Shown: positions 1-64,000 of the stretch, in pieces
Position numbering within the stretch: position 1 is the stretch's first letter
Layout: the number at the start of each line of letters is the position of its first letter
Made by a program: the position numbers and the translations under genes
Assembly (NCBI GenBank): GCA_903868145.1
Contig: CAIPTY010000060.1
Span: 1-64,000 of the forward strand
Direction of reading: 5' to 3'
Source: an uncultured Desulfuromonadales bacterium
GTDB lineage: Bacteria > Desulfobacterota > Desulfuromonadia > Geobacterales > Pseudopelobacteraceae
Length of the DNA stretch: 64,000 nucleotides
The notes under the pieces: model-generated
The model's database searches: none
What the model was told of the DNA's origin: nothing
What the model saw: the letters and a program-made list of their open reading frames with translations, nothing else

Positions 1-1853
1 CCGTATTCCTCACGCCAGTCCTTTTTCTCTTCCCACTTCGGCTGTTCCTTCTTGTCGAAGATGAAATTGCCCAGCACCAGATAGTCCATCTCGGTGCGCA
101 TGAAGCATTTGTAGGCATCTTCCGGGGTCATCACGATCGGCTCGCCGCGCACGTTGAAACTGGTATTGACGATTACCCCGTAGCCGGTTTTCTGCTTGAA
201 GGCATTAATCAACCCCCAATAGTGCGGGTTAGTTTCCTTATGCACCGTCTGAAGACGGGCCGAGTAGTCGATATGCGTAATCGACGGTATGTCTGAACGC
301 AGGTGGTACAGTTTTTCCCTGACCATCATGCCGTGATATCCTTCTGGCAGGGGGTTCCTGCGTTTTTCAACCACATCGGCTACCAGGAGCATGTAGGGGG
401 ATGGAACCGAGCAATCAAAAAACTCCTGTTCGCACTCCACCATGACTGATGGTGCAAAGGGTCGGAAACCTTCGCGGTATTTGATCTTCAGATTGAGTTT
501 CCGCTGCATCTCGGGACTTCGGGCATCGGCGATGATACTACGGTTACCCAGTGCACGCGGCCCCCACTCCATCCGGGCCTGGAACCAGCCAATCACATTT
601 TCCTGCCCCAGATAGTCGGAGGTTATGTCGCAGACTTCTGCGAATGAGTCGCACTTCCGGTAGACCCCGTTGTACTTCCGGGCGGTCTGCATGATATCCA
701 GATCTGAATATTCCGGCCCAAGGTAGGATCCCTTCATCCGGTCGGTTGTGCCATCGCTGGTACGCGGGTTGCGGTATGTGAGGTAGTAGGCAGCGAGAGC
801 CGCTCCCAGTGCCCCGCCCGCATCGCCTGCCGCAGGCTGTATCCAGAGTTCGTCAAAAATACCGGAACGCAGCAGTTTCCCGTTGGCAACACAGTTGAGC
901 GCCACCCCGCCCGCCAGACAGATGCTTTTCGCACCGGTAAGACGCTTGGCTTCTCTGGCCATGCTGATGACAACCTCTTCGGCAATCCGTTGGATGGCCA
1001 GTCCCAGATCGCAGTGTTCTGCCTGAAGTTCCGACTCCTCACCACGCCTTGGAAAACCAAAGAGCCCTTCCCACTTGCCGTTGTCGGTCATTGTGAGACC
1101 GGCAGCGTAATCAAAATACTCCTGATTGAGCCAGAGCGACCCGTCCGCTTTTATGTCAACCAGATGCTGTTTGATCAGGTCAATGAATTTCTCGACCCGC
1201 CCCGAATCGGGATTTCCGTAAGGCGCCAGCCCCATCAGCTTATACTCTCCCGAGTTGACCTTGAAACCCAGGTAATAGGTAAAGGCAGAGTAGAGCAACC
1301 CCAGAGAGTGGGGAAACCTCAGTTCCTTGAGGATGCTGATGCTGTTGCCCTTGCCGTGGCAAATCGAGGCGGTGCTCCATTCTCCTACGCCATCAACAGT
1401 AAGGATCGCCGCCTCCTCGAACGGCGAAGGAAAGAAAGCGCTGGCGGCATGTGAGAGGTGATGCTCCGGAAAAAGCAGTTTGATACTATCCCGCGGGACG
1501 TGGTTGATAGCGGTTAATTCATCCAGTAACAGACGTTTCAACATTACCTTTTCCTTGATCCAGACCGGTATGGCGGAAAGGAATGAGGCAAGTCCTTTTG
1601 GAGCAAAGGCGTAGTAGGTTTCAAGCAGGCGTTCGAACTTCAGGAACGGTTTGTCATAGAATACCACCGCTTCAACATCAGCCAGGGTGATGCCGGCATG
1701 GTTCAAACAATACCTCACTGCATGGGAGGGAAACGCTGGGTCCTGTTTCTTCCGCGTGAAACGCTCCTCCTGCGCAGCGGCGATGATCTCGTCGTCCTTG
1801 ATCAGAGCGGCGGCAGAGTCGTGGTAAAAAGCAGAAATGCCGAGAATGTACAT
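1..1853 (-). CDS. Carbamoyltransferase, NodU/CmcH family (3' end outside window)
   Basis: 617 codons are open from ATG 1853 to the window edge, so the C-terminus is missing. The protein begins MYILGISAFYHDSAAALI, the usual start of NodU/CmcH/NovN-type O-carbamoyltransferases. The metal-binding region LFPEHHLSHAASAFF follows near residue 130, and the YrdC-like C-terminal domain shows MEWGPRALGNRS and FNVRGEPIV. Family members move a carbamoyl group from carbamoyl phosphate, through an adenylate, to a sugar or antibiotic hydroxyl. A GGAGG lies about 10 nt before the start. It is the last visible gene of the polysaccharide locus, so a sugar residue of LPS or O-antigen is the likely acceptor; that is inferred from context. 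Confidence 0.9.
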   Translation of the reverse strand, partial: MYILGISAFYHDSAAALIKDDEIIAAAQEERFTRKKQDPAFPSHAVRYCLNHAGITLADVEAVVFYDKPFLKFERLLETYYAFAPKGLASFLSAIPVWIKEKVMLKRLLLDELTAINHVPRDSIKLLFPEHHLSHAASAFFPSPFEEAAILTVDGVGEWSTASICHGKGNSISILKELRFPHSLGLLYSAFTYYLGFKVNSGEYKLMGLAPYGNPDSGRVEKFIDLIKQHLVDIKADGSLWLNQEYFDYAAGLTMTDNGKWEGLFGFPRRGEESELQAEHCDLGLAIQRIAEEVVISMAREAKRLTGAKSICLAGGVALNCVANGKLLRSGIFDELWIQPAAGDAGGALGAALAAYYLTYRNPRTSDGTTDRMKGSYLGPEYSDLDIMQTARKYNGVYRKCDSFAEVCDITSDYLGQENVIGWFQARMEWGPRALGNRSIIADARSPEMQRKLNLKIKYREGFRPFAPSVMVECEQEFFDCSVPSPYMLLVADVVEKRRNPLPEGYHGMMVREKLYHLRSDIPSITHIDYSARLQTVHKETNPHYWGLINAFKQKTGYGVIVNTSFNVRGEPIVMTPEDAYKCFMRTEMDYLVLGNFIFDKKEQPKWEEKKDWREEY

Positions 1854-1983
1854 GGTTGTGTATCCTCCGGGCTAATGAATGTATCCCGTACGAAAGATAT
1901 GAATGTTTACTACATTATGAGATAAAATAATAGATAATTATGATAGTTAGCATGTTCATGCCTCAATTATGACAGTGCGCGAA

Positions 1984-2946
1984 TTATGGTGTTGTCCGTT
2001 TTTGATCTGTTGCCAGGATCAAGCGTGCCAAAATACGATAAGCGCCATTCAAAAGGACAACCAGAAGCCTGCCGACTTTACGTGACAAAAATGCCCGCAG
2101 GGAGTTATTGCCCCTGAATCTTTCCAGAACACCGCTGTATAGGAGCTTCCTGGCGCAGAGGAATGCCCACTTGAGTCCCGTAAAGTTGGGAATACTATTG
2201 GTGACTGTCTGAAGCATGGCTTCGTTAAAACGGATGTGTTGCTGAACCGAGACAGTACGCTCTGCCTCATCGGAACGGAGCCGATAAGCGGCAACGATAT
2301 GGTCAACAAAGCCGAGCCATTTGTTCGGCAACAGTCTCAGGCAAAAATCCCAATCCTCAACCGATATGGATTCATTGTATCCGCCTATTTTCTGGTATAA
2401 TTCCCGACGCCCCATGTATATCGGGCCAGCCAAGCACCAAAAGAAAATAAGCTCGTAACTTAAAAGATATTCGTTCCTTAAACGCTGCTTGTTGCCCCCA
2501 AAGTACTCTTCAATACCACTCTTATTACGTATTATACCCTCATAGTTAATAGTCACGTAGTCGCCAACAACGAGCATTTTGTGCGGATTGTCCTCCAGGT
2601 ATTCCAGTCGTGCTGCGATACCACCACGCAGCAAATAATCATCACTTGACACATATGCGATATATTCGCCTTGAGACAGGGCAAACAGTTCGTTAAGTGT
2701 CGCGGAAACCCCTCGATTTTCTCGAGTGAGAACTTCAAAACGCCCGCTGAAACGGTGACTATGTTCTTCACGCCAACGAGAAGCTCGCTGAAACGATAAA
2801 TCTCTTGAGCCATCATCGATAACGATCAGTTCCTTGTTGGGATAGCTGTCGCTGACGATGCTTTCCAGTGCCTGTTCAATGAACTGTTCATGGTTATAGA
2901 GCGGTATCAGCACGCTGACCAGCGGGTAGGTTCGATTTGGGCTCAT
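1984..2946 (-). CDS. Family 2 glycosyltransferase
   Basis: 320 aa. The N-terminus has the GT-A nucleotide-sugar fold: [18 protein letters not shown], then [11 protein letters not shown], and a metal-binding YVSSDDY near residue 100. A C-terminal segment, [10 protein letters not shown], resembles the ED acid/base motif of inverting GT2 enzymes. It probably adds one sugar to a lipid-linked O-antigen or LPS chain on the cytoplasmic side of the membrane; donor and acceptor cannot be read from sequence. The start overlaps the stop of the upstream aminotransferase gene by 4 nt (ATGA), so the two are translationally coupled. Confidence 0.88.
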
Positions 2947-4061
2947 AAGCCCCTCAAAACGGGAAACGTATCGCGGCAGACTTTGGCAACAATAGTTGCC
3001 TGAGCGTGAGTGAGATGCGGCCCCATAGGCAGGCTGATATTATCTTGCGCCAGTTGTCTGGCGATTGGAAAAGCATTCGCCGGGATACCCAAATCCCGGT
3101 ATGCATCCTGTAAGTGCGGCGGGAGTGGATAGTGAATCAGCCAGCCGATTTCCTGCTTATCAAAGTTGTCAGTCAGTTGTTTCCGGTCTTCGACGCGCAC
3201 GACAAACAGGTGCCATACCGGATCGATCCAGTCAGGGACGTGTGGGAGCGAAAGCCCTGTGTCTGCCAATGCTTCGAGGTATAAAGCAGCAATCGCCGTA
3301 CGACGGGAATTCCATTTGTCCAGGCAGGTAAGCTTTACCCTTAGAAAGGCAGCCTGGAGCTCGTCCAGACGCGAGTTATATCCCTTGACTTCGTTACAGT
3401 ATTTAACCTTTGATCCGTAGTTTCTGAGTACGCGAAGTCGATCGGCGATGCCGTCGTCATTGGTAGTCACGGCTCCTCCATCGCCAATTGCACCCAGGTT
3501 TTTACCGGGGTAGAAACTGAATCCGGCCGCGTCTCCAAGCGAGCCGGTGCGCTGCCCTTTGTAGCGGGCTCCGTGAGCCTGGGCCGCATCCTCAATCACT
3601 TGAAGTCCGTGCTTTTGGGCCACAGTGTTGATCGAATCCATGTCGGCAGGCTGCCCATAGAGATGTACGGCCAGAATAGCTTTGGTGCGGGATGTGATAG
3701 CCGCTTCCAAGCGGCCGGGATCAATATTGAAGGTTGTCTCATCCGGTTCAACGGGCACAGGACAGGCGCCAGCGTAAGAAACCGCCAGCCAGGTGGCTAT
3801 ATAGGTGTTGGAAGGGACAATCACTTCGTCCCCGGCACCGATATCCATAGCCCGAAGGATAAGGTGCAATGCATCCAGCCCATTCCCCACGCCGATGCAG
3901 TGCCTGACCCCGCAGTAGGTCGCGAATTCCTGCTCAAAGGTCTCTACCTCCCTGCCCAGAAGGTACCAGCCGGAATCCATGACCCGGCGATAGGCGCCAT
4001 CAAGGGCATCCCGCAGTTCAGCATGGGGAGCCTTGAGATCCAGAAAGGGGATAGCAGTCAT
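2943..4061 (-). CDS. DegT/DnrJ/EryC1/StrS sugar aminotransferase (FdtB/QdtB-like)
   Basis: 372 aa, typical length. PLP-dependent fold: [17 protein letters not shown] at the N-terminus, [15 protein letters not shown] for cofactor phosphate binding, [11 protein letters not shown], and the Schiff-base lysine in [16 protein letters not shown] near residue 187. With two FdtA-like isomerases just upstream it most likely aminates C3 of a dTDP-3-keto-6-deoxyhexose using glutamate, on the route to Fuc3N or Qui3N. Other 3- or 4-aminations are possible for the family. It overlaps both neighbours by 4 nt (ATGA), so it is embedded in one operon. Confidence 0.9.
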
Positions 4062-4474
4062 CGATGGCCCCGCGCAATGCTCCGGAAGGCCTCGTATTCC
4101 CTGAAATAATCCCCCTCGTCAAAGACCTGTGAGGCCAGCACCAGGCAGATGCCACCAGATGAAAAATTGATCAATTCTCGCCAGATCATATTTGGCATGT
4201 ACAGGCCAAAGTAGGGACGATTCAGATGCATTGTTCTCCTGTTGACCCCATCATCCAGCAGAACATCAAAACTTCCGCTTGCCGCAACTATAAGCTGATG
4301 CAGTGCACGGTGGGCATGACCACCCCGAGTTTCGCCACCGGGGATGTCGTAGAGGTAATAGACTCTGGCGATGTCAAAGGGTATCTGTATCTGAGCATTT
4401 ACGGGGGTAAGATTACCGGATGGACTGCCTATACGCGGCAGTTCCACAAGGGAGCAATCATAGACGCTGGACAT
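4058..4474 (-). CDS. FdtA-like sugar 3,4-ketoisomerase (WxcM-like cupin), copy with HAH motif
   Basis: 138 aa single-domain cupin. It shows [15 protein letters not shown], with His53 and His55 matching the two active-site histidines of FdtA-type enzymes, then [11 protein letters not shown] and [10 protein letters not shown]. FdtA-like enzymes convert dTDP-4-keto-6-deoxyglucose to the 3-keto sugar that the adjacent aminotransferase uses. The start codon overlaps the stop of a paralogous gene (TAATG), and its own stop overlaps the aminotransferase start, giving a tightly packed sugar-nucleotide module. Product stereochemistry (galacto or gluco) cannot be assigned by eye. Confidence 0.85.
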
Positions 4475-4884
4475 TACTCACCCGTCCTTATTTTTTTGAA
4501 GGCGTCATAGTCTCTGATGTAGTCTTCTTCGTCATATTTTCCGGATGCCAGCACCAGGCAGAGTGAATTGGTTGAAAAATTGACCAGTTCGCGCCAGTTT
4601 CCAATAGGAATATATAACCCGTAGTACGAGCGGTTCAGAGAGTGGGTTACCCGCACCGCACCGGTATCAACCATCACGTCAAAACTACCGGAAACCGCTA
4701 TGATAAGCTCCTCATTGGTACGGTAGGCATGGGCACCCCTCATCTCGCCACCTGGTACGTCATAGATCCAGTAGGTTCTGCGGATTATAAAGGGAATGTG
4801 GTTCAACCCTTCGATAAAGGTCAGATTACCGCGCGGGTCGGCAATTTTAGGCAGGTTTATAATTCTGCAGGTTTCCGTATTCAT
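4474..4884 (-). CDS. FdtA-like (WxcM-like) cupin, paralogue with HAY motif
   Basis: 136 aa, clearly paralogous to the next gene: both have PRxGNLT or PSGNLT near residue 20, YDVPGGEMRG or [16 protein letters not shown], and WREL(V/I)NFS. Here the active-site pair reads AHAYRTNEE: His52 is kept and the second histidine is Tyr54. The protein may therefore have altered or no isomerase activity, act as a partner subunit, or use another substrate. It lies 12 nt downstream of the acyltransferase gene and runs into its paralogue through TAATG. Confidence 0.8.
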   Translation of the reverse strand: MNTETCRIINLPKIADPRGNLTFIEGLNHIPFIIRRTYWIYDVPGGEMRGAHAYRTNEELIIAVSGSFDVMVDTGAVRVTHSLNRSYYGLYIPIGNWRELVNFSTNSLCLVLASGKYDEEDYIRDYDAFKKIRTGE

Positions 4885-4896
4885 AGAAATACCGTT

Positions 4897-5844
4897 CTAC
4901 GTTAAATCCAGTTTGTAAAAATCATGAACAACCGAACGGGCCCCAAACATCTCCTTCTGGTGGATGAGTCCTTGATTCAGGTATCTTCCGTCGTCCTCAG
5001 TGGAAACTCCAAAACTTAAGTAGCGCAATTCGGCGCAAACTACATTAATTATATGTTCCAGAACAACATCCAGTGCCCCCAGTTCAAGCCCCTCGTCCGA
5101 GTTGTACATGTACTGGACATGAGCAGATGGCCCATAGATATATACTAGGGCGCCAGCCAGCATGCGTTCGCCAGCAAACGATGAGAATAGTCGTATGCTG
5201 TGCGGGAAGCGCTCTCCCAGCAAAGCCATTTCTTCGCTTGTGTGAACCGGAGTCAGATTGTGGCGTTCTCGCATAACCTTCTTTCCAATTGCGAAAAATG
5301 TCAAAAAGTCACAGGATTCGCTTACAGAAAGACCGCTGCGCAGCGCCTTTTTGACCCCCTCTCGTTTACCCTTGGCCAGTTTAATTCTCTCAGGCAGATA
5401 AATAGCCGAAGATGCGTCGCGTCTGAATAGGCTGGCATTATTGATAAAGAGGGCATAGAGATCCTCTTCTGCCGGGATGCGGTGAAAGATGTGAGGAATA
5501 GGCTTGTAGACAAGAGAAATATTACCCTCCCGTCGTAGCTGTTCCAGAAGTACTTCAAAGAGATTGAGCATGGTAGCCGTCTTCATCTCTTGGTTGCTTA
5601 TCACTCCACCATACGTCAGACCGCCGTGACTGGTGACCGTTTCACCATACAGAGTGGCTGGCATAAGACCGACGAGACGGTCATGCTCGTCAAAAAACAT
5701 GATCGAATAATCCACGAAACGGTCGGCGTGATACTCCATATAGCGCCTGTCGAAAAGAAAGGTGCCGTTTTTTGATTTCAAGACGAATTCATTCCAGATA
5801 TCGTGATCCGTGGAACGATATTTTCGGGCGCTATATCGTTTCAC
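4897..5844 (-). CDS. GNAT/FemAB-like acyltransferase of a polysaccharide locus
   Basis: 315 aa. The arrangement is that of BioF2/FemAB-like acetyltransferases: an N-terminal half with WNEFVLKSKNGTFLFDRRY and a C-terminal GNAT-like half with ERMLAGALVYIYG and HVQYMYNSDEG. No signal peptide or membrane span is visible. In this position it may N-acylate the 3-amino sugar made by the neighbouring isomerase and aminotransferase; a second acyltransferase at 7547-8215 could do the same job. It ends 12 nt before the HAY cupin gene and begins 3 nt after the methyltransferase stop. Confidence 0.72.
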   Translation of the reverse strand: MKRYSARKYRSTDHDIWNEFVLKSKNGTFLFDRRYMEYHADRFVDYSIMFFDEHDRLVGLMPATLYGETVTSHGGLTYGGVISNQEMKTATMLNLFEVLLEQLRREGNISLVYKPIPHIFHRIPAEEDLYALFINNASLFRRDASSAIYLPERIKLAKGKREGVKKALRSGLSVSESCDFLTFFAIGKKVMRERHNLTPVHTSEEMALLGERFPHSIRLFSSFAGERMLAGALVYIYGPSAHVQYMYNSDEGLELGALDVVLEHIINVVCAELRYLSFGVSTEDDGRYLNQGLIHQKEMFGARSVVHDFYKLDLT

Positions 5845-5847
5845 AGG

Positions 5848-6606
5848 TTACTCGATAATGGCGTATGAGCGATCGGGAAGGAAACGGGAACGCAATAGCC
5901 TGAAGTTCATCGATCCAAAGGACTCACGAAACGCGACAGTTTCACCGGGGAATTCTGGGCTGTTAAGCTCATCCATGGCTATAACAGAGCCCTTTACCAG
6001 ATATGGTTTGATTGCCTCAAGACATCTGAGTGTCGGTTCGTAGAGCTGCATGTCGAAGTATGCAAGTGAAATGATTGTCTCAGGGTGCTTACCGAGATAT
6101 TCTCCAATGGTAATGGTTGCATCACCTTTAACCAGCTCGAACTTCCTGACGTGCGACATGATATTTTCCTGCTGATGATACTCCAGCAGCGCCGAAAGAT
6201 GCTCCAGATAGTCCTCCGATACGGCATACTGGTTCAATTTGACCAGATCACAGGTGCCGTCTTGTTCCGACAGCGAAGGATAACCTTCGTAGGTATCAAA
6301 TCCTATGATCTTTCGGGTATAATTATACGGTTCGTAGGCTGCCCGAAATGACTCGAACAACGCCAGGTTCTGCCCCCACCAGACGCCGAACTCCATAACA
6401 ACGCCGGGCAGATGAGTGATCTGTTGATAGAGTTCGTTGACATATAAAAACTTCGCCACCACGGAGCTTCTCATGTAAAGCCCAAGATTCACCAGAAGAT
6501 GTTCCGGCGGAATAGGTGTTGTTTGAAACAGTTCAAGTAACTTTTCGCGCGCCGTTTTCTGCTTTTCCGATGCACGTGATTGCAGTTTATAATCGAGTTC
6601 GCCCAT
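5848..6606 (-). CDS. TylF/macrocin O-methyltransferase-like SAM methyltransferase
   Basis: 252 aa from ATG 6606. This start is preferred because AGGGAG lies 7 nt upstream, and it shortens the overlap with the preceding gene that a longer frame would give. SAM-binding motif I is VVMEFGVWWGQNLALFE near residue 65, followed by IIGFDTYEGYPS and LAYFDMQLYEPT, characteristic of TylF-like metal-dependent O-methyltransferases. The likely role is O-methylation of a sugar in the surface polysaccharide. ATG 6609 is an alternative start one codon earlier. Confidence 0.8.
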   Translation of the reverse strand: MGELDYKLQSRASEKQKTAREKLLELFQTTPIPPEHLLVNLGLYMRSSVVAKFLYVNELYQQITHLPGVVMEFGVWWGQNLALFESFRAAYEPYNYTRKIIGFDTYEGYPSLSEQDGTCDLVKLNQYAVSEDYLEHLSALLEYHQQENIMSHVRKFELVKGDATITIGEYLGKHPETIISLAYFDMQLYEPTLRCLEAIKPYLVKGSVIAMDELNSPEFPGETVAFRESFGSMNFRLLRSRFLPDRSYAIIE

Positions 6607-6625
6607 CATTTCGCTCCCTGTAGTT

Positions 6626-7543
6626 TTATTGCCATTCCAACAGTTCTGCATATCCAAAACCGGTCCTGCCATAATCGTTGCCGTTGTAGAACATGTAAAC
6701 CTTGTTTTTGCAGTTTACAACTGCCGGATAGGCCATCATCTGAGAATCCCACCCCTCGTCCGAAAACTCCATTCCAAGCTGGTCATCTTTCCTTGTCCAG
6801 TTGATGCCGTCAGGGGAGTCGGCAAAAGCAAGCCTGTAAGGATCTTTTTCGCTACCTGCTCCAAAAAACATCTTGTACTGATCATTCATCTTAACGACAT
6901 ATGGTCTGCCGACCCTGTGTTCACTCTCTCTGGTATCAATAACCACTTGGCCGTTTCGGGGGAACGAGATACCGTCATCAGACTCCATATAGCGGATGTT
7001 ATAACACGGTAGCGTTTTTTGAGTACCTGTAAGGAACGTGCTCCCGGCCCCATACCATACTTTCCATCTGCCTTCGTCAAACATGATGGAATGGATCGCT
7101 CTGAAAAGTAATTCTCCGTCCGAACGGTCTATGACGGGTACTTGGGAATGACGTTGAAACGTTCGACCGTCGTCGATACTGATGGCCAAGCCACTGAAGG
7201 CGATGAAACGAACCTTGTGACCAAGCTGATACCCGGCATAATAGAGATGAATTCCGTTGTCTCGTCGCACAACAGCACAGGGCACTACACCATTTTCGTC
7301 AAATGCCCCAGGGACTCCGATATCAAGACATGGGCGTTCGGAAACCTGAACAACCTCACGCGGATTATCGGCACAAACATCAACATATCCCACCCTGCCG
7401 ACTCCGTCATCATCCCTGAACCCAAGAAAAACTCTGATGATGTCATCACTGATTTGAAGTGGTGTGGGTTGGAGAGCCGTATGGCGGGCCCACTCAACAC
7501 TCCCGTCAGGGCAATATATCAACCCTTGCTTCTCCCATTTCAT
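6626..7543 (-). CDS. Glycosidase-like beta-propeller protein (GH43/GH130-like fold)
   Basis: 305 aa, no signal peptide. Repeating blade signatures occur: IRVFLGFRDDDGVGRVGYVD, GIHLYYAGYQ, GRWKVWYGAGS, QYKMFFGAGS and KVYMFYNGNDYGRTGFGYA. This is the five-bladed propeller pattern of GH32/43/68/130 enzymes. An acidic set (DDD, E in ESEHRVGRPY, D in GWDSQMMAYP) is present, but catalytic residues cannot be assigned without alignment. Such cytosolic proteins occur in O-antigen loci with no proven role; a phosphorylase or a sugar-binding function is possible. Confidence 0.65.
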   Translation of the reverse strand: MKWEKQGLIYCPDGSVEWARHTALQPTPLQISDDIIRVFLGFRDDDGVGRVGYVDVCADNPREVVQVSERPCLDIGVPGAFDENGVVPCAVVRRDNGIHLYYAGYQLGHKVRFIAFSGLAISIDDGRTFQRHSQVPVIDRSDGELLFRAIHSIMFDEGRWKVWYGAGSTFLTGTQKTLPCYNIRYMESDDGISFPRNGQVVIDTRESEHRVGRPYVVKMNDQYKMFFGAGSEKDPYRLAFADSPDGINWTRKDDQLGMEFSDEGWDSQMMAYPAVVNCKNKVYMFYNGNDYGRTGFGYAELLEWQ

Positions 7544-7546
7544 CGA

Positions 7547-8215
7547 TTACTCCTTGATTTTAAAAAGTCGCAGACTTCCGACCTTTGACGCCTCAGTGCC
7601 GGCGCACTGGTATACTTTTCCCTCTTCGGTGTCTTTCTGGATCAGGGCACCAGCACCAATGAAACAGTCCCGTGCCACTTTAACATTGTTGATAATGGTG
7701 CTGTTAACCCCTAGAAAACAGTTTTCACCGATCTCGCAGAACCCGGAGATTACCACGTGAGAGGCTATGAAACAGTTGTCGCAGATAGTGGTGTTGTGGC
7801 CAATATGATTGCCGCTCCAGAGGGTGACATTATTGCCAATTTTTACAAAAGGCTGGACAGTGTTGTTTTCGAAGATAAAGCAGTTCTCTCCGATCTCGGC
7901 ATTGCGCCATACAAAGGCACGTGAACTGATGTAGGTTGCAAAACGATAACCCCGATCTTTGAGTTGCCGGTACAGTCGCGTCCTTACACGGTTAAGCTTG
8001 GTGGAGCTTACCGCTATGAAGGCAAGGAGGTCCGCGGGTGGAAAGTGATGCTCCAGTTCTTCCAGGGCAATGACAGGTAAACCGTTAAAAACATCTTGTG
8101 TAAGAAATTGCTGTTCTACACTAAATGCAACAACGGTATCATGTGAGTCAAGGGTAAAGTACTGATGTGCAATTTCAGCCGTTTCACCGGTTCCGATTAT
8201 AACAATTTCAGCCAT
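7547..8215 (-). CDS. NeuD/PglD-like sugar O/N-acyltransferase (left-handed beta-helix)
   Basis: 222 aa from ATG 8215, chosen because MAEIVIIGTGETAEIAHQYF is the standard N-terminal Rossmann-like start of NeuD/PglD proteins; a longer frame would run into the upstream gene. From about residue 95 it carries hexapeptide repeats (IGENCFIFENNTVQPFVKIG, IGHNTTICDNCFIASHVVIS), the left-handed helix of acetyl-CoA-dependent acyltransferases. It probably acylates the amino sugar of this locus. The next gene starts 3 nt downstream. Confidence 0.85.
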   Translation of the reverse strand: MAEIVIIGTGETAEIAHQYFTLDSHDTVVAFSVEQQFLTQDVFNGLPVIALEELEHHFPPADLLAFIAVSSTKLNRVRTRLYRQLKDRGYRFATYISSRAFVWRNAEIGENCFIFENNTVQPFVKIGNNVTLWSGNHIGHNTTICDNCFIASHVVISGFCEIGENCFLGVNSTIINNVKVARDCFIGAGALIQKDTEEGKVYQCAGTEASKVGSLRLFKIKE

Positions 8216-8243
8216 TATGTATAATCCCCTGTCATACTTGGAT

Positions 8244-9302
8244 TTATGGTTGTGACGCGGCATTGATACTGTTATTGGATAGCTGATTTTTGACCATAGC
8301 CAAATGAGCGTCGATGTTCAGTTGAGTAACATACACGCCAAAATCGGAAGGCATTGAGTTATCGTGCATCCCCGAAACTTTTTTGGCAATCATGGTGCCT
8401 ATATGCGGGTAAAAGTGATGCAGGTCAACGTAATTGTCAAGGTTTGACGTCACGGAATTGATGTACATGAAATTGTATACCCCGCCGAACACGCTGATAA
8501 CATCCCGCAGCCACCTTTCATAGTCATCAAAATGATCTCTTATTAGCAGTCTGAAATATGGCTCACTCACAGGAGTAGTGAAGACAATAATCTTGATATC
8601 TTCATTCGCGTTTTTCACCGTATCAAGAACTTGCCGGTACCCAGCATTGTATCTGTAATTATTTATAACCTCTGAAAATTTTTCCATTTGGTTAATCCGT
8701 TCCCTATCGGCAACGGCTCTCGGAAGTGCAATACATTTTTTATTATTATTTCGATCATAGTAATATTTTTCAAATTTGTGTCGTATTGTTTTTATTGAAT
8801 ATTTCAATGTATCACGTGCGAGAAGGTGCCGAACCCTGTAAAAATTATCCCGATATTTGTCAGTATACTCCTTAAGGCTTGCCCTTCGATCAACCCCGTT
8901 AATGTTTGTGCCATAAAAATCAAGCCCGATAATTATTGTCTTTAATTGCCCGCGATTTACCTGACTGAAATATCGTATAAAATCGTTCAGATCTTCTGGA
9001 TATAACGAGGGGACAGAATAGTTGAACGCAGTGTGCCCCACAAAATCCGTCTGGCGGATATGCTCTGTTCTGCTACTCCCAATAACTAATGTGTCATAGG
9101 CGGCATGATCAAAGGTAATCCGATTCGTTTTCTGGAGGCGTGCATCAATATCCGGATAATCCATAAAATTTGTGTTTGGAATGCCAAAACACCACAACGG
9201 ATCAATGTAATAATTTACTGCCATGATTACGGTGCATCCCGTTAATAAAACCGTCACAAAAAAAAGTACGTGCGATTTATAGCCGGATCGTTTTCTCATC
9301 AT
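8244..9302 (-). CDS. Membrane-anchored SGNH/DltD-like protein
   Basis: 352 aa. One N-terminal membrane segment (about residues 11-31, VLFFVTVLLTGCTVIMAVNY) leads to an extracytoplasmic domain. GSSRTE near residue 74 resembles the GxSR nucleophile block of DltD/SGNH proteins, and DLHHFYPH near residue 294 supplies the DxxH block. The gene is visibly more AT-rich than its neighbours, suggesting later acquisition. It follows an AlgJ-like gene by 5 nt, so the MBOAT cassette has two SGNH partners. The function is inferred as periplasmic transfer or hydrolysis of an acyl group. Confidence 0.7.
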   Translation of the reverse strand: MMRKRSGYKSHVLFFVTVLLTGCTVIMAVNYYIDPLWCFGIPNTNFMDYPDIDARLQKTNRITFDHAAYDTLVIGSSRTEHIRQTDFVGHTAFNYSVPSLYPEDLNDFIRYFSQVNRGQLKTIIIGLDFYGTNINGVDRRASLKEYTDKYRDNFYRVRHLLARDTLKYSIKTIRHKFEKYYYDRNNNKKCIALPRAVADRERINQMEKFSEVINNYRYNAGYRQVLDTVKNANEDIKIIVFTTPVSEPYFRLLIRDHFDDYERWLRDVISVFGGVYNFMYINSVTSNLDNYVDLHHFYPHIGTMIAKKVSGMHDNSMPSDFGVYVTQLNIDAHLAMVKNQLSNNSINAASQP

Positions 9303-9307
9303 CGTTT

Positions 9308-10345
9308 TTAAAATATGACCGTCTCAAAGATTTTTTTTGACGCCTTCCAACTCCAGTGGGTATCGTCGGCATAGAATATATCTTTTTCTCCCTTTAAGAG
9401 TTCCGCAATCAGGATCGCCTTGGTGTCGATGAAACGATAGCGTTTGGGCAACGTGCGCAACTCCTCGAAGAAGGTGCTCCGGGGGTACGGATTATTGACA
9501 ATGTAGTCGCTATAGAGGTTGAACTTGTCCACACAGGGCATGAACACCAGACTGATGCCCTTCCCCTCGAGTAGCCCCGCAAGCCGGTTGAGATTGTTGT
9601 TCAGCCCGCGAACCACATCAGGTGTTGGCAGATGTTTGTAACGCAAAAACAGTAGGGAGCCTGGATTACTCACACTAAAAAAGTCCCGGACAAGAGCGCG
9701 TCGATAGACGTTGCCAAAGGGGGCGCGGTCAGAGAGACGGTAGGCGATCCCATTGATGAGGAGCTTGATATTTCCGTTGTTGACGAATGACACATCGGGA
9801 AGCCTTATATATTCATCGATCATCTGGTAGTTTTTCAGCAGATTGCTGTCGATAAAAAAGGCTGCATCCAAGGGAGCAGCCATGTCGGAAGCCCCCTTCT
9901 CATCTATGCCAATCAGGATATAACGAGGCTTGATGCTGTCCAGGCGGCCGTTGTTACTGAGCAAGGCAACGGTAGTGAGCGGGTCAAGTTCGCGGTAGCG
10001 CGGGATGTTGAGAACCTCGACACCATTGATGCTGGCAATGTAGTCCTGATAGAACCGGTTCTTTCCACCCGCCCCTCCGTTGGAAAAGGAATCGCCGATG
10101 GTGAGCACATCGATCCTGCGACCGTCATAATTCCTGATATTAAGGTGCCGTCGCGGCAAATCCGTACTGTTTTTTCTGAAATCCTTGGAGCCGGGAATAT
10201 AGCCCGTCCTCGCCAGGTCGCCACCCTGGAAACGCGTATTTGTAAGCAGCACCTCGGTCCAGCGCTTCCAGACAAGATAATTCGCCCCTAGAAATGAGGA
10301 TAGAATAATTATAAAAATTATTGAGAAGCGGCGATAGAGCATCAA
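9308..10345 (-). CDS. AlgJ/AlgX-like SGNH acyltransferase, membrane-anchored
   Basis: 345 aa with an N-terminal membrane anchor (residues 6-24). The catalytic blocks of AlgJ/AlgX-type SGNH enzymes are present: TIGDSFSNGG near residue 83 with the serine nucleophile, and FYADDTHWSWKAS near residue 330 with the Asp/His pair. In alginate-type systems this protein works in the periplasm with the MBOAT protein to acylate a polysaccharide. It lies 8 nt after the MBOAT gene, so joint function is very likely. The acyl group and acceptor are unknown. Confidence 0.82.
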   Translation of the reverse strand: MMLYRRFSIIFIIILSSFLGANYLVWKRWTEVLLTNTRFQGGDLARTGYIPGSKDFRKNSTDLPRRHLNIRNYDGRRIDVLTIGDSFSNGGAGGKNRFYQDYIASINGVEVLNIPRYRELDPLTTVALLSNNGRLDSIKPRYILIGIDEKGASDMAAPLDAAFFIDSNLLKNYQMIDEYIRLPDVSFVNNGNIKLLINGIAYRLSDRAPFGNVYRRALVRDFFSVSNPGSLLFLRYKHLPTPDVVRGLNNNLNRLAGLLEGKGISLVFMPCVDKFNLYSDYIVNNPYPRSTFFEELRTLPKRYRFIDTKAILIAELLKGEKDIFYADDTHWSWKASKKIFETVIF

Positions 10346-10353
10346 ACAGGCAC

Positions 10354-11823
10354 CTAAAACTGGAAATAGAGAAACTCACTCACCTTGCCCATATCGAGAA
10401 GCGCCCAGAAGGCGATTAGCATGAGTATGCAGAGCCGTCCCCATGAGGGTTTGGCATTACTGACAATCTCCATGGAATTCTTCCAGAATACAACGATCAA
10501 GAGGGCGCAGACAGCCATGATCCAGGTCTGGTCGTTTCCCTTGATGGGGTCGAGCCAGCCGCCGAAGGAAATTCCCATATCCTTGAGAGCCTGTACCTTT
10601 GCCAAGGAGCGATGCAACATGACACCGTTCAGACCCGCCATCCCCTTTAGTACTGCCAACGCTCCTTCCAGCGATTTTGAGCGGAAGAACACGAAGGAAA
10701 CATTGACAAAGTTAAACGTGATCAGCCACCCCAACAGTGACGGCATCGGAAGTTTATTTTTTTTCCAGATATGATTGATGACCAGTCCCAAACCGTGCAT
10801 CCCGCCCCAGATTATGAAGTTCCATCCGGCGCCGTGCCAGAAACCGGAGATCAGCATGGCCAGAAAGATAGCCACCAGCGAACGGGTGAAGGTGATCCGG
10901 TCGAAGACCCGGAGGATCGGCGTGTAGAGATAGGTCGTAACGAAATTGGTTAATGATATATGCCAGCGCTTCCAGAAATCGATTATCCCGGTGGCCTTGT
11001 AGGGAGAGTTGAAGTTCACCGGCAGACTGATGAAACACATCCAGCCGATGCCCTCGGCCATGTCACAGAAGCCGCTGAAAACAAAGTAGAGTTGGAATGT
11101 GTAAGAAAGGCTGGCCAGCCAGGCCGGGATAAGCGTCAGCGGCTGGCTGGTATCGAAGCCCGCCGTGGCCCACACCGAAAAAGTGTCGGCTATGACCACC
11201 TTTTTGAAGAGCCCCAGAAAAAAGAGCGTGAGCCCCAGATAAAGATTCTTCCAGTTGAGCACACTGTTCCGCAGTCGCTCGAATTGCGGCATCATTTCGC
11301 TATGGTGAAGGATAGGGCCGGCCAGCAGATGGGGGAAAAAGGTTACGAACAGAGTGTAGGAGAGCAGGTTGCGCTCCTCAACCAATCCTTCGTAAGCGTC
11401 CACCAAAAATGCGATCTGGGTGATGGTAAAGAAACTGATCCCCAAAGGAAGCACGATTTTCAGGAACGGCAACTGGGTGCTCAGAAGAACGTTGGTGGTG
11501 CCGATGAAAAAGTCCATATACTTGAACCAGCAGAGCAGAGCGATGTTTGCTGCGATCCCGGTTATGAAGATGGCCTTGGGGGGTATCGGGCGCTTGCCGC
11601 CGCTCCCATACTCGGCCAGGAGCCCGCCGATGGTGTAGTTGAAAAGAATCGAGCCCAGGATCAGCGGCAGGTATTTGATATTCCACCAACTGTAGAAAAG
11701 CAGGGAAGCAAACAGCAGCCAGGATTTGGCAGCTATAGCTAGCCGTCTGCGTAACAGCGAAAAGTAGACCAGTAGCGAAATCGGCAGAAAGATGAAGATG
11801 AATTCCAGAGAGTTGAAGAGCAT
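10354..11823 (-). CDS. MBOAT family O-acyltransferase (AlgI/DltB-like)
   Basis: 489 aa polytopic membrane protein with about ten hydrophobic segments. Conserved MBOAT blocks are SFFTITQIAFLVDAYEG, FWKRWHISLTNF near residue 286, and SGFWHGAGWNF with the invariant histidine near residue 330. MBOAT proteins pass an acyl group across the membrane to a polymer or to an SGNH partner. Here the gene lies 14 nt after an acyl carrier protein gene and 8 nt before an AlgJ-like gene, so the carrier protein is the likely donor, as in the DltB-DltC pair. Confidence 0.92.
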   Translation of the reverse strand: MLFNSLEFIFIFLPISLLVYFSLLRRRLAIAAKSWLLFASLLFYSWWNIKYLPLILGSILFNYTIGGLLAEYGSGGKRPIPPKAIFITGIAANIALLCWFKYMDFFIGTTNVLLSTQLPFLKIVLPLGISFFTITQIAFLVDAYEGLVEERNLLSYTLFVTFFPHLLAGPILHHSEMMPQFERLRNSVLNWKNLYLGLTLFFLGLFKKVVIADTFSVWATAGFDTSQPLTLIPAWLASLSYTFQLYFVFSGFCDMAEGIGWMCFISLPVNFNSPYKATGIIDFWKRWHISLTNFVTTYLYTPILRVFDRITFTRSLVAIFLAMLISGFWHGAGWNFIIWGGMHGLGLVINHIWKKNKLPMPSLLGWLITFNFVNVSFVFFRSKSLEGALAVLKGMAGLNGVMLHRSLAKVQALKDMGISFGGWLDPIKGNDQTWIMAVCALLIVVFWKNSMEIVSNAKPSWGRLCILMLIAFWALLDMGKVSEFLYFQF

Positions 11824-11837
11824 CGGGCTTCTACTCG

Positions 11838-12074
11838 TTACGTACGTATCTTCGTGTTGATCATGTCCAGCATGTCCCCCACGTTCTTGAGCTTCTGCAG
11901 TTCTCCAAGCGCAAACCTGATCTTGAAGGCCTGCTCAACGGCCATGACCAGATTCATATGGGTCAGCGAATCCCAGTCATCAATGTCGTCGGCAGTCGAA
12001 GTTCTGGTGATGTCAATGCTGTTATCGTCAAACACCTGTCTGAAAATAGGATTGAGTTCTTCGATTGAAATCAT
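11838..12074 (-). CDS. Dedicated acyl carrier protein
   Basis: 78 aa, acidic, a four-helix PP-binding domain. The phosphopantetheine site is Ser36 in DDWDSLTHMN. It is not in a fatty-acid synthesis operon: it overlaps the upstream AMP-ligase gene by 4 nt (ATGA) and is followed by the MBOAT gene. This suggests a private carrier that is charged by the ligase and handed to the MBOAT protein. A 4'-phosphopantetheinyl transferase elsewhere in the genome would be needed for activation. Confidence 0.9.
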   Translation of the reverse strand: MISIEELNPIFRQVFDDNSIDITRTSTADDIDDWDSLTHMNLVMAVEQAFKIRFALGELQKLKNVGDMLDMINTKIRT

Positions 12075-13705
12075 AACGACTCCTCCAGGGTAGAAATATC
12101 TCCGGCATCCTGTCCAAGGTACCGTGCCTTGAGAACCCGCCGCATAATCTTTCCGCTCTTGTTTTTTGGCACTGTATCCACCGGAAACACCTGCTGTGGA
12201 ATGGCGATTGACGAGAGTCGGTTGGCGATGTGCAGACGAATTTTCAATTCCAGTTCCGGGGTGAACTCGAAGCCCGGATGAAAGCTGACAAAAGCCACCA
12301 CCTTCTCGAAAAGCAGCTCATCAGGTGCTCCGATCACACCTGATTCTGCCACCTCGGGCAACTCCAAAAGGGCGCTCTCAACCTCGAACGGGCTGACAAG
12401 ATGGCCCGAGGTATTGATGACGTCATCACTGCGCCCCAGAAACCAGTAGTAGCCATCAGCATCCCGCCAGGCCATGTCACCGGTATGATACCACCCGTCC
12501 CTGAACTTGCTGCTGTATGCCGTGTCGTTATTGAGATAGGTGCTGAACATTGAGTCCCAGCCGCTCCTGACGCAGAGGTTGCCATGCTCGCTATCCGGCA
12601 GGGGGGGGCCGTCATCCGCCAGAATACCCGGCTCGATCTCTTTCACCGGTTTTCCCATGGAACCAGGACGGATGGGGATTCCCGGACGGTTGGCGATCAT
12701 GATCGCACCGGTTTCGGTCTGGAACCAGGTATCATAGATATCTTTCCCCAGTGTATCTCGACCCCACACGATGACCTCCGGATTGAGCGGTTCACCAACA
12801 CTGAAGATGCTGCGCAAACGGGTCAGATCGATTTTTCTGAAGAGGTCGCAATCTTCACGCATCAACATGCGCAGAGCAGTGGGAGCCGTATACCAGGCCG
12901 TTACACCTTCGTTTTGTAGCAACTCGAACCAGTGCTGCGCTGAGTATCCGCCACCGAAATGCATCTGGCTTATCCCCAGACTCCAGGGTCCGATGATACC
13001 GTAGGAAGTGCCGGTGACCCACCCCTGATCGGCGGTACACCAGAAGAGGTCATCGGCTTTAAGCCCCAGCACTTCGCGCGTGGTGCGAGACTGCTGTAGA
13101 ACGCTTCGGTGGCGGTGCAGAACACCTTTCGGTTTTCCGGTGGAGCCTGATGTGTAATGAAGTACCGACGGGGTATCGGGCGTGGTTACAGGAACGACGT
13201 ATCCATCAGAGACAGCCGACATCAGATGATTCCAGCTCAGGACATTTGAGGAGATATCTTCATCCGCATCGGTCAGAATAACAACCTTGAGAGCAGGAAG
13301 CTGATCTCGAACACGTTCGATCTTGCGGTAGAGATTTTTTCGGGTTACCACCAGGCGCGCCCGGGAATCCGCCAGCCTGTCAACCAGGGCATCATCACCG
13401 AAATTGGAAAACAACGTGCCGACAATGCACTCTGCCTTGAGGCCTCCCAGAAAAGCGGTGAACTGCTCTGGTGCTTTGGGAAGAAAGGTAAAGATCACCT
13501 CCCCTTTTCCGACCCCCAGGCTGGCCAACACATTGGCGAAGCGATTTGAGAGGCGATCAAGATCCGCAAAGCTAAAGTCCTGGCGCTCAAAACGGGGCGA
13601 GACCCAGCGCATGGCAAGCTTCTCCCCCAGACCTGCCGTGCATTGACGACCGGTGCAGAGCCAACCGATATTGAACTGGCTATCCGTGATGATAATCTGC
13701 GACAT
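12071..13705 (-). CDS. AMP-forming acyl ligase (acetyl-CoA synthetase-like), charges the carrier protein
   Basis: 544 aa from ATG 13705, with GGGAG 10 nt upstream; a longer frame would lie inside the upstream GT9 gene. ANL-superfamily motifs are in order: P-loop YTSGSTGKPKG near residue 188, WFQTETG, YHTGDMAWRD, GRSDDVINTSGH near 425, and the C-terminal catalytic Lys in PKNKSGKIMRR near 516. The middle (CTADQGWVTGTSYG) resembles acetyl-CoA synthetase-type enzymes rather than the amino-acid-specific DltA. It probably adenylates a short acid and loads it on the adjacent carrier; the acid is not known. Confidence 0.85.
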   Translation of the reverse strand: MSQIIITDSQFNIGWLCTGRQCTAGLGEKLAMRWVSPRFERQDFSFADLDRLSNRFANVLASLGVGKGEVIFTFLPKAPEQFTAFLGGLKAECIVGTLFSNFGDDALVDRLADSRARLVVTRKNLYRKIERVRDQLPALKVVILTDADEDISSNVLSWNHLMSAVSDGYVVPVTTPDTPSVLHYTSGSTGKPKGVLHRHRSVLQQSRTTREVLGLKADDLFWCTADQGWVTGTSYGIIGPWSLGISQMHFGGGYSAQHWFELLQNEGVTAWYTAPTALRMLMREDCDLFRKIDLTRLRSIFSVGEPLNPEVIVWGRDTLGKDIYDTWFQTETGAIMIANRPGIPIRPGSMGKPVKEIEPGILADDGPPLPDSEHGNLCVRSGWDSMFSTYLNNDTAYSSKFRDGWYHTGDMAWRDADGYYWFLGRSDDVINTSGHLVSPFEVESALLELPEVAESGVIGAPDELLFEKVVAFVSFHPGFEFTPELELKIRLHIANRLSSIAIPQQVFPVDTVPKNKSGKIMRRVLKARYLGQDAGDISTLEESL

Positions 13706-14765
13706 TATCCATGAGCTCCCTGAAAATTTCGTCCGGACCGAGTTGCTCCAGACATTCCATTCTATCACGCCTGCTGATGGTACAGACTTCCCGATTGCAG
13801 GGAACACACTCCCAATCTTTTTGAACCACGGTCACATAGCCCAGGCGCTGGACGCCCTTGTTGGCTGCAAACGGTGAAGCATCCCGGCAGCCATTTGGCC
13901 AAGGAGCCCAATAACGGGTGAGAGTGGGGCCGAACAGGGCGATGGTCGGCACTTCAAGAGCAGCAGCGATATGTGTTGCCGCCGTATCGATGCCTACGTA
14001 GCCGATGCAGCCCGCCAGAGCTGCAGCAAACTGGTTAAGATCACAGGAAAATACTGCCACATTTTCAGGGGCACATACGAGTATCTCCTCCAGAAAGGCA
14101 TTGTCTTCAGCAGAGGGTGTTGCCGTGAAAACAGCCGTGCAGTTGGTGTGTTGATGGATCAGATATGCGAGCCTGCCCCAGTTCTCAGCAGGCCAGTACT
14201 TACAGCGCTTCAGACTGTAAGGGTGCAACAGAATGTATCGCTGCGCTGAAATAAAATTGTTCGCAAAGTCAACATCATTGTCATCGTAGCCCATCGACAC
14301 CCGTGGTGTTGGGATGGCACCGAGGCAGACAGCAAGAGTCGACATGGCGTGCACAACATGATTGCGGTCATCGCAGATACAGGTGGCGCCAAGCAGCATT
14401 CGTTTCCACCAGGACGCATTTCCCTGATATGAGAGGCCAACGGAATACTTTCCGGCAAATACTGCAGCAATAGTAGTCCTGTCCGAAGGGTAAGCTGCCA
14501 CTGCTACATCATAGCGCCGAAATAGCGGTATGAGTGCACCAAGATTGCTTCCCTGCCTGGGAACTGTGATGATGTTTCTAATGAGCTCGCTTTTTATGAT
14601 AGCCTTGTCTGTTCCCTGAAACACCAGATAATCTATGATGGCATCGGGGTAAGCCGTTTTGATGGCGAGAGCCAGCGGCGTCGTCATCAGGACATCACCG
14701 ATGTAGCGGAAGCAGACGATCAGAAACGACTGCACTTTGGTATTGCACCTGTTCTTGTTACTCAT
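13680..14765 (-). CDS. Family 9 glycosyltransferase (heptosyltransferase-like)
   Basis: 361 aa from ATG 14765, preferred over ATG 14780 because a GGAAG sits 8 nt upstream. The GT9 pattern is clear: FLIVCFRYIGDVLMTTPLAL at the N-terminus, LLHPYSLKRCKYWPAENW in the middle, and GYVGIDTAATHIAAAL with IALFGPT near the C-terminus. GT9 enzymes add heptose or hexose to the LPS inner core. The 3' end overlaps the AMP-ligase start by 26 nt and the 5' end overlaps the upstream GT2 gene by 8 nt. Confidence 0.87.
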   Translation of the reverse strand: MSNKNRCNTKVQSFLIVCFRYIGDVLMTTPLALAIKTAYPDAIIDYLVFQGTDKAIIKSELIRNIITVPRQGSNLGALIPLFRRYDVAVAAYPSDRTTIAAVFAGKYSVGLSYQGNASWWKRMLLGATCICDDRNHVVHAMSTLAVCLGAIPTPRVSMGYDDNDVDFANNFISAQRYILLHPYSLKRCKYWPAENWGRLAYLIHQHTNCTAVFTATPSAEDNAFLEEILVCAPENVAVFSCDLNQFAAALAGCIGYVGIDTAATHIAAALEVPTIALFGPTLTRYWAPWPNGCRDASPFAANKGVQRLGYVTVVQKDWECVPCNREVCTISRRDRMECLEQLGPDEIFRELMDNVADYHHG

Positions 14766-15594
14766 AACGCAGTCTTCCATCTATCCATTTTTCCATCAAG
14801 GTATGGCCGTAAATCGTCCGCTCCCGGAGACTATGGAATCTGTTCACAAGATTATCCCCGTTGCGGATCAAAGCCCGCTTCCACCATGGGAGCTTCCATT
14901 TGCGGTTAAAGTAGGCCTTGTTTTCAAGAGCATACGGCTTGACAACTCTGTCAGCCTTGATTGAGTTCTGCGTAACCGATCCAAAATGATGCATAAACGA
15001 ACTGCCAACGGTTCCCAGTTTAAAACCAGCCAGACCAGCTCTCAGAAACAGATCCTTGTCCTCGTACTGGCCGATGCGGAAATTTTCATCGAACACACCA
15101 ATAGTATCGAACACTCGCCGATGAGACATAAAACAGATACCGTTAACCCTGCCCCTGCGGACGACGGTACTCATTCGACCGGTCAGTTCACGAGCATAGC
15201 TTTCAACATCGTAGTTGTCCACACCTTCGCGGATAGCAGGGCTGAGCATCTGCAATCCCCAACGTGCGGCCGCTTCCAGCAGACCATCCAGCCAGCCGAT
15301 TGTCAGGATCACATCGTTATTCATGACGATGATCCACTCTCCGACGGCAGTCCTGACTCCCTGATTGCAGGCACCGGCAAAACCGAGATTTTCCTGATTG
15401 CGGATTATCGAGACACCGCTGAGAGTTGACAGATACTCGGAGGTGCCGTCGGAAGAGGAATTGTCGATCAGGATAATCTCGGTGTCGGCAGAAACGGTGG
15501 GACGGAGACTCTCCAGACAGATCCTGGTGTATGCAAGCTGGTTGTACAGCGGAATGACAATGCTGACCGGCAGCCTGTTCGCGGCATCGCTCAC
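14758..15594 (-). CDS. Family 2 glycosyltransferase (rhamnosyltransferase-like)
   Basis: 278 aa. GT-A features are VSIVIPLYNQLAYTRICLES, EIILIDNSSSDGTSEYL, and IIVMNNDVILTIGWLDGLL with the metal-binding Asp; GQYEDKDLFLRA is the ED motif. The pattern is that of WbbL/RfbN-like rhamnosyl- and related sugar transferases. It lies 11 nt after the fucosyltransferase-like gene in the same transcription unit. The donor sugar is not predictable by eye. Confidence 0.86.
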   Translation of the reverse strand: MSDAANRLPVSIVIPLYNQLAYTRICLESLRPTVSADTEIILIDNSSSDGTSEYLSTLSGVSIIRNQENLGFAGACNQGVRTAVGEWIIVMNNDVILTIGWLDGLLEAAARWGLQMLSPAIREGVDNYDVESYARELTGRMSTVVRRGRVNGICFMSHRRVFDTIGVFDENFRIGQYEDKDLFLRAGLAGFKLGTVGSSFMHHFGSVTQNSIKADRVVKPYALENKAYFNRKWKLPWWKRALIRNGDNLVNRFHSLRERTIYGHTLMEKWIDGRLRYE

Positions 15595-15605
15595 GGATTA
15601 CTCCA

Positions 15606-16538
15606 TCACAGCCAGCCGCACTGTGCCTGGGTGAGCACTATTCCATCCAGGTCCTGGCTGAGCGGGATCACATCGCTGCCGGTTCTCCCGGCTGCACGCC
15701 AGCGGGGTAATCGGCTGCCGTACAGTCTGGTGGCTCCCATCAGCGGGTTTTCTTCAGTGGCGCCAGGGAGCGGTACTATACACGTCGCCGGTACGCCGAG
15801 GACATTGGCTGCCCAGTGGGAATAACCGGAGATCGGTGTCGCCAGTACAAGCGGGCAGCAGGCCAGCGCGAAGAGATCGGCAACGGGATTGACCCTTGAA
15901 GCATGGTCGGTGCCCGAATTTTTGTAACCGTAAGGTGATTCGACCGACAGGGTTACCATATCGAAATTTTTTGTCAGCGCACTATGAGAATCCGGATCGC
16001 CGGTGCAGGAGAGGAAAAAACAGATGTCCTTGTTTGTGCGAACCAGAGCGGCCATCGTCTTTTCATACCACCAGACCGGTACAGCCGGCCATTCGTAGCC
16101 GTCGACACGGTAGATGGATGGGTCTATGACCTGGAAATCACCGTGGCGGATATGAACGCCCACCACCGGACGGTCGCCCAGCGATGCGAACGTACCTTGT
16201 ATCGAGGCGCAAAGGTGCTCCTTGAGGTGTATTCTGGCAGGTATCTCCCTGTATATCGAATCAAGCAGCTCAGATGGGCCATCCAGGGAACGGAGAAGGA
16301 TTTTTTTGTCCCGAAGCCCGTCAAACATCGCCCGGTCACAGTTCCTTACCCTTGTTGCGCCGATCTTGGTGATTACGTTCACTGAGCCGCGTCGAGTGTC
16401 GTCAACGGAGAATGAATCGAGTTCACGCCAGTCGAGAATAATGTCGTGGCCAAACGCTGCGCGGATGGCGAAAGCGAGCGGCAACGTTTCCAACCGGTTG
16501 GTAATACCAACGAATTCTTCAATATACAGTTTCGGCAT
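15606..16538 (-). CDS. Fucosyltransferase-like (GT11/GT23-type) glycosyltransferase
   Basis: 310 aa. It begins LYIEEFVGITNRLETLPLAF, a layout typical of NodZ/GT11-like proteins, where a glycine- and asparagine-containing loop follows strand 1. Near residue 129, VVGVHIRHGDFQV carries the H-x-R-x-D motif I of alpha-1,2/alpha-1,6 fucosyltransferases that binds GDP-fucose. The later segment ATPISGYSHWAANVLG is consistent with the acceptor-side motif. Whether the donor is really GDP-fucose is inferred only. It starts 2 nt after the stop of the upstream GT2 gene. Confidence 0.7.
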   Translation of the reverse strand: MPKLYIEEFVGITNRLETLPLAFAIRAAFGHDIILDWRELDSFSVDDTRRGSVNVITKIGATRVRNCDRAMFDGLRDKKILLRSLDGPSELLDSIYREIPARIHLKEHLCASIQGTFASLGDRPVVGVHIRHGDFQVIDPSIYRVDGYEWPAVPVWWYEKTMAALVRTNKDICFFLSCTGDPDSHSALTKNFDMVTLSVESPYGYKNSGTDHASRVNPVADLFALACCPLVLATPISGYSHWAANVLGVPATCIVPLPGATEENPLMGATRLYGSRLPRWRAAGRTGSDVIPLSQDLDGIVLTQAQCGWL

Positions 16539-16540
16539 GC

Positions 16541-17299
16541 TTACGATCCTTTGTGCAGAGAACGGGAAAGTTCAGCCAGTTTTGCGTATTTACTGAAGGT
16601 GTACTGTGCATAGAGCAGTGAAAGTACCATACCGTGCCAACCTTCCAGAAACCCTTTCCTGATAATGTACATCTTGACAAACGTCAAAAACGGCCTCACC
16701 AGCAGCGATCCAACTCCGGTCGTCCTGCCGGTGCTGAAAAGCTCCCGTGCCGACAGAGTAGAGTAGCGATCCATCCGGCACAGGTAATCGGATATGTCTA
16801 CATATGTAAAGTGCAGCAGATTGCCTTCCAGTGTGGCGAGCCGACCGTCATGTTCTAGCGCCTCATGCACCAGTCGCTCGCTGAAGGCGCAGATTCTGCG
16901 GTCATAAAGGCGCACGGTGAAATCCGGATACCAACCGCAGTGACGAATCCAGCGCTTCCCGAAATAGTTCTCTCTGGGCATTCGCGCAGCGGAAAAGGCG
17001 GTCGAATCAGCCGCATCGATGGAACGTCTCAGCAGCGGAGACACCCGTTCATCCGCATCAAGGTTGAGTATCCAATCGTTTTTTGCATGGCCGGCGGCTA
17101 TATTTTTCTGTTTTCCATAGCCTTGCCAGTCCTGATGATAGAAACGCACCTTGGGGTTGGCGCGGCATATTTCTTCCGTGCGGTCGGAGCTTCCCGAATC
17201 GACCACTATTATTTCATCAGCAAAATAGAGGCTTGCCAGACAGTCGCCAATATTTTTTTCTTCATTGTGGGTGATGATGGTGGCCGATATTTTCATCAT
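16541..17299 (-). CDS. GT2 LPS core glucosyltransferase (WaaE/KdtX-like)
   Basis: 252 aa from ATG 17299 (MMKISATIITHNEEKNIGD), where an AGGA lies about 6 nt upstream and the start overlaps the waaF stop as ATGATG. Motifs: ADEIIVVDSGSSDRTEEIC, WILNLDADERVSP, and the WaaE-type ENYFGKRWIRHCGWYPDF segment with RLYDRR. Members of this group add beta-1,4-glucose to core heptose or Kdo. A hydrophobic C-terminal segment (LVRPFLTFVKMYIIRKGF) suggests membrane association. Confidence 0.87.
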   Translation of the reverse strand: MMKISATIITHNEEKNIGDCLASLYFADEIIVVDSGSSDRTEEICRANPKVRFYHQDWQGYGKQKNIAAGHAKNDWILNLDADERVSPLLRRSIDAADSTAFSAARMPRENYFGKRWIRHCGWYPDFTVRLYDRRICAFSERLVHEALEHDGRLATLEGNLLHFTYVDISDYLCRMDRYSTLSARELFSTGRTTGVGSLLVRPFLTFVKMYIIRKGFLEGWHGMVLSLLYAQYTFSKYAKLAELSRSLHKGS

Positions 17300-18366
17300 C
17301 TTTTTTCCTGGATTCCTGGTGTCTCCATTAACCTGAACGCCGCCTGCACCACATCGTCCGCCGTGACCGCCGTCATGCACCGGTGATCGGTCGGGCACTC
17401 CCGTAACTTGCAGGGTGCACAATCCATATCCTTGCGCACGATAACCGCCCTCTCGGAATATGGCGAGGTGCCGGTGTGATCCGTTGAGCCGAAGATTGCC
17501 GCCAGCGGTACGCCAAAGGCAGCAGCAATGTGCATCGGCCCCGAATCATTGGTGATAAAAAAATTGCACCGCTTGATCAGCGCCATCAGTTGCCGGACGG
17601 TGGTTTTACCCGCCAGGTTTAGACAGTCAGAACCGAGCCGCTGTTCAATGTCGCCGGCGATATCCATTTCGCCCGGGCCGCCGAAGATAACTGTTTTTGC
17701 AGACCATTCCGATGCCAACCGCTGGGCAGCCTGCGCAAATCGGTCGGGATACCAGCGTTTGGCAGATCCGAATGCCGCACCGGGGTTGATGCCAATGATG
17801 AATTCATCGGCGCCCGCTCCCTGCTCCGCCAGCAACACGGCGGCCTCATGATCTTCAGCAGAGGTTACCGTGAGATGCGGAACCCGCGCCTGACCGGAGA
17901 TACCAAGGTGACGCACGAGATCACGGTAATAGTCGACCTCATGGCCGACCGGCCTCTGATGATCGGGACAATACCTCTCCGTCAGCATGAAACTGCGGCC
18001 ATCGCTTGATTTTCCAAACCTGAGCGGAATCCCGGCCATCCAGGGAATCAGTGCGGATTCAAAGGAGTTGGGGAGAATTATTGCCGCATCAAAATGCCGC
18101 TTCCGTAATTCCGCCGCCAGCCTGAACCTCCCGCGTATCCCTTTATGCAGGCCGTTACGGTCAAACGTGATGACCCGGTCGATCCAGCAGTGCGGGGAGA
18201 AGATCTGAGATACCAGCGGGTTGGCCAGCAGAGTTATCTCCGCCTGCGGAAACGACTCCCTGATGGCGCCGATTGCCGGAGTGCTCATTACCGCATCGCC
18301 AACCCAGTTGACAGAGCGAATCAGGATGCGATGGACGTTATTGTTGAGGCATTCAAGCCTGGTCAT
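17296..18366 (-). CDS. waaF: ADP-heptose:LPS heptosyltransferase II
   Basis: 356 aa, usual length. RILIRSVNWVGDAVMSTPAI is the classic WaaF N-terminus; IIGINPGAAFGSAKRWYPDRF and ITNDSGPMHIAAAFGVPLAAIFGSTDHTGTSP (read in parts) are the GT9 donor-binding blocks, and CAPCKLRECPTDHRCM is the terminal cysteine cluster of WaaF. It transfers the second L,D-heptose of the inner core in the cytoplasm. The start lies 4 nt after the lpxK stop; the end overlaps the WaaE-like gene. Confidence 0.93.
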   Translation of the reverse strand: MTRLECLNNNVHRILIRSVNWVGDAVMSTPAIGAIRESFPQAEITLLANPLVSQIFSPHCWIDRVITFDRNGLHKGIRGRFRLAAELRKRHFDAAIILPNSFESALIPWMAGIPLRFGKSSDGRSFMLTERYCPDHQRPVGHEVDYYRDLVRHLGISGQARVPHLTVTSAEDHEAAVLLAEQGAGADEFIIGINPGAAFGSAKRWYPDRFAQAAQRLASEWSAKTVIFGGPGEMDIAGDIEQRLGSDCLNLAGKTTVRQLMALIKRCNFFITNDSGPMHIAAAFGVPLAAIFGSTDHTGTSPYSERAVIVRKDMDCAPCKLRECPTDHRCMTAVTADDVVQAAFRLMETPGIQEKR

Positions 18367-18370
18367 ACTC

Positions 18371-19468
18371 TCATACCTGGAGTTGTTTTTGAAGCAAATT
18401 GCGCAGCAGTGCCATCAGCGGAGCAGGATCATCGATCACGAGTTCCAGGCGGGCGAGCAGAATCGTGTCGGCTATGCGGCCAGGCAGGTGTTTCAATTTT
18501 ACCCCGTCCTTTTCAGTAGTTATGGCACAATCAGCTCCTGATTCACGGGCAGCGGCCTCAATTCGCGCAATGAGGGTTTCTCCGTAAACCACATGATCCG
18601 GCAGACTGACGGTAGCGACCACATTCAGGCCCCGGTCGCTCAGCCCCTTAAAAAAAGAGTTCGGGTCAGCTATCCCGGCAAAAGCCAGCAGCTTTCTGCC
18701 CCGCAGAGAATCAAACGGACATGATCTGCCATCTGTCAGGGAGATTGCATCAACAAGCTCATGACGAGTGGCACATGCGGCACCAGCAGACGATTCAGCG
18801 TTTGCTCCCGCCCCCTGGGGGCAGCGGGTATGCATAACCAGATCAGCGCGGGCAGCTGCATTTTTTGGCTCCCGCAAAAGACCGGTCGGCAGCGTCCAGC
18901 CATTACCAAATGGACGCTGACAGTCCAACAGCAGAATATTGAGATCACGGTGCAGACGCAGGTGCTGGAAACCATCATCCAGCAGGAAAATATCAGGCTT
19001 GAGAGATTCCATGGCAAGCATTCCGGCCGCGTAGCGGTCGATGCCGATCAGCACCATCAGGCCGGGGACAGTGGATGCCAGCAGAAACGGTTCGTCTCCG
19101 CACTCTTCCGGAGTAAGCAGCAGTTTTCTTCCGTCCGAGACGATAGCGGTGGTTCCTTCACGGGTACCGCCGTAACCTCGCGACAGCACGGCCACTTTCA
19201 GGCCTTGTGCCAGAAGTATGCGGGCGATGCAGGCCGTAACCGGCGTCTTGCCGGTGCCGCCAACCGTGATGTTCCCGACAGAAACTACCGGACTGGGTAG
19301 TTTATGAACCGTAAGTACCCCGTCCTGATACACCCACGCCCGAAAACGCTGGGCAAGGGAATACACTAGTGACGCGGGAATCAAAGCGGCCTTGAGCAGC
19401 AACTCGGGAACCCCGCGGCGTGTACCGTTTGCCACACCACGCCAGTATGTTGAGAGAGAAATGTTCAT
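18371..19468 (-). CDS. lpxK: Tetraacyldisaccharide 4'-kinase
   Basis: 365 aa from ATG 19468, which has GGAA directly upstream; a longer frame to 19513 has no good site. The P-loop reads [17 protein letters not shown] near residue 60, and [19 protein letters not shown] is the signature of LpxK. The enzyme phosphorylates lipid A disaccharide at the 4' position at the inner face of the inner membrane, after LpxB. It now lies separated from waaA by a 2.9 kb accessory island. Confidence 0.95.
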
Positions 19469-19553
19469 AATTTCCGGTCGCTTATTGTCATCTGCTGTTG
19501 TTTTCCACGTCATAATTCCGTAATGTTTTTCCGATCACGCAACATCTGTTCAT

Positions 19554-19582
19554 TTGACATCTGTCACGTTACGCATTACAGT
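19554..19582 (+). promoter_or_regulatory. Candidate sigma-70 promoter of higBA
   Basis: TTGACA (19554-19559) and TACAGT (19577-19582) are separated by exactly 17 nt. The predicted transcription start, about 19589, coincides with the GTG start of the toxin gene, so a leaderless toxin mRNA would result if this promoter is used. No experimental support. Confidence 0.4.
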
Positions 19583-19588
19583 GATGCT

Positions 19589-19870
19589 GTGATCAAAACT
19601 TTTGTCGACAAACATACCGAGACGCTGTATCTGGCCGGACGATCACGGCGCCTGCCTCCAGATATTTTACAGCGAGCCCTGCGGCGGTTGGAATTTCTGG
19701 ATTACGCAACATCACTCGATGATCTTAAAGTTCCGCCAAGTAACAGGCTTCATGCTTTGAAAGATGACCGAACAGGGCAACATTCCATTTCTATCAACGA
19801 CCAGTGGCGTATATGCTTTGTCTTCATGAATGGCGACGCATTTAATGTTGAAATCACGGACTACCATTAA
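19589..19870 (+). CDS. higB: HigB toxin, RelE-type mRNA interferase
   Basis: 93 aa from GTG 19589. This start is preferred because the family begins (M)IKTFVDKHTETLYLAG; an upstream frame from 19523 would add 22 atypical residues. HigB features: RLEFLDYATSLDDLKVPP, RLHALKDDRTGQHSI and the catalytic-core INDQWRICFVF. HigB toxins cleave ribosome-associated mRNA and are neutralised by HigA. The antitoxin gene follows after 13 nt, in the toxin-first order normal for hig loci. Confidence 0.9.
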   Translation: MIKTFVDKHTETLYLAGRSRRLPPDILQRALRRLEFLDYATSLDDLKVPPSNRLHALKDDRTGQHSISINDQWRICFVFMNGDAFNVEITDYH

Positions 19871-19883
19871 TACGAGGTGCACC

Positions 19884-20198
19884 ATGGTAATAGCCAATAC
19901 GAAAAAACGATTGATTCCACCCACTCATCCCGGCGTATTATTGCGCGAAGATTTCATGGTGGATTACGGGCTTTCAGTCAGTGCTCTGGCTGCTGGTCTC
20001 AAGGTATCACGCCAGACAGTAAATGAGCTGCTTAATGGGCGACGCGCCGTCACGTCTATCATGGCCCTGCGCCTCTCCCAGCTTTTCGGCAACTCTTCCC
20101 GCTTCTGGATGAACGCCCAGGTGGCACTCGATCTTTGGAACGCCGAGCACGAGTATCAGCAGGAGCTGAAGGAAATACGGCTGCTCAAGGCGGCGTGA
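19884..20198 (+). CDS. higA: HigA antitoxin, XRE-type HTH
   Basis: 104 aa from ATG 19884, with GAGGTG 4 nt upstream. It begins MVIANTKKRLIPPTHPGVLL, the HigA signature, and carries an HTH (LSVSALAAGLKVSRQTVNEL) near residues 35-55 and the NSSRFWMNAQVALDLW block. It binds HigB and represses its own promoter. The pair lies divergent from lpxK at one edge of the accessory island. Confidence 0.92.
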   Translation: MVIANTKKRLIPPTHPGVLLREDFMVDYGLSVSALAAGLKVSRQTVNELLNGRRAVTSIMALRLSQLFGNSSRFWMNAQVALDLWNAEHEYQQELKEIRLLKAA

Positions 20199-20217
20199 GT
20201 TAAATTCATTGTGGCGA

Positions 20218-20427
20218 TTATACATTCTCTCGCCATTCGCCACCATCCACGTAGTACTTTTTCAACTTTGTCTGCTGTTCATCATACAAATAAACCTCAA
20301 TTCCATCAGCATCTGTTGCCCATAGTTCACGCTTTACGAGTTCAATGTCGAACGCCTGAGTAGAAAAGCCCTTCACCCATCCCTTTTTACCCGTACTTTC
20401 CCAATCATAACCACATGCTGTTAACAA
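20218..20427 (-). CDS. Short hypothetical protein, possibly the 3' part of a decayed gene
   Basis: 69 aa if read from TTG 20427. The frame stays open upstream to about 20481 (reading QTRHPEVVHQPTTVETLL), where an in-frame TAA follows an ATG ACC TTG CAG. The natural start may therefore have been lost to a stop mutation. The C-terminal part (WATDADGIEVYLYDEQ, KKYYVDGGEWRENV) is protein-like. I do not recognise a family. Confidence 0.4.
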   Translation of the reverse strand: MLTACGYDWESTGKKGWVKGFSTQAFDIELVKRELWATDADGIEVYLYDEQQTKLKKYYVDGGEWRENV

Positions 20428-20503
20428 AGTCTCTACGGTTGTAGGTTGGTGAACTACCTCGGGATGCCTGGTTTGCCACTTTTACTGCAAGGTCATAAGG
20501 CTG

Positions 20504-20536
20504 ACCAGCCCGCCCAGTTTTTCCGGGCGGCCTGGT
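20504..20536. repeat. Strong hairpin / possible bidirectional terminator
   Basis: Arms ACCAG-C-CCGCCC and GGGCGG-C-CTGGT surround a 9-nt loop with one internal C/C mismatch. There is no clear run of T after either arm, so it could be a factor-assisted terminator or the end of a repeat element. It lies between a short hypothetical gene and the DUF2971 gene. Confidence 0.55.
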
Positions 20537-20554
20537 CGAGCCGCAAGTTGGACA

Positions 20555-21214
20555 CTAATTTTCTCTAATTGCAATTTTATGCTCGACTACTCTGAAGCTA
20601 CTAGAAGCAATTCTAGATTTTATTACTCTTATCGGTTGATTGAAATTTTCAATAAGACTCCTTAGTCCATTGATAGGAATTTCGCATCTTGGACCAAGTA
20701 CAATTTCTCTGAGAATAAAGTCCTCTGAGAAAGGATAAAAGTAGTTACCTGATTCGATCGAGTCATGATCAAGTTCAACAAAAAGCCTCATTTCATCTTC
20801 ATATCTCCAGTCCGCAAATTTTGTTCGTAATAATCGGCTCATCATATTGTTTTCGTTAAATATCAGTTCTCCTGTTTTTGGGTTGATTTTTATCTTCATT
20901 GGACTTTTTGAGTAAATAACCGGTTTAAGGAACTTATCTGGTATGTCAAAACCGAGGCATATGCCGGTATGTTTCTCCGCATAATGTCCCCAAAGTAGTG
21001 GATTACTCCAAGACTTGCTGAAACAAATAAGCCCCTTATTCTCGTTTAACTGATCTTTTGTCATGCGGAATGCTTTGCGGTGAGTTTTATCAGAGAGATC
21101 AACTGCGAGAAGCTCGAATGGATCATTTAGGTCAGAAAATATTGAAATTTTAATTCGACGAAGAGCTATATTGCTTAAGGCAAACTGCGCATTAGTCAGA
21201 TAATACACACGCAT
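20555..21214 (-). CDS. DUF2971 family protein
   Basis: 219 aa. The family hallmark is plain: KISIFSDLNDPFELL near residue 25, then GLICFSKSWSNPLLWGHYA and HTGICLGFDIP. DUF2971 proteins are common in phage-defence islands and mobile DNA, but no activity is established. The gene is AT-rich compared with the lipid A genes on both sides, in keeping with horizontal arrival. No partner gene is adjacent except a small membrane protein. Confidence 0.85.
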   Translation of the reverse strand: MRVYYLTNAQFALSNIALRRIKISIFSDLNDPFELLAVDLSDKTHRKAFRMTKDQLNENKGLICFSKSWSNPLLWGHYAEKHTGICLGFDIPDKFLKPVIYSKSPMKIKINPKTGELIFNENNMMSRLLRTKFADWRYEDEMRLFVELDHDSIESGNYFYPFSEDFILREIVLGPRCEIPINGLRSLIENFNQPIRVIKSRIASSSFRVVEHKIAIREN

Positions 21215-21279
21215 ATTATTTTTCCTTTTTTGTGTCAGACTTGTCCTCCGTTACCACCACTCTTACTCGTTGAAAAGGT

Positions 21280-21501
21280 TTACCAAAATTGACTTTCACG
21301 AGCGACAATAACACCACCGATAGCTCCAATTAATATTACGAAAACGCCGCCTCCAATCCTTAAAATATCTCCTATGGTAATTTCTACAATTTTCATTTCA
21401 ATTAAGTTAGGCGGAAAAACAAACATGGTCGCAACTACCACACCTATGACTATGCCAATTACTATCCCACTTATTAGTCTGAACCAGTCTGCAAACTCCA
21501 T
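21280..21501 (-). CDS. Small membrane protein, two TM segments
   Basis: 73 aa. Two hydrophobic helices (about residues 8-30 and 47-67) flank a short linker (PPNLIEMKIVEITIGD). The second segment is rich in glycine (GGGVFVILIGAIGGVIVA). I do not recognise a family. It lies 65 nt upstream of the DUF2971 gene and is similarly AT-rich, so the two may form a unit. Confidence 0.5.
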   Translation of the reverse strand: MEFADWFRLISGIVIGIVIGVVVATMFVFPPNLIEMKIVEITIGDILRIGGGVFVILIGAIGGVIVARESQFW

Positions 21502-21533
21502 ATTCCCACCTTGTTTTGTTCAACATGTTATTG

Positions 21534-21561
21534 ACCGGTTCGCGCGCGCGCGTGAACCGGT
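21534..21561. repeat. 28-bp GC-alternating palindrome
   Basis: Arms ACCGGTTC (21534-21541) and GAACCGGT (21554-21561) are exact inverted repeats. Between them lies GCGCGCGCGCGT, alternating purine-pyrimidine and itself nearly self-complementary. It is in the 207-nt gap between the small membrane gene and the antitoxin gene, and could form a hairpin or Z-DNA. Confidence 0.8.
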
Positions 21562-21640
21562 GATCTACCTAAATGGAACATTTACCCCGCTGCTCCGTCA
21601 GTGTCATTTCACTCCATACTACCATCAAAACATCCCGGGA

Positions 21641-21660
21641 ATTCCGGGGACAATATAATT
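21641..21660 (+). repeat. REP/RAYT-like intergenic signature (island 1)
   Basis: ATTCCGGGGACAATATAATT resembles the ATTCCGGGGACACAATAxxxAATT string found on the minus strand at 28526-28550. This type of sequence is often seen beside REP-associated transposase remnants; no transposase gene is present here. Confidence 0.4.
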
Positions 21661-21708
21661 CAACACATGCCAACTGCAAATCGCCCCGAATTTATGGAAA
21701 CGCCATGC

Positions 21709-22053
21709 TTACTTCTCAACCCCATACGCCGCACCACCTTCAGCAACATGCAACCCAGCCTCATTCACATCCGGTTCAAACACCACCCGCACCCTGGCGT
21801 GCAGTGCTTCGGCGACGCGTCGCAACATACTGAGAGAGTGTCCTTCATAACCGCTTGATTCAAGTCGACTGATCTGCTGTTGAGATGTTTTGAGGAGCCT
21901 TGCAAGTTCTTTCTGTGACAACCCTGCTTTTTTACGCAGGGTAGTAATTTGCAGAGCCACATCCCACATCTCTCCGGCTTGTTCAAATAGAGCGGCAAAA
22001 ACCGGTTCTCTCATCTGTTCATCAAGATATGTGTCAAAATTAGTTTTTTTCAT
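21709..22053 (-). CDS. XRE-family antitoxin of a RelE/Gp49-type module
   Basis: 114 aa from ATG 22053, which overlaps the toxin stop as ATGA; a GAGG lies upstream. The HTH is clear: LRKKAGLSQKELARLLKTSQ then QISRLESSGYEGHSLSMLRR. The N-terminal segment TNFDTYLDEQMREPVFAALF is typical of antitoxins paired with Gp49-like toxins. Toxin-first order and overlap indicate translational coupling. It probably also represses the module. Confidence 0.88.
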   Translation of the reverse strand: MKKTNFDTYLDEQMREPVFAALFEQAGEMWDVALQITTLRKKAGLSQKELARLLKTSQQQISRLESSGYEGHSLSMLRRVAEALHARVRVVFEPDVNEAGLHVAEGGAAYGVEK

Positions 22054-22409
22054 AATTTCACCCTCGATAGCCAATCATTCATCCGGTCGTGTGCAGTTTT
22101 CAAATCGCGGAGCGGAATAGCCTGACCCTTATTTCTAATGCCATGCAGCGCAACAATACGGCGATTCTTCATAAAAAACCACAGTACACGGGTATTGAGC
22201 TTGCCGACGTGGCGCAATTCAAACAAACCGTCACCAATCGTCTTTGACAATGGTTCCCGATGAAACTGACGGTTGCGTAATTTTGCCAACCCGGCAAGAA
22301 CCGCAGTAAAGTCATTCGGATCACTTGATTTCAATTCATCCAGAAAATCCCTAACGGGACAATTACCTGTTTGAGTCTCATAAAATTCTACCGTGAAATC
22401 AATATTCAT
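22050..22409 (-). CDS. RelE/ParE-superfamily toxin (Gp49-like)
   Basis: 119 aa. Features of the Gp49/HigB-like toxins: FYETQTGNCPVRDFLDEL at the N-terminus, then GDGLFELRHVGKLNTRVLWF and IVALHGIRNKGQAIP. The start codon lies inside the end of waaA: the two genes share 11 nt, and waaA stops 9 nt into the toxin. The toxin is therefore read from the lipid A operon and coupled to waaA translation. Confidence 0.88.
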   Translation of the reverse strand: MNIDFTVEFYETQTGNCPVRDFLDELKSSDPNDFTAVLAGLAKLRNRQFHREPLSKTIGDGLFELRHVGKLNTRVLWFFMKNRRIVALHGIRNKGQAIPLRDLKTAHDRMNDWLSRVKL

Positions 22410-23718
22410 GCAACACCAAATTTGATGTATTAATGTGCCGTGCTACAACATCCATATGCCGTTCGGTGGCTCCGCCGGCATCACGCATCATTTTCAGGCC
22501 GTTCTGCCCCAGCACCCGCCTTAGATCGCAACTTACAATCAATATTCTGATCGCTTCAACAAGCGCTTCAGGTGTTTCAACCCGGATACCGGCGCCATAG
22601 TGCGCCACCAGTGCAGCTATTTCCCGGAAATTGGTCATATAAGGGCCGTAGATGAGGGGAACGCCGAGAGAAGCCGGCTCCAGCAGGTTGTGACCTCCGG
22701 TGGGGACAAGGCTGCCACCGACGTATACGATGTCCGACAGGGCATACAGGTTCATCAGCTCTCCGACGGTATCAATCAGGAGTACGTCTCCGCTACGGAA
22801 AACGCCGCCTTCTTGGGTATTCATCTGTGTACGCCGACGGCAGCGGATTCCTGCCCTCTGTATCTGCTCTGCCACCTCGCCGGCCCGTTCGGGATGACGT
22901 GGGACCATCACAAGAAAAAGGCCGCTGGTGGGTGACAGCAACTCATGGTAGGCTCGAAGCAGGTATTCCTCCTCGCCGGGATGGGTGCTGCCCGCACAGA
23001 TAACCGTGAGATTATCAGGAATTCCGTACTGTTCCCTGAATGTGTGGATTTCATCTGCCCCGACCTGACGATAGGGTATGTCGTATTTCAGGTTACCGCT
23101 TGTCAGGGTGCTTTCGGGCGCTGCACCGATGGCAACGATGCGCTCGCGGTCTGTTTCTGTCTGCATGCAGAGGGCACTGAACAGTTGAAGCGGATGGCGG
23201 AAGAACCACCTGAAGCGCAGGTACCTGTTGAAGGAGCGATCAGAGATGCGCCCGTTGGCCAGCATAAGCGGGATGCCCCGTTTCGAGGCTTCACGATTGA
23301 AATTCGGCCAGATCTCGGTCTCCATGATAATGACCAGGCTGGGCTTGATACAGTCCAATGCCCGATGCACCGCCGGGAGAAAATCGAAGGGGAAATAGAT
23401 GCAGAGATCTTTTTCCGGAAACCGGGAGGCGATTGCGCGACCGGTCTCGGTGGTGTTGGATATCAGGATGGCGTGTTCCGGATAGCGTGAGCGGATCGCC
23501 CTGAGAAGGGGGCGGGCAGCCAGGGATTCGCCCACAGATACCGCGTGCAGCCAGATAACTGGACGCTTGCCCAGCTTTGCCAATTTCCCTTGGTGGATGT
23601 ATCCAAAACGCTCGGCAAAGGCCGGTGAACGGCCACGACTGACAGAACGGTACAGATGGTAGCAGATTATCGGAAACAGGAGGAAAATTGAAAGAATGTT
23701 GTAGGTCAGATAGAACAT
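22399..23718 (-). CDS. waaA: Kdo transferase (GT30)
   Basis: 439 aa from ATG 23718, which overlaps the phosphatase stop as TGATG. An N-terminal membrane anchor (YNILSIFLLFPIICYHLY) precedes GT30 blocks: IWLHAVSVGESLAARPLL, ISNTTETGRAIA, SLVIIMETEIWPNF with the catalytic acidic residues, and GGHNLLEPASLGVPLIYGP. It transfers one or more Kdo residues to lipid A precursor on the cytoplasmic face. The 3' end overlaps a toxin gene by 11 nt. Confidence 0.95.
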   Translation of the reverse strand: MFYLTYNILSIFLLFPIICYHLYRSVSRGRSPAFAERFGYIHQGKLAKLGKRPVIWLHAVSVGESLAARPLLRAIRSRYPEHAILISNTTETGRAIASRFPEKDLCIYFPFDFLPAVHRALDCIKPSLVIIMETEIWPNFNREASKRGIPLMLANGRISDRSFNRYLRFRWFFRHPLQLFSALCMQTETDRERIVAIGAAPESTLTSGNLKYDIPYRQVGADEIHTFREQYGIPDNLTVICAGSTHPGEEEYLLRAYHELLSPTSGLFLVMVPRHPERAGEVAEQIQRAGIRCRRRTQMNTQEGGVFRSGDVLLIDTVGELMNLYALSDIVYVGGSLVPTGGHNLLEPASLGVPLIYGPYMTNFREIAALVAHYGAGIRVETPEALVEAIRILIVSCDLRRVLGQNGLKMMRDAGGATERHMDVVARHINTSNLVLHEY

Positions 23719-24413
23719 CAGCAGGCTCCGGTCGCCGGAGGTGCGGTTGTCTCCCGGTCGAGCCCCAGAATGTAATACAGAAAGAGTGCAGTCAGATGCA
23801 CCATACCCCAGGCCCACAGAGTATCGCTCAGAAAATGCCCCCCCTGGGTTATTCGCGCCACGCTCATGAGTACGCCAAAGACAACTCCACCGGTCAGCCA
23901 GAGTCGTGCCAGGCGTTTGTTGGTGCGCCGATAGATGAAAAACGGCGCGGTCATGTAAAATGCGGCAGAACTGTGCCCCGATGGAAAGGAGCGCCCTTTG
24001 CCGTCCTCACCCTTCTGCCATGGCTGAAGGAATTGCTTCTGGCCGCCAAACTGGACTATTTCCCGTGGACGGGGGCGTCCCCAATGATCCTTGAATACGG
24101 CATTGACAAGTAGACCCGGGCCAATCGCCAGCAGGAACACCAGAAAAATTCCCGGTCGCCTCCAGCGCATAAATCTCTGACGGCAAAAAGAGATCAGATA
24201 TGCCGCCAACCCAATCAGGCCCAGAACCATGGCAGTGGAGGGGCCCACCCGGTAGAGCGCATGCCAGGGGAAGAGATCGCCCGTCGGCCATTTTCCCCCT
24301 GCGTAAAATGGCGCTGATACCGCCAGATCGGCATTGCTCCACGCGATGAGAGCGGTAGCCACCACCAGCACCACGGTGACCACGGCGCATTCCTTCCAGA
24401 GACCGGGCTTCAT
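23718..24413 (-). CDS. PAP2-family membrane lipid phosphatase (LpxE/PgpB-like)
   Basis: 231 aa, about six membrane segments. The three phosphatase motifs are complete: KDHWGRPRP, PSGHS near residue 140, and ARITQGGHFLSDT. In a waaA-lpxL-msbA operon it may remove a lipid A phosphate (LpxE/LpxF type) or recycle undecaprenyl pyrophosphate. The start overlaps the lpxL stop by 4 nt and the stop overlaps the waaA start. Confidence 0.85.
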   Translation of the reverse strand: MKPGLWKECAVVTVVLVVATALIAWSNADLAVSAPFYAGGKWPTGDLFPWHALYRVGPSTAMVLGLIGLAAYLISFCRQRFMRWRRPGIFLVFLLAIGPGLLVNAVFKDHWGRPRPREIVQFGGQKQFLQPWQKGEDGKGRSFPSGHSSAAFYMTAPFFIYRRTNKRLARLWLTGGVVFGVLMSVARITQGGHFLSDTLWAWGMVHLTALFLYYILGLDRETTAPPATGAC

Positions 24414-25327
24414 CCGAGCGGTTCTCCGGCACGCTTCCAGCGCCTGTGTACCCAGTACCAGTCGGTGGGATGGGCGATTATGAAGCGTTCAATATATCCT
24501 GAATAGCGTTTTACATCATTTGCGATTCCTTCTTCACAGGTATCACCCTCGAAGGAGAACTGGGGATGTATGGTGATCACATGCTTCTCACCTTCTCGAT
24601 GAATGAACGCAGGCAGGATGGGGACTCCGGTTTTTCTGGCCAGCAGAACCGGCGCCTTTGATGCCCATGCCGAACGCCCCAGGAATGAAATCAGCGCTCC
24701 CTCTTCCGGAAAAACCGCCTGATCCACCAGCAACCCGACAGTACCGTCCCTGCGAATGACCGAGATCATATTCCGCAGGGCGTTATCCTTATAGATTATG
24801 GTGTTTTCGTGGCGAAGGCGCATCTTTTCCACCATTGTGTTCAGGTAGGGATTGTTTTGACGCCGTGCAACAACTGACAGGGATGTGTGAAATAGCCGGG
24901 CATATGTCAATGCCACCAGCTCCCAGTTCCCGCAGTGACCGGTGAGAAAGATGAGTCCCTTGCCCTTGGCGCGGGCAGCATCGTAATGTTCCATGCCGCG
25001 AATTTCTATGATGTCAATCAGCCTGTTGTCTCTACCATGATACAGTCGGCATGCTTCCAGAAAGGATCTTCCAAGGTTGATAAATGTTTCTCGTGCGATC
25101 TCTTCCGGTGTTTCAAACGGGCAGGTCCATTCAGGGCTTTGTTTCATGTAGGGTAGCGCCTGACGGATGTTGTCGATGGCGACCCGACGCCGGGCTCCCA
25201 TGATCCTGAACATGAGCAGACCGATCAATCTGCCAAATCCGTACAGACTGCGTTCCGGAAAAACTGCGGCGACCAGGGTAAAAAGGTATAAGAAGCCGGC
25301 CTGCAGTATCCAGAGCACTCTCTTCAT
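24410..25327 (-). CDS. lpxL: Lipid A late acyltransferase (LpxL/HtrB family)
   Basis: 305 aa. One N-terminal membrane segment (about 7-22) and the acyltransferase motif HX4E in FLTGHCGNWE near residue 130, followed by VGLLVDQAVFPEEGALISFL and the terminal TDWYWVHRRWK. The family adds a secondary acyl chain to Kdo-lipid A. Whether it is LpxL or LpxM in role cannot be read. It overlaps msbA and the PAP2 gene by 4 nt each. Confidence 0.92.
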   Translation of the reverse strand: MKRVLWILQAGFLYLFTLVAAVFPERSLYGFGRLIGLLMFRIMGARRRVAIDNIRQALPYMKQSPEWTCPFETPEEIARETFINLGRSFLEACRLYHGRDNRLIDIIEIRGMEHYDAARAKGKGLIFLTGHCGNWELVALTYARLFHTSLSVVARRQNNPYLNTMVEKMRLRHENTIIYKDNALRNMISVIRRDGTVGLLVDQAVFPEEGALISFLGRSAWASKAPVLLARKTGVPILPAFIHREGEKHVITIHPQFSFEGDTCEEGIANDVKRYSGYIERFIIAHPTDWYWVHRRWKRAGEPLG

Positions 25328-27075
25328 GGCTCGCAGACCTCCCCTGGGGCATCGCGGTCCGTAAACTGCAGTGAGTGCAGGCGGCTGTAAAGCCCGCTGT
25401 TATTGAGGAGGTCGTCGTGAGTACCGTTCTCCACAACACGCCCGCCATCAAGGACAACAATACGGTCAGCATGCAGAACGGTTGAGAGGCGGTGAGCAAT
25501 CACGAAGGTAGTCCGGTTTATCATCAGATTATCGAGCGCCTGCTGCACCATCTGTTCACTTTCGGTGTCCAGAGCACTGGTAGCCTCGTCAAGGATCAGG
25601 ATCGGAGCGTTTTTCAGAAGTGCCCGGGCGATGCAGATCCGCTGACGCTGGCCACCCGACAGGCGTACTCCCCGGTCACCGATACTGGTATCATAACCGT
25701 CCGGCAGCTGCATGATAAAATCGTGTGCGAAGGCGGCCCGTGCAGCCGCGACAACCTCATCAAGAGCCGCATCCGGCCTGCCGTAGAGGATATTGCTGGC
25801 TATACTCGCGTGAAAGAGGGTTGTCTCCTGATCAACCAGCGCAATCTGGCTGACCAGAGAGGCGAGTGTGAGATCACGGATGTCGTGCCCGTCGATGCAG
25901 ATCGAGCCAGAGCTTACGTCGTGGAAACGGAGCAACAGGGAGACAAGGGTTGATTTACCGCCGCCTGACGGCCCCACCAGGGCAACCATCTGGTTGCTTT
26001 CAGCGGAAAGATTAATATCCTGAAGCGTTGGTGTTTCGCTGTAACTGAATGAAACCTCCCTGAACGTCACTGCACCCGAAGAGCGCCCCATATCCACAGC
26101 ACCGGGCCGGTCCACGATGCCCCTGTGTTCGTCAAGCAGCTTGAAGACCCGCTCCGCAGCCCCTGCGGAGCGTTGCAGCGCGTTATATGCCCCCTGGAGC
26201 TTCTTGATCGGATTGAAGACCATCACCATGGCGGTAATGAAGGAGAAAAATTCCGATGCGGTCATATGACCCGATATGACCTGACTTCCGCCGAAAAAGA
26301 CAACGCCGGCGATGCCGAAAGAGATGATCGTTTCTGATACCGGCATGGCCAGCGATTCATATTTGATGAACCGCCGGTACTGACTGAAATATTCCAGGTT
26401 GGCGGATTGGAAACGTTTTGTGGCCAAAGGTTCCAGGCCGAACGCCTTGATGACTTTGATCCCCGAAAAGGTCTCCTGGAGGATTGCGGTGATGCCACCC
26501 ATGATGTTCAGGCTCCTGCCCGAAGCGTTCTTTATTTTTTTCCCGATCAGTTGCGCCGGATAGGCCGTCAGCGGGATTACCACAAACGTGAAGATCGCAA
26601 GCTGCCAGTTGCGGTAGAAGATCACCCCCAGCAGCGAACAGGCCGACAGAAGATCTCGAAAAAGACCGCAGACAACACTGGCAACTCCGTCCTGCATGGC
26701 GTTAATATCGTTGGTCGCGTGGGACATCAGTTCGCCGGACGAACGCCGATTGAAAAACGCCATGTCCATCCTGACCGTACTGGCATAGACTTCGTTGCGA
26801 ATGTCCTGTATGACCTTTTGTCCTGCGAGCTTGATGCTTACATCGTAGGTAAAACGGGTAATTCCTCGTATCACAAACAGGGCGATGATCCCGATGGGCA
26901 CAAGCAGAAATATTCCCGTATCCTTGCCGGCAAAGATCTTCTTAAGAACCGGTTCGACCAGATAGGCAAAGGCGCCATCCATACCTCCGACTACCGAGGA
27001 ACAGAGCGCCGACAGAAGAATCAGTTTCCAGTACGGCCTGAAATAAGAGACGGTTCGTTTCAGTATCGGATTCAT
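25324..27075 (-). CDS. msbA: Lipid A flippase, ABC exporter
   Basis: 583 aa from ATG 27075, with AGGG 5 nt upstream and an ATGA overlap with lpxB; a longer frame would run into lpxB. The half-transporter has six membrane helices in the first 300 residues, then Walker A GPSGGGKSTL, the signature LSGGQRQRI, Walker B ILILDEATSALD and the H-loop AHRLS. It flips core-lipid A to the periplasmic leaflet. It is part of a run of genes with 4-nt overlaps from lpxB to the phosphatase. Confidence 0.95.
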   Translation of the reverse strand: MNPILKRTVSYFRPYWKLILLSALCSSVVGGMDGAFAYLVEPVLKKIFAGKDTGIFLLVPIGIIALFVIRGITRFTYDVSIKLAGQKVIQDIRNEVYASTVRMDMAFFNRRSSGELMSHATNDINAMQDGVASVVCGLFRDLLSACSLLGVIFYRNWQLAIFTFVVIPLTAYPAQLIGKKIKNASGRSLNIMGGITAILQETFSGIKVIKAFGLEPLATKRFQSANLEYFSQYRRFIKYESLAMPVSETIISFGIAGVVFFGGSQVISGHMTASEFFSFITAMVMVFNPIKKLQGAYNALQRSAGAAERVFKLLDEHRGIVDRPGAVDMGRSSGAVTFREVSFSYSETPTLQDINLSAESNQMVALVGPSGGGKSTLVSLLLRFHDVSSGSICIDGHDIRDLTLASLVSQIALVDQETTLFHASIASNILYGRPDAALDEVVAAARAAFAHDFIMQLPDGYDTSIGDRGVRLSGGQRQRICIARALLKNAPILILDEATSALDTESEQMVQQALDNLMINRTTFVIAHRLSTVLHADRIVVLDGGRVVENGTHDDLLNNSGLYSRLHSLQFTDRDAPGEVCEP

Positions 27076-28217
27076 GGGTGCCCTGTCAATTCGGTAATCA
27101 ACCTTGCCACGTTCGCCGATGCTCCGCCACAACCCAGTTTTGACCTCACTGTCGCCAGTTTCTGCCTGATTGCACTGCCATAATCTGCGTCGGTGAGGAT
27201 TGTCCCAATCTCCTCTGCAATCATCTGCGGTGTGGCCTCATCCTGAATAAGCTCCTTAACAACCGTTTCGCCAGCCACGATATTGCAGAGTCCAATGTTG
27301 GGAACCTTGACCAGGCGCTTCGCCAGTTGATAGGTCAGAGGGGAGAGCCTGTAGATGATCACCATGGGGGTACCGACCAGGGCGATCTCCAGCGTGACGG
27401 TGCCGGACACGGAAATAACGGCGTCACAGGCGCGGATCAGGTCATGAATCCGTTCCCGCGTCATGGTGACGTCGAGACCGGCTTCGGTGAGCTGCGGGGA
27501 AATGTCATCGGCACGCAGGGTGGATGCCAGAGGCATCAGGAACTGGATGCCCGGAAATCTCTGTTTCAAAAGCAGCGCCGATCCCACAATAACCGGCAGG
27601 AGACGCTCCAGCTCGTTGTGGCGGCTGCCGGGAAAAAGCCCGACAATCTGTCGATCCGGATCAAGTCCCAACGTAACCGCTGCTTCGTCACGGGTCATGG
27701 ACACCGCGACCATATCGACCATGGGGTGACCGACAAAAGAGACCGGCACACCGGCGCGCTCATAAAACGGGGCCTCGAATGGGAGGATAACCGCCATATG
27801 ATCCACCAAACGGGCAATCTTCTTGACCCGTCCCTGTCGCCAGGCCCAGATTTGCGGACTGATGTAGTAGAGCACCTTCACGCCATTTTTTTTTGCCACC
27901 TTGGCCAGACGCAGGTTGAAACCGGGATAGTCAATCAGAATCAGAAGAGCGGGCGGATTGGAGCGAAGAATTTTCCGGAGAGTGGTAAAGGCGGCGGCAA
28001 TGACATCAAAATGCTTCAACACCTCAACCAGGCCTACGACAGCCATATCGGCGGAATCTACCAGCGTCTCGACCCCGGCCTCCCGCATACGGGCGCCGCC
28101 GATACCGAAGAAGGAGAGATTGGCCGCCAGCTTGCGGGACTCACTCACCAGATCTGCGCCGTAGATGTCGCCGGATGCTTCGCCGGCCACGATCATGATG
28201 CGGCGAGAATCAGTCAT
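27072..28217 (-). CDS. lpxB: Lipid A disaccharide synthase
   Basis: 381 aa, normal for GT19. It begins RIMIVAGEASGDIYGADL, the LpxB signature, and continues with FFGIGGARMREAGVETL, YYISPQIWAWRQGRVKKI and GLFPGSRHNELERLLP. It condenses UDP-diacyl-sugar with diacyl-sugar 1-phosphate at the membrane. It now begins its own cluster: the upstream region carries an accessory island, so it may need a promoter of its own in 28218-28310. Confidence 0.95.
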   Translation of the reverse strand: MTDSRRIMIVAGEASGDIYGADLVSESRKLAANLSFFGIGGARMREAGVETLVDSADMAVVGLVEVLKHFDVIAAAFTTLRKILRSNPPALLILIDYPGFNLRLAKVAKKNGVKVLYYISPQIWAWRQGRVKKIARLVDHMAVILPFEAPFYERAGVPVSFVGHPMVDMVAVSMTRDEAAVTLGLDPDRQIVGLFPGSRHNELERLLPVIVGSALLLKQRFPGIQFLMPLASTLRADDISPQLTEAGLDVTMTRERIHDLIRACDAVISVSGTVTLEIALVGTPMVIIYRLSPLTYQLAKRLVKVPNIGLCNIVAGETVVKELIQDEATPQMIAEEIGTILTDADYGSAIRQKLATVRSKLGCGGASANVARLITELTGHP

Positions 28218-28310
28218 CTTCAGAAAGACCGTGATTATACATGGCTTCGTAGCTTTTCAGCATTTTCGACTCCTATTAAATCGATTCTTGATTTCGCATT
28301 ATAAAGGAAA

Positions 28311-28390
28311 AAATTGGGCATTTTTTGAAGCTGTATTCTTCAATATCAGTATGTTATCTCAATTTCCGGACGTCCGGAATTGTCGGGTTT
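28311..28390 (+). repeat. 80-bp repeat, copy A
   Basis: Aligns without gaps to 29631-29710 with about 70 of 80 positions identical. Its core is the near-perfect palindrome AATTTCCGGACGTCCGGAATT less one base (28361-28381). It lies between lpxB and the YhcG gene. Confidence 0.85.
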
Positions 28391-28525
28391 ATATCCTCGT
28401 TCAAACCTGTACGCCGCGTATCGTTGCGGTTATTCCTGCTCTTGCCCACTCGCAAGGGCCTCTACAGCTTTTGTCGGTGAGCGGTTTAAACACGTAACGT
28501 AACATTGCCATGCGGCGGTGGAGCT

Positions 28526-28550
28526 AATTGGTATTGTGTCCCCGGAATAC
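28526..28550 (-). repeat. REP/RAYT-like intergenic signature (island 2)
   Basis: On the minus strand this reads ATTCCGGGGACACAATACC then AATT, close to 21641-21660 in the first island. A related string, CCACGGGGACAGATA, is on the minus strand near 29591-29605. No transposase gene is adjacent. Confidence 0.4.
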
Positions 28551-28558
28551 TCCACAAG

Positions 28559-29590
28559 CTATTCCTTTCCGTCAGATAGTTCATTGAGTTCTTGCTCCAA
28601 CTGTTCTACCGTTGGCAACTGTCCTTTTACCTCAATCGGGATTTCTCTCGTTATGAAAGAACTGACACCTATAGGCTTATTGATGTCACGTAAGGCATAT
28701 TCCACATCAAACTTGTCCTTGCCTTTGCAGAGAATCAAGCCAATGCTCGGCGCATCACTATCCGAACGTAGCAAATCATCCACAGCAGAGAGATAAAAAT
28801 TCATCTTACCAGCATATTCCGGCTTAAATTCACCGATCTTCAGTTCGATCACGACATAGCATTTTAGCTTTGTGTGGTAGAACAGCAAATCCAGAATATA
28901 ATTTTTAGCATTAACTTCAAGCGGATACTGACGCCCCAGAAAAGCAAAACCTTTGCCGAGTTCCAGGAGGAAACGGGTAATATGGTCTATGAGCTGTTTC
29001 TCAACGTCGCGTTCAATCGCTCGTTTAGATAACGTCAAAAAATCGAATAAATAAGGATCTTTGAAGCTCTGCTGAGCCAATTCTGATTGGGGAGAAGGGA
29101 GAACATTACTGAAATTTGTTGGTGCTGCTCCCTGCCTTATATGAAGTGATTGTTCAATCTGCAATTCAAGAATTGGGCGTGTCCAGCCATTTTCCGTGTA
29201 TGCAGTCATGTAAAACAGTGCCACATCCACGTCCTTTATTTTGCCAAGGATCGTTCTGATGTGGCCCCAAGGAAGTTGTCCCACGATTCGTGGGACAGTT
29301 TCAAATCGATGAGAGAAGAAAATATACATCTGGCGCATGGCAAAAAGACTTGTGCGTGAAAATCCCTGTATTCCCGGATGTTCAGTTGTCAAATCAGCAG
29401 CCAGTTGCTTGACCACCGCTGTTCCCCAGCCGTTTGCGGCCTGGAGTGTGACAATAGAATGCCCAATATGCCAGTAAAGACCGATCAGCTCACTATTTGC
29501 CGCCAGCACGGCACGGAGTTGTGAACTTCTGATATGGAGCTTTATTTCGTCAAGCACCTGTCGATATTCAGGATTTATACTGATTTCCAC
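28559..29590 (-). CDS. YhcG/DUF1016 PDDEXK nuclease-family protein
   Basis: 343 aa. The N-terminal DUF1016 domain has NSELIGLYWHIGHSIVTLQ and GFSRTSLFAMRQMYIFF. The C-terminal nuclease fold shows NAKNYILDLLFYH then CYVVIELKIGEFKPEYAGKM, giving the D...ExK core, and PSIGLILCKGKD. YhcG-like proteins are common in restriction-modification and defence islands; a role in recombination or DNA degradation is proposed for some. No methylase lies beside it. Repeat copies A and B flank the gene. Confidence 0.88.
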   Translation of the reverse strand: MEISINPEYRQVLDEIKLHIRSSQLRAVLAANSELIGLYWHIGHSIVTLQAANGWGTAVVKQLAADLTTEHPGIQGFSRTSLFAMRQMYIFFSHRFETVPRIVGQLPWGHIRTILGKIKDVDVALFYMTAYTENGWTRPILELQIEQSLHIRQGAAPTNFSNVLPSPQSELAQQSFKDPYLFDFLTLSKRAIERDVEKQLIDHITRFLLELGKGFAFLGRQYPLEVNAKNYILDLLFYHTKLKCYVVIELKIGEFKPEYAGKMNFYLSAVDDLLRSDSDAPSIGLILCKGKDKFDVEYALRDINKPIGVSSFITREIPIEVKGQLPTVEQLEQELNELSDGKE

Positions 29591-29630
29591 TATCTGTCCC
29601 CGTGGTTAGTTTCCACTATCAATAATGAGA

Positions 29631-29710
29631 AATTTGGGCATTATATGAAGCTGTATTCCTCAATATCAGCATTTTAGCTCAATTTCCGGACGTCCGAAAT
29701 TCTCTGGTTT
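29631..29710 (+). repeat. 80-bp repeat, copy B (overlaps the DUF433 3' end)
   Basis: Same orientation as copy A, about 10 mismatches in 80 nt. The palindromic core is at 29681-29701. The last 32 nt lie inside the DUF433 reading frame and supply its last codons and stop. Confidence 0.85.
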
Positions 29711-29891
29711 CAAACCCGCAATAGCGGCTATCGTCGTGTTTCAAGGAAGGATACTGCCGCAGAATTTCGTCCTCTTTGCAGTCATCAGCAAAATTGTCAA
29801 GGATTGTTGAAACCAGAACCCGCGTACCAGTTACACACGCTTTGCCATGACATACTGCCGGATTAACAGATATTCTCTCTCGCCAGTTCAT
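29679..29891 (-). CDS. DUF433 antitoxin-like protein with replaced C-terminus
   Basis: 70 aa from ATG 29891, with GGAGAG upstream. MNWRERISVNPAVCHGKACV, then TGTRVLVSTILDNFADDC and EILRQYPSLKHDD match DUF433 proteins, small HTH-type antitoxins usually paired with a PIN-like (DUF5615) toxin. The normal ending after DD (an alanine-rich helix) is missing and is replaced by a tail (ETREFRTSGN) partly encoded by repeat copy B. No toxin gene follows. It is probably a truncated remnant. Confidence 0.7.
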   Translation of the reverse strand: MNWRERISVNPAVCHGKACVTGTRVLVSTILDNFADDCKEDEILRQYPSLKHDDSRYCGFETREFRTSGN

Positions 29892-29997
29892 ATTCTTCTC
29901 TCCTTTTATCTCCGGCAATATTGTTGTCTAACTATACGCTGGATTCACACGCTTGCGCGTGGAAACGATAATCTATTTGAGTAAAACATCCATAGCC

Positions 29998-30067
29998 TAA
30001 TTTCCGCACGTCCGGAAATTAGCATAAATTACTGATTTATAACAAATCACCTCTCAAAAATGCCCCG
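29998..30067 (-). repeat. Related palindromic repeat, copy C, inverted and diverged
   Basis: TAATTTCCG, six bases, then CGGAAATTA (29998-30021) forms the palindromic core. Read against the reverse complement of copy B, GTCCGGAAATT, CTGAT and AATGCCC recur in the same order over about 70 nt. It lies between the DUF433 start and the ParB-like stop. Edges are approximate. Confidence 0.6.
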
Positions 30068-30071
30068 TTTT

Positions 30072-30872
30072 TTAAGCTGCTGCCGTCACTGGTACCTTTA
30101 ATTTCTTCATCTTCTCCAACAGCATACTGCGAAGTTTTATTATTGTCAGGTTGAGCGACACCTTCTGGTCATCGGTTAAAGTTGCACTGTCCAGCAGATA
30201 GATCCGGTCGTAAAATTGATCCACAAAAGTCAGGTCTGCCGGCGCTCCGGTCAGCTTTGGTTTTGCAGCTTTTTTACGGAGTTCACCTACGGTAAGACCG
30301 CTCGCTTTATATTTGGTGTAGAGTGCCGTCATCTTTTCCGGAGTCTTTTGCCTGGCTATGAGTGCAAGGATACTCCTCCCTGCCTTGGGATCATTGCGGC
30401 AATCATCCTTTACCGCCGCAGGCAGTTTGTTGAGTGAAAGGATTTCGGAAAGAGTCGAATCGGATTTGCCAAGAACAAGGGCCAGATCACCCAGGGTATA
30501 TTCATGTTGCGCCCGCAGTTTTTCAATCGCCTCGGCTTCCTCAATGGCGGTCAGGTTTTCGCGCAGCAGGTTTTCCACAATGGAAAGCTCCGCTGGATCG
30601 CCATCGGTAAACACCGCCGGAATCGTCAGACAACCAGCCAACTTTGAAGCCTGAAAACGACGCTCACCGGAAACCAGAAGCAGGGCGCCATCTGGCGACT
30701 GGCGCACAAGAACCGGCTGCAATACGCCATGCTTTTCAATCGACGCTTTTAAATCTGCCAGTGCCTGCTCGTCAAAATATTTGCGTGGCTGATCCGGGTC
30801 GGGTTGCACATCCGCAATGTTCAGATCGTACAACTTTCCTTTTTCGTAGGTGACTTGCGCTGAATCAGGCAT
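30072..30872 (-). CDS. ParB/RepB-like nuclease-domain and HTH protein
   Basis: 266 aa from ATG 30872, with AAGGAG 6 nt upstream. ParB N-terminal CTP-binding/nuclease-like domain: DVQPDPDQPRKYFDEQALAD, GVLQPVLVRQ, LLVSGERRFQASKLAG and the ENLLRENLTAIEEAEAI block. The HTH ALVLGKSDSTLSEILSLNKL follows near residue 140. No parA or parS site is nearby, so this is not the chromosomal Par locus; it resembles plasmid- or island-borne ParB/KorB proteins. Likely a leftover of mobile DNA or an island regulator. Confidence 0.85.
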   Translation of the reverse strand: MPDSAQVTYEKGKLYDLNIADVQPDPDQPRKYFDEQALADLKASIEKHGVLQPVLVRQSPDGALLLVSGERRFQASKLAGCLTIPAVFTDGDPAELSIVENLLRENLTAIEEAEAIEKLRAQHEYTLGDLALVLGKSDSTLSEILSLNKLPAAVKDDCRNDPKAGRSILALIARQKTPEKMTALYTKYKASGLTVGELRKKAAKPKLTGAPADLTFVDQFYDRIYLLDSATLTDDQKVSLNLTIIKLRSMLLEKMKKLKVPVTAAA

Positions 30873-31029
30873 GCATGACTCCTTGTGAAACCGATAGTTT
30901 CGCAAAAATGTTAAGCATCTGTCGGGTAAAGTGGAGTGATTGTAATCAAAAGTCAGATTAGTAGCAAGGATTCTTCCGGATGGATTTTCTTGGGGGGAAG
31001 GGTCTGATATATTTTGATAGCCTGGGATG

Positions 31030-32124
31030 TTATCCAGCCAGCGCCTCTCGCACGGTCTGAGCTAGCAGACGAACCGATTCCTCTGGCATCTCAGGGTAAA
31101 CGGGCAGTGACATGCAGCGACCGGCCACGTCCTCTGCTACGGGGAGAGCCACACCGGCGTACGCTTCAGCAAAGACATCCTGCTTATGCAGCGGTATGGG
31201 GTAGTAGACCGCCGAAGAAATCTGCTTTTCTGACAATTTAGCCATGATTGCATCGCGACGGTCCGTCAAAACGGTATACTGGTGATACACGTGTACGCCT
31301 TTACAATCCTCATACGGCACGGTAACAATGTCGCCAAGGAGTTCTGAGTACAGATGGGCCACCCGACGTCGCTCGGTATTGAACAGGTCGATACGACGCA
31401 GCTTTACCCGCAGTATTGCCGCTTGGATGTCGTCCAGTCGGCTATTGTAACCTATCACACTGTGATGGTAGCGCACCCGGCTGCCGTGATTGCGCAGCAC
31501 CTTGATCTGATCGGCCAGTTCCTGCGTTGTGCAGGTGACCATCCCGCCATCTCCGTAACATCCCAGGTTCTTGCTGGGAAAGAAGCTGAAGCACCCAAGG
31601 CTGCCGATGGAACCGGTCATGCGGCCATTGCAGGAGGCTCCGAAAGATTGCGCGCAGTCCTCGATCAGGGTCAGATTGTGGCGGGCGCAGATTGACTCGA
31701 TAGGGGTCATGTCAGCCGGTTGTCCGAAGATGTGTACCGGTATGATCGCCCTGGTACGGGGGGTGATGGCGGCCTCGATGAGAGCCGGATTCATATTGAA
31801 GGTTCGAGGGTCGATATCCACATAAACCGGTGTTGCGCCGACATAACAGATGGCTTCAGCGGTAGCGATAAAGGTAAAGGGGGTGGTGATGACCTCGTCG
31901 CCCGGCCCGACCCCGGCCGCCAGAACAGCCAGATGCAGGGCATCGGTACCGGATGCGACCGCGACGGCATGCGACACCCCCAGATAGGCGGCGGCCTCCT
32001 GCTCGAAACCAGTAACGTTGGGGCCGAGGATGAACTGTGTGCTTTCCAGCGCAGCGAGCACCGCCGTATCAATTTCGGATTTCAGGTCGTGGTACTGGGT
32101 TTTGAGATCCACCATTGGAATCAT
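31030..32124 (-). CDS. gnnB: GnnB-like aminotransferase for UDP-GlcNAc3N synthesis
   Basis: 364 aa DegT-family aminotransferase. VDLKTQYHDLKSEID at the start, AVASGTDALHLAVLAAG, LIEDCAQSFGA and the Schiff-base lysine in CFSFFPSKNLGCYGDGG near residue 185. It overlaps the upstream oxidoreductase gene by 4 nt, which overlaps lpxA by 4 nt. This lpxA-oxidoreductase-aminotransferase order matches GnnA/GnnB of Acidithiobacillus, which make UDP-2-acetamido-3-amino sugar for amide-linked lipid A. A WbpE-like role in O-antigen synthesis is the main alternative. Confidence 0.78.
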   Translation of the reverse strand: MIPMVDLKTQYHDLKSEIDTAVLAALESTQFILGPNVTGFEQEAAAYLGVSHAVAVASGTDALHLAVLAAGVGPGDEVITTPFTFIATAEAICYVGATPVYVDIDPRTFNMNPALIEAAITPRTRAIIPVHIFGQPADMTPIESICARHNLTLIEDCAQSFGASCNGRMTGSIGSLGCFSFFPSKNLGCYGDGGMVTCTTQELADQIKVLRNHGSRVRYHHSVIGYNSRLDDIQAAILRVKLRRIDLFNTERRRVAHLYSELLGDIVTVPYEDCKGVHVYHQYTVLTDRRDAIMAKLSEKQISSAVYYPIPLHKQDVFAEAYAGVALPVAEDVAGRCMSLPVYPEMPEESVRLLAQTVREALAG

Positions 32125-33065
32125 GAGAATACCCTGTCCAGGCTGGCATTTATTTTCAGAGCGGTTTCTAGCGCCATCTTTCCGTCCCTTCCGCTTACCT
32201 GGGGCGGTTTACCCTCACGGATGGCGGCAATAAACGATTCTATCTCACTCAACAGTGCGTCGGACGCTTCAAGTTCACGCTCATCGACCTTGACGTTGGG
32301 CACACCCGGAAACAGCTCGCCGCTTCCTTTTTGAGCCACCAGCACCTTCCGATTCTGAAAATCAAGCGTGATGTAGGCATCACGCTGAAATATCCGCATC
32401 TTGCGCTCGCTCTTCAGGCTGATCCTGCTGGCGGTCACGTTTGCAACGCACCCGTTCTCAAATGCGATACGGGCATTGGCAATATCCTCTTCTCCCGTAA
32501 AAACCGGGGCACCGATGGCATCAATACGCTCAACCGGAGATTTGACGATATGCTGTATCAGCTCGATGTCATGGATCATGAGATCAAGCACCACGTTTAC
32601 ATCCGTGCCGCGCGGCTTGAATGGTGCAATGCGCACGGATTCGATGAAGAGCGGCTGTATCAGAACCCCTTCAAGAGCAACCAGCACCGGATTGAAACGT
32701 TCCAGATGCCCAACCTGGAAGACGAGCTTTTTTTCATCGGCAATCGCGATAAGCTCATCAGCCTCGGCTATGGAAACGGAGATCGGCTTTTCGATCAGGA
32801 CATGAACTCCTGCGGCGAGAAAGTCACGGGCCACTGCATGGTGAAACTGGGTAGGAACGACAACGCTGACGGCATCCACCTTGCCGATCAGGTCGTGATG
32901 GTCGCTGTAGGGCGTCGTGCCGAGCGCAGAAGCTATCTCCGCAGCCCGGGAAGCGTCACTGTCAGCGACCCCCACCAGTTCGACTCCCTGAATGGCAGCA
33001 TACTTCTGGGCGTGAAAATTACCGAGATACCCAACGCCTATGACGGCCGTACGCAGGGCGCTCAT
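32121..33065 (-). CDS. gnnA: GnnA-like NAD-dependent sugar-nucleotide 3-dehydrogenase
   Basis: 314 aa Gfo/Idh/MocA oxidoreductase. The dinucleotide-binding start is TAVIGVGYLGNFHAQKYAAI, with VLIEKPISVSIAEADELI, the usual EKP motif near residue 95. MIHDIELIQHIV is the conserved active-site helix. It is expected to oxidise UDP-GlcNAc at C3 for the following aminotransferase. It overlaps both lpxA and gnnB by 4 nt. Assignment rests on family plus position. Confidence 0.8.
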   Translation of the reverse strand: MSALRTAVIGVGYLGNFHAQKYAAIQGVELVGVADSDASRAAEIASALGTTPYSDHHDLIGKVDAVSVVVPTQFHHAVARDFLAAGVHVLIEKPISVSIAEADELIAIADEKKLVFQVGHLERFNPVLVALEGVLIQPLFIESVRIAPFKPRGTDVNVVLDLMIHDIELIQHIVKSPVERIDAIGAPVFTGEEDIANARIAFENGCVANVTASRISLKSERKMRIFQRDAYITLDFQNRKVLVAQKGSGELFPGVPNVKVDERELEASDALLSEIESFIAAIREGKPPQVSGRDGKMALETALKINASLDRVFS

Positions 33066-33841
33066 CCCCGACAGAATCCGCGTTGTGTCGAATTGATAAA
33101 GGCCAGCAGATAATCGACTTCAGGGCAGTCGGAGATTTCGCTCCTGATGCGGTCAATGGCATCGGGAAGTTTCAGGTCTGCCATGAACAGGGTCTTGTAA
33201 GCCTTCTTCAGATTGGCGATGGTCTCTTCCGTGAAGCCCCGTCGTTTAAGGCCGATCAGGTTAAGACCGCGCAGTTTGGCGTCTCTTTTGCTGGGCGTAG
33301 CGATCATATAGGGGAGAATATCCATGCCGACCATGGTGCCCCCCCCGATCATGGAGAAAGCCCCGATGCGTGAAAACTGGTGCACCGCAACCAGTCCGCC
33401 GATGATGACGTTATCCTCGACGGTGACATGACCGGCCAGGGTTGCGACGTTGGCCATGACTACGCCATTGCCGACAATGCAGTCGTGCGCAACGTGTGAA
33501 TAGGCCATGAACAGATTGTTATTGCCAACGATTGTTTCCGAATGACCGGTAACCGTTCCACGATGAATAGTGGCAAATTCACGCACTATGTTGCCGTCGC
33601 CGATCCTGGTCCAGCACTCTTCGCCCCGGTATTTGAGATCCTGGGGAGGTGCTCCGACCGACGACTGGGGGAAAATCTGGTTGTTCTCGCCGATTTCAGT
33701 CCAGTCACCGACAACCGCCTGAGCGCCGACTGATGTTCCCGTGCCGATCGTGACATGTCTGCCGATGATGGCATACGGGCCAATCTCGACACCTTCGGCC
33801 AGTTGTGCGCCTTCGTGAATGATTGCGCTTGGATGAATCAT
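33062..33841 (-). CDS. lpxA: UDP-GlcNAc(3N) acyltransferase
   Basis: 259 aa from ATG 33841, AGGGAG 5 nt upstream. Hexapeptide repeats form the left-handed helix; VGAPPQDLKYRGEE, TIHRGTVTGH, and the catalytic histidine in YSHVAHDCIVGNG match E. coli LpxA His125. The HQFSRIGAFSMIGG segment keeps the Gly that in E. coli sets C14 chain length. In the nucleotide-binding strand E. coli has NIEGLKRRG; here it is NLIGLKRRG, so the Glu is Ile. Together with gnnA/gnnB next door, the 3-amino sugar may be the true acceptor. Confidence 0.95.
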   Translation of the reverse strand: MIHPSAIIHEGAQLAEGVEIGPYAIIGRHVTIGTGTSVGAQAVVGDWTEIGENNQIFPQSSVGAPPQDLKYRGEECWTRIGDGNIVREFATIHRGTVTGHSETIVGNNNLFMAYSHVAHDCIVGNGVVMANVATLAGHVTVEDNVIIGGLVAVHQFSRIGAFSMIGGGTMVGMDILPYMIATPSKRDAKLRGLNLIGLKRRGFTEETIANLKKAYKTLFMADLKLPDAIDRIRSEISDCPEVDYLLAFINSTQRGFCRG

Positions 33842-33881
33842 GTAATCTCCCTGTCGAACACTGGGGCTGGCTGAGTACGAA

Positions 33882-34325
33882 CTATGTGGCGGAATCGGCG
33901 AAGGTTGCTTTGAGTGCGGCTTCGGTAACAAGTGTTGTTCCTACAAAGGCCTTGCCGTTAACCCCCCAGATGCCACGGCGGCACAGGGTAGTCTCGATCT
34001 CGATCCGCAACTGATCGCCGGGAAATACCGGCTTTCTGAATTTGGCGCTATCGATCGACATGAAATAACTGACCTTCTTTTTCGTTGCATCATCAGAGGC
34101 CGTGTAGGCCATGATGCCAGCCACCTGTGCCATCGCCTCAATTATCAGAACCCCCGGCATGACCGGATGTCCGGGGAAATGTCCCTGAAAAAACGGCTCG
34201 TTGATGCTGACATTCTTGATCCCGACACATCGTTTGCCATGCTCCAGTTCCACTATACGATCCACCATCAGAAACGGGTAGCGGTGTGGGAGAATTTTCA
34301 TGATTGCATTGATGTCCATGAGCAT
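33882..34325 (-). CDS. fabZ: 3-hydroxyacyl-ACP dehydratase
   Basis: 147 aa from ATG 34325, where GAGG lies 6 nt upstream; ATG 34337 is possible. FabZ blocks: MKILPHRYPFLMVDRIVELE with the catalytic His, NEPFFQGHFPGHPVMPGVL, and IEAMAQVAGIMAY with the catalytic Glu. It supplies unsaturated acyl-ACP and competes with LpxA/LpxD for 3-hydroxyacyl-ACP. It lies between lpxD and lpxA as in most diderms. Confidence 0.96.
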   Translation of the reverse strand: MLMDINAIMKILPHRYPFLMVDRIVELEHGKRCVGIKNVSINEPFFQGHFPGHPVMPGVLIIEAMAQVAGIMAYTASDDATKKKVSYFMSIDSAKFRKPVFPGDQLRIEIETTLCRRGIWGVNGKAFVGTTLVTEAALKATFADSAT

Positions 34326-34343
34326 TTGGAACCTCATTATGAT

Positions 34344-35384
34344 TTATTTCTTTGCCTGCAACGCCTCCAGTTCGGCGATGCGCTTCTCAAGGGAATGGAG
34401 CGTTTTCTTCAACTCAGGCAGTCGAGGTACAACCGCCATGGCTCTCAGCCAATCCTTGTGCGGGATAGTGGGTGAACCGCTATAGACTGCATTGGCCTGA
34501 AGGGAGTTGGGAACACCTGATTGAGCGCCCACCATGACATTGTCGCCGATGGTCAGATGCCCGGCTACCCCGACTTGCCCCCCCAGGGTTACATGGTTGC
34601 CTATCCTGGCGCTGCCCGATATTCCCACCTGCGACACAATCATGCAGTCTTCGCCAATCTGGCAGTTATGGGCAATCTGAACCAGATTGTCGAGCTTGGT
34701 GCCCCGTTTGATGAGTGTAACTTCCAGAGCCGCACGATCGATGGTGCAGTTGGCACCGATCTCCACGTCATCCTCCAGCACGACGATGCCGATCTGCGGA
34801 ATACGATAATAGCCATTACCATCAGGGGCATAGCCGAAGCCATCCGAACCGATGACCGCCCCCGGCTGTATGATGCATCGATTACCCATACGGCAACGCT
34901 CCCGAATAACGGCGTTGGCGTGGATTATCGTATCATCGCCGACACTGACGCCGTCATACAGAACGGCACCCGGGTATATTACACAGCGATCCCCGATGGT
35001 AACGTTGTCGCAGATAATCGCACCGGGGTAGATGCTCACATCGTCACCGAGTGCCACACCCATGCCGATACAGGCTTCTGGCATAACACCACGGGGCGGG
35101 CGCGGCTGAACATAGAACAAGGTCAGGAGCTTTGCAAAGGCAAGATAGGGATTATCCACCTCGATGACGGTGCGGCCGTAACTCTCGCCGTTTGGTGCCA
35201 TCAAAACTGCGCCGGCCTGTGTCTCGGCAACACGGGAGGCGTAGCGGGGATTTGCCAGAAAGGTGACCTTATCCGGTCCGGCGGCGTCCAGAGGAGCCAG
35301 TCCATTGATCAGACAGCCGCCATCTCCCCTGACGCTGCCCCCCAGGTATTCGGCAAGTTCCTGTGCGGTTCTTGTCAGATGCAT
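34344..35384 (-). CDS. lpxD: UDP-3-O/N-acylglucosamine N-acyltransferase
   Basis: 346 aa from ATG 35384 ([16 protein letters not shown]), close to the E. coli length; a longer frame lies inside ompH. The N-terminal uridine-binding domain is followed by hexapeptide repeats ([20 protein letters not shown]), and the catalytic His is in [13 protein letters not shown]. The C-terminal helix carries [15 protein letters not shown]. The ribosome site is weak, and the gene overlaps nothing; it begins 13 nt after the ompH stop. Confidence 0.95.
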
Positions 35385-35397
35385 CACAACGAGCCGA

Positions 35398-35919
35398 CTA
35401 TTTCTTGCGGCTGGCGGCATTGAAGAGTTTCAAAACCTCTTCCGTCACGTCAACCTTCTCATTGGCAAACACGAGGATTGCATCGTTTTTGGCGAAGATG
35501 AACGTGAACCCGTTCTTGCGGCCAAACTCCTGGATAACCTTCTCCATACCTTCAAGAATCTTGCGGGTAAACTCATCATCCTTTGTCCGCAACTCGTCCT
35601 CTGCATCCTTCGTATAGCGCTGGAATTCTTTCAGACGCTGCTGATAGTCCTTCTCTTTTGCAGCCCGGACTGTTTCCGACAGCAGCATTCCCTGCTTCTC
35701 CAGATCATCTTTCAGTTTTTTGATTTCTTCCTGCTTGACATTGATGGCTTCCTGATAGTTCTTGACCTTAGCAGCCAGTTGTTCTTTTGCTCCTTTGCCG
35801 GCTTCTGAAGTGTTCAGAGCCTTCTGCATGTCAATATAACCAAGCTTGAGCTCTGCCGCAGATGCAGTAGATGTTGCGATACAAAACGCCATAATGCCTG
35901 CCAGTACAAACCTTCTCAT
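35398..35919 (-). CDS. ompH: OmpH/Skp periplasmic chaperone
   Basis: 173 aa from ATG 35919 with AAGGAG 9 nt upstream. A signal peptide ([21 protein letters not shown], read as 1-21) precedes [20 protein letters not shown]. The middle is a charged coiled coil, as in the Skp tentacles, and the end returns to the beta body ([20 protein letters not shown]). It holds unfolded outer-membrane proteins for BamA, whose gene ends 28 nt upstream. Confidence 0.93.
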
Positions 35920-35947
35920 TACTCTATTCTCCTTTGTGGTGTGATGC

Positions 35948-38257
35948 CTAAAAAAGGCTGCCGATTGCAAATTCAAACCTGCCGGACTTATTGTCAAGCC
36001 CGCTGCGGGGGTTGACCGGGATACCGTACTCCAGACGCAGCGGCCCGATGGGCGACGCCCAGCGGATACCGCCACCGTAACTCATCTGTATTTTATCAAG
36101 CTTGTTGATATCAAATGCATTTCCGTAATCATAGAAGATCACCCCCTTGACCCCGAAATCGGAGAGGATCGGGAAGGTCAGATCAGTGCTGCCGAATGCC
36201 TCCGTATTACCCCCCAGAAAAACCTGGGAGGCGGACTCATTTCCGTTTACATCCTTATCGATTCGTGATTTGACCGGACTGACCGTTCGCGCCTTGTATC
36301 CGCGCAGCGAAGATATACCGCCCAGATAAAATTTTTCGTCGATGGGAACCGTTTTGCCGGCATCCTGGATGTAGCCAACGGTGAGTTTGGTTGAAAAAAC
36401 CAGTTTTTTGTAGAGCGGATAGAACCACGTGGTATCGCCGATGTACCGCACAAATTTGTTATCACCGCCCAGCCCGGCATACTCGATAGAGAGAGAGTTG
36501 ATCATGCCAGTAGTCGGATCGAGTCGGTAATCGGTTGCATTGCGGGTAATGCTGCCGAGAATCGAGCTGGTTGTCGAAGTACCGATCGGATAATACACCG
36601 GTCCGGTCAAGGGATCGCTGTTGTGGAAGACAAGGTAGGCGGGCTGGGGATTATAGATGTCCTTTACTTCGTACTTGTAAAGAAAGAAGGTGCCGATCTC
36701 GTCGTTGATCGGATAACCGGCCTTGATGTCGCCACCCGTCAGACGTCGGCTGTAGTCGGAGTAGTCACGCTCCGAGCGGTAGATATCAGCGCCAAGCGTC
36801 CACTTCGTGTCAAGAAAATAAGGATCCGTAACCCCTACCGAGTAGGTTTGGGACTTGGAGCCGATGGAACCGGAGACATTGGCCTTGAGTCCAAGCCCCA
36901 GAAAGTTGCTCTGAGCCACGGATGCCTGGCCTATGATCCCATCCAGTGAGCTGTAGCCCCCACCGACACTGAAGGTCCCGGTTGGCTTTTCCTTGACATT
37001 GACATCAACATTGAGGCGATTGTCAGCGGTGCCTTTGGTCGTGGCAAGGGTGGCCTCCTCAAAAAAACCGGTGTTCATAAGGTTCTTTTTGCTGTTTTTC
37101 ATCCCGGTTGCGCTGTACAGTTCCCCCTCGGTGACCCTTAATTCACGCCGTACAACCTTGTCACGGGTCTTTGGATTACCGGTAATATTGATCTTTTCGA
37201 AACGCACCAGTTCGCCTTTTTCCATATCGAAGGTGATGTCAACAATCTTTTTCCCGCCATCCACCTTTGTGAGAGGGTTCACGTTGGTAAAGGCATACCC
37301 CTTGTCCGCATATGTATCAGTCAGTGTCCCGATGTCAGCGCGAATAGCCGAACTGCTGAATATTTCACCCGATTCTGTTTTAAGCTTCTTACGGAGAACC
37401 TCTGCTGTGACAAGCATATCCCCTTTGAATGCGATCTCTCCAATCCTGAACTGGTCACCCTCGGTGATTCCGATGAACACTTCAAGAACATCCGCGCTAC
37501 CCGACAGTTTTACAATCGGTTCGCCCACCTTGACATTGACATAACCGTTGTTCCTGTAAAAGTCCGCAATCAGAGCGGCATCGTTTTTCAGCACCTCATC
37601 CTTGTATGTGCCCGATCCGGTCAGCCAGGAGATGATCGATTTTTCCTTGGTCTCCATGGTTCCCCGCAACTTGCGGTTACTGAAGGCGTTATTACCCTCA
37701 AACCTGATGGTATCGATAAGAATTTTCCTGCCCTCCGATATTCTGAAGGTCACTGCCCGCTCATGCGCTGATTTGCTGTTGACGATTGGATCGACCTCCG
37801 CCAGATAGAAACCGTCATCGTTATAGAGTTTCTTTATCTTGGTGGTACTCCGGTTCAGCTCTTTGGTGGAAAAGACGGAATTCTGTTTGAATTCAACTGC
37901 TTCCCGCAGCTTTTCCGATGCTATTTCCTTGTTTCCCTCGAACGATATGGAGCGGACTATAGGCTTTTCAAGGACATTGTAGACCAGCACGGGCCCCTTT
38001 TCGGAAGGCTCTGTTGCAGCCTGAACATCCTGAAAATGACCCAGTCTGTAGATCGATCGTATATCCGCATCGGTCTTGTCACTATAGAGTGTGTCACCGG
38101 CCTTCATCTTGACAACTTCCATAATGGCAGCACGCTCAATGCGCTGGTTCCCCTTGACCGTTACTTCAACGATCTTTTCTCCCTCGCCGAAAACAGCACC
38201 TGCAAAGACCATCTGCATCATCAGCATCAAGGCGATAAAATAACGTGATATGGGCAT
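35948..38257 (-). CDS. bamA: Outer-membrane protein assembly factor
   Basis: 769 aa from ATG 38257 with GGGGGA upstream. Signal peptide at 1-25, five POTRA domains in about 25-350 (for example VTVKGNQRIERAAIMEVV, SISFEGNKEIASEKL), then a 16-strand barrel ending in a terminal aromatic (FEFAIGSLF). The barrel has the essential VRGY-type motif as SLRGYKARTVSP. It inserts outer-membrane proteins. It lies 24 nt downstream of lolD and is probably in one transcript with lysS-lolCD upstream. Confidence 0.96.
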   Translation of the reverse strand: MPISRYFIALMLMMQMVFAGAVFGEGEKIVEVTVKGNQRIERAAIMEVVKMKAGDTLYSDKTDADIRSIYRLGHFQDVQAATEPSEKGPVLVYNVLEKPIVRSISFEGNKEIASEKLREAVEFKQNSVFSTKELNRSTTKIKKLYNDDGFYLAEVDPIVNSKSAHERAVTFRISEGRKILIDTIRFEGNNAFSNRKLRGTMETKEKSIISWLTGSGTYKDEVLKNDAALIADFYRNNGYVNVKVGEPIVKLSGSADVLEVFIGITEGDQFRIGEIAFKGDMLVTAEVLRKKLKTESGEIFSSSAIRADIGTLTDTYADKGYAFTNVNPLTKVDGGKKIVDITFDMEKGELVRFEKINITGNPKTRDKVVRRELRVTEGELYSATGMKNSKKNLMNTGFFEEATLATTKGTADNRLNVDVNVKEKPTGTFSVGGGYSSLDGIIGQASVAQSNFLGLGLKANVSGSIGSKSQTYSVGVTDPYFLDTKWTLGADIYRSERDYSDYSRRLTGGDIKAGYPINDEIGTFFLYKYEVKDIYNPQPAYLVFHNSDPLTGPVYYPIGTSTTSSILGSITRNATDYRLDPTTGMINSLSIEYAGLGGDNKFVRYIGDTTWFYPLYKKLVFSTKLTVGYIQDAGKTVPIDEKFYLGGISSLRGYKARTVSPVKSRIDKDVNGNESASQVFLGGNTEAFGSTDLTFPILSDFGVKGVIFYDYGNAFDINKLDKIQMSYGGGIRWASPIGPLRLEYGIPVNPRSGLDNKSGRFEFAIGSLF

Positions 38258-38281
38258 CGTTCCCCCGAAACTCAAAGTATA

Positions 38282-38953
38282 TTATTCCAGCTTTCCATCA
38301 ACCAGACGCACTGTCCGCCCCATTGCGGCAGCCAGACGTTCATTATGGGTAACCACCACCAGCGTCAACCTTTTTTTTTGCTGCAGATTCGCCAGCACGG
38401 CATGCACTCCGTCACTGGTCTTCATATCCAGATTGCCTGTCGGCTCATCAGCCAGCAGCAGCGCCGGCGACAGCATCAAAGCCCGGGCAATTGCGACCCG
38501 CTGCTGTTCTCCTCCAGAGAGCTCCCCCGGCCGGTGCACCAGGCGATGCGCCAGCCCTACATCCGTAAGCAGCTCTTCTGCAGTGGCCTGAGCCTCACAT
38601 CGGGGAATTCTGGCAATCAGAGCCGGCATCATAACATTTTCAAGAGCGGTAAACTCCGGCAACAGATGATGAAACTGGAACACGAAACCGATGCTTCTGT
38701 TGCGGAAAAGAGCCAGCTCCCGATCACTCTTCCCGAAGACGTCCTCGCCGCAAAAGTTAACCGTTCCTGATGACGGACGATCCAGCGCACCAAGAAGTTG
38801 CAGCAGCGTACTTTTTCCAGCCCCTGAAGCGCCCACCAGTGCGGTCGTTGTGGCAGCCTCCAACGTCAGCTCGACACCGGAAAGCACCTCGACCCGGCTA
38901 TGGCCGGACATATATGTTTTACACAGACCACAGACGTCAAGCAGGTTACTCAT
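38282..38953 (-). CDS. lolD: Lipoprotein-releasing ABC ATPase
   Basis: 223 aa from ATG 38953, with AGAGG 9 nt upstream; it overlaps the lolC stop by 8 nt. Walker A is [12 protein letters not shown] near residue 41, the signature [16 protein letters not shown], Walker [13 protein letters not shown] and H-loop [10 protein letters not shown]. It energises release of outer-membrane lipoproteins to LolA, together with the adjacent permease. Confidence 0.93.
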
Positions 38954-40208
38954 AGCGCAACGCCTCTGCGGGCAACATGCGTGAAGCCTGCCAGGCCGGG
39001 TAGAGCGTCGCAATGAAGGAAATCAGCACCGCCGTCACAGATATCAGCACAACGTCGGATACGACGATCTGCGACGGAAAGCGATCCAGGTAGTAGATAT
39101 CCTTGCTGAAAAAGTTCTGTCCGGTGACCTTTTGTATGACGCTTATGATCGTCTCCAGATTGAATGCTATGAAAAGACCCGACACCACACCCAGCGCGGT
39201 TCCGATCAAACCGATGATCAGCCCTTCCAGCACAAAAATCTTCATGATGCTGCCGCCGGTTGCCCCCATGGACTTGAGTATGGCAATATCACGGGTTTTT
39301 TCCATCACCACCATGAACAGGGTGGATGCGATGCCGAAAGCCGCAACCAGTACTATCAGCGTCAGTATGACGAACATCACGATCTTCTCGGTCTTAAGAG
39401 CAAAAAGTATATTGCGATTCATCTGCATCCAGTCGCGGGCATAAAAATCGGCGCCAAGTGACCGGTTGATTTTACGGGCAAGTTCTCCCGTATGGTAGAC
39501 ATCCTCGACCTTGAGCTGGATACCGGTGACGGTGTCCCCCAGATCGAAAAAGGACTGAGCCTGGGTAAGGCTTATATATGCAAGCGTCGAATCATACTCG
39601 AACATGCCGGTGTTGAAAATTCCCACCAGACGAAAGGGCTTCATCCTGGGCATCATGCCCAGCGGGGTGATATTCCCCAGGGGGGAGATCACATTGAGCC
39701 TGTCGCCAACCTTCAGATGGAGATGCTTGGCCAGCTCTTTGCCCACCAGCAGCCCGGGAATACTCTCGCGCCCTTCACCCATAGCGGGATCAAGCTTGTC
39801 GATCGTACCCTCGGTGACTGATCGGCTCAACTTGGTCACCAGCCGGTCTGTCTTTGCATCAATACCGCGCAGCACCACTCCGGATACATTTTTGCCGGAG
39901 GATAGCATAACCTGATTGTAAATAAAAGGGGTGGCTGCAATCACTCCCTTGAAAGCCTTCAGTCGCTCCATCACCTGGGGATAATCTTCCATGGGCGACC
40001 CATTTTTCACTACTACTACATGGGCATTGGTTCCGAGTATTTTCTCCTTGAGGTCTTCCTCGAAACCCGTCATGACGGCCAGAACGACTATCAGAGCCAT
40101 GACGCCCAGCGCCACCCCTGCGATGGAAATGAAGGTAATGATCGAGATGAAGGTTGATTTGCGCTTGGCCTTCAGGTAGCGCAGACCTATCAATAGTTCA
40201 AAAGGCAT
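38946..40208 (-). CDS. lolC: Lipoprotein-releasing permease
   Basis: 420 aa. Cytoplasmic start [20 protein letters not shown], one TM at about 22-48, a large periplasmic MacB-core domain, then three TMs after residue 270 ([53 protein letters not shown]). The end, [17 protein letters not shown], is diagnostic. Only one LolC/E-type gene is present, so a LolF-like homodimer is likely. It starts 3 nt after lysS. Confidence 0.93.
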
Positions 40209-40211
40209 TCG

Positions 40212-41690
40212 CTACTTTGCTTCTTTTCTCAATTGAGGGAAAAGAATCACGTCACGGATCGACGCCGAGTCTGTCAGCAGCATCACCAGTCGATCAATGC
40301 CGATACCCTCGCCTGCCGTTGGCGGTAATCCGTATTCCAGAGCACGGACATAGTCCTCGTCCATATAGTGCGCTTCCTCATCACCCTTATCCTTTTCGGC
40401 CACCTGAGCCAGAAAACGTCCTCTCTGGTCAACGGGATCATTCAGTTCCGAAAACGCATTGGCAATTTCCCTGCCACCGATGATCAGCTCAAAACGATCA
40501 ACCAGATCAGGGTTATGGTCATTTTTACGTGACAGGGGCGAGACTTCGGTCGGATACGCTGTAATAAAGGTGGGCTGAATCAGCTTATGTTCAGCCACCT
40601 CCTCAAAAATCTCCATCAGCAGTTTGCCATATCCGATGTCGGCGGAAAGATCAAGCCCGATACTTCGAGCGTAGTTCAATGCGTGGTCACGGTCGTCCAG
40701 GTCCTTCACATCTATATCACCATATTCAAGTATGGCTTCACGAACGGTGAGACGCTTCCAGGGGCGCTCAAAACTGATATTCATGCCCTGATTGGTAACA
40801 TTCAGGGTACCGAGAACCTCCTGAGCCACATGGCAGAAGAGTTCTTCCGTGAAATCCATCAGGTCTTCGTACGTTGCGTACGCCTGATAAAACTCCATCA
40901 TGGTAAATTCCGGGTTATGGCGAACCGAAATCCCCTCGTTGCGGAAATTGCGGTTGATCTCGAAAACGCGTTCAAGCCCACCGACAACCAGGCGCTTGAG
41001 ATACAGCTCGGGAGCGATGCGCAGGTAGAGCTCCAGATCCAACGCATTATGATGGGTAATAAACGGACGAGCCGCCGCACCTCCCGGAATCTGGTGCATC
41101 ATGGGTGTTTCTACTTCAAGAAAATCCCGGCTGGTCATGAAGGATCTGACCAGATTCACAATCATCGAGCGCTTGATGAAAAGTTCCCGAACCTCGGGAT
41201 TGACGATCAGATCCACGTAGCGCTGACGGTAGCGGGTTTCCACATCTGTCAGGCCATGAAACTTCTCCGGCAGGGGAAGCAGGGACTTGACCAGCAGGCG
41301 GATACTGCGGGCATGCAACGACAATTCTCCGGTCTTTGTGCGGAAGGGATACCCCTCCACACCCACAATATCGCCAATATCAAACGACTCGAACGCGGCA
41401 AATGTCTCATCCCCCACGTCGTCCTTTTTTACGTAGACCTGCACGCGTCCCTTGCGGTCCTGAAGCTGTATGAATGCGGCCTTGCCAAAGGAGCGACGCG
41501 CAAGAATCCGACCCGCCACCACAAAATTTTCGTCTTTCGCATCAACATGTTCCGTGTCGCCGTACCGGGTGACAACATCGGCGGACGTGTGCAAGGGTTT
41601 GAAATCATTTGGGTATGGATTGACACCTGCCTCCCAGAGGACATCAATCTTCCGGCGGCGCTGTAAAAGGAGTTCACTTAATTCTTCCAT
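40212..41690 (-). CDS. lysS: Lysyl-tRNA synthetase, class II
   Basis: 492 aa from ATG 41690 (AGGT upstream); longer frames reach into the leader. N-terminal OB-fold ([20 protein letters not shown]), class II motif 2 [19 protein letters not shown], and motif 3 [14 protein letters not shown] near the end. It charges tRNA-Lys in the cytosol. Head gene of the probable lysS-lolCD-bamA-ompH-lpxD-fabZ-lpxA-gnnAB unit. Confidence 0.97.
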
Positions 41691-41750
41691 GTATACCTGA
41701 AAACCTTTCCCCATATTTGCTGACAGTGCACTACTCAAAAAAGGGTGCTA

Positions 41751-41779
41751 TACATATCGCCGAAGTGCGGCAACGTCAA
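41751..41779 (-). promoter_or_regulatory. Candidate sigma-70 promoter of lysS operon
   Basis: On the minus strand TTGACG (41774-41779) and TATGTA (41751-41756) are 17 nt apart, about 60-90 nt before the lysS start. The -10 is weak, so this is tentative. Confidence 0.35.
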
Positions 41780-41864
41780 GCCTAAAAGGACATACCCACC
41801 CGTTCCGCCCTTTGGCGATGCGTGGAGTCTTACATTAGCCTGAAATATTGCCGCCCGCTGACAA

Positions 41865-43007
41865 TTATTGAATCTTTCGTATGGTGTGATTTTGAGAATC
41901 GGCAACATAGAGAGATTTGCCATCGGTAGTAATTCCGATGGGAGTGTGAAACAGGGCGCTCAACGCGGCCCCATCCTTCATGCCCCCGACACCGGACGTG
42001 TCCTTGACCCCCGCTATCTGAGTGAGGCTACCACTGGAAATCACGATTTTAAATATGTTGTTGTTGTAAGAATCTGTCACAAAGAGATTTGTACCATCTG
42101 TCGTGATGCCGTTCGGCTGATTAAACACACTGCTGGACGATGTCGCCGTCCCGGCAATTGTGGTAACCACGCCGGTTGAAATGACGATCTTGCGTACGAT
42201 CTTATTATTGAAATCGCACACATACAGATTCGGGCCATCACAGGTGATACGGGCAGGCATATAGAAGCGTGCATAGAGGCCCGTGCCATCTATTGCACCG
42301 GCCGAGTTGGTGTAACCGGCCAGTGTGTTTACAGCACCGGTATTCTTATCAATCCAGCGAATCGTATTGTTCGAGTCGCTCACATAGAGATTATTCCCAT
42401 CCGTCGTGATGCCGTTCATTGTATTAAATCTTGCGGCCGCTCCAACACCATCAACCGAACCGGGATTGCCGGCCAGGCCGGCCAACGTGGTGACCACTTT
42501 TGAAGCGATAACAATTTTACGAACCGTATAATTGGCATCCGTGACATACAGATTAGTACCGTCGGTGGTAATTGCGTTCGGGAAATAAAATGTCGCAGGG
42601 CCAGCCGCTGAATCAGCCGAACCGATAACCGCGGGGACGCCTGCCAGTGTGGTAACCTGTCCTGTAGCTATGACTATTTGACGGATGGTATGGTTTCTGT
42701 AATCCGCAACGTACAGATTGGTACCGTCAGTTGTAACATCATTGGGCTGGTAAAAACTGGCACTGGTCCCGACAAGGTCAGCCGAGCCAATGGTTCCGGC
42801 AATCCCAGCAAATGTTGAGACCGTGCTGAGTGCGCCAAGTGGCGAGCCCTGGATGGAGCCTCCCATTTTTGTCGCACTGCCTGCCGGCACTACGGCAACT
42901 GCAGTGACTTGCCCTGTTAGTATGCTGGAACTCGGGTTGCTGCTGCCACAAGCGCTTAATGCCCCCACAGCAACCAGCACACATATACCTCTAATACATT
43001 TTTTCAT
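41865..43007 (-). CDS. NHL-repeat lipoprotein
   Basis: 380 aa from ATG 43007, AGGAGG 5 nt upstream. A lipoprotein signal ends in VAVGALSACGSS, with the acylated Cys after the LSA box. Six repeats of the ITTDGTNLYVxD type, about 45-60 residues apart, predict a six-bladed NHL propeller. Lipoproteins like this are frequent in Geobacteraceae; the ligand or partner is unknown. The repeats are strongly alike, suggesting recent internal duplication. It stands alone between lysS and the RNase gene. Confidence 0.85.
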   Translation of the reverse strand: MKKCIRGICVLVAVGALSACGSSNPSSSILTGQVTAVAVVPAGSATKMGGSIQGSPLGALSTVSTFAGIAGTIGSADLVGTSASFYQPNDVTTDGTNLYVADYRNHTIRQIVIATGQVTTLAGVPAVIGSADSAAGPATFYFPNAITTDGTNLYVTDANYTVRKIVIASKVVTTLAGLAGNPGSVDGVGAAARFNTMNGITTDGNNLYVSDSNNTIRWIDKNTGAVNTLAGYTNSAGAIDGTGLYARFYMPARITCDGPNLYVCDFNNKIVRKIVISTGVVTTIAGTATSSSSVFNQPNGITTDGTNLFVTDSYNNNIFKIVISSGSLTQIAGVKDTSGVGGMKDGAALSALFHTPIGITTDGKSLYVADSQNHTIRKIQ

Positions 43008-43098
43008 CACAACCTCCTGACGCTATGCTTTAAAATGAAGTCATCATCTCAGAATCAGATTTTACCATAGAGACAGCAGAAACGCCGTCAGACAGACA

Positions 43099-45360
43099 CT
43101 ACCCGGTTTCAACCGCCTTCATCTTACGGCGGGCACGGGGTTTGGGTTTGAGAACTTCAGGGGGCGGCTCGCTTTCAACAGTTTGCTGAGGCGGCTCCTC
43201 CTTTGTGGCAGCCGCACGCCGACGGGGCTTTACAGGCTTCGCAACCGGCTCTTCGGGAACTTCGGATACATTCGGCGCTTGAGGTGTGTCGGTAATACCT
43301 TGCTGCGGCGCCTCGACCACCTTTTTCCGGGAACGGGGAATCCTGGCCCGTTTTTGTTTTACGACTGCAACCGGATCATTTTCGGGCGGCGCCACGGTTA
43401 CGTCAGACTCTACCGGTTGTGGCGCCACGTCATTCGACGTCAATGCATCAGACTCTTCACCGGCTGTCTCTTCCAATGCCTTATTGCCCTTACGCCCTCT
43501 CCGACGACGACGCTTCTTCTTATGTGCCGTTTCCTGGATCGCCTCATCAGAGGCTTCCGGCAACTCTGCCGAGTCAGGAGAAACGGCCTCATCCGGTGCA
43601 ATTTCCGATTCAACATCCTCTGCGGAACCTGGCGGCACAACACTCTCCGTCAGTGAGGCGATTTCGGGCGCCCCCTGTTTTTTCTTTTTGCGGCGACGCT
43701 TACGCTTCTTTCCACCCTCCATAACACCGGCACTCTCACCAGCATTTTCTTCCGGTGCGTCCCTCTCATCCGCATTTTCAGGCGGGGAGGCACTCTTTGC
43801 GGCTTTTGGGGCTTCATCAGCTTCAGCTTCCGATTTTGCGAAGTCATCAAGCCTTGGTTTATCGCGCTTGACAACCTCCAACTCCAACTGGTTGAGCAAA
43901 AAGGATGTCTTACCCTTGACTGTTACCTCTATCTCGTAATCATTCTCGATCTGGGTAAGCTCTCGTTTTTTACGGTTTAAGAGATAGTAGGCCACTTCCA
44001 GCGGCAAACCACCCCGAACCTCGGAAATAGTGCCTTTGGCAGCGGCGCCATGAACCTTGCGCAAAAAGGACAACGCCATTGCCTCTACCGATTTTACTTT
44101 TCCACGCCCTTCACAATGGGGGCATTCCAGGTGAATAGCGTCATTGAGCGTCTTGGCTATCCGCTGGCGAGACATCTCGAGCATCCCGAAATCCGAGATC
44201 CGCCCCAGGTTGACGCGGGCTTTATCCATCTTGAGCGCCTGTTTCAGGGTCTTTTCCACCTCATGATTATGCTTGCTCTCACGCATGTCGATAAAGTCGA
44301 TCACGATCAGACCGCCCAGGTCGCGCAACCGTAATTGGCGCGCCACCTCCTCGGCCGCTTCAAGGTTGGTCTTGAAGGCTGTGTCCTCGATGCCTCGTTC
44401 TCCGCTCGACTTTCCCGAGTTTACATCGATGCTGACCAGTGCTTCAGTCGGCTCAATAATCAGGGAGCCACCGGACGGCAGTGAAACGCGCTTTTCGTAG
44501 ATCTGGTCGATCTGCTCTTCGAGCTGGAACCGGGAAAAGATCGGACGCTTCTCCTTGTGCAGTTTGACCAGCTTTTCGCACTTGGGCATGGTCTCGCGGA
44601 AAAAATCCTTCGCTTCCTTGTAGGCTTCCTTGCTGTCCACCAGCACTTCATCGATATCGTCGGAAAAATAATCGCGAATCGAGCGGATGATCAGGCCACG
44701 ATCCTGATAGATCTCGCCGGCACCCTTGATCTCGGCGGCGCTCTTTTTAATGTTTCCGAACATTTCCAGCAGGTTATCGAAGTCCTTGGTAAGCTCTTCG
44801 GGGCTTCTGCCAACAGCCTCGGTGCGAATGATGTAACCGATCCCTTCAGGAACATTCATCCCGGCTACAATTTCCTTCAGCTTCTTGCGCGCCCCCTCCT
44901 GCTCAACCTTGCGGGAGATGCCGGTGGAATCGCTGCCCGGCATTATCACCATGTAGCGGCCCGGCAGGGAAATATAGCTCGTCAGGGCAGACCCTTTATG
45001 GTCGCGCTCGTCTTTTTCCACCTGAACCAGCAGTTCCTGCCCACGCCGCAGAACCTCCTGAATGCGGGGACGGCGCTTACGCTGATCCTCAGGCACATCA
45101 TCGCGCCATTGCCAGAAATCGGGGTGCAGTTCACCCATCTGGAGAAAACCGGGCTTGGCTCGGCCAATGTCCACGAAAGCCGCCTGCAGGCCGGGCTCCA
45201 CTCGTAGAACAACGCCCTTGTAGATGTTGCCCTTGGTCTGTTCCTTGCCGGTGATCTCGATATTCAGTTCCATCAGACGACCGTCATGCACGATGGCAAC
45301 ACGAGCCTCCTCGGGGTGCATGACATTGATCAGCATCTTTTTACTTATGGTCTTGCTCAT
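43099..45360 (-). CDS. rne: Ribonuclease E/G family endoribonuclease
   Basis: 753 aa from ATG 45360. S1 domain near residues 35-130 (GNIYKGVVLRVEPGLQAAFVD in parts), then catalytic-core Asp residues in ALVSIDVNSGKSSG and GGLIVIDFIDM, and the zinc-link HLECPHCEGRGKV. The last 250 residues are low complexity: acidic stretches alternating with basic runs (GGKKRKRRRKKKKQG, HKKKRRRRRGRKGNK), suiting RNA binding and membrane or partner docking. Rne or Rng cannot be separated surely; the long tail favours RNase E-like. Confidence 0.93.
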   Translation of the reverse strand: MSKTISKKMLINVMHPEEARVAIVHDGRLMELNIEITGKEQTKGNIYKGVVLRVEPGLQAAFVDIGRAKPGFLQMGELHPDFWQWRDDVPEDQRKRRPRIQEVLRRGQELLVQVEKDERDHKGSALTSYISLPGRYMVIMPGSDSTGISRKVEQEGARKKLKEIVAGMNVPEGIGYIIRTEAVGRSPEELTKDFDNLLEMFGNIKKSAAEIKGAGEIYQDRGLIIRSIRDYFSDDIDEVLVDSKEAYKEAKDFFRETMPKCEKLVKLHKEKRPIFSRFQLEEQIDQIYEKRVSLPSGGSLIIEPTEALVSIDVNSGKSSGERGIEDTAFKTNLEAAEEVARQLRLRDLGGLIVIDFIDMRESKHNHEVEKTLKQALKMDKARVNLGRISDFGMLEMSRQRIAKTLNDAIHLECPHCEGRGKVKSVEAMALSFLRKVHGAAAKGTISEVRGGLPLEVAYYLLNRKKRELTQIENDYEIEVTVKGKTSFLLNQLELEVVKRDKPRLDDFAKSEAEADEAPKAAKSASPPENADERDAPEENAGESAGVMEGGKKRKRRRKKKKQGAPEIASLTESVVPPGSAEDVESEIAPDEAVSPDSAELPEASDEAIQETAHKKKRRRRRGRKGNKALEETAGEESDALTSNDVAPQPVESDVTVAPPENDPVAVVKQKRARIPRSRKKVVEAPQQGITDTPQAPNVSEVPEEPVAKPVKPRRRAAATKEEPPQQTVESEPPPEVLKPKPRARRKMKAVETG

Positions 45361-45440
45361 TACGTGTAAACCTTTCAGACGGGTGCGCCTACATATCATT
45401 GTTAAAAACTGGGCGATTATATATGTTTTAACGACGAAAG

Positions 45441-45474
45441 CAAAGAAAAAGGCAGCACAGTTTCCCGTGCCGCC
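45441..45474 (-). terminator. Intrinsic terminator of hppA
   Basis: On the minus strand GGCGGCAC, an 8-nt loop and GTGCTGCC (one G-U pair) are followed by TTTTTCTTTG. It lies 25 nt past the hppA stop. Confidence 0.85.
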
Positions 45475-45498
45475 CCGGATGCGTTATCGCATCGAACG

Positions 45499-47553
45499 CT
45501 ACATCATTTTAGCCAGCAACGGCACGATTAGCAGCGACACGATGTTGATGATCTTGATCATCGGATTGACCGCCGGACCGGCGGTGTCTTTGTAGGGATC
45601 GCCGACGGTGTCGCCGGTAACGGCTGCCTTGTGAGCGTCACCGCCTTTGCCGCCGTGGTGGCCGTCCTCGATGTATTTCTTGGCGTTATCCCAGGCGCCG
45701 CCACCGGTTGTCATGGAGATGGCGACAAAAATGCCGGTAACGATCGTGCCGACGATCACGCCTCCCAGAGCCTTGGGGCCGAGGGTGAAGCCGACGATGA
45801 CCGGAGCAAGGATCGGAATCAGACCGGGGATGACCATTTCTTTGAGAGCGGTCTTGGTGACGATATCGACACAGGCGGCATAATCCGGCTTGCCGGTGCC
45901 TTCCATAATGCCTTTGATCTCCCGAAACTGGCGCCGCACTTCAACAACAACTGCACCACCCGCCTTGCCAACCGCCTCCATGCACTGGGCGGCAAAGTAG
46001 TAGGGGAGCATGCCGCCGATGAACAGGCCGACAATGATATAGGGATCGGACAGGTCAAACGTGATGGCCTTGCCGGCCATCTTGAGTTCATCGACATACG
46101 AAGTGAAGAGGATGACGGCTGCCAGACCGGCGGAGCCGATGGCATAGCCCTTGGTAACTGCTTTGGTGGTATTTCCGACCGCGTCCAGCGGATCGGTGAC
46201 AGCGCGAACCGAGTCGTCGAGCTCAGCCATTTCGGCAATCCCGCCGGCGTTATCGGTGATCGGTCCGTAGGCATCCATGGCAACGACAATCCCGGTCAGT
46301 GACAGCATGGATACAGCAGCGATGGCGATGCCGTACACACCGGCGCACTGGAATGATACGATGATGCCGGCAGCAATGACGATCACCGGGGCTGCGGTTG
46401 ACTTCATGGAGACACCCAGACCGGCGATGACATTGGTGCCATGACCGGTGGTTGACGCCTGGGCAATATGCTGAACCGGCCCGTATTCGGTGGACGTGTA
46501 ATATTCCGTGATCCAGAAGATGGCACCGGTGACGGCCAGACCGACGATGGCCGAGATGAATATGTTGCCTGCGGTAAAGTTCTGGCCGGTTGCGTTGGTG
46601 AGTCCCTGAGGGAACATCCGGACGGTGACGAAATAGAAGGCGATGCAGGCGAGCACGGCTGAAGCAATCAGTCCCTTATATAGAGCCGGCATGATCTTCT
46701 GGCTGGCCCCCAGCTTGACGAAATAGGTTCCTATGATGGAGGTGATGATGGAGATGCCGCCCAGGATCAGCGGGTAGCTGACGGCGCTGGCGTTTCCGGT
46801 AAAGGCGATGGCGCCCAGCAGCATTGCGGCGATCAGGGTTACTGCGTAGGTTTCAAACAGGTCGGCCGCCATGCCGGCACAGTCACCCACATTGTCACCG
46901 ACGTTGTCGGCGATAACCGCAGGGTTGCGGGGATCATCCTCCGGGATTCCGGCTTCAACCTTGCCGACCAGGTCAGCACCGACGTCGGCGCCTTTGGTAA
47001 AGATGCCGCCGCCGAGACGGGCAAAGATGGAGATCAGCGAACCGCCGAAGCCGAGGCCGACCAACTGGGTTACCACGTCTTTAACCGGCTGGCCCGGCAT
47101 GAGCTTTTGCAGGATCAGGTAATACCCGGCAACGCCCAGCAGACCGAGGCCAACCACCAGCATGCCGGTAATTGCGCCACCCTTGAAGGCAACGTTCAAT
47201 GCGGTAACAATACCGCTTTTGGCCGCTTCGGTTGTACGCACATTGGCGCGAACCGAGACAAACATGCCGATGAACCCGGTCAAGCCGGAGAAAATAGCTC
47301 CCACTGCAAAGCCGACAGCCGTTTTCCAACCGAGGGTTGCAAATAACGCGATGAACATGACCACGCCGACCATGGCAATAATGGTATACTGGCGCTTCAT
47401 ATAGGCACCGGCACCCTCCTGGATGGCGGCGGCAATCTGTTTCATGCGATCGTTACCCTGGGGGAGCCCCAGGATCCACTGGGCCGTTACCAGCCCGTAC
47501 ACGACCGCAGCCGCAGCGCAGGCCAATGCAAAATATACAGCATACTGTTCCAT
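45499..47553 (-). CDS. hppA: Membrane H+-translocating pyrophosphatase, K+-independent type
   Basis: 684 aa, about 16 membrane helices. The substrate site reads [20 protein letters not shown] then [20 protein letters not shown], as in all M-PPases; a second acidic cluster is near the end ([18 protein letters not shown]). At the K+-switch position the sequence is [10 protein letters not shown] near residue 463; Lys there marks K+-independent H+ pumps. It pumps protons with PPi, saving energy in slow-growing anaerobes. It is a single-gene unit with its own promoter and terminator. Confidence 0.96.
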
Positions 47554-47621
47554 TCTTGTAATTCCTCCTGTGATATGAATAGCCGGTAAATGGGCAATGC
47601 GTCTTCTGAAAAAACAGAAAA

Positions 47622-47650
47622 TTGTTAGAGGAACTTACCCTGATTGTCAA
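47622..47650 (-). promoter_or_regulatory. Candidate sigma-70 promoter of hppA
   Basis: Minus strand: a perfect TTGACA (47645-47650), 17 nt, then TAACAA (47622-47627), about 70 nt before the start codon. The -35 is ideal and the -10 mediocre. Confidence 0.5.
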
Positions 47651-47813
47651 CTGTTTATTTGATAAGAATATACAAGGGCACACGGGCATGTCCCGTACCA
47701 TTGACTCCTGCAGCTTGACATGCAGCCGGTTTCAGACTACAAAAAAGGTTGTTGATTCAGGCTGAAAACCGGAAGTCTTTCGACCGGTCACACTGTTTCT
47801 CAAGGGGATTCCG

Positions 47814-48593
47814 ATGTCAGCACAGGTTTCATTCGTCGGCGCCGGGCCGGGCGCGTCTGATCTGATTACGGTCAGGGGTGCCCGTTTGTTGCGTCACGCC
47901 GATGTTGTAGTTTTTGCCGGCAGTCTGGTGGATCGCCAGCTTGTCACACAATATGCCGTTACCGCAGCCGTCTATGATTCTGCCGGTATGACCCTGACGG
48001 AGGTCATCACCGTCATCATGGATACTGTCAACGACGGGAGGAGTGTCGTGCGCCTGCATACGGGCGACCCTTCGATCTATGGTGCAATCCAGGAGCAGAT
48101 GGAAGCACTTGATCGCCTCGGCATAAGCTACCAGGTGGTTCCGGGCGTAACCAGCGCCTTTGCTGCAGCCGCTGCCCTGCGACAGGAGCTGACCCTGCCG
48201 GAGATATCCCAGACGGTGATCTTCACCCGTGTGGAAGGTCGTACCCCGGTACCGGCAAACGAGCAGCTCAGCAAAATCGCCTCCATCGGCGCAACGCTGG
48301 TGATCTACCTTTCCGTCGGCATGATCGAGAAGGTGGTCGAGCAGCTTCTGGAAGGGGCCTATACCACTCAAACCCCCGCTGCCATCGTCTGCCGAGCTTC
48401 CTGGGAGGACGAGCAGATCATTCGCGGTAGCCTGGCCGATATCGCCGCTACGGTGCGCCAGGCAGGCATCGACCGTCAGGCTCTGATCATCGTCGGCGAT
48501 GTTCTGGCGGCCCGACGCGAGGGGCTGAAAGCTAAATCGCTGCTGTACGATGGTGATTTTTCCCATGGTTTTCGCAGTACCGTTCCCGTGTGA
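47814..48593 (+). CDS. cbiF: Cobalt-precorrin-4 C11-methyltransferase
   Basis: 259 aa. SAM-uroporphyrin methyltransferase fold: VSFVGAGPGASDLITVRGAR at the start, VVRLHTGDPSIYGAIQEQM near residue 85, VPGVTSAFAAAAAL and LVIYLSVGMIEKVVEQL. It methylates C-11 in the anaerobic cobalamin pathway. GGGG lies 7 nt upstream of the start. cbiG follows after one base; the other corrin-ring genes are not in the window. Confidence 0.93.
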   Translation: MSAQVSFVGAGPGASDLITVRGARLLRHADVVVFAGSLVDRQLVTQYAVTAAVYDSAGMTLTEVITVIMDTVNDGRSVVRLHTGDPSIYGAIQEQMEALDRLGISYQVVPGVTSAFAAAAALRQELTLPEISQTVIFTRVEGRTPVPANEQLSKIASIGATLVIYLSVGMIEKVVEQLLEGAYTTQTPAAIVCRASWEDEQIIRGSLADIAATVRQAGIDRQALIIVGDVLAARREGLKAKSLLYDGDFSHGFRSTVPV

Positions 48594-48594
48594 G

Positions 48595-49665
48595 ATGCGG
48601 ACTGCCATTATCGCCATAACCCGAAACGGGGCACAGTTGGGGAAGAGGCTGCGGGAAAACCTGGCTGGTTCCTGCCTGCATGTGTCCAGCCGTTATGCGG
48701 GTCAGGCCGGAAACGACAGAGAGACTTTCGCCCCTGCTGACCTCAGGGAGTTGATCTCAGGACTCTGGAGCAGGGTCGACGGTTTTGTCCTGATCATGGC
48801 CACCGGCATTGTGGTGCGCATGATTGCGCCGCTGCTGGAATCAAAGGATACCGATCCCGCCGTAGTGGTCATGGACGATGCCGGGAAATTCGCCATTTCA
48901 CTTGTGTCCGGGCACCTGGGCGGCGGCAATGAACTGGCCGAACGCTGTGCCTTCAGCAGTGGTGCGCGGGCAGTTATCACCACGGCAACTGACGCCAACG
49001 AACTCCCCTCCTTTGATATGCTGGCCAAAGAGCAGGGATGGGTAATCGATGACCTTTCACAGGTGAAGCTGCTTAATACCCTGCTGCTGGATGGGGAGGA
49101 GATTGCCGTGCTGGATTACGGCGGCCGCACGCGCGCCTGGTTTCATGGCCGCTGCAGGCTCAGCTTTCACGATTCCATTGCAAAAGCCGGAGAGTCCCGC
49201 GCCAAGGGAATTCTCGTGGTGAGTAACCGTCACATTCCCCCTCGGAGCCGTCCCGAAAACCTGTTGATTTTGAGGCCCCGAAATCTGGTGCTTGGCATCG
49301 GGTGCAATCGCGGGACCCCCCGTGAAGAGATCGAGGCTTTTGTCACCATGCACCTGCGACGGCTCCTGCTGTCCCCGAAAAGCGTCTGCTGTATTGCGAC
49401 TGCCCGGGCCAAGAGCGATGAGGCAGGGCTGGCCGGATACGCCGGACAGCTGGGTGTTCCGCTGAAATGCTTCGAAAGCAGCGAACTGAATGGAGTGGAC
49501 GTTCCTTCACCACCATCGCGGCACGCTCTGGACGCCATTGGAGCCAGAGGGGTCGCGGAACCGGCCGCGATTCTGGCATCGGACGGGGGGAGGCTACTGT
49601 TGAAAAAAGTCAAATCCGAGAATGTCACCCTGGCGGTGGCTGAAATACGGGACAAAAATGCCTGA
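48595..49665 (+). CDS. cbiG: Cobalt-precorrin-5A hydrolase
   Basis: 356 aa from ATG 48595, one nucleotide after the cbiF stop. The three CbiG parts can be seen: N-terminal RTAIIAITRNGAQLGKRL, the IMATGIVVRMIAPLLESK and LVSGHLGGGNELA segments, and C-terminal LVLGIGCNRGTPREEIEAF. It opens the lactone and releases acetaldehyde in corrin-ring contraction. The end overlaps pdxA by 8 nt. Confidence 0.93.
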   Translation: MRTAIIAITRNGAQLGKRLRENLAGSCLHVSSRYAGQAGNDRETFAPADLRELISGLWSRVDGFVLIMATGIVVRMIAPLLESKDTDPAVVVMDDAGKFAISLVSGHLGGGNELAERCAFSSGARAVITTATDANELPSFDMLAKEQGWVIDDLSQVKLLNTLLLDGEEIAVLDYGGRTRAWFHGRCRLSFHDSIAKAGESRAKGILVVSNRHIPPRSRPENLLILRPRNLVLGIGCNRGTPREEIEAFVTMHLRRLLLSPKSVCCIATARAKSDEAGLAGYAGQLGVPLKCFESSELNGVDVPSPPSRHALDAIGARGVAEPAAILASDGGRLLLKKVKSENVTLAVAEIRDKNA

Positions 49666-50677
49666 CAAACCCCTGATCGCCATAACCATGGGTGATCCCT
49701 GCGGAGTAGGACCGGAGATCATCGTTGCCGCCTTGGGAAATCCGGTGGTGCCGGCCTGTTGCATTCCCGTTGTTATCGGTGACGCGGCTGCCGTGCAGCG
49801 TGCCGTTCATGTGCAACGCTCGTCCCTGTGCGTGCGAGAGATCTCGGAACCGGAAGAAGCGCGACGGGGTCCACCAGGTTCCATCGCTCTATTGCCGTTG
49901 TCACAACTTACGGCGGACGACATGCGGTACGGGCATCCCGGTGCGGCGGCCGGCGATGCTGTCTACGCCTACATTTCATCAGCCGCCCGCTTCTGCCTTG
50001 AAGGGCGGACAGCCGCCATGGTCACGGCTCCCATCAATAAGAAGGCCATGAATCTGGCCGGGCACGACTATCCCGGACATACCGAGCTGCTGGCTGAACT
50101 CTGCGCTTCTGCTGACTATGTGATGATGCTGGCGGGAAGCGTGCTGCGGGTCAGCCTGGTCACGATCCATGAAGCGCTGGCGGACGTACCTCGCCTGGTG
50201 ACATTTGACCGGGTGCTGAAAACGATCCGGGTTACCGCTGCCGGTGTTGCAAGATTGACCGGAAAACCCGGCCCCCGCCTGGCTGTCCTGGCACTCAATC
50301 CCCATTCCGGGGAGGGTGGTATCTTTGGCAGCGAGGAGCAGATGATCATCGGTCCGGCCATTGAAGCGGCCCGACGCGAGGGGATCGATGCGGTTGGGCC
50401 GCTCCCGGCCGATACGCTTTTTCACTTCGCCCAGCAGGGCATGTATGACGGCGTCGTGGCAATGTACCACGATCAGGGTCTGATACCGCTCAAGATGCTG
50501 CATTTCGACGATGGGGTCAATATCACGCTGGGGCTGTCGATTATCCGCACCTCGGTCGATCACGGCACGGCCTACGATCTGGCGGGGACAGGTCAGGCGT
50601 CGGACAAAAGCCTCCTGGCAGCCATCAGGATGGCTGTGGATATGGCTCATCTGATACCGGAAAGGAATTATCCATGA
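49658..50677 (+). CDS. pdxA: 4-hydroxythreonine-4-phosphate dehydrogenase
   Basis: 339 aa from ATG 49658, inside the end of cbiG; the ribosome site is weak, so coupling to cbiG translation is likely. PdxA signatures: ITMGDPCGVGPEII, metal ligands in NLAGHDYPGHTELLAEL and VAMYHDQGLIPLK, and the terminal RTSVDHGTAYDLAGTG. It works in pyridoxal phosphate synthesis. It overlaps the nitrilase-family gene by 4 nt. Confidence 0.95.
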   Translation: MPDKPLIAITMGDPCGVGPEIIVAALGNPVVPACCIPVVIGDAAAVQRAVHVQRSSLCVREISEPEEARRGPPGSIALLPLSQLTADDMRYGHPGAAAGDAVYAYISSAARFCLEGRTAAMVTAPINKKAMNLAGHDYPGHTELLAELCASADYVMMLAGSVLRVSLVTIHEALADVPRLVTFDRVLKTIRVTAAGVARLTGKPGPRLAVLALNPHSGEGGIFGSEEQMIIGPAIEAARREGIDAVGPLPADTLFHFAQQGMYDGVVAMYHDQGLIPLKMLHFDDGVNITLGLSIIRTSVDHGTAYDLAGTGQASDKSLLAAIRMAVDMAHLIPERNYP

Positions 50678-51465
50678 ACACGTCTGAAAAGCCTCACATC
50701 ACCGCCGCCGCCATTCAATTTAACGTCAGACAGGGTGACGTGGATGCCAACCTGGCATACGTCCGCACAGCACTTGCGCAGGTTGCCGGGCAGGGAGCCA
50801 ATCTGGCGGTGCTACCGGAAATGTGGTCAACCGGCTTCTCCTACAAAAATCTGAACGAACTGGCACTGCGCACTGCAGGAATTGTCCATGAGCTGCTGGA
50901 GTTGTCGCGAGAACTGAAGCTGGTGATCGTCGGCAGCATGCCCGAGCCGAACGGCGATAAGGTGTTCAACACCGTTTACGTCGCAGACAACGGCCGACTG
51001 GCGGGAACCTACCGCAAGCTGCACCTCTTCTCACTGCTGGGTGAAGACAGAGCCTTCTCGGGAGGCGACCGCTGGCTTCTTGCCGACACCTCCATCGGCA
51101 GGATCGGTGTGATCATCTGTTACGACCTGCGTTTTCCCGAACTCTCCCGGCGCCTGGCACTGGAAGGAGCCAGCGTGATCTGCGTTCCGGCCCAATGGCC
51201 CAAACCGCGTCAGGAACACTGGCGTACACTTTTGCGGGCACGGGCTATCGAGAACCAGCTTTTCATCGTTGCCTGCAACGCCTGCGGGGTGATCGGCAAA
51301 CTGGATTTCTTCGGCATGAGCATGATTATTGACGCCAAGGGGGAGATCCTTGCCGAAGCAGGCGAGCAGGATCAGCAGATCCTGGCGGAGCTGAATATGC
51401 AGTCCATGGCAGACTGGCGCGCACAGATCCCCTGTTTCAACGATCGTAAACCGGAATTGTACTGA
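50674..51465 (+). CDS. Nitrilase-superfamily amidohydrolase (omega-amidase-like)
   Basis: 263 aa. The Glu-Lys-Cys triad is intact: LAVLPEMWSTGFS (Glu), YRKLHLFSLLGED (Lys), GVIICYDLRFPE (Cys) near residue 150. The MWSTGF and QWPKPRQEHW segments resemble YafV/Nit2-type omega-amidases that hydrolyse alpha-ketoglutaramate or related amides. It begins within the pdxA stop (ATGA). The substrate is inferred. Confidence 0.88.
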   Translation: MNTSEKPHITAAAIQFNVRQGDVDANLAYVRTALAQVAGQGANLAVLPEMWSTGFSYKNLNELALRTAGIVHELLELSRELKLVIVGSMPEPNGDKVFNTVYVADNGRLAGTYRKLHLFSLLGEDRAFSGGDRWLLADTSIGRIGVIICYDLRFPELSRRLALEGASVICVPAQWPKPRQEHWRTLLRARAIENQLFIVACNACGVIGKLDFFGMSMIIDAKGEILAEAGEQDQQILAELNMQSMADWRAQIPCFNDRKPELY

Positions 51466-51473
51466 TTTTCGGC

Positions 51474-51502
51474 TTGACTTGAACCCCTGTTAGGTCTAGG
51501 TT
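51474..51502 (+). promoter_or_regulatory. Candidate sigma-70 promoter of the tol-pal genes
   Basis: TTGACT (51474-51479), 17 nt, TAGGTT (51497-51502), ahead of the tolQ ribosome site GGAGG. Moderate match only. Confidence 0.4.
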
Positions 51503-51536
51503 TCCACATTGATATTATCCTCTGGAGGTGCTTTTC

Positions 51537-52208
51537 GTGGCCTTATTGACAAGCGCAGGCATCGTTGTAAAACTCGTCCTCATGTTACTGCTCTTTTTCT
51601 CAGTGGTTTCATGGGCCATCATCCTCTTCAAACTCTTTCAGGTTCACCGCGCCAACAGCGCATCCGTGCGTTTTATGGATTTCTTCTGGAAGTCCAAGCG
51701 TTTTGATGCCATTGCCTCCCAGATCGATCGATTCACCAGTTCGCCGTTGACGGTGCTGTTCAACGAGGGATACGGAGAACTCAAAAAGGTCGTGGATTCC
51801 GATGGCAAGAGTGAGGGAAGCGCCCTCAGCACCGATCTGGGTGGTATTGAGAACGTTTCGCGTGCACTTCGGCGCGCCACCAACTCCGAGATCACCCGCC
51901 TGGAGAAGTATCTGACCTTTCTGGCTACCACCGGTTCTACATCGCCCTTCATCGGCCTGTTCGGTACGGTCTGGGGTATCATGACCGCCTTCGAGGGGAT
52001 TGGAAAGACCGGTTCGGCCTCCCTCGCCGTAGTCGCCCCCGGCATTGCCGAGGCTCTGATAGCAACGGCAATCGGCCTGGTAGCCGCCATTCCGGCGGTT
52101 ATGGCGTACAATCACTTCCAGCACAAGATCCGCGTGCTGGTCAAGGAAATGGACAGCTTCTCCACCGAGTTCCTCAACATCGTGCAGCGCAACATTTCGG
52201 GGAAATAA
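51537..52208 (+). CDS. tolQ: TolQ/ExbB proton channel subunit
   Basis: 223 aa from GTG 51537, with GGAGG 8 nt upstream; GTG 51528 overlaps that site and is less likely. Three TM segments (about 8-30, 130-155, 165-190). Signature: TTGSTSPFIGLFGTVWGIMT and VVAPGIAEALIATAIGLVAA. It couples proton flow to TolA for outer-membrane constriction at division. Confidence 0.93.
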   Translation: MALLTSAGIVVKLVLMLLLFFSVVSWAIILFKLFQVHRANSASVRFMDFFWKSKRFDAIASQIDRFTSSPLTVLFNEGYGELKKVVDSDGKSEGSALSTDLGGIENVSRALRRATNSEITRLEKYLTFLATTGSTSPFIGLFGTVWGIMTAFEGIGKTGSASLAVVAPGIAEALIATAIGLVAAIPAVMAYNHFQHKIRVLVKEMDSFSTEFLNIVQRNISGK

Positions 52209-52211
52209 GTC

Positions 52212-52625
52212 ATGGCCATGGGTGGACAGAACGACGATCGGCGGCTCATGGCCGAAATCAACGTCACTCCGCTGGTTGACGTCATGCTGGTGTTACTGGT
52301 CATCTTCATGGTGACGGCGCCCATGATGCAGCAGGGGGTGCAGGTAAACCTGCCAAAGGCGGAAACCAAGGCAATGACGCCGCTGGAAGAAACGGTGGTC
52401 GTTACCGTTGATAAAAGCGGGAAGATCTTTATCAACAAGGATGAGATACCGGCCGCCGATCTGCGCGGCAAGCTGACAACCCTGTTTGCGGCCCGTGAGA
52501 AGAAAGAGGTGTTTCTCAAGGCTGATGCCGGAGTGCCATATGGTGAGGTTGTGCGCGCCATGGCAGACATCAAGGGTGCCGGAATCGAACGACTCGGCAT
52601 GGTAACGGAACCGTCTACTAAATAA
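52212..52625 (+). CDS. tolR: TolR/ExbD
   Basis: 137 aa, one TM near residues 18-37, with EINVTPLVDVMLVLLVIFMV containing the proton-carrying Asp. The periplasmic part (VVVTVDKSGKIFINKDEIP) is standard. It begins 3 nt after tolQ and its stop overlaps the next start as TAATG. Confidence 0.94.
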   Translation: MAMGGQNDDRRLMAEINVTPLVDVMLVLLVIFMVTAPMMQQGVQVNLPKAETKAMTPLEETVVVTVDKSGKIFINKDEIPAADLRGKLTTLFAAREKKEVFLKADAGVPYGEVVRAMADIKGAGIERLGMVTEPSTK

Positions 52626-53374
52626 TGAACGCTCGCCCATCAGCAGATTCCGGCATGGGCATCTGTTGTGCCGTATCCACCATCATCCACCTGACGGTTT
52701 TTTCGCTTCTGTTCTGGTACGGCAGCCATATACAGCCCATGACAGTTGCCGAAACCTATTATGTCGATGTCGTGAATCTGCCGGTCGCGGCACCCCGGGC
52801 TGGAAGCCCGACCCAGCAGGGCAACGACAGCGAGGCGCCGCAGCCCAAGCCCACTGAAAACCAGATGAACCTGCCGCAACCACCTGACAAAACACCCAAA
52901 AACGTCAGCGCCCCAAATGCCGCGTCCCCACGAAAAGAAGACACCTCTTTTGCCGACAAACTGTCCAAGATACAGGGAAAGGCCGAGTCACGCGCGCAGG
53001 AGGCCACTCTCGAACGCCTGCGCAACAAACTTGCCTCCACGGGCAGCGGCAGGGCGGGAATGCCGTCAGCGACCGGGAATGAAGCCGGTAGCGACTACAC
53101 GGCCTACATCCAGTCACGGCTCAAGGATGCCTTCCGCGAGACCATCAGTTACTCCAGTAGAAATCCGGAAATTGTCGTCCGGATTTTCATTGACACCGAA
53201 GGCAAAGTGACTCGCAGAAAAATCGAGCGCAGCGGCTCCGACCGGGCCTTTGAGATCTCGGTGATTCGTGCCATTGATCTGGCCAGTGAAAAATTCACCC
53301 CGCCTCCCAACCATAAGACATTTGAGGGAGTCTTTGTTTTCAAGCCCCAGGGCATTTCACAGAACAGACCGTAA
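52625..53374 (+). CDS. tolA: TolA-like energy transducer with TonB-type C-terminus
   Basis: 249 aa. One N-terminal TM (CCAVSTIIHLTVFSLLFWYG), then a Pro/Gln/Lys-rich spacer of about 100 residues (QPKPTENQMNLPQPPDKTPK) and a C-terminal TonB-like domain (NPEIVVRIFIDTEGKVTRR). Much shorter than E. coli TolA and without its long helix, but fits deltaproteobacterial TolA/TonB proteins in tolQR-tolB operons. Confidence 0.82.
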   Translation: MNARPSADSGMGICCAVSTIIHLTVFSLLFWYGSHIQPMTVAETYYVDVVNLPVAAPRAGSPTQQGNDSEAPQPKPTENQMNLPQPPDKTPKNVSAPNAASPRKEDTSFADKLSKIQGKAESRAQEATLERLRNKLASTGSGRAGMPSATGNEAGSDYTAYIQSRLKDAFRETISYSSRNPEIVVRIFIDTEGKVTRRKIERSGSDRAFEISVIRAIDLASEKFTPPPNHKTFEGVFVFKPQGISQNRP

Positions 53375-53385
53375 ATGAGGGTATT

Positions 53386-54669
53386 ATGAAAATCTTTCTT
53401 TGCCTGGCATATCTTATAATGGCGCTTCCCGCAGCGCTTTTTGCTCAGAACAGCTATGTTGAGGTTACCGCCCCGGGAAATCGCCAACTCAAGCTTGCCG
53501 TTGATTCGCCCCGCAGCACTGATGCGAAGCCGCTGACCGAAACAGCTCGTGAAATCGGCGGCGTGATCGCATTCGACATGAACATGTCGGGCCTCGTCTC
53601 CGCCGAAACCCGTGATCAGCTCCCGCAGTCCGGCAGTATCGGCATGACAGACGCCGATTTTACGACGTGGATGGCCAGCGGGATCGACCTGCTGGTACGG
53701 AGCGAGTACAGTGTCAACGGCGATGAACTGACAGTCGAATTCCGCCTGTTCGACATCATCAGCAAAAAAATGATGGCCGCCAGACGTTACCTGGGAAAGA
53801 CCAGGGATCTTCGAAGATTCGGTCATGCCTTTGCCGATGAGATCATGCTTGTGCTGACCGGTGAAAGAGGGTGCTTTACGACACGCATCGCCTACGTATC
53901 CAGCCAGACCGGCAACAAAGAGATCTACATCATGGATTGGGATGGGCACAATATGCTGCCTCTGACACGAAACGGCTCAATCAATCTCAACCCTGATTTT
54001 TCACCCGATGGCCGCGAGATTATCTTCACATCATACAAACGGGGCAACCCCGATCTCTTCAAGCGTGCGCTCTCCAACACGGTCGAGGTTCCGATATCCA
54101 ACCGCAAGGGCCTCAACATCACCGGTTCATGGTCTCCCGATGGCTCCAGAATCGCCCTGACACTGAGCAAGGATGGCAACTCGGAAATTTACACCATCGC
54201 AAAAGACGGCAGCAATCCGGTACGCGTGACACATAATCCGGCCATCGAAGTATCGCCGGTCTGGTCTCCCGACGGTGCTCAGCTTGCATTTGTATCCGAT
54301 CGTCTAGGTAAACCGCAGGTTTTCATCTCAGGGATAAAAGGTGGGGCTGCCCGCCGCCTGACCCTGGCTGGAAACTACAATGTCAATCCGCACTGGTCGC
54401 CAAAAGGCGATCGAATTGTGTATGCTCACAATGTGGGCGGCAGCTTCCAGATATTCAGCGTCAATTACGATGGCACCGGCGACACCCAACTGACAACGGC
54501 CGGCAGCAATGAAAATCCGGCCTGGTCAGCAGACGGGCGGTTCATTACTTTCAGCTCAAAGCGGGGTGGAGCGGAGGCAATTTATGTCATGCGGGCAGAC
54601 GGCAGCGGCCAGACACGTGTGAGTCCGGGCAAAGGCAGCAGCACCCAGCCGACCTGGTCTCGCCGTTGA
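53386..54669 (+). CDS. tolB: Tol-Pal system beta-propeller
   Basis: 427 aa, signal peptide (cleaved after FAQN or so). N-terminal domain, then WD40-like/TolB PD40 repeats: LNPDFSPDGREIIFTSYKRG, GSWSPDGSRIALTLSKDGNS, SPVWSPDGAQLAFVSDRLG, PHWSPKGDRIVYAHNVGG and PAWSADGRFITFSSKRGG. GAGGG precedes the start. It links Pal to TolA. Confidence 0.95.
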   Translation: MKIFLCLAYLIMALPAALFAQNSYVEVTAPGNRQLKLAVDSPRSTDAKPLTETAREIGGVIAFDMNMSGLVSAETRDQLPQSGSIGMTDADFTTWMASGIDLLVRSEYSVNGDELTVEFRLFDIISKKMMAARRYLGKTRDLRRFGHAFADEIMLVLTGERGCFTTRIAYVSSQTGNKEIYIMDWDGHNMLPLTRNGSINLNPDFSPDGREIIFTSYKRGNPDLFKRALSNTVEVPISNRKGLNITGSWSPDGSRIALTLSKDGNSEIYTIAKDGSNPVRVTHNPAIEVSPVWSPDGAQLAFVSDRLGKPQVFISGIKGGAARRLTLAGNYNVNPHWSPKGDRIVYAHNVGGSFQIFSVNYDGTGDTQLTTAGSNENPAWSADGRFITFSSKRGGAEAIYVMRADGSGQTRVSPGKGSSTQPTWSRR

Positions 54670-54722
54670 GCCGAATCTACTGATGCATTTTAAGCGTTTT
54701 TAAATAACGTTGTTATTATTGG

Positions 54723-54750
54723 TTGCAATACAGACGGATTTATGTATAAT
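54723..54750 (+). promoter_or_regulatory. Sigma-70 promoter of pal
   Basis: TTGCAA (54723-54728), 16 nt, and a perfect TATAAT (54745-54750), about 65 nt before the pal start codon. It gives pal a transcript separate from tolQRAB. Confidence 0.65.
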
Positions 54751-54814
54751 TCCCATACTTTTTACAAACAAACCGGGCGAGATGCCTCATATCAGGTGTA
54801 CAAAGGAGAACACA

Positions 54815-55360
54815 ATGAAACGAAGAATGATGGTACTGTTGGCCGCTTTAGCCATGTCAAGCATGGTTATCGGGGGATGTGCAAGCAATGAGGTTGTAAA
54901 ATCAGAAGAGCCGATTGTCAAGAGCGAGGCTCCTGTCAGCCAACCGGTACAGCCGTCAAACGCTGGAGCGACTGAGAGCAAGGTTGTGCCCGCACAGCCT
55001 CAGGAACAGGCTGTTTCAGATGTTTCCCTGTCAAGCCTGGCGACCGTCTATTTTGACTTTGACAAATCGGATCTGAGTAAGGATGCACGCGACACTCTCA
55101 ACAGGAATGCCCAGATATTGCAGCAGTTAAAGGCGAGCGTCAAAATCGAGGGGCATTGTGACGACCGTGGTTCGGCTGAATACAACCTCGCTCTGGGCGA
55201 GCGGCGCGCCAAGTCTGTCCAGCAGTATCTGCTCACACTTGGTGTACAGGCCGATCGTCTTTCTGTCATCAGCTACGGCAAGGAAAAACCTGCCGTTCAG
55301 GGTAGCGACGAATCCGCATGGGCCAAGAACAGACGCGCCGAGTTTGTTGGCTCCAAATAG
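54815..55360 (+). CDS. pal: Peptidoglycan-associated lipoprotein
   Basis: 181 aa from ATG 54815, AAGGAG 6 nt upstream. The lipobox is SMVIGGCAS. A flexible Pro/Ala/Ser linker leads to the OmpA domain: VYFDFDKSDLSKDARDTLN, IEGHCDDRGSAEYNLALGER then RAKSVQQYLLTLGV. The Asp and Arg that bind diaminopimelate are kept. It tethers the outer membrane to peptidoglycan and partners TolB. Confidence 0.96.
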   Translation: MKRRMMVLLAALAMSSMVIGGCASNEVVKSEEPIVKSEAPVSQPVQPSNAGATESKVVPAQPQEQAVSDVSLSSLATVYFDFDKSDLSKDARDTLNRNAQILQQLKASVKIEGHCDDRGSAEYNLALGERRAKSVQQYLLTLGVQADRLSVISYGKEKPAVQGSDESAWAKNRRAEFVGSK

Positions 55361-55393
55361 ATAGACGCTTCTCACGCGTACACCCAAAGACAA

Positions 55394-55437
55394 ACGCACA
55401 ACGCCGCACAGTATGTCACCTGTGCGGCGTTGTGCGT
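55394..55437. terminator. Long hairpin between convergent pal and enoyl-CoA hydratase genes
   Basis: An 18-bp perfect stem (55394-55411 with 55420-55437, core CGCACAACGCCGCACAG) and an 8-nt loop. On the minus strand it is followed by TTTGTCTTT, so it terminates best for the gene on the right; on the plus strand there is no T-tract. Confidence 0.8.
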
Positions 55438-55537
55438 AAAGGGCTGAAAGCCTTCCTCAGACCCACCTCGATCTTAATATTGCAAACCCTTAGAAATCAA
55501 CCGCTCAGCATCGGGTGACACCGTAAGCCTCTACAGT

Positions 55538-56320
55538 TCAACAGTCCCGAAAAACAGCCGGTCTCTTTTCAAGGAAGGCGCCCATACCCTCTTTCTGGTC
55601 AGCCGTAGAAAAACTGTAGCCAAACAGTTCGGCTTCGTAGGCGCAGGCTTTGGCCAGGTCCATTTCCAGACCGTTACCGACCGCTTCCTTACACAGCTTC
55701 ACCGCGACAAGCCCCTTTGCTGCAATTTTCCGAGCCAACTGCCTTGCCGCTTCCAGCAGATCAGCCTGCGGCACGACCCGGTTAATCAGTCCGATACGCA
55801 GAGCCTCCGAGGCATCAATCATTTCTCCCGTAAGGATGATCTCCAGAGCTCGTCCTTTCCCGACCAGTCGAGCCAGCCGCTGAGTACCGCCGAAACCTGG
55901 CAGAATACCTATGTTGATCTCCGGCTGGCCAAATTTCGCGTTCTCGGATGCGATACGAATGTCGCACGCCATGGACAGTTCGCAACCGCCCCCCAGAGCA
56001 TAGCCGTTTACGGCGGCAATGAATGGTTTGGGCGAGTGTTCAATGGCCGCATAGGTCCTGTGAGCCAGCAGAGCAAGATCCCTGGCCTGCGTCGAGGTCA
56101 TCTCCCGCATTACGGCAATGTCAGCTCCTGCAACAAAGGCCTTTGAACCGGCTCCCGTCAGGATCGCAGCCCGAATTTCGGGGTTTCGGACAATCTCGGC
56201 CACCACCCCTTCAAGTTCCCCCAGAGTTGCCGCCGTCATGGCATTCATGGCGGTGGGACGGTTTACCGTAACAGTTGCAATTCCTTCACTGATATCCAAC
56301 AACAGATTTTCCAGATGCAC
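55538..56320 (-). CDS. Enoyl-CoA hydratase/isomerase family
   Basis: 260 aa crotonase fold. Oxyanion-hole segments ILTGAGSKAFVAGADIAVM and AAVNGYALGGGCELSMACDI, then QPEINIGILPGFGGTQRLAR with the catalytic-loop Glu positions, as in 3-hydroxybutyryl-CoA dehydratases. It likely hydrates short enoyl-CoA in fatty-acid or butyrate-type metabolism. Single gene on the minus strand, divergent from the ANTAR regulator. Confidence 0.9.
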   Translation of the reverse strand: MHLENLLLDISEGIATVTVNRPTAMNAMTAATLGELEGVVAEIVRNPEIRAAILTGAGSKAFVAGADIAVMREMTSTQARDLALLAHRTYAAIEHSPKPFIAAVNGYALGGGCELSMACDIRIASENAKFGQPEINIGILPGFGGTQRLARLVGKGRALEIILTGEMIDASEALRIGLINRVVPQADLLEAARQLARKIAAKGLVAVKLCKEAVGNGLEMDLAKACAYEAELFGYSFSTADQKEGMGAFLEKRPAVFRDC

Positions 56321-56452
56321 GCGTTCCTCCTCTTATGTATGTAGTCCTGCTGAGTCAAGGTCATGTGGGCATTATGATAGTGATGGGGACTACTTCGCAA
56401 GCATAAATAGTGACCGCCATATTGTCTGCCTGGTCTGCCAAACTTCTCCACG

Positions 56453-56468
56453 TGGCACAGCTCATGCA
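56453..56468 (+). promoter_or_regulatory. Sigma-54 promoter of the ANTAR regulator
   Basis: TGGCACAGCTCATGCA fits -24/-12 elements: GG at 56454-56455, exactly 10 nt, GC at 56466-56467. The predicted start is near 56479, 17 nt before the start codon. Confidence 0.7.
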
Positions 56469-56495
56469 TTTTCAACCGGCGAGAGGGAAACATCC

Positions 56496-57062
56496 ATGGA
56501 AAAAACCATACTTATTTGTGATGACGAACCGTTCACAAGAACGAGCTTGAGGGGTATGCTGCTTGATCTGGGGTTTGGAGAGGTTCTGGAGTGCGGGGAC
56601 GGGAAAATGGCAGTGGAAATGGCCTGTTCCAGCTTTCCGGACATGGCTATCCTGGGAGTTTCCATGCCCGGCATGGATGGAATAACTGTTGCCACCAAGA
56701 TCAGAGACAGGTTGAAAATCCCCATTGTGCTTCTGACAAGCGACTGTGATAAGGCGACCGTTAAACGGGCATTGGCTGGCGGTGTTGCCGCTTTTTTAAC
56801 CAAACCGCTTCGGAAGCAGGATCTGTTGCCGGCCATAGAATCCAGTCTAAAACACTCCGAAGAGATTGAAAACCTGAAAGAGAAAATCGAAGATCTACGT
56901 GAAAATATTGAAGACCGCAAGATAATTGAAAGAGCTAAAGGGCTCTTGATGGAAAAGAACCACTATTCAGAAGCTGCGGCCTATCGGAGCATTCAGAAGG
57001 CGGCGATGGACAAGCGAAAAACACTGCGACAGGTTGCTGACCTGATTTTGAAGGGCTGTTAG
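56496..57062 (+). CDS. Response regulator with ANTAR RNA-binding output domain
   Basis: 188 aa from ATG 56496 (GAGGG upstream). The receiver domain spans about 1-120: TILICDDEPFTRTSLRG, the phosphorylation Asp near residue 54 in FPDMAILGVSMPGMDG, where the usual Asp-Val/Leu is LGV, then VLLTSDCDK and AFLTKPLRKQDL. A coiled linker (ENLKEKIEDLRENIED) leads to ANTAR: IIERAKGLLMEKNHYSEAAA then YRSIQKAAMDKRKTLRQVAD. ANTAR proteins prevent terminator formation in leader RNA. In Geobacter sulfurreducens the GnfK/GnfR pair does this for nif genes; this is a likely counterpart, lacking an adjacent kinase. Confidence 0.9.
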   Translation: MEKTILICDDEPFTRTSLRGMLLDLGFGEVLECGDGKMAVEMACSSFPDMAILGVSMPGMDGITVATKIRDRLKIPIVLLTSDCDKATVKRALAGGVAAFLTKPLRKQDLLPAIESSLKHSEEIENLKEKIEDLRENIEDRKIIERAKGLLMEKNHYSEAAAYRSIQKAAMDKRKTLRQVADLILKGC

Positions 57063-57076
57063 GCCGCCACCTCCCC

Positions 57077-57982
57077 TCAATAGCCCCTTCCAAAAGGACT
57101 CGCAGCCACCAACAGATCAGTCACTGTCTCTATCTCGGCCATCACCTTGACATCCATCCTCTTTATCCAACGCTTTGGTATTGACTCCAAACCATAATAT
57201 GCGCCTGCAAGCATGCCGCATATAGCGCCGGTCGTATCAGCATCCGCCCCCTGATTTACTGTCCCGACCAGGCATTCTTCAAAACTCTTTCCCCGAAAAA
57301 ACCAGTGAAAGACTGTCTGCATTGTGTCAACGACATACCCTGTAGCCAGCCCCCGGTACGGCACGTAGTTAAACGTGGGGAGCCTGGACACCAGACCGTC
57401 AACATGGCGGCGCAGCCGACTTTTTTCAGCCCCGCACAGCGTCATCCGCAGGAGTTGGCCCAAACAGAGGCAGGCGGCGTCGGATACCTGGTTATTATGG
57501 GTGATGTGGGCCTGCTCGATCACATACTTCTTGAGCAGCTCTTCATCGGGAAATGAAAAGAGAACAGCTGGAAGGATGCGCATTGCGGCTCCGTTGCCTG
57601 CATCCCACTCATTTGGTGCTGTTTCCAGCGTACCGTGCAGCATGTAGGCGCGGATGCCTTTGCGACAGGTATCGCCGCAATCCACCGGGCGGGATTTTAG
57701 CCAGGCTGCAAAGTTGTCCGCTACCGCCTCCCGTGACCAGGCCTGGTTTTTTACAATGGCGCGGGCGATGCAGAGCGCCATTTCCGTGTCATCAGTGACC
57801 TGTCCCGGTTTCAGGCGCAGCCACCCACCGCCGATGATGTCCCGGAATGTGCCGTATTTGGCAGAAATCTCCGATGCAGTCATAAACTCGACCGTGGCGC
57901 CCAGCGCATCGCCGACCGCCATACCGATGAAAGCGGCCCGGGCATGGGCGCGGATTTCATCAAGATTGTACTGGTTGAACAT
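57077..57982 (-). CDS. draG: ADP-ribosylglycohydrolase (DraG-like)
   Basis: 301 aa. Family metal sites are complete: FIGMAVGDALGATVEF, QVTDDTEMALCIA near residue 60, and NQGADADTTGAICGMLAGAY near 245. DraG removes ADP-ribose from the NifH arginine to reactivate nitrogenase; the same family also acts on other proteins. Its place between the ANTAR regulator and nifB supports a nitrogenase role. No draT is visible. It converges on the regulator gene with a 14-nt gap. Confidence 0.83.
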   Translation of the reverse strand: MFNQYNLDEIRAHARAAFIGMAVGDALGATVEFMTASEISAKYGTFRDIIGGGWLRLKPGQVTDDTEMALCIARAIVKNQAWSREAVADNFAAWLKSRPVDCGDTCRKGIRAYMLHGTLETAPNEWDAGNGAAMRILPAVLFSFPDEELLKKYVIEQAHITHNNQVSDAACLCLGQLLRMTLCGAEKSRLRRHVDGLVSRLPTFNYVPYRGLATGYVVDTMQTVFHWFFRGKSFEECLVGTVNQGADADTTGAICGMLAGAYYGLESIPKRWIKRMDVKVMAEIETVTDLLVAASPFGRGY

Positions 57983-57993
57983 CAGGTAATCCT

Positions 57994-58163
57994 TTTACAC
58001 GGAGACACAGAGACATAGAGCGGTATGCAATTCATAAACCATCTGTTCTGCATAAATAATTTGCACATTGAATATGGATAAATGGGTATGAATGATTTTT
58101 TCGAATGCCCCTGTTTCCTGACACATCAGGTTTCCTCAGTGTCTCCGTGTCTCCGTGCTGAAA
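57994..58163. repeat. Inverted-repeat element 1 (CACGGAGACACAG type)
   Basis: Left arm ACACGGAGACACAGAGAC (57997-58014) and right arm GTGTCTCCGTGTCTCCGTG (58139-58157) are imperfect inverted repeats about 125 nt apart. Two similar elements lie at 61380 and 63066. It fills most of the gap upstream of nifB. Confidence 0.75.
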
Positions 58164-58173
58164 AATTTCCGAC

Positions 58174-58189
58174 TGGCACGTATTATGCC
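58174..58189 (+). promoter_or_regulatory. nifB: Sigma-54 promoter of nifB
   Basis: TGGCACGTATTATGCC: GG at 58175-58176, exactly 10 nt, GC at 58187-58188. Predicted start near 58200, immediately before the leader hairpin. Confidence 0.8.
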
Positions 58190-58200
58190 TAAAGGCTGTA

Positions 58201-58245
58201 GAAGGCAACGATGCCTTCAGGGTTAATTACTACAGAGGTTTTTTT
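58201..58245 (+). promoter_or_regulatory. nifB leader: hexaloop hairpin and T-tract, candidate ANTAR target
   Basis: GAAGGC (58201-58206), loop AACGAT, GCCTTC (58213-58218): a 6-bp perfect stem with a six-base loop having A at position 1 and G at position 4, the features of ANTAR-bound hairpins. A run of seven T (58239-58245) follows, after AGAGG, which could pair with CCTT of the hairpin's right arm in a competing terminator. A second hairpin is not obvious. Confidence 0.6.
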
Positions 58246-58265
58246 GTTTGGGAAGGAGTAGCAAC

Positions 58266-59135
58266 ATGGCAACTGCATGCGATATGAAGAACAAGATTCA
58301 GGGTCATCCCTGTTTTGGCGGCAATCATCACAAGAATGGCCGGATGCACCTGGCGGTGGCTCCAAAGTGCAACATCAAGTGCGGCTACTGCTCCCGCAAA
58401 CACGACTGCGCAAACGAATCCCGTCCCGGCGTGACCAGTCGTATCCTGACCCCGCAGGAGGCGATTGAAAAGGTGCGCGAGGTTATGGCCAGCCCCATCG
58501 CCGGACCGATCATCAAGGTGATAGGCATTGCAGGACCCGGTGATCCGCTTGCCAACGAAGAGACTTTTGAGACCTTTGCAATGGTGAAGAAAGAGTTCCC
58601 GCATCTGATGCTCTGCCTGAGCACCAACGGGCTGCTGCTGCCGGAGTCAATCGACAGGCTGTACGAACTGGGCCTCCACAGCCTGACGGTGACGATAAAC
58701 GCCATCGATCCGGAAGTCGGGGCGCAGATCTACCGCCATGTCATCTATCACGGCACACACTATACCGGTGTTGAAGGCGCAAAAATATTGATTGCCAACC
58801 AGTTTGAAGGTCTCAGGCAGGCCGGTGAGCTGGGGTTGACCATCAAGGTCAACACGGTTCTGACACCGGGAGTCAACGACAGCCAGATACCGCTGATAGC
58901 CGCACGGGTGAAAGAGCTGGGAGCCTTTGTCATGAATATCATGCCGATCATCCCCCAGGCGGAGTTGGCGCATATCACCCGTCCCAGCGAAGAATATCTG
59001 ACGGAGATCAGAAAGGCGAATGAGGGGATTATCGGCCAGTTTGCCCACTGCAAGCAGTGTCGTGCCGACGCAATCGGACTGATCGGCAAGGATCTGAACC
59101 TGACCATAGCCGAAGCGGCCTGCCCGACGCCATGA
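58266..59135 (+). CDS. nifB: Nitrogenase cofactor biosynthesis radical SAM protein, short form
   Basis: 289 aa from ATG 58266, AAGGAG 7 nt upstream. Radical-SAM cluster ligands Cys35, Cys39, Cys42 in APKCNIKCGYCSRKHDC, the NifB-specific N-terminal HPCFGGNHHKNGRMHLAVAP, GIAGPGDPLAN, and the end HCKQCRADAIGLIG. It makes NifB-co (8Fe-9S-C) for FeMo-co. The C-terminal NifX-like domain of many proteobacterial NifB is absent. The stop overlaps the next gene's start by 4 nt. Confidence 0.96.
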   Translation: MATACDMKNKIQGHPCFGGNHHKNGRMHLAVAPKCNIKCGYCSRKHDCANESRPGVTSRILTPQEAIEKVREVMASPIAGPIIKVIGIAGPGDPLANEETFETFAMVKKEFPHLMLCLSTNGLLLPESIDRLYELGLHSLTVTINAIDPEVGAQIYRHVIYHGTHYTGVEGAKILIANQFEGLRQAGELGLTIKVNTVLTPGVNDSQIPLIAARVKELGAFVMNIMPIIPQAELAHITRPSEEYLTEIRKANEGIIGQFAHCKQCRADAIGLIGKDLNLTIAEAACPTP

Positions 59136-59956
59136 CCATCCAGCCTTTTCTCAGGTGCGATATTCCGGCATTTATCTCTCTCGCTGCTCAAGAGGGGTGG
59201 ATTGCCGAAAGATGGGAGTTTGATTTCCTGCTGGCGACCATCCCGAAAGGTTGTTTCTGCGTACGGGATTCGGAAGGTAAGGGGATTGCGTTTGTGACTT
59301 CGCTTCGCCATGAGCGAAGCGCCTGGATCGGCAATCTGATTGTGGCGGCAGAGCGCCGTGGACAGCGGATAGGGGAAGGGTTGTTTGTCCGTGCCCTGGA
59401 GGCTTTGCGCTCTTCCGGTGCAGAGACCTTCTGGCTGACCGCCTCGAAACTGGGAAAAACGCTCTATGAAAAACATGGATTCAGCAGCATCGACACCATT
59501 ATGCGCTGGACCGGTGCTGGTCGGCAACGCTTTACGCCGCACCCTCAGGATGTGGGCGGTTCCGATGCGCGAACCCTGCACAACAGTTTTGATTGTCTGG
59601 CCTGGGGCGACAGCCGGTCTGTGTTGCTGAAAGCTGTTGCAGAGCGAGGGGAAGAGATAAGCGGCGCGACAGGATTCATGGTGGTTCAACCCTGCGGCGA
59701 TGCCTGGCAGTTAGGACCTTTTTCGGCAATGGACAGTGACATGGCGGAACAGCTTCTAGATAAAGCTCTTGGCACGGTGCCATCGGGTACCCCGATCTAC
59801 TGCGATGTGCCCGCCTCGAACCGGGCAGCCTTGAGGCTGTTCAACCGGCGTCGGATGCGGATTACCGGCAGCAACGAATTGATGTACGCCGGTCGGAAAC
59901 CTGACTATCGGCCCGAATATCTGTACGGATTGGCAACCATGGGAAGCTGCGGTTAG
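59132..59956 (+). CDS. GNAT acetyltransferase-family protein of the nif cluster
   Basis: 274 aa from ATG 59132 (ATGA overlap with nifB). N-terminal GNAT domain: GIAFVTSLRHERSAWIGNLI, then VAAERRGQRIGEGLFVRALE with the acetyl-CoA loop, and LYEKHGFSSIDTIMRWTG. The second half, with FSAMDSDMAEQLLDKAL and NRAALRLFNRRRM, looks like a degenerate second GNAT-fold domain. The substrate is unknown; tight packing between nifB and nifV suggests a role in cofactor synthesis or nitrogenase control. Confidence 0.75.
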   Translation: MTIQPFLRCDIPAFISLAAQEGWIAERWEFDFLLATIPKGCFCVRDSEGKGIAFVTSLRHERSAWIGNLIVAAERRGQRIGEGLFVRALEALRSSGAETFWLTASKLGKTLYEKHGFSSIDTIMRWTGAGRQRFTPHPQDVGGSDARTLHNSFDCLAWGDSRSVLLKAVAERGEEISGATGFMVVQPCGDAWQLGPFSAMDSDMAEQLLDKALGTVPSGTPIYCDVPASNRAALRLFNRRRMRITGSNELMYAGRKPDYRPEYLYGLATMGSCG

Positions 59957-59970
59957 ATCAGGGGGTACGT

Positions 59971-61116
59971 ATGACAACGGATAACAAAATAATTATCGAT
60001 GACACCACATTACGGGATGGAGAACAGACAGCCGGAGTGGTTTTTTCAAAGCGTGAAAAGATCACCATTGCCCGCATGCTCGATTGCATCGGTGTAGGGG
60101 AGATCGAGTGCGGCATACCGGCCATGGGGGGGGAGGAACAGGAGAGTATCCGGGCCCTGGTCGATCTGGGCTTGAACGCACGGCTGATTACCTGGAATCG
60201 CGCCCTGGTGCCTGAAATAGAGGCAAGTATCGCCTGCGGTGTGCAGGCGGTAGACATCTCGCTCTCGGTGTCCGACCAGATGATTGCCCACAAACTGCGC
60301 AAAAATCGCGATGCGGTCAAGGAACAGCTCAAGGTGGCGCTCGGTTTTGCCAAACAACACAACCTGTATGTTTCTGTGGGTGGCGAGGATGCCAGTCGGG
60401 CCGACATGGCCTTCCTGGTGGAACTGATGGAGATCACCCGTTCTCTGGGCGGTGATCGTTTTCGCTTCTGCGATACTCTGGGTATCATGGATCCCTTCAG
60501 CATGTTCGATAAGGTTACATTCCTCCGGAATGCCGTACCCGAGGTTGATATCGAGGTTCATACTCACAATGATCTGGGGATGGCCACCGCAAATGCCATT
60601 GCCGGGATCCGCGCCGGAGCCCGATTCGCCAACACCACCATCAACGGCCTGGGCGAGCGTGCCGGCAATGCGGCTCTCGAAGAGGTCGTCATGGGACTCA
60701 AGCACGCCTGCGGCATCGAGACCGGCATCGATACCCACCGCTTCCGGGAAATGTCGCTGTTTGTGGCCAAGGCATCAGACCGCCCTCTTTCCGTTTCCAA
60801 GCCGGTGGTCGGATCACGGGTTTTTGCCCATGAATCCGGTCTGCACGCAGACGGAGTCATCAAAGACCCTCACAACTATGAGGGGTTTGATCCGGCGGAG
60901 GTGGGACTGACCCGCAGCATCGTGATCGGCAAGCATTCCGGCACCAGCGGCCTGATTGAGCGCTACCGCAGTATGGGTATAGCCGTCGACCGCATACGGG
61001 CCGAGCCGATGCTCGAAAAAACGCGGGCAATGTCGTGCCGACGCAAGCGGGATCTGACAAACCGTGAATTGATGGGTATCTATCGTGAAAATAAAACGCT
61101 GCCCAGGGCAGCCTGA
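59971..61116 (+). CDS. nifV: Homocitrate synthase
   Basis: 381 aa, usual NifV length. IIDDTTLRDGEQTAGVVFSK carries the metal- and substrate-binding start of the DRE-TIM family; IEVHTHNDLGMATANAIAGI holds the HxH metal site and GLGERAGNAALEEVVMGL the second signature. The C-terminal part RVFAHESGLHADGVIKDP is typical. It condenses acetyl-CoA and 2-oxoglutarate to homocitrate for FeMo-co. Confidence 0.95.
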   Translation: MTTDNKIIIDDTTLRDGEQTAGVVFSKREKITIARMLDCIGVGEIECGIPAMGGEEQESIRALVDLGLNARLITWNRALVPEIEASIACGVQAVDISLSVSDQMIAHKLRKNRDAVKEQLKVALGFAKQHNLYVSVGGEDASRADMAFLVELMEITRSLGGDRFRFCDTLGIMDPFSMFDKVTFLRNAVPEVDIEVHTHNDLGMATANAIAGIRAGARFANTTINGLGERAGNAALEEVVMGLKHACGIETGIDTHRFREMSLFVAKASDRPLSVSKPVVGSRVFAHESGLHADGVIKDPHNYEGFDPAEVGLTRSIVIGKHSGTSGLIERYRSMGIAVDRIRAEPMLEKTRAMSCRRKRDLTNRELMGIYRENKTLPRAA

Positions 61117-61127
61117 GGAGAAACGAC

Positions 61128-61361
61128 ATGTGTGAAGCGGGGACATCGTATGTAGCGATCTCAGAAGCGGCAAAACTTCTGGAAACAACCGAGATGCGGG
61201 TACTGATGATGCTCAAGAAAAACGAGCTGCAAGGCAAAGTAGAGGATGAAGCCTGGTATGTGGATCGTTCATCCCTGCAACTGTGCGACAAGCCCAAGGC
61301 CGCAGATGTTGTCAAGCCGGGCTGCGGTGGCGGTTGCGGCGGCGGCTGCGGCGGGCATTGA
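61128..61361 (+). CDS. Small nif-linked protein with HTH-like N-terminus and Cys/Gly/His tail
   Basis: 77 aa, GAGGAG 8 nt upstream, 11 nt after nifV. The N-terminus (YVAISEAAKLLETTEMRVL then MMLKKNELQGKVEDEAWYVD) looks like a MerR/excisionase-type winged fold with a tryptophan at the end. The tail GCGGGCGGGCGGH has three Cys and a terminal His, a likely metal or cluster site. I do not recognise a named family. The genomic setting suggests a metallo-carrier or sensor for nitrogenase assembly. Confidence 0.75.
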   Translation: MCEAGTSYVAISEAAKLLETTEMRVLMMLKKNELQGKVEDEAWYVDRSSLQLCDKPKAADVVKPGCGGGCGGGCGGH

Positions 61362-61379
61362 GTCCAAAATCGATACATC

Positions 61380-61490
61380 CACCGCAGAGGCACAGATAAC
61401 ACGGAGTAAAACAATAAAGATTTTGGGGTTCCCGCAAAGAACCGGATGATTTTTATTTTCTCTGTGCCCTCTGTGCCTCTGTGTTTACCA
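61380..61490. repeat. Inverted-repeat element 2 (CAGAGGCACAGA type)
   Basis: Left arm CGCAGAGGCACAGATAACAC (61383-61402) and right arm TCTCTGTGCC then CTCTGTGCCTCTGTG (61459-61483) are inverted repeats about 60 nt apart. It sits inside the operon between the Cys-tail gene and the next gene. Confidence 0.75.
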
Positions 61491-61507
61491 GCAGTTGGAG
61501 GTTCCGT

Positions 61508-61798
61508 ATGACCATTATCGTTAAAGCATCCGACCTTAAATTCAAATATCCCCGTGATGTTGCCAATCGGAACAAGCCCAAGTTTTCCGGGCTACCCGAT
61601 CCTGCCCCCTTCAACCGTGATGACCTGTACGATATCCTGCCGATGGTGTCTGCTGTCATGAATGAACTGGAAAGCGACGATGGCGATGTGCTGAACCTGT
61701 TGGAGGATCTACTGAACCAGATGCCGCGATTCATCACAACGCGCGGGGAGGTATTCGGCTATCTGCTGGGATCGGCTCGGGAATGCCTGAGGCGGTAG
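61508..61798 (+). CDS. Conserved-looking small protein of unknown function in the nif cluster
   Basis: 96 aa from ATG 61508, GGAGG 6 nt upstream. Charged and acidic, predicted soluble: KASDLKFKYPRDVANRNKP, NRDDLYDILPMVSAVMNELE then SDDGDVLNLLEDLLNQMP. No membrane segment, no Cys pair. I do not recognise the family. Its own good ribosome site and plausible composition support a real gene. Confidence 0.6.
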   Translation: MTIIVKASDLKFKYPRDVANRNKPKFSGLPDPAPFNRDDLYDILPMVSAVMNELESDDGDVLNLLEDLLNQMPRFITTRGEVFGYLLGSARECLRR

Positions 61799-61952
61799 GG
61801 CTATGGCGTGAAAGCGCTTCCGGAGTTTTGCTCAGTTAATAGGCACGTCCCCTTCCTGTGAGGCATTTCGACAACCACTTTCTTTGATTATTCCTGCCTC
61901 CATTCTATCAATTATTACTATAACATACTTGATTTAAACGTATTATTATAAT

Positions 61953-61968
61953 TGGCACGACATGTGCT
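61953..61968 (+). promoter_or_regulatory. nifH: Sigma-54 promoter of nifHD
   Basis: TTGGCACGACATGTGCTA: GG at 61954-61955, exactly 10 nt, GC at 61966-61967. Predicted start near 61979, giving a leader of about 200 nt to the nifH start. The AT-rich stretch upstream (61905-61950) would suit bending. This and the next two entries fill the 383-nt gap 61799-62181, which has no other gene. Confidence 0.85.
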
Positions 61969-62026
61969 ACAGCAGTAATTCAAACGGCATACCGTGCGAT
62001 TGAGTACATACCAGATTTGTTCAGGC

Positions 62027-62064
62027 AAAGGCGCCTCCACTAAAATGGGGCGCCTTTATGTTTT
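62027..62064 (+). terminator. Intrinsic terminator inside the nifH leader
   Basis: AAAGGCGCC (62027-62035) and GGCGCCTTT (62049-62057) form a 9-bp perfect stem, extendable by two pairs, followed by ATGTTTTG. It lies about 50-85 nt into the predicted transcript, before nifH, so transcription must pass it to express nifHD. Confidence 0.8.
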
Positions 62065-62092
62065 GACCCCGCAAAGCAGATAGTTCGTTCAG

Positions 62093-62128
62093 GAAAATAG
62101 TTTCTGCAACGAAAAGCAGAAAGTTTTC
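62093..62128 (+). other. Second long hairpin in the nifH leader
   Basis: GAAAA, 3-nt bulge, TTTCTGC, loop AACGAAAA, GCAGAAA, 1-nt bulge, TTTTC. It could protect the 5' end of nifH mRNA or serve as a regulatory structure; the loop begins AACGA as in the nifB hairpin. Confidence 0.6.
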
Positions 62129-62139
62129 TCACCTACTAA

Positions 62140-63051
<912 letters not shown>

Positions 63052-63065
63052 ATCAAAAAACAATT

Positions 63066-63168
63066 CACAACGGAGACACCGAGGAAGGCATTTAAAATTT
63101 ACTTTTGACCCATAATCAGCATGTAAGTTTTAGATTTTCTCCGTATCTCTGTGTCACCGTGGTGGATT
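63066..63168. repeat. Inverted-repeat element 3, inside the nifH-nifD operon
   Basis: Left arm CACAACGGAGACACCGAGG (63066-63084) and right arm CTCCGTATCTCTGTGTCACC then GTGGTG (63139-63164) are imperfect inverted repeats about 55 nt apart. It occupies nearly all of the 133-nt gap between nifH and nifD. Confidence 0.75.
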
Positions 63169-63184
63169 TTGAAAGGAGTTTCCC

Positions 63185-64000
63185 ATGTCAAAAATACGCA
63201 CGGTTGAAGGTATAACAAAGGAATCCACACAGGCCATGATCGATGATGCCCTGTCGGTGTATCCCGAGAAAGCCAAAAAGAAACGCACACCGCACCTGGC
63301 GCCCAACGATGCTGCCTCTGGCTGCTCCAGCGTCAAGTCGAATAAAAAGACTGTACCAGGCGTGATGAGCGCTCGTGGCTGCGCATACGCAGGGGCCAAG
63401 GGGGTTGTCTGGGGGCCGATCCGCGATATGGTCCATGTTTCTCACGGCCCGGTTGGTTGCGGATGGTACTCCTGGGGCACATGCCGCAACCTGATGAGCG
63501 GCATCAACGGTGTTACCCAGTTCGGCATGCAGTTTACCTCCGATTTTCAGGAAAAGGATATCGTCTACGGCGGCGACAAGAAACTGAAGACCCTGCTGGA
63601 GGAGGCCAAAGGGTTGTTTCCTCTGGCCAAGGGCATCTCGGTGCTGTCCGAGTGTCCGGTCGGCCTGATCGGCGATGACATCAACTCGGTTACCAAGCAG
63701 GCCAGCAAGGATCTGGGTATCCCGGTCATCCCCTGCAACTGCGAAGGATTCCGTGGCGTATCACAGTCACTTGGCCATCACATTTCCAATGATTCGATCC
63801 GCGATTACATCATCGAAACCCGCGAGTTTGCCGAGCCCTCAAGCCCGTATGATATCTCGTTGATTGGGGACTACAACATCGGCGGCGATGTCTGGTCGGC
63901 CAAGTCACTGCTGGAGGAGATCGGTCTGAACGTCAAAGCGGTCTGGACGGGTGACGGCGAGCTGGAAAAGATCGCGGCTACCCATACCGTCAAGCTGAAC
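63185..64000 (+). CDS. nifD: Nitrogenase molybdenum-iron protein alpha chain (3' end outside window)
   Basis: 272 codons visible from ATG 63185, AAGGAG 6 nt upstream. P-cluster ligands are in place: Cys66 in [17 protein letters not shown], Cys92 in [13 protein letters not shown], Cys157 in [28 protein letters not shown] is the usual alpha-subunit segment after them. Sequence is NifD-like rather than VnfD/AnfD. The FeMo-co ligand Cys near residue 275 lies at or past the edge, so it cannot be checked. Confidence 0.96.

Follow-up and report, generated by a model that had tools for sequence, protein, structure and literature searches.

The leader of nifB in an uncultured Desulfuromonadales bacterium carries a small hairpin directly behind the predicted transcription start, and the question it raises is whether this hairpin is part of a compact antitermination switch for nifB, as a preliminary description of the sequence had suggested. 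The window, that is, the whole stretch of 64,000 nucleotides analysed here, lies in a nitrogen-fixation region, and the closest matches of its NifB are records of Desulfuromonadales, Geobacteraceae, Geobacter and Desulfuromonadaceae. The order of the genes is REC-ANTAR regulator, DraG-like (opposite strand), nifB, GNAT, nifV-like and nifH (Table 1); the DraG-like ADP-ribosylglycohydrolase gene (57077-57982, minus strand) sits between the regulator gene and nifB. Gene order and overlap suggest that the GNAT and nifV-like genes (59132..61116) probably belong to the nifB unit. Inverted repeats of the CGGAGACACAGAG / CTCTGTGTCTCCG type occupy intergenic positions near several nif genes, at 57995-58160, 61385-61485 and 63070-63160 of the window.

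Table 1. Features of the nifB-nifH region, in positions of the window
Feature	Position	Strand	Basis
Candidate sigma-54 promoter of the ANTAR regulator gene, TGGCACAGCTCATGCA	56453..56468	+	10/12 consensus positions
REC-ANTAR response regulator, GnfR-like, phosphoacceptor position Gly54 (codon 56655-56657)	56496..57062	+	Pfam Response_reg and ANTAR over cut-off; residue alignment
nifB sigma-54 promoter, TGGCACGTATTATGCC	58174..58189	+	10/12 consensus; position conserved in relatives
P2-type hexaloop hairpin, 6-bp stem, loop AACGAT, from +2	58201..58218	+	Core GGC-AAYGRN-GCC kept in nifB leaders
Decayed intrinsic terminator, GCCTTC...AGAGG plus T7	58213..58245	+	-3.8 kcal/mol, probability 0.0
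nifB	58266..59135	+	Radical SAM; NifB-type relatives, identity up to 94%
GNAT gene	59132-59956	+	Pfam
nifV-like homocitrate synthase gene	59971-61116	+	Pfam
nifH sigma-54 promoter	61953..61968	+	10/12 consensus
Intact one-hexaloop nifH switch (predicted), AGGC-AAAGGC-GCCT overlapping terminator AAAGGCGCC...GGCGCCTTT plus T-rich tract	62023..62064	+	Terminator -20.1 kcal/mol
nifH	62182..63051	+	Pfam Fer4_NifH

The individual elements that had been described around the start of nifB were all recovered. The sigma-54 promoter has its GG at 58175-58176 and its GC at 58187-58188 in a TGGCAC context, which places +1 at about 58200, and the hairpin is formed by GAAGGC (58201-58206) and GCCTTC (58213-58218) around a six-base loop (58207-58212) that has both A1 and G4. 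AGAGG (58234-58238) and the T7 tract (58239-58245) follow, and the ANTAR regulator is indeed encoded 1.1 kb away, upstream of nifB. Among the 21 A1/G4 hexaloop hairpins of the window with a stem of at least 5 bp (7 on the plus and 14 on the minus strand), the nifB hairpin alone lies no more than 120 nt from a sigma-54-like site, and it alone has a T6 or longer tract within 60 nt downstream. Folded alone it reaches -9.1 kcal/mol, a stability equalled by 2 of 200 shuffles. RNAfold pairs loop A1 with U6, by which the loop would become a tetraloop. The stem of 6 bp is atypical, 3 bp being found in 44 of 64 leaders. An inverted repeat consisting of CTGTAG (58196-58201) and CTACAG (58231-58236) is probably due to chance (-12.1 kcal/mol, with 13 of 200 shuffles as good), and its fold would enclose the hairpin in a terminator-like structure only if transcripts begin upstream of +1.

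Rfam covariance models had no match at the gathering score in the window and, at E values up to 10, a single irrelevant one (58100-58119). A leave-one-out covariance model derived from 48 nifB leaders, with that of the window excluded, placed 58200-58248 at the top of 107.8 kb of this contig (23.7 bits, E 4e-4). Matches of this kind at 8705 of the window and at 19771 of L189 were judged to be chance, as no nif gene lies downstream of either; the third-ranked match is at 57553 of the window.

The NifB search yielded 56 loci in named genome contigs, and NifB places, weak ones included, were found in 74 of the 76 genomes of the window's family. Removal of records sharing the last 110 bases left 99 upstream records. 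A leader rule (hexaloop [GA]GC-A..G..-GC[CT] plus a T run), which imposes A1, G4 and two stem pairs, recognised 63 of them (60 distinct elements). By reading, 9 of the 36 others are true leaders, namely L037 (GGCAATGGAGTT), L044 (GACAATGAGGCC) and seven of genus g2, in which the hexaloop is present and the T run is too short or the rule fails otherwise; the remainder are 15 opposite-strand loci, 9 second nifB-like copies, one truncated locus and two remote organisms. The window's genome also has a second NifB-like copy (L132, G000:C58:17504-18337), 63% identical and with one in-frame TGA in the match, for which no hexaloop leader was found by this rule.

In the related nifB leaders, the core GGC-AAYGRN-GCC lies just downstream of the sigma-54 promoter. 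The alignment comprised 49 of the 60 elements, 11 being excluded as near-duplicates or longer-terminator leaders (L023, L034, L036, L042, L113, L117, L119, L124, L127, L128 and L129). The stem of the hexaloop hairpin (P2) is nearly invariant across it, and A2 of the loop as well as the outer G and C show no variation, although the rule left them free. In the 48 rows without the window, the terminator stem has 10 pairs, 91.0% of cells paired (43-52% with slid partners as a control), and 7 pairs with changes in both partners; its covariation score of 0.286 compares with 0.198 in shuffled alignments and was reached by 0 of 500 shuffles. With the window's row the figures are 87.3% paired, 4 pairs changed on both sides (132 of 500 shuffles as high) and a score of 0.237 (2 of 500), a decrease of which this row is not the sole cause, since MAFFT also moved a gap. 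For 54 of the 60 elements, no more than 1 of 100 single-base shuffles was as stable. Equilibrium folding from +1 to the third U was carried out on 64 leaders. These were the nifH and nifEN leaders of the window's genome and 62 nifB leaders, among which two pairs have an identical element. The shared arm was in the terminator with a probability above 0.9 in 60 of the 64, and below 0.5 only in the window's nifB (0.0) and in L010 (0.024).

A P2 arm in common with an intrinsic terminator was found in nifH, nifEN and most relatives, and not in the window's nifB. Its terminator is the weakest of the 60 elements, with -3.8 kcal/mol versus a median of -17.6. The right arm of the hairpin had been described as able to pair alternatively with AGAGG, giving mutually exclusive structures. 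This was not borne out, since the downstream alternative (-4.2 kcal/mol) is matched by 89 of 200 shuffles and, in equilibrium folding that ignores co-transcriptional kinetics, the hairpin forms with a probability of 1.0 and its right arm pairs downstream with a probability of 0.0. What stands of the proposed compact switch is a conserved ANTAR-type hexaloop, linked to a terminator in the relatives and with an ANTAR gene nearby; the weakness of the terminator among the 60 leaders makes a working antitermination switch at 58200-58245 unlikely. With this terminator and a lengthened hairpin, the leader should be read through by default. We therefore lean, if only slightly, towards the view that the nifB hairpin of the window corresponds to the P2 hexaloop in an ANTAR-type antitermination switch that has become unlocked here, the nifH and nifEN switches being kept. 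A point against an unlocked leader is the T7 tract, which is still present, and the terminator and Gly54 changes, seen in one assembly only, could be errors. The L010 element (5937-5984), with a decayed terminator of -5.9 kcal/mol and an Asp-bearing regulator, would be an independent unlocking of a second nifB leader.

A switch that still works at the window's nifB, where T7 and a 4-5-bp stem would terminate kinetically and the ANTAR protein would relieve this, seems unlikely to us. The T7 tract, promoter, hexaloop and ANTAR gene are all in place and the leave-one-out model still puts the locus first, but the terminator fold is no more stable than that of shuffles, has no share at equilibrium, and is preceded by a hairpin that forms earlier and is more stable. 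It is quite improbable that the hairpin now acts in this species as an ANTAR-independent 5'-terminal stabiliser of the nifB mRNA. Hairpins of this kind at the 5' end protect mRNA, and the stable stem from +2 leaves a single unpaired 5' base if +1 is 58200; however, A1, A2 and G4 of the hexaloop still match the regulated leaders, and such a role is compatible with an unlocked switch and not exclusive of it.

The motif GGCAANGRNGCC occurs at 64 sites genome-wide and at 29 in a reversed control, and the hexaloop word alone is unspecific. Only 3 of the 64 sites have a sigma-54 site of at least 9/12 within 130 nt, those of nifB, nifH and nifEN; 6 sites without a sigma-54 site also show a terminator-like fold of -7 or better. 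The nifEN motif (L188:4980) and gene (L188:5121-7880), which codes for a NifEN-like fusion of 919 residues named from its own sequence, are located 10 kb further along the contig. Both nifH and nifEN have one hexaloop, the nifEN terminator reaches -16.1 kcal/mol, and the terminator arm forms at equilibrium with probabilities of 0.993 (nifH) and 0.969 (nifEN). Across 64 loci of the window's genome and its relatives there are 125 motif sites, 91 of them accompanied by a sigma-54-like site of at least 8. The gene that follows these 91 is nifB (52), nifV (14), nifH (9), DraG (3), nifEN (2), nifX-like (1), etfB (1) or other/none (9); the share of nifB is inflated since most of these loci were fetched around nifB, some genomes appear twice, and the DraG and 'other' labels are provisional.

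Two stem-loops with a short linker were not found in the nifB leader of the window, whose hairpin begins at +2 and leaves no room for an upstream hexaloop (P1, defined as an A1/G4 loop on a stem of at least 4 bp, lying between +1 and P2). With the window's family, 64 leaders were counted, and P1 was detected in a single one of them, shuffles giving an expectation of 0.30. In the three other families of the order, 15 of the 29 leaders that could be evaluated have P1, against an expectation of 0.36. These counts exclude L118 from the window's family and 11 of the 40 leaders fetched from the others, and they place L014, from genome G102 labelled f3, with the window's family. The nifB mRNA of this family usually starts 5-15 nt upstream of P2: the distance is 15 nt or less in 50 of 64 leaders, so that there is no space for P1, and 42-83 nt in 14, among which 73 (L130) and 83 (L034) may result from picking the wrong promoter, an alternative placement for L034 giving 9. 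When the rule was relaxed to accept G as well as A at loop position 1, an upstream hairpin was found in 26 of the 40 other-family leaders, or 25 after dropping L240, whose 5' arm precedes +1. By eye, five more appear to have a short or variant P1 (L209, L225, L227, L228 and L239); L204, L240 and L241 are short leaders resembling that of the window. P1 covaries, with 24 cells changed on both sides versus 7.3 and a score of 0.545 versus 0.238 (0 of 500 shuffles), and 93.9% of its cells are paired, a fraction that is biased because the rows were selected for pairing. The P1-P2 linker measures 7-11 nt in those 25 leaders, which is covered by the 5-12 nt given for Enterococcus faecalis eut leaders in excerpts of PMC3369931. 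Tandem attenuators also occur before nifB in other families, as L206, L207, L209, L213, L214 and L219 have a second terminator with its own overlapping GGC-AARGGC hexaloop.

The regulator gene of the window is the one match of an ANTAR domain search in the 3.8-Mb assembly. Both domains of its product, receiver and ANTAR, score above the Pfam cut-off, and the protein aligns over its full length with Rv1626 and EutV. Arg142, Lys149 and Tyr164 are listed as RNA-contact residues of EutV in the excerpted text of PMC8934654, and their equivalents (Arg141, Lys148 and Tyr163) are kept; the phosphorylated Asp (Asp54 in EutV) is replaced by Gly54. In 50 aligned regulator rows, duplicates included, this position is Asp in 45, Gly in 3 (the window twice and L012) and a gap in 2; 29 of the 31 nifB-linked regulators have Asp. 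The two Gly regulators are the most diverged of these 31, with mean identities of 52.9% (L012) and, in second place, 69.9% (window) against 71.0-83.9% for the rest, and the NifB of the window is the second most conserved (89.0%) in the same comparison. The L012 regulator has Gln at the Arg141 position. A regulator lacking the phosphorylated Asp would be constitutively competent, otherwise controlled, or drifting. The losses of the Asp and of the terminator are not coupled in general, since in L012 the regulator has Gly although the nifB terminator is strong, and in L010 the terminator is decayed although the regulator has Asp. In the relatives, the regulator gene starts 1.6-2.2 kb before nifB in 27 of 31 cases, and a sigma-54 site of at least 9 lies within 160 nt of the start of the nifB-linked regulator gene in 28 of 31.

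Among 141 genomes, 121 have both NifB and ANTAR, 4 NifB only, 8 ANTAR only and 8 neither; the corresponding numbers in 103 better genomes are 95, 2, 5 and 1, a split that makes co-presence uninformative. G046 and G053, of one genus, keep nifB leaders with P1, P2 and a terminator (L217 and L218) and lack an ANTAR match, the best proteins found (29-32% identity) being apparently other response regulators; these leaders may have another regulator or be relics. Although these two genomes and the uninformative co-presence would suit attenuators run by a non-ANTAR factor, e.g., another RNA-binding protein or sigma-54 polymerase coupling, we consider this very improbable, as the A1/G4 loop and the covarying P1 with 7-11-nt linkers of other families fit an ANTAR target and GnfR reportedly acts on nif genes in G. 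sulfurreducens.

From the sequence features, predicted folds, conservation, covariation and genomic association, we infer ANTAR binding, termination and a nitrogen response of the leaders. In the intact version of the family, transcription of nifB by sigma-54 RNA polymerase would mostly begin 5-15 nt ahead of GGC-AAYGRN-GCC. The GCC arm would pair downstream and form an intrinsic terminator near +45 when no active regulator is present, while the GnfR-like ANTAR protein, whose own gene follows a predicted sigma-54 promoter, would bind the hexaloop and retain the GCC arm, so that transcription continues. In the window's species, the 6-pair P2 stem and the eroded 3' arm of the terminator would let the nifB RNA take the antiterminated fold unaided, in which case nifB control should be mainly at the promoter; nifH and nifEN of the same genome would retain switches with strong terminators. 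We propose only tentatively, at somewhat less than even chances, that nif control is family-wide by a minimal antiterminator, i.e., one ANTAR hexaloop that competes alone with the terminator, within 5-15 nt of the sigma-54 start at most nifB genes, and that the switch is being dismantled leader by leader, the nifB of the window having flipped to default-on and its Asp-less regulator evolving fast.

Ueki and Lovley are said to have described, in 2010, GnfL/GnfR antitermination of nif genes in Geobacter sulfurreducens. That system reportedly shares with the present one a REC-ANTAR regulator encoded among nif genes, sigma-54 promoters of nif genes and terminators within leaders; the window, for its part, shows a single hexaloop, a decayed terminator and Gly54 in the regulator. 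That nif genes can be under ANTAR control is already known, from what is reported for Geobacter and from a prediction in print for Pelobacter, and the new parts are the one-hexaloop form and the unlocked nifB copy. In the portions available of the respective papers, gnfR is named as a nitrogen fixation response regulator (PMC7962754), an RpoN promoter is demonstrated for nifEN (PMC2725144), ANTAR RNAs are tied to nitrogen use in Geobacter, and Ramesh 2012 predicts ANTAR elements for three Pelobacter carbinolicus nitrogenase units (PMC3369931). The EutV/eut dual-hairpin antiterminator, as presented in excerpts of the latter, is alike in its A1/G4 hexaloop, short stem and P2 arm common to the terminator; it consists, however, of two hairpins, both needed and with an optimal linker, where the window's leader has one. 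A 2022 study in NAR (PMC8934654, excerpts) reduces the minimal ANTAR binding motif to a single hexaloop and anticipates sites that have just one, and states that the ANTAR dimer must touch both hexaloops to prevent termination, whereas here one seems to be enough for the nif leaders throughout a family. Among the matches listed from open-licence literature, no title or abstract dealt with one-hexaloop or decayed nif leaders.

A family with strong covarying terminators but a single hexaloop is a natural test of one-hexaloop sufficiency. A P2 so close to the start site gives the regulator little time for binding, which bears on how ANTAR proteins capture nascent RNA, and the genome of the window allows intact leaders to be compared with an unlocked one within a single regulon.
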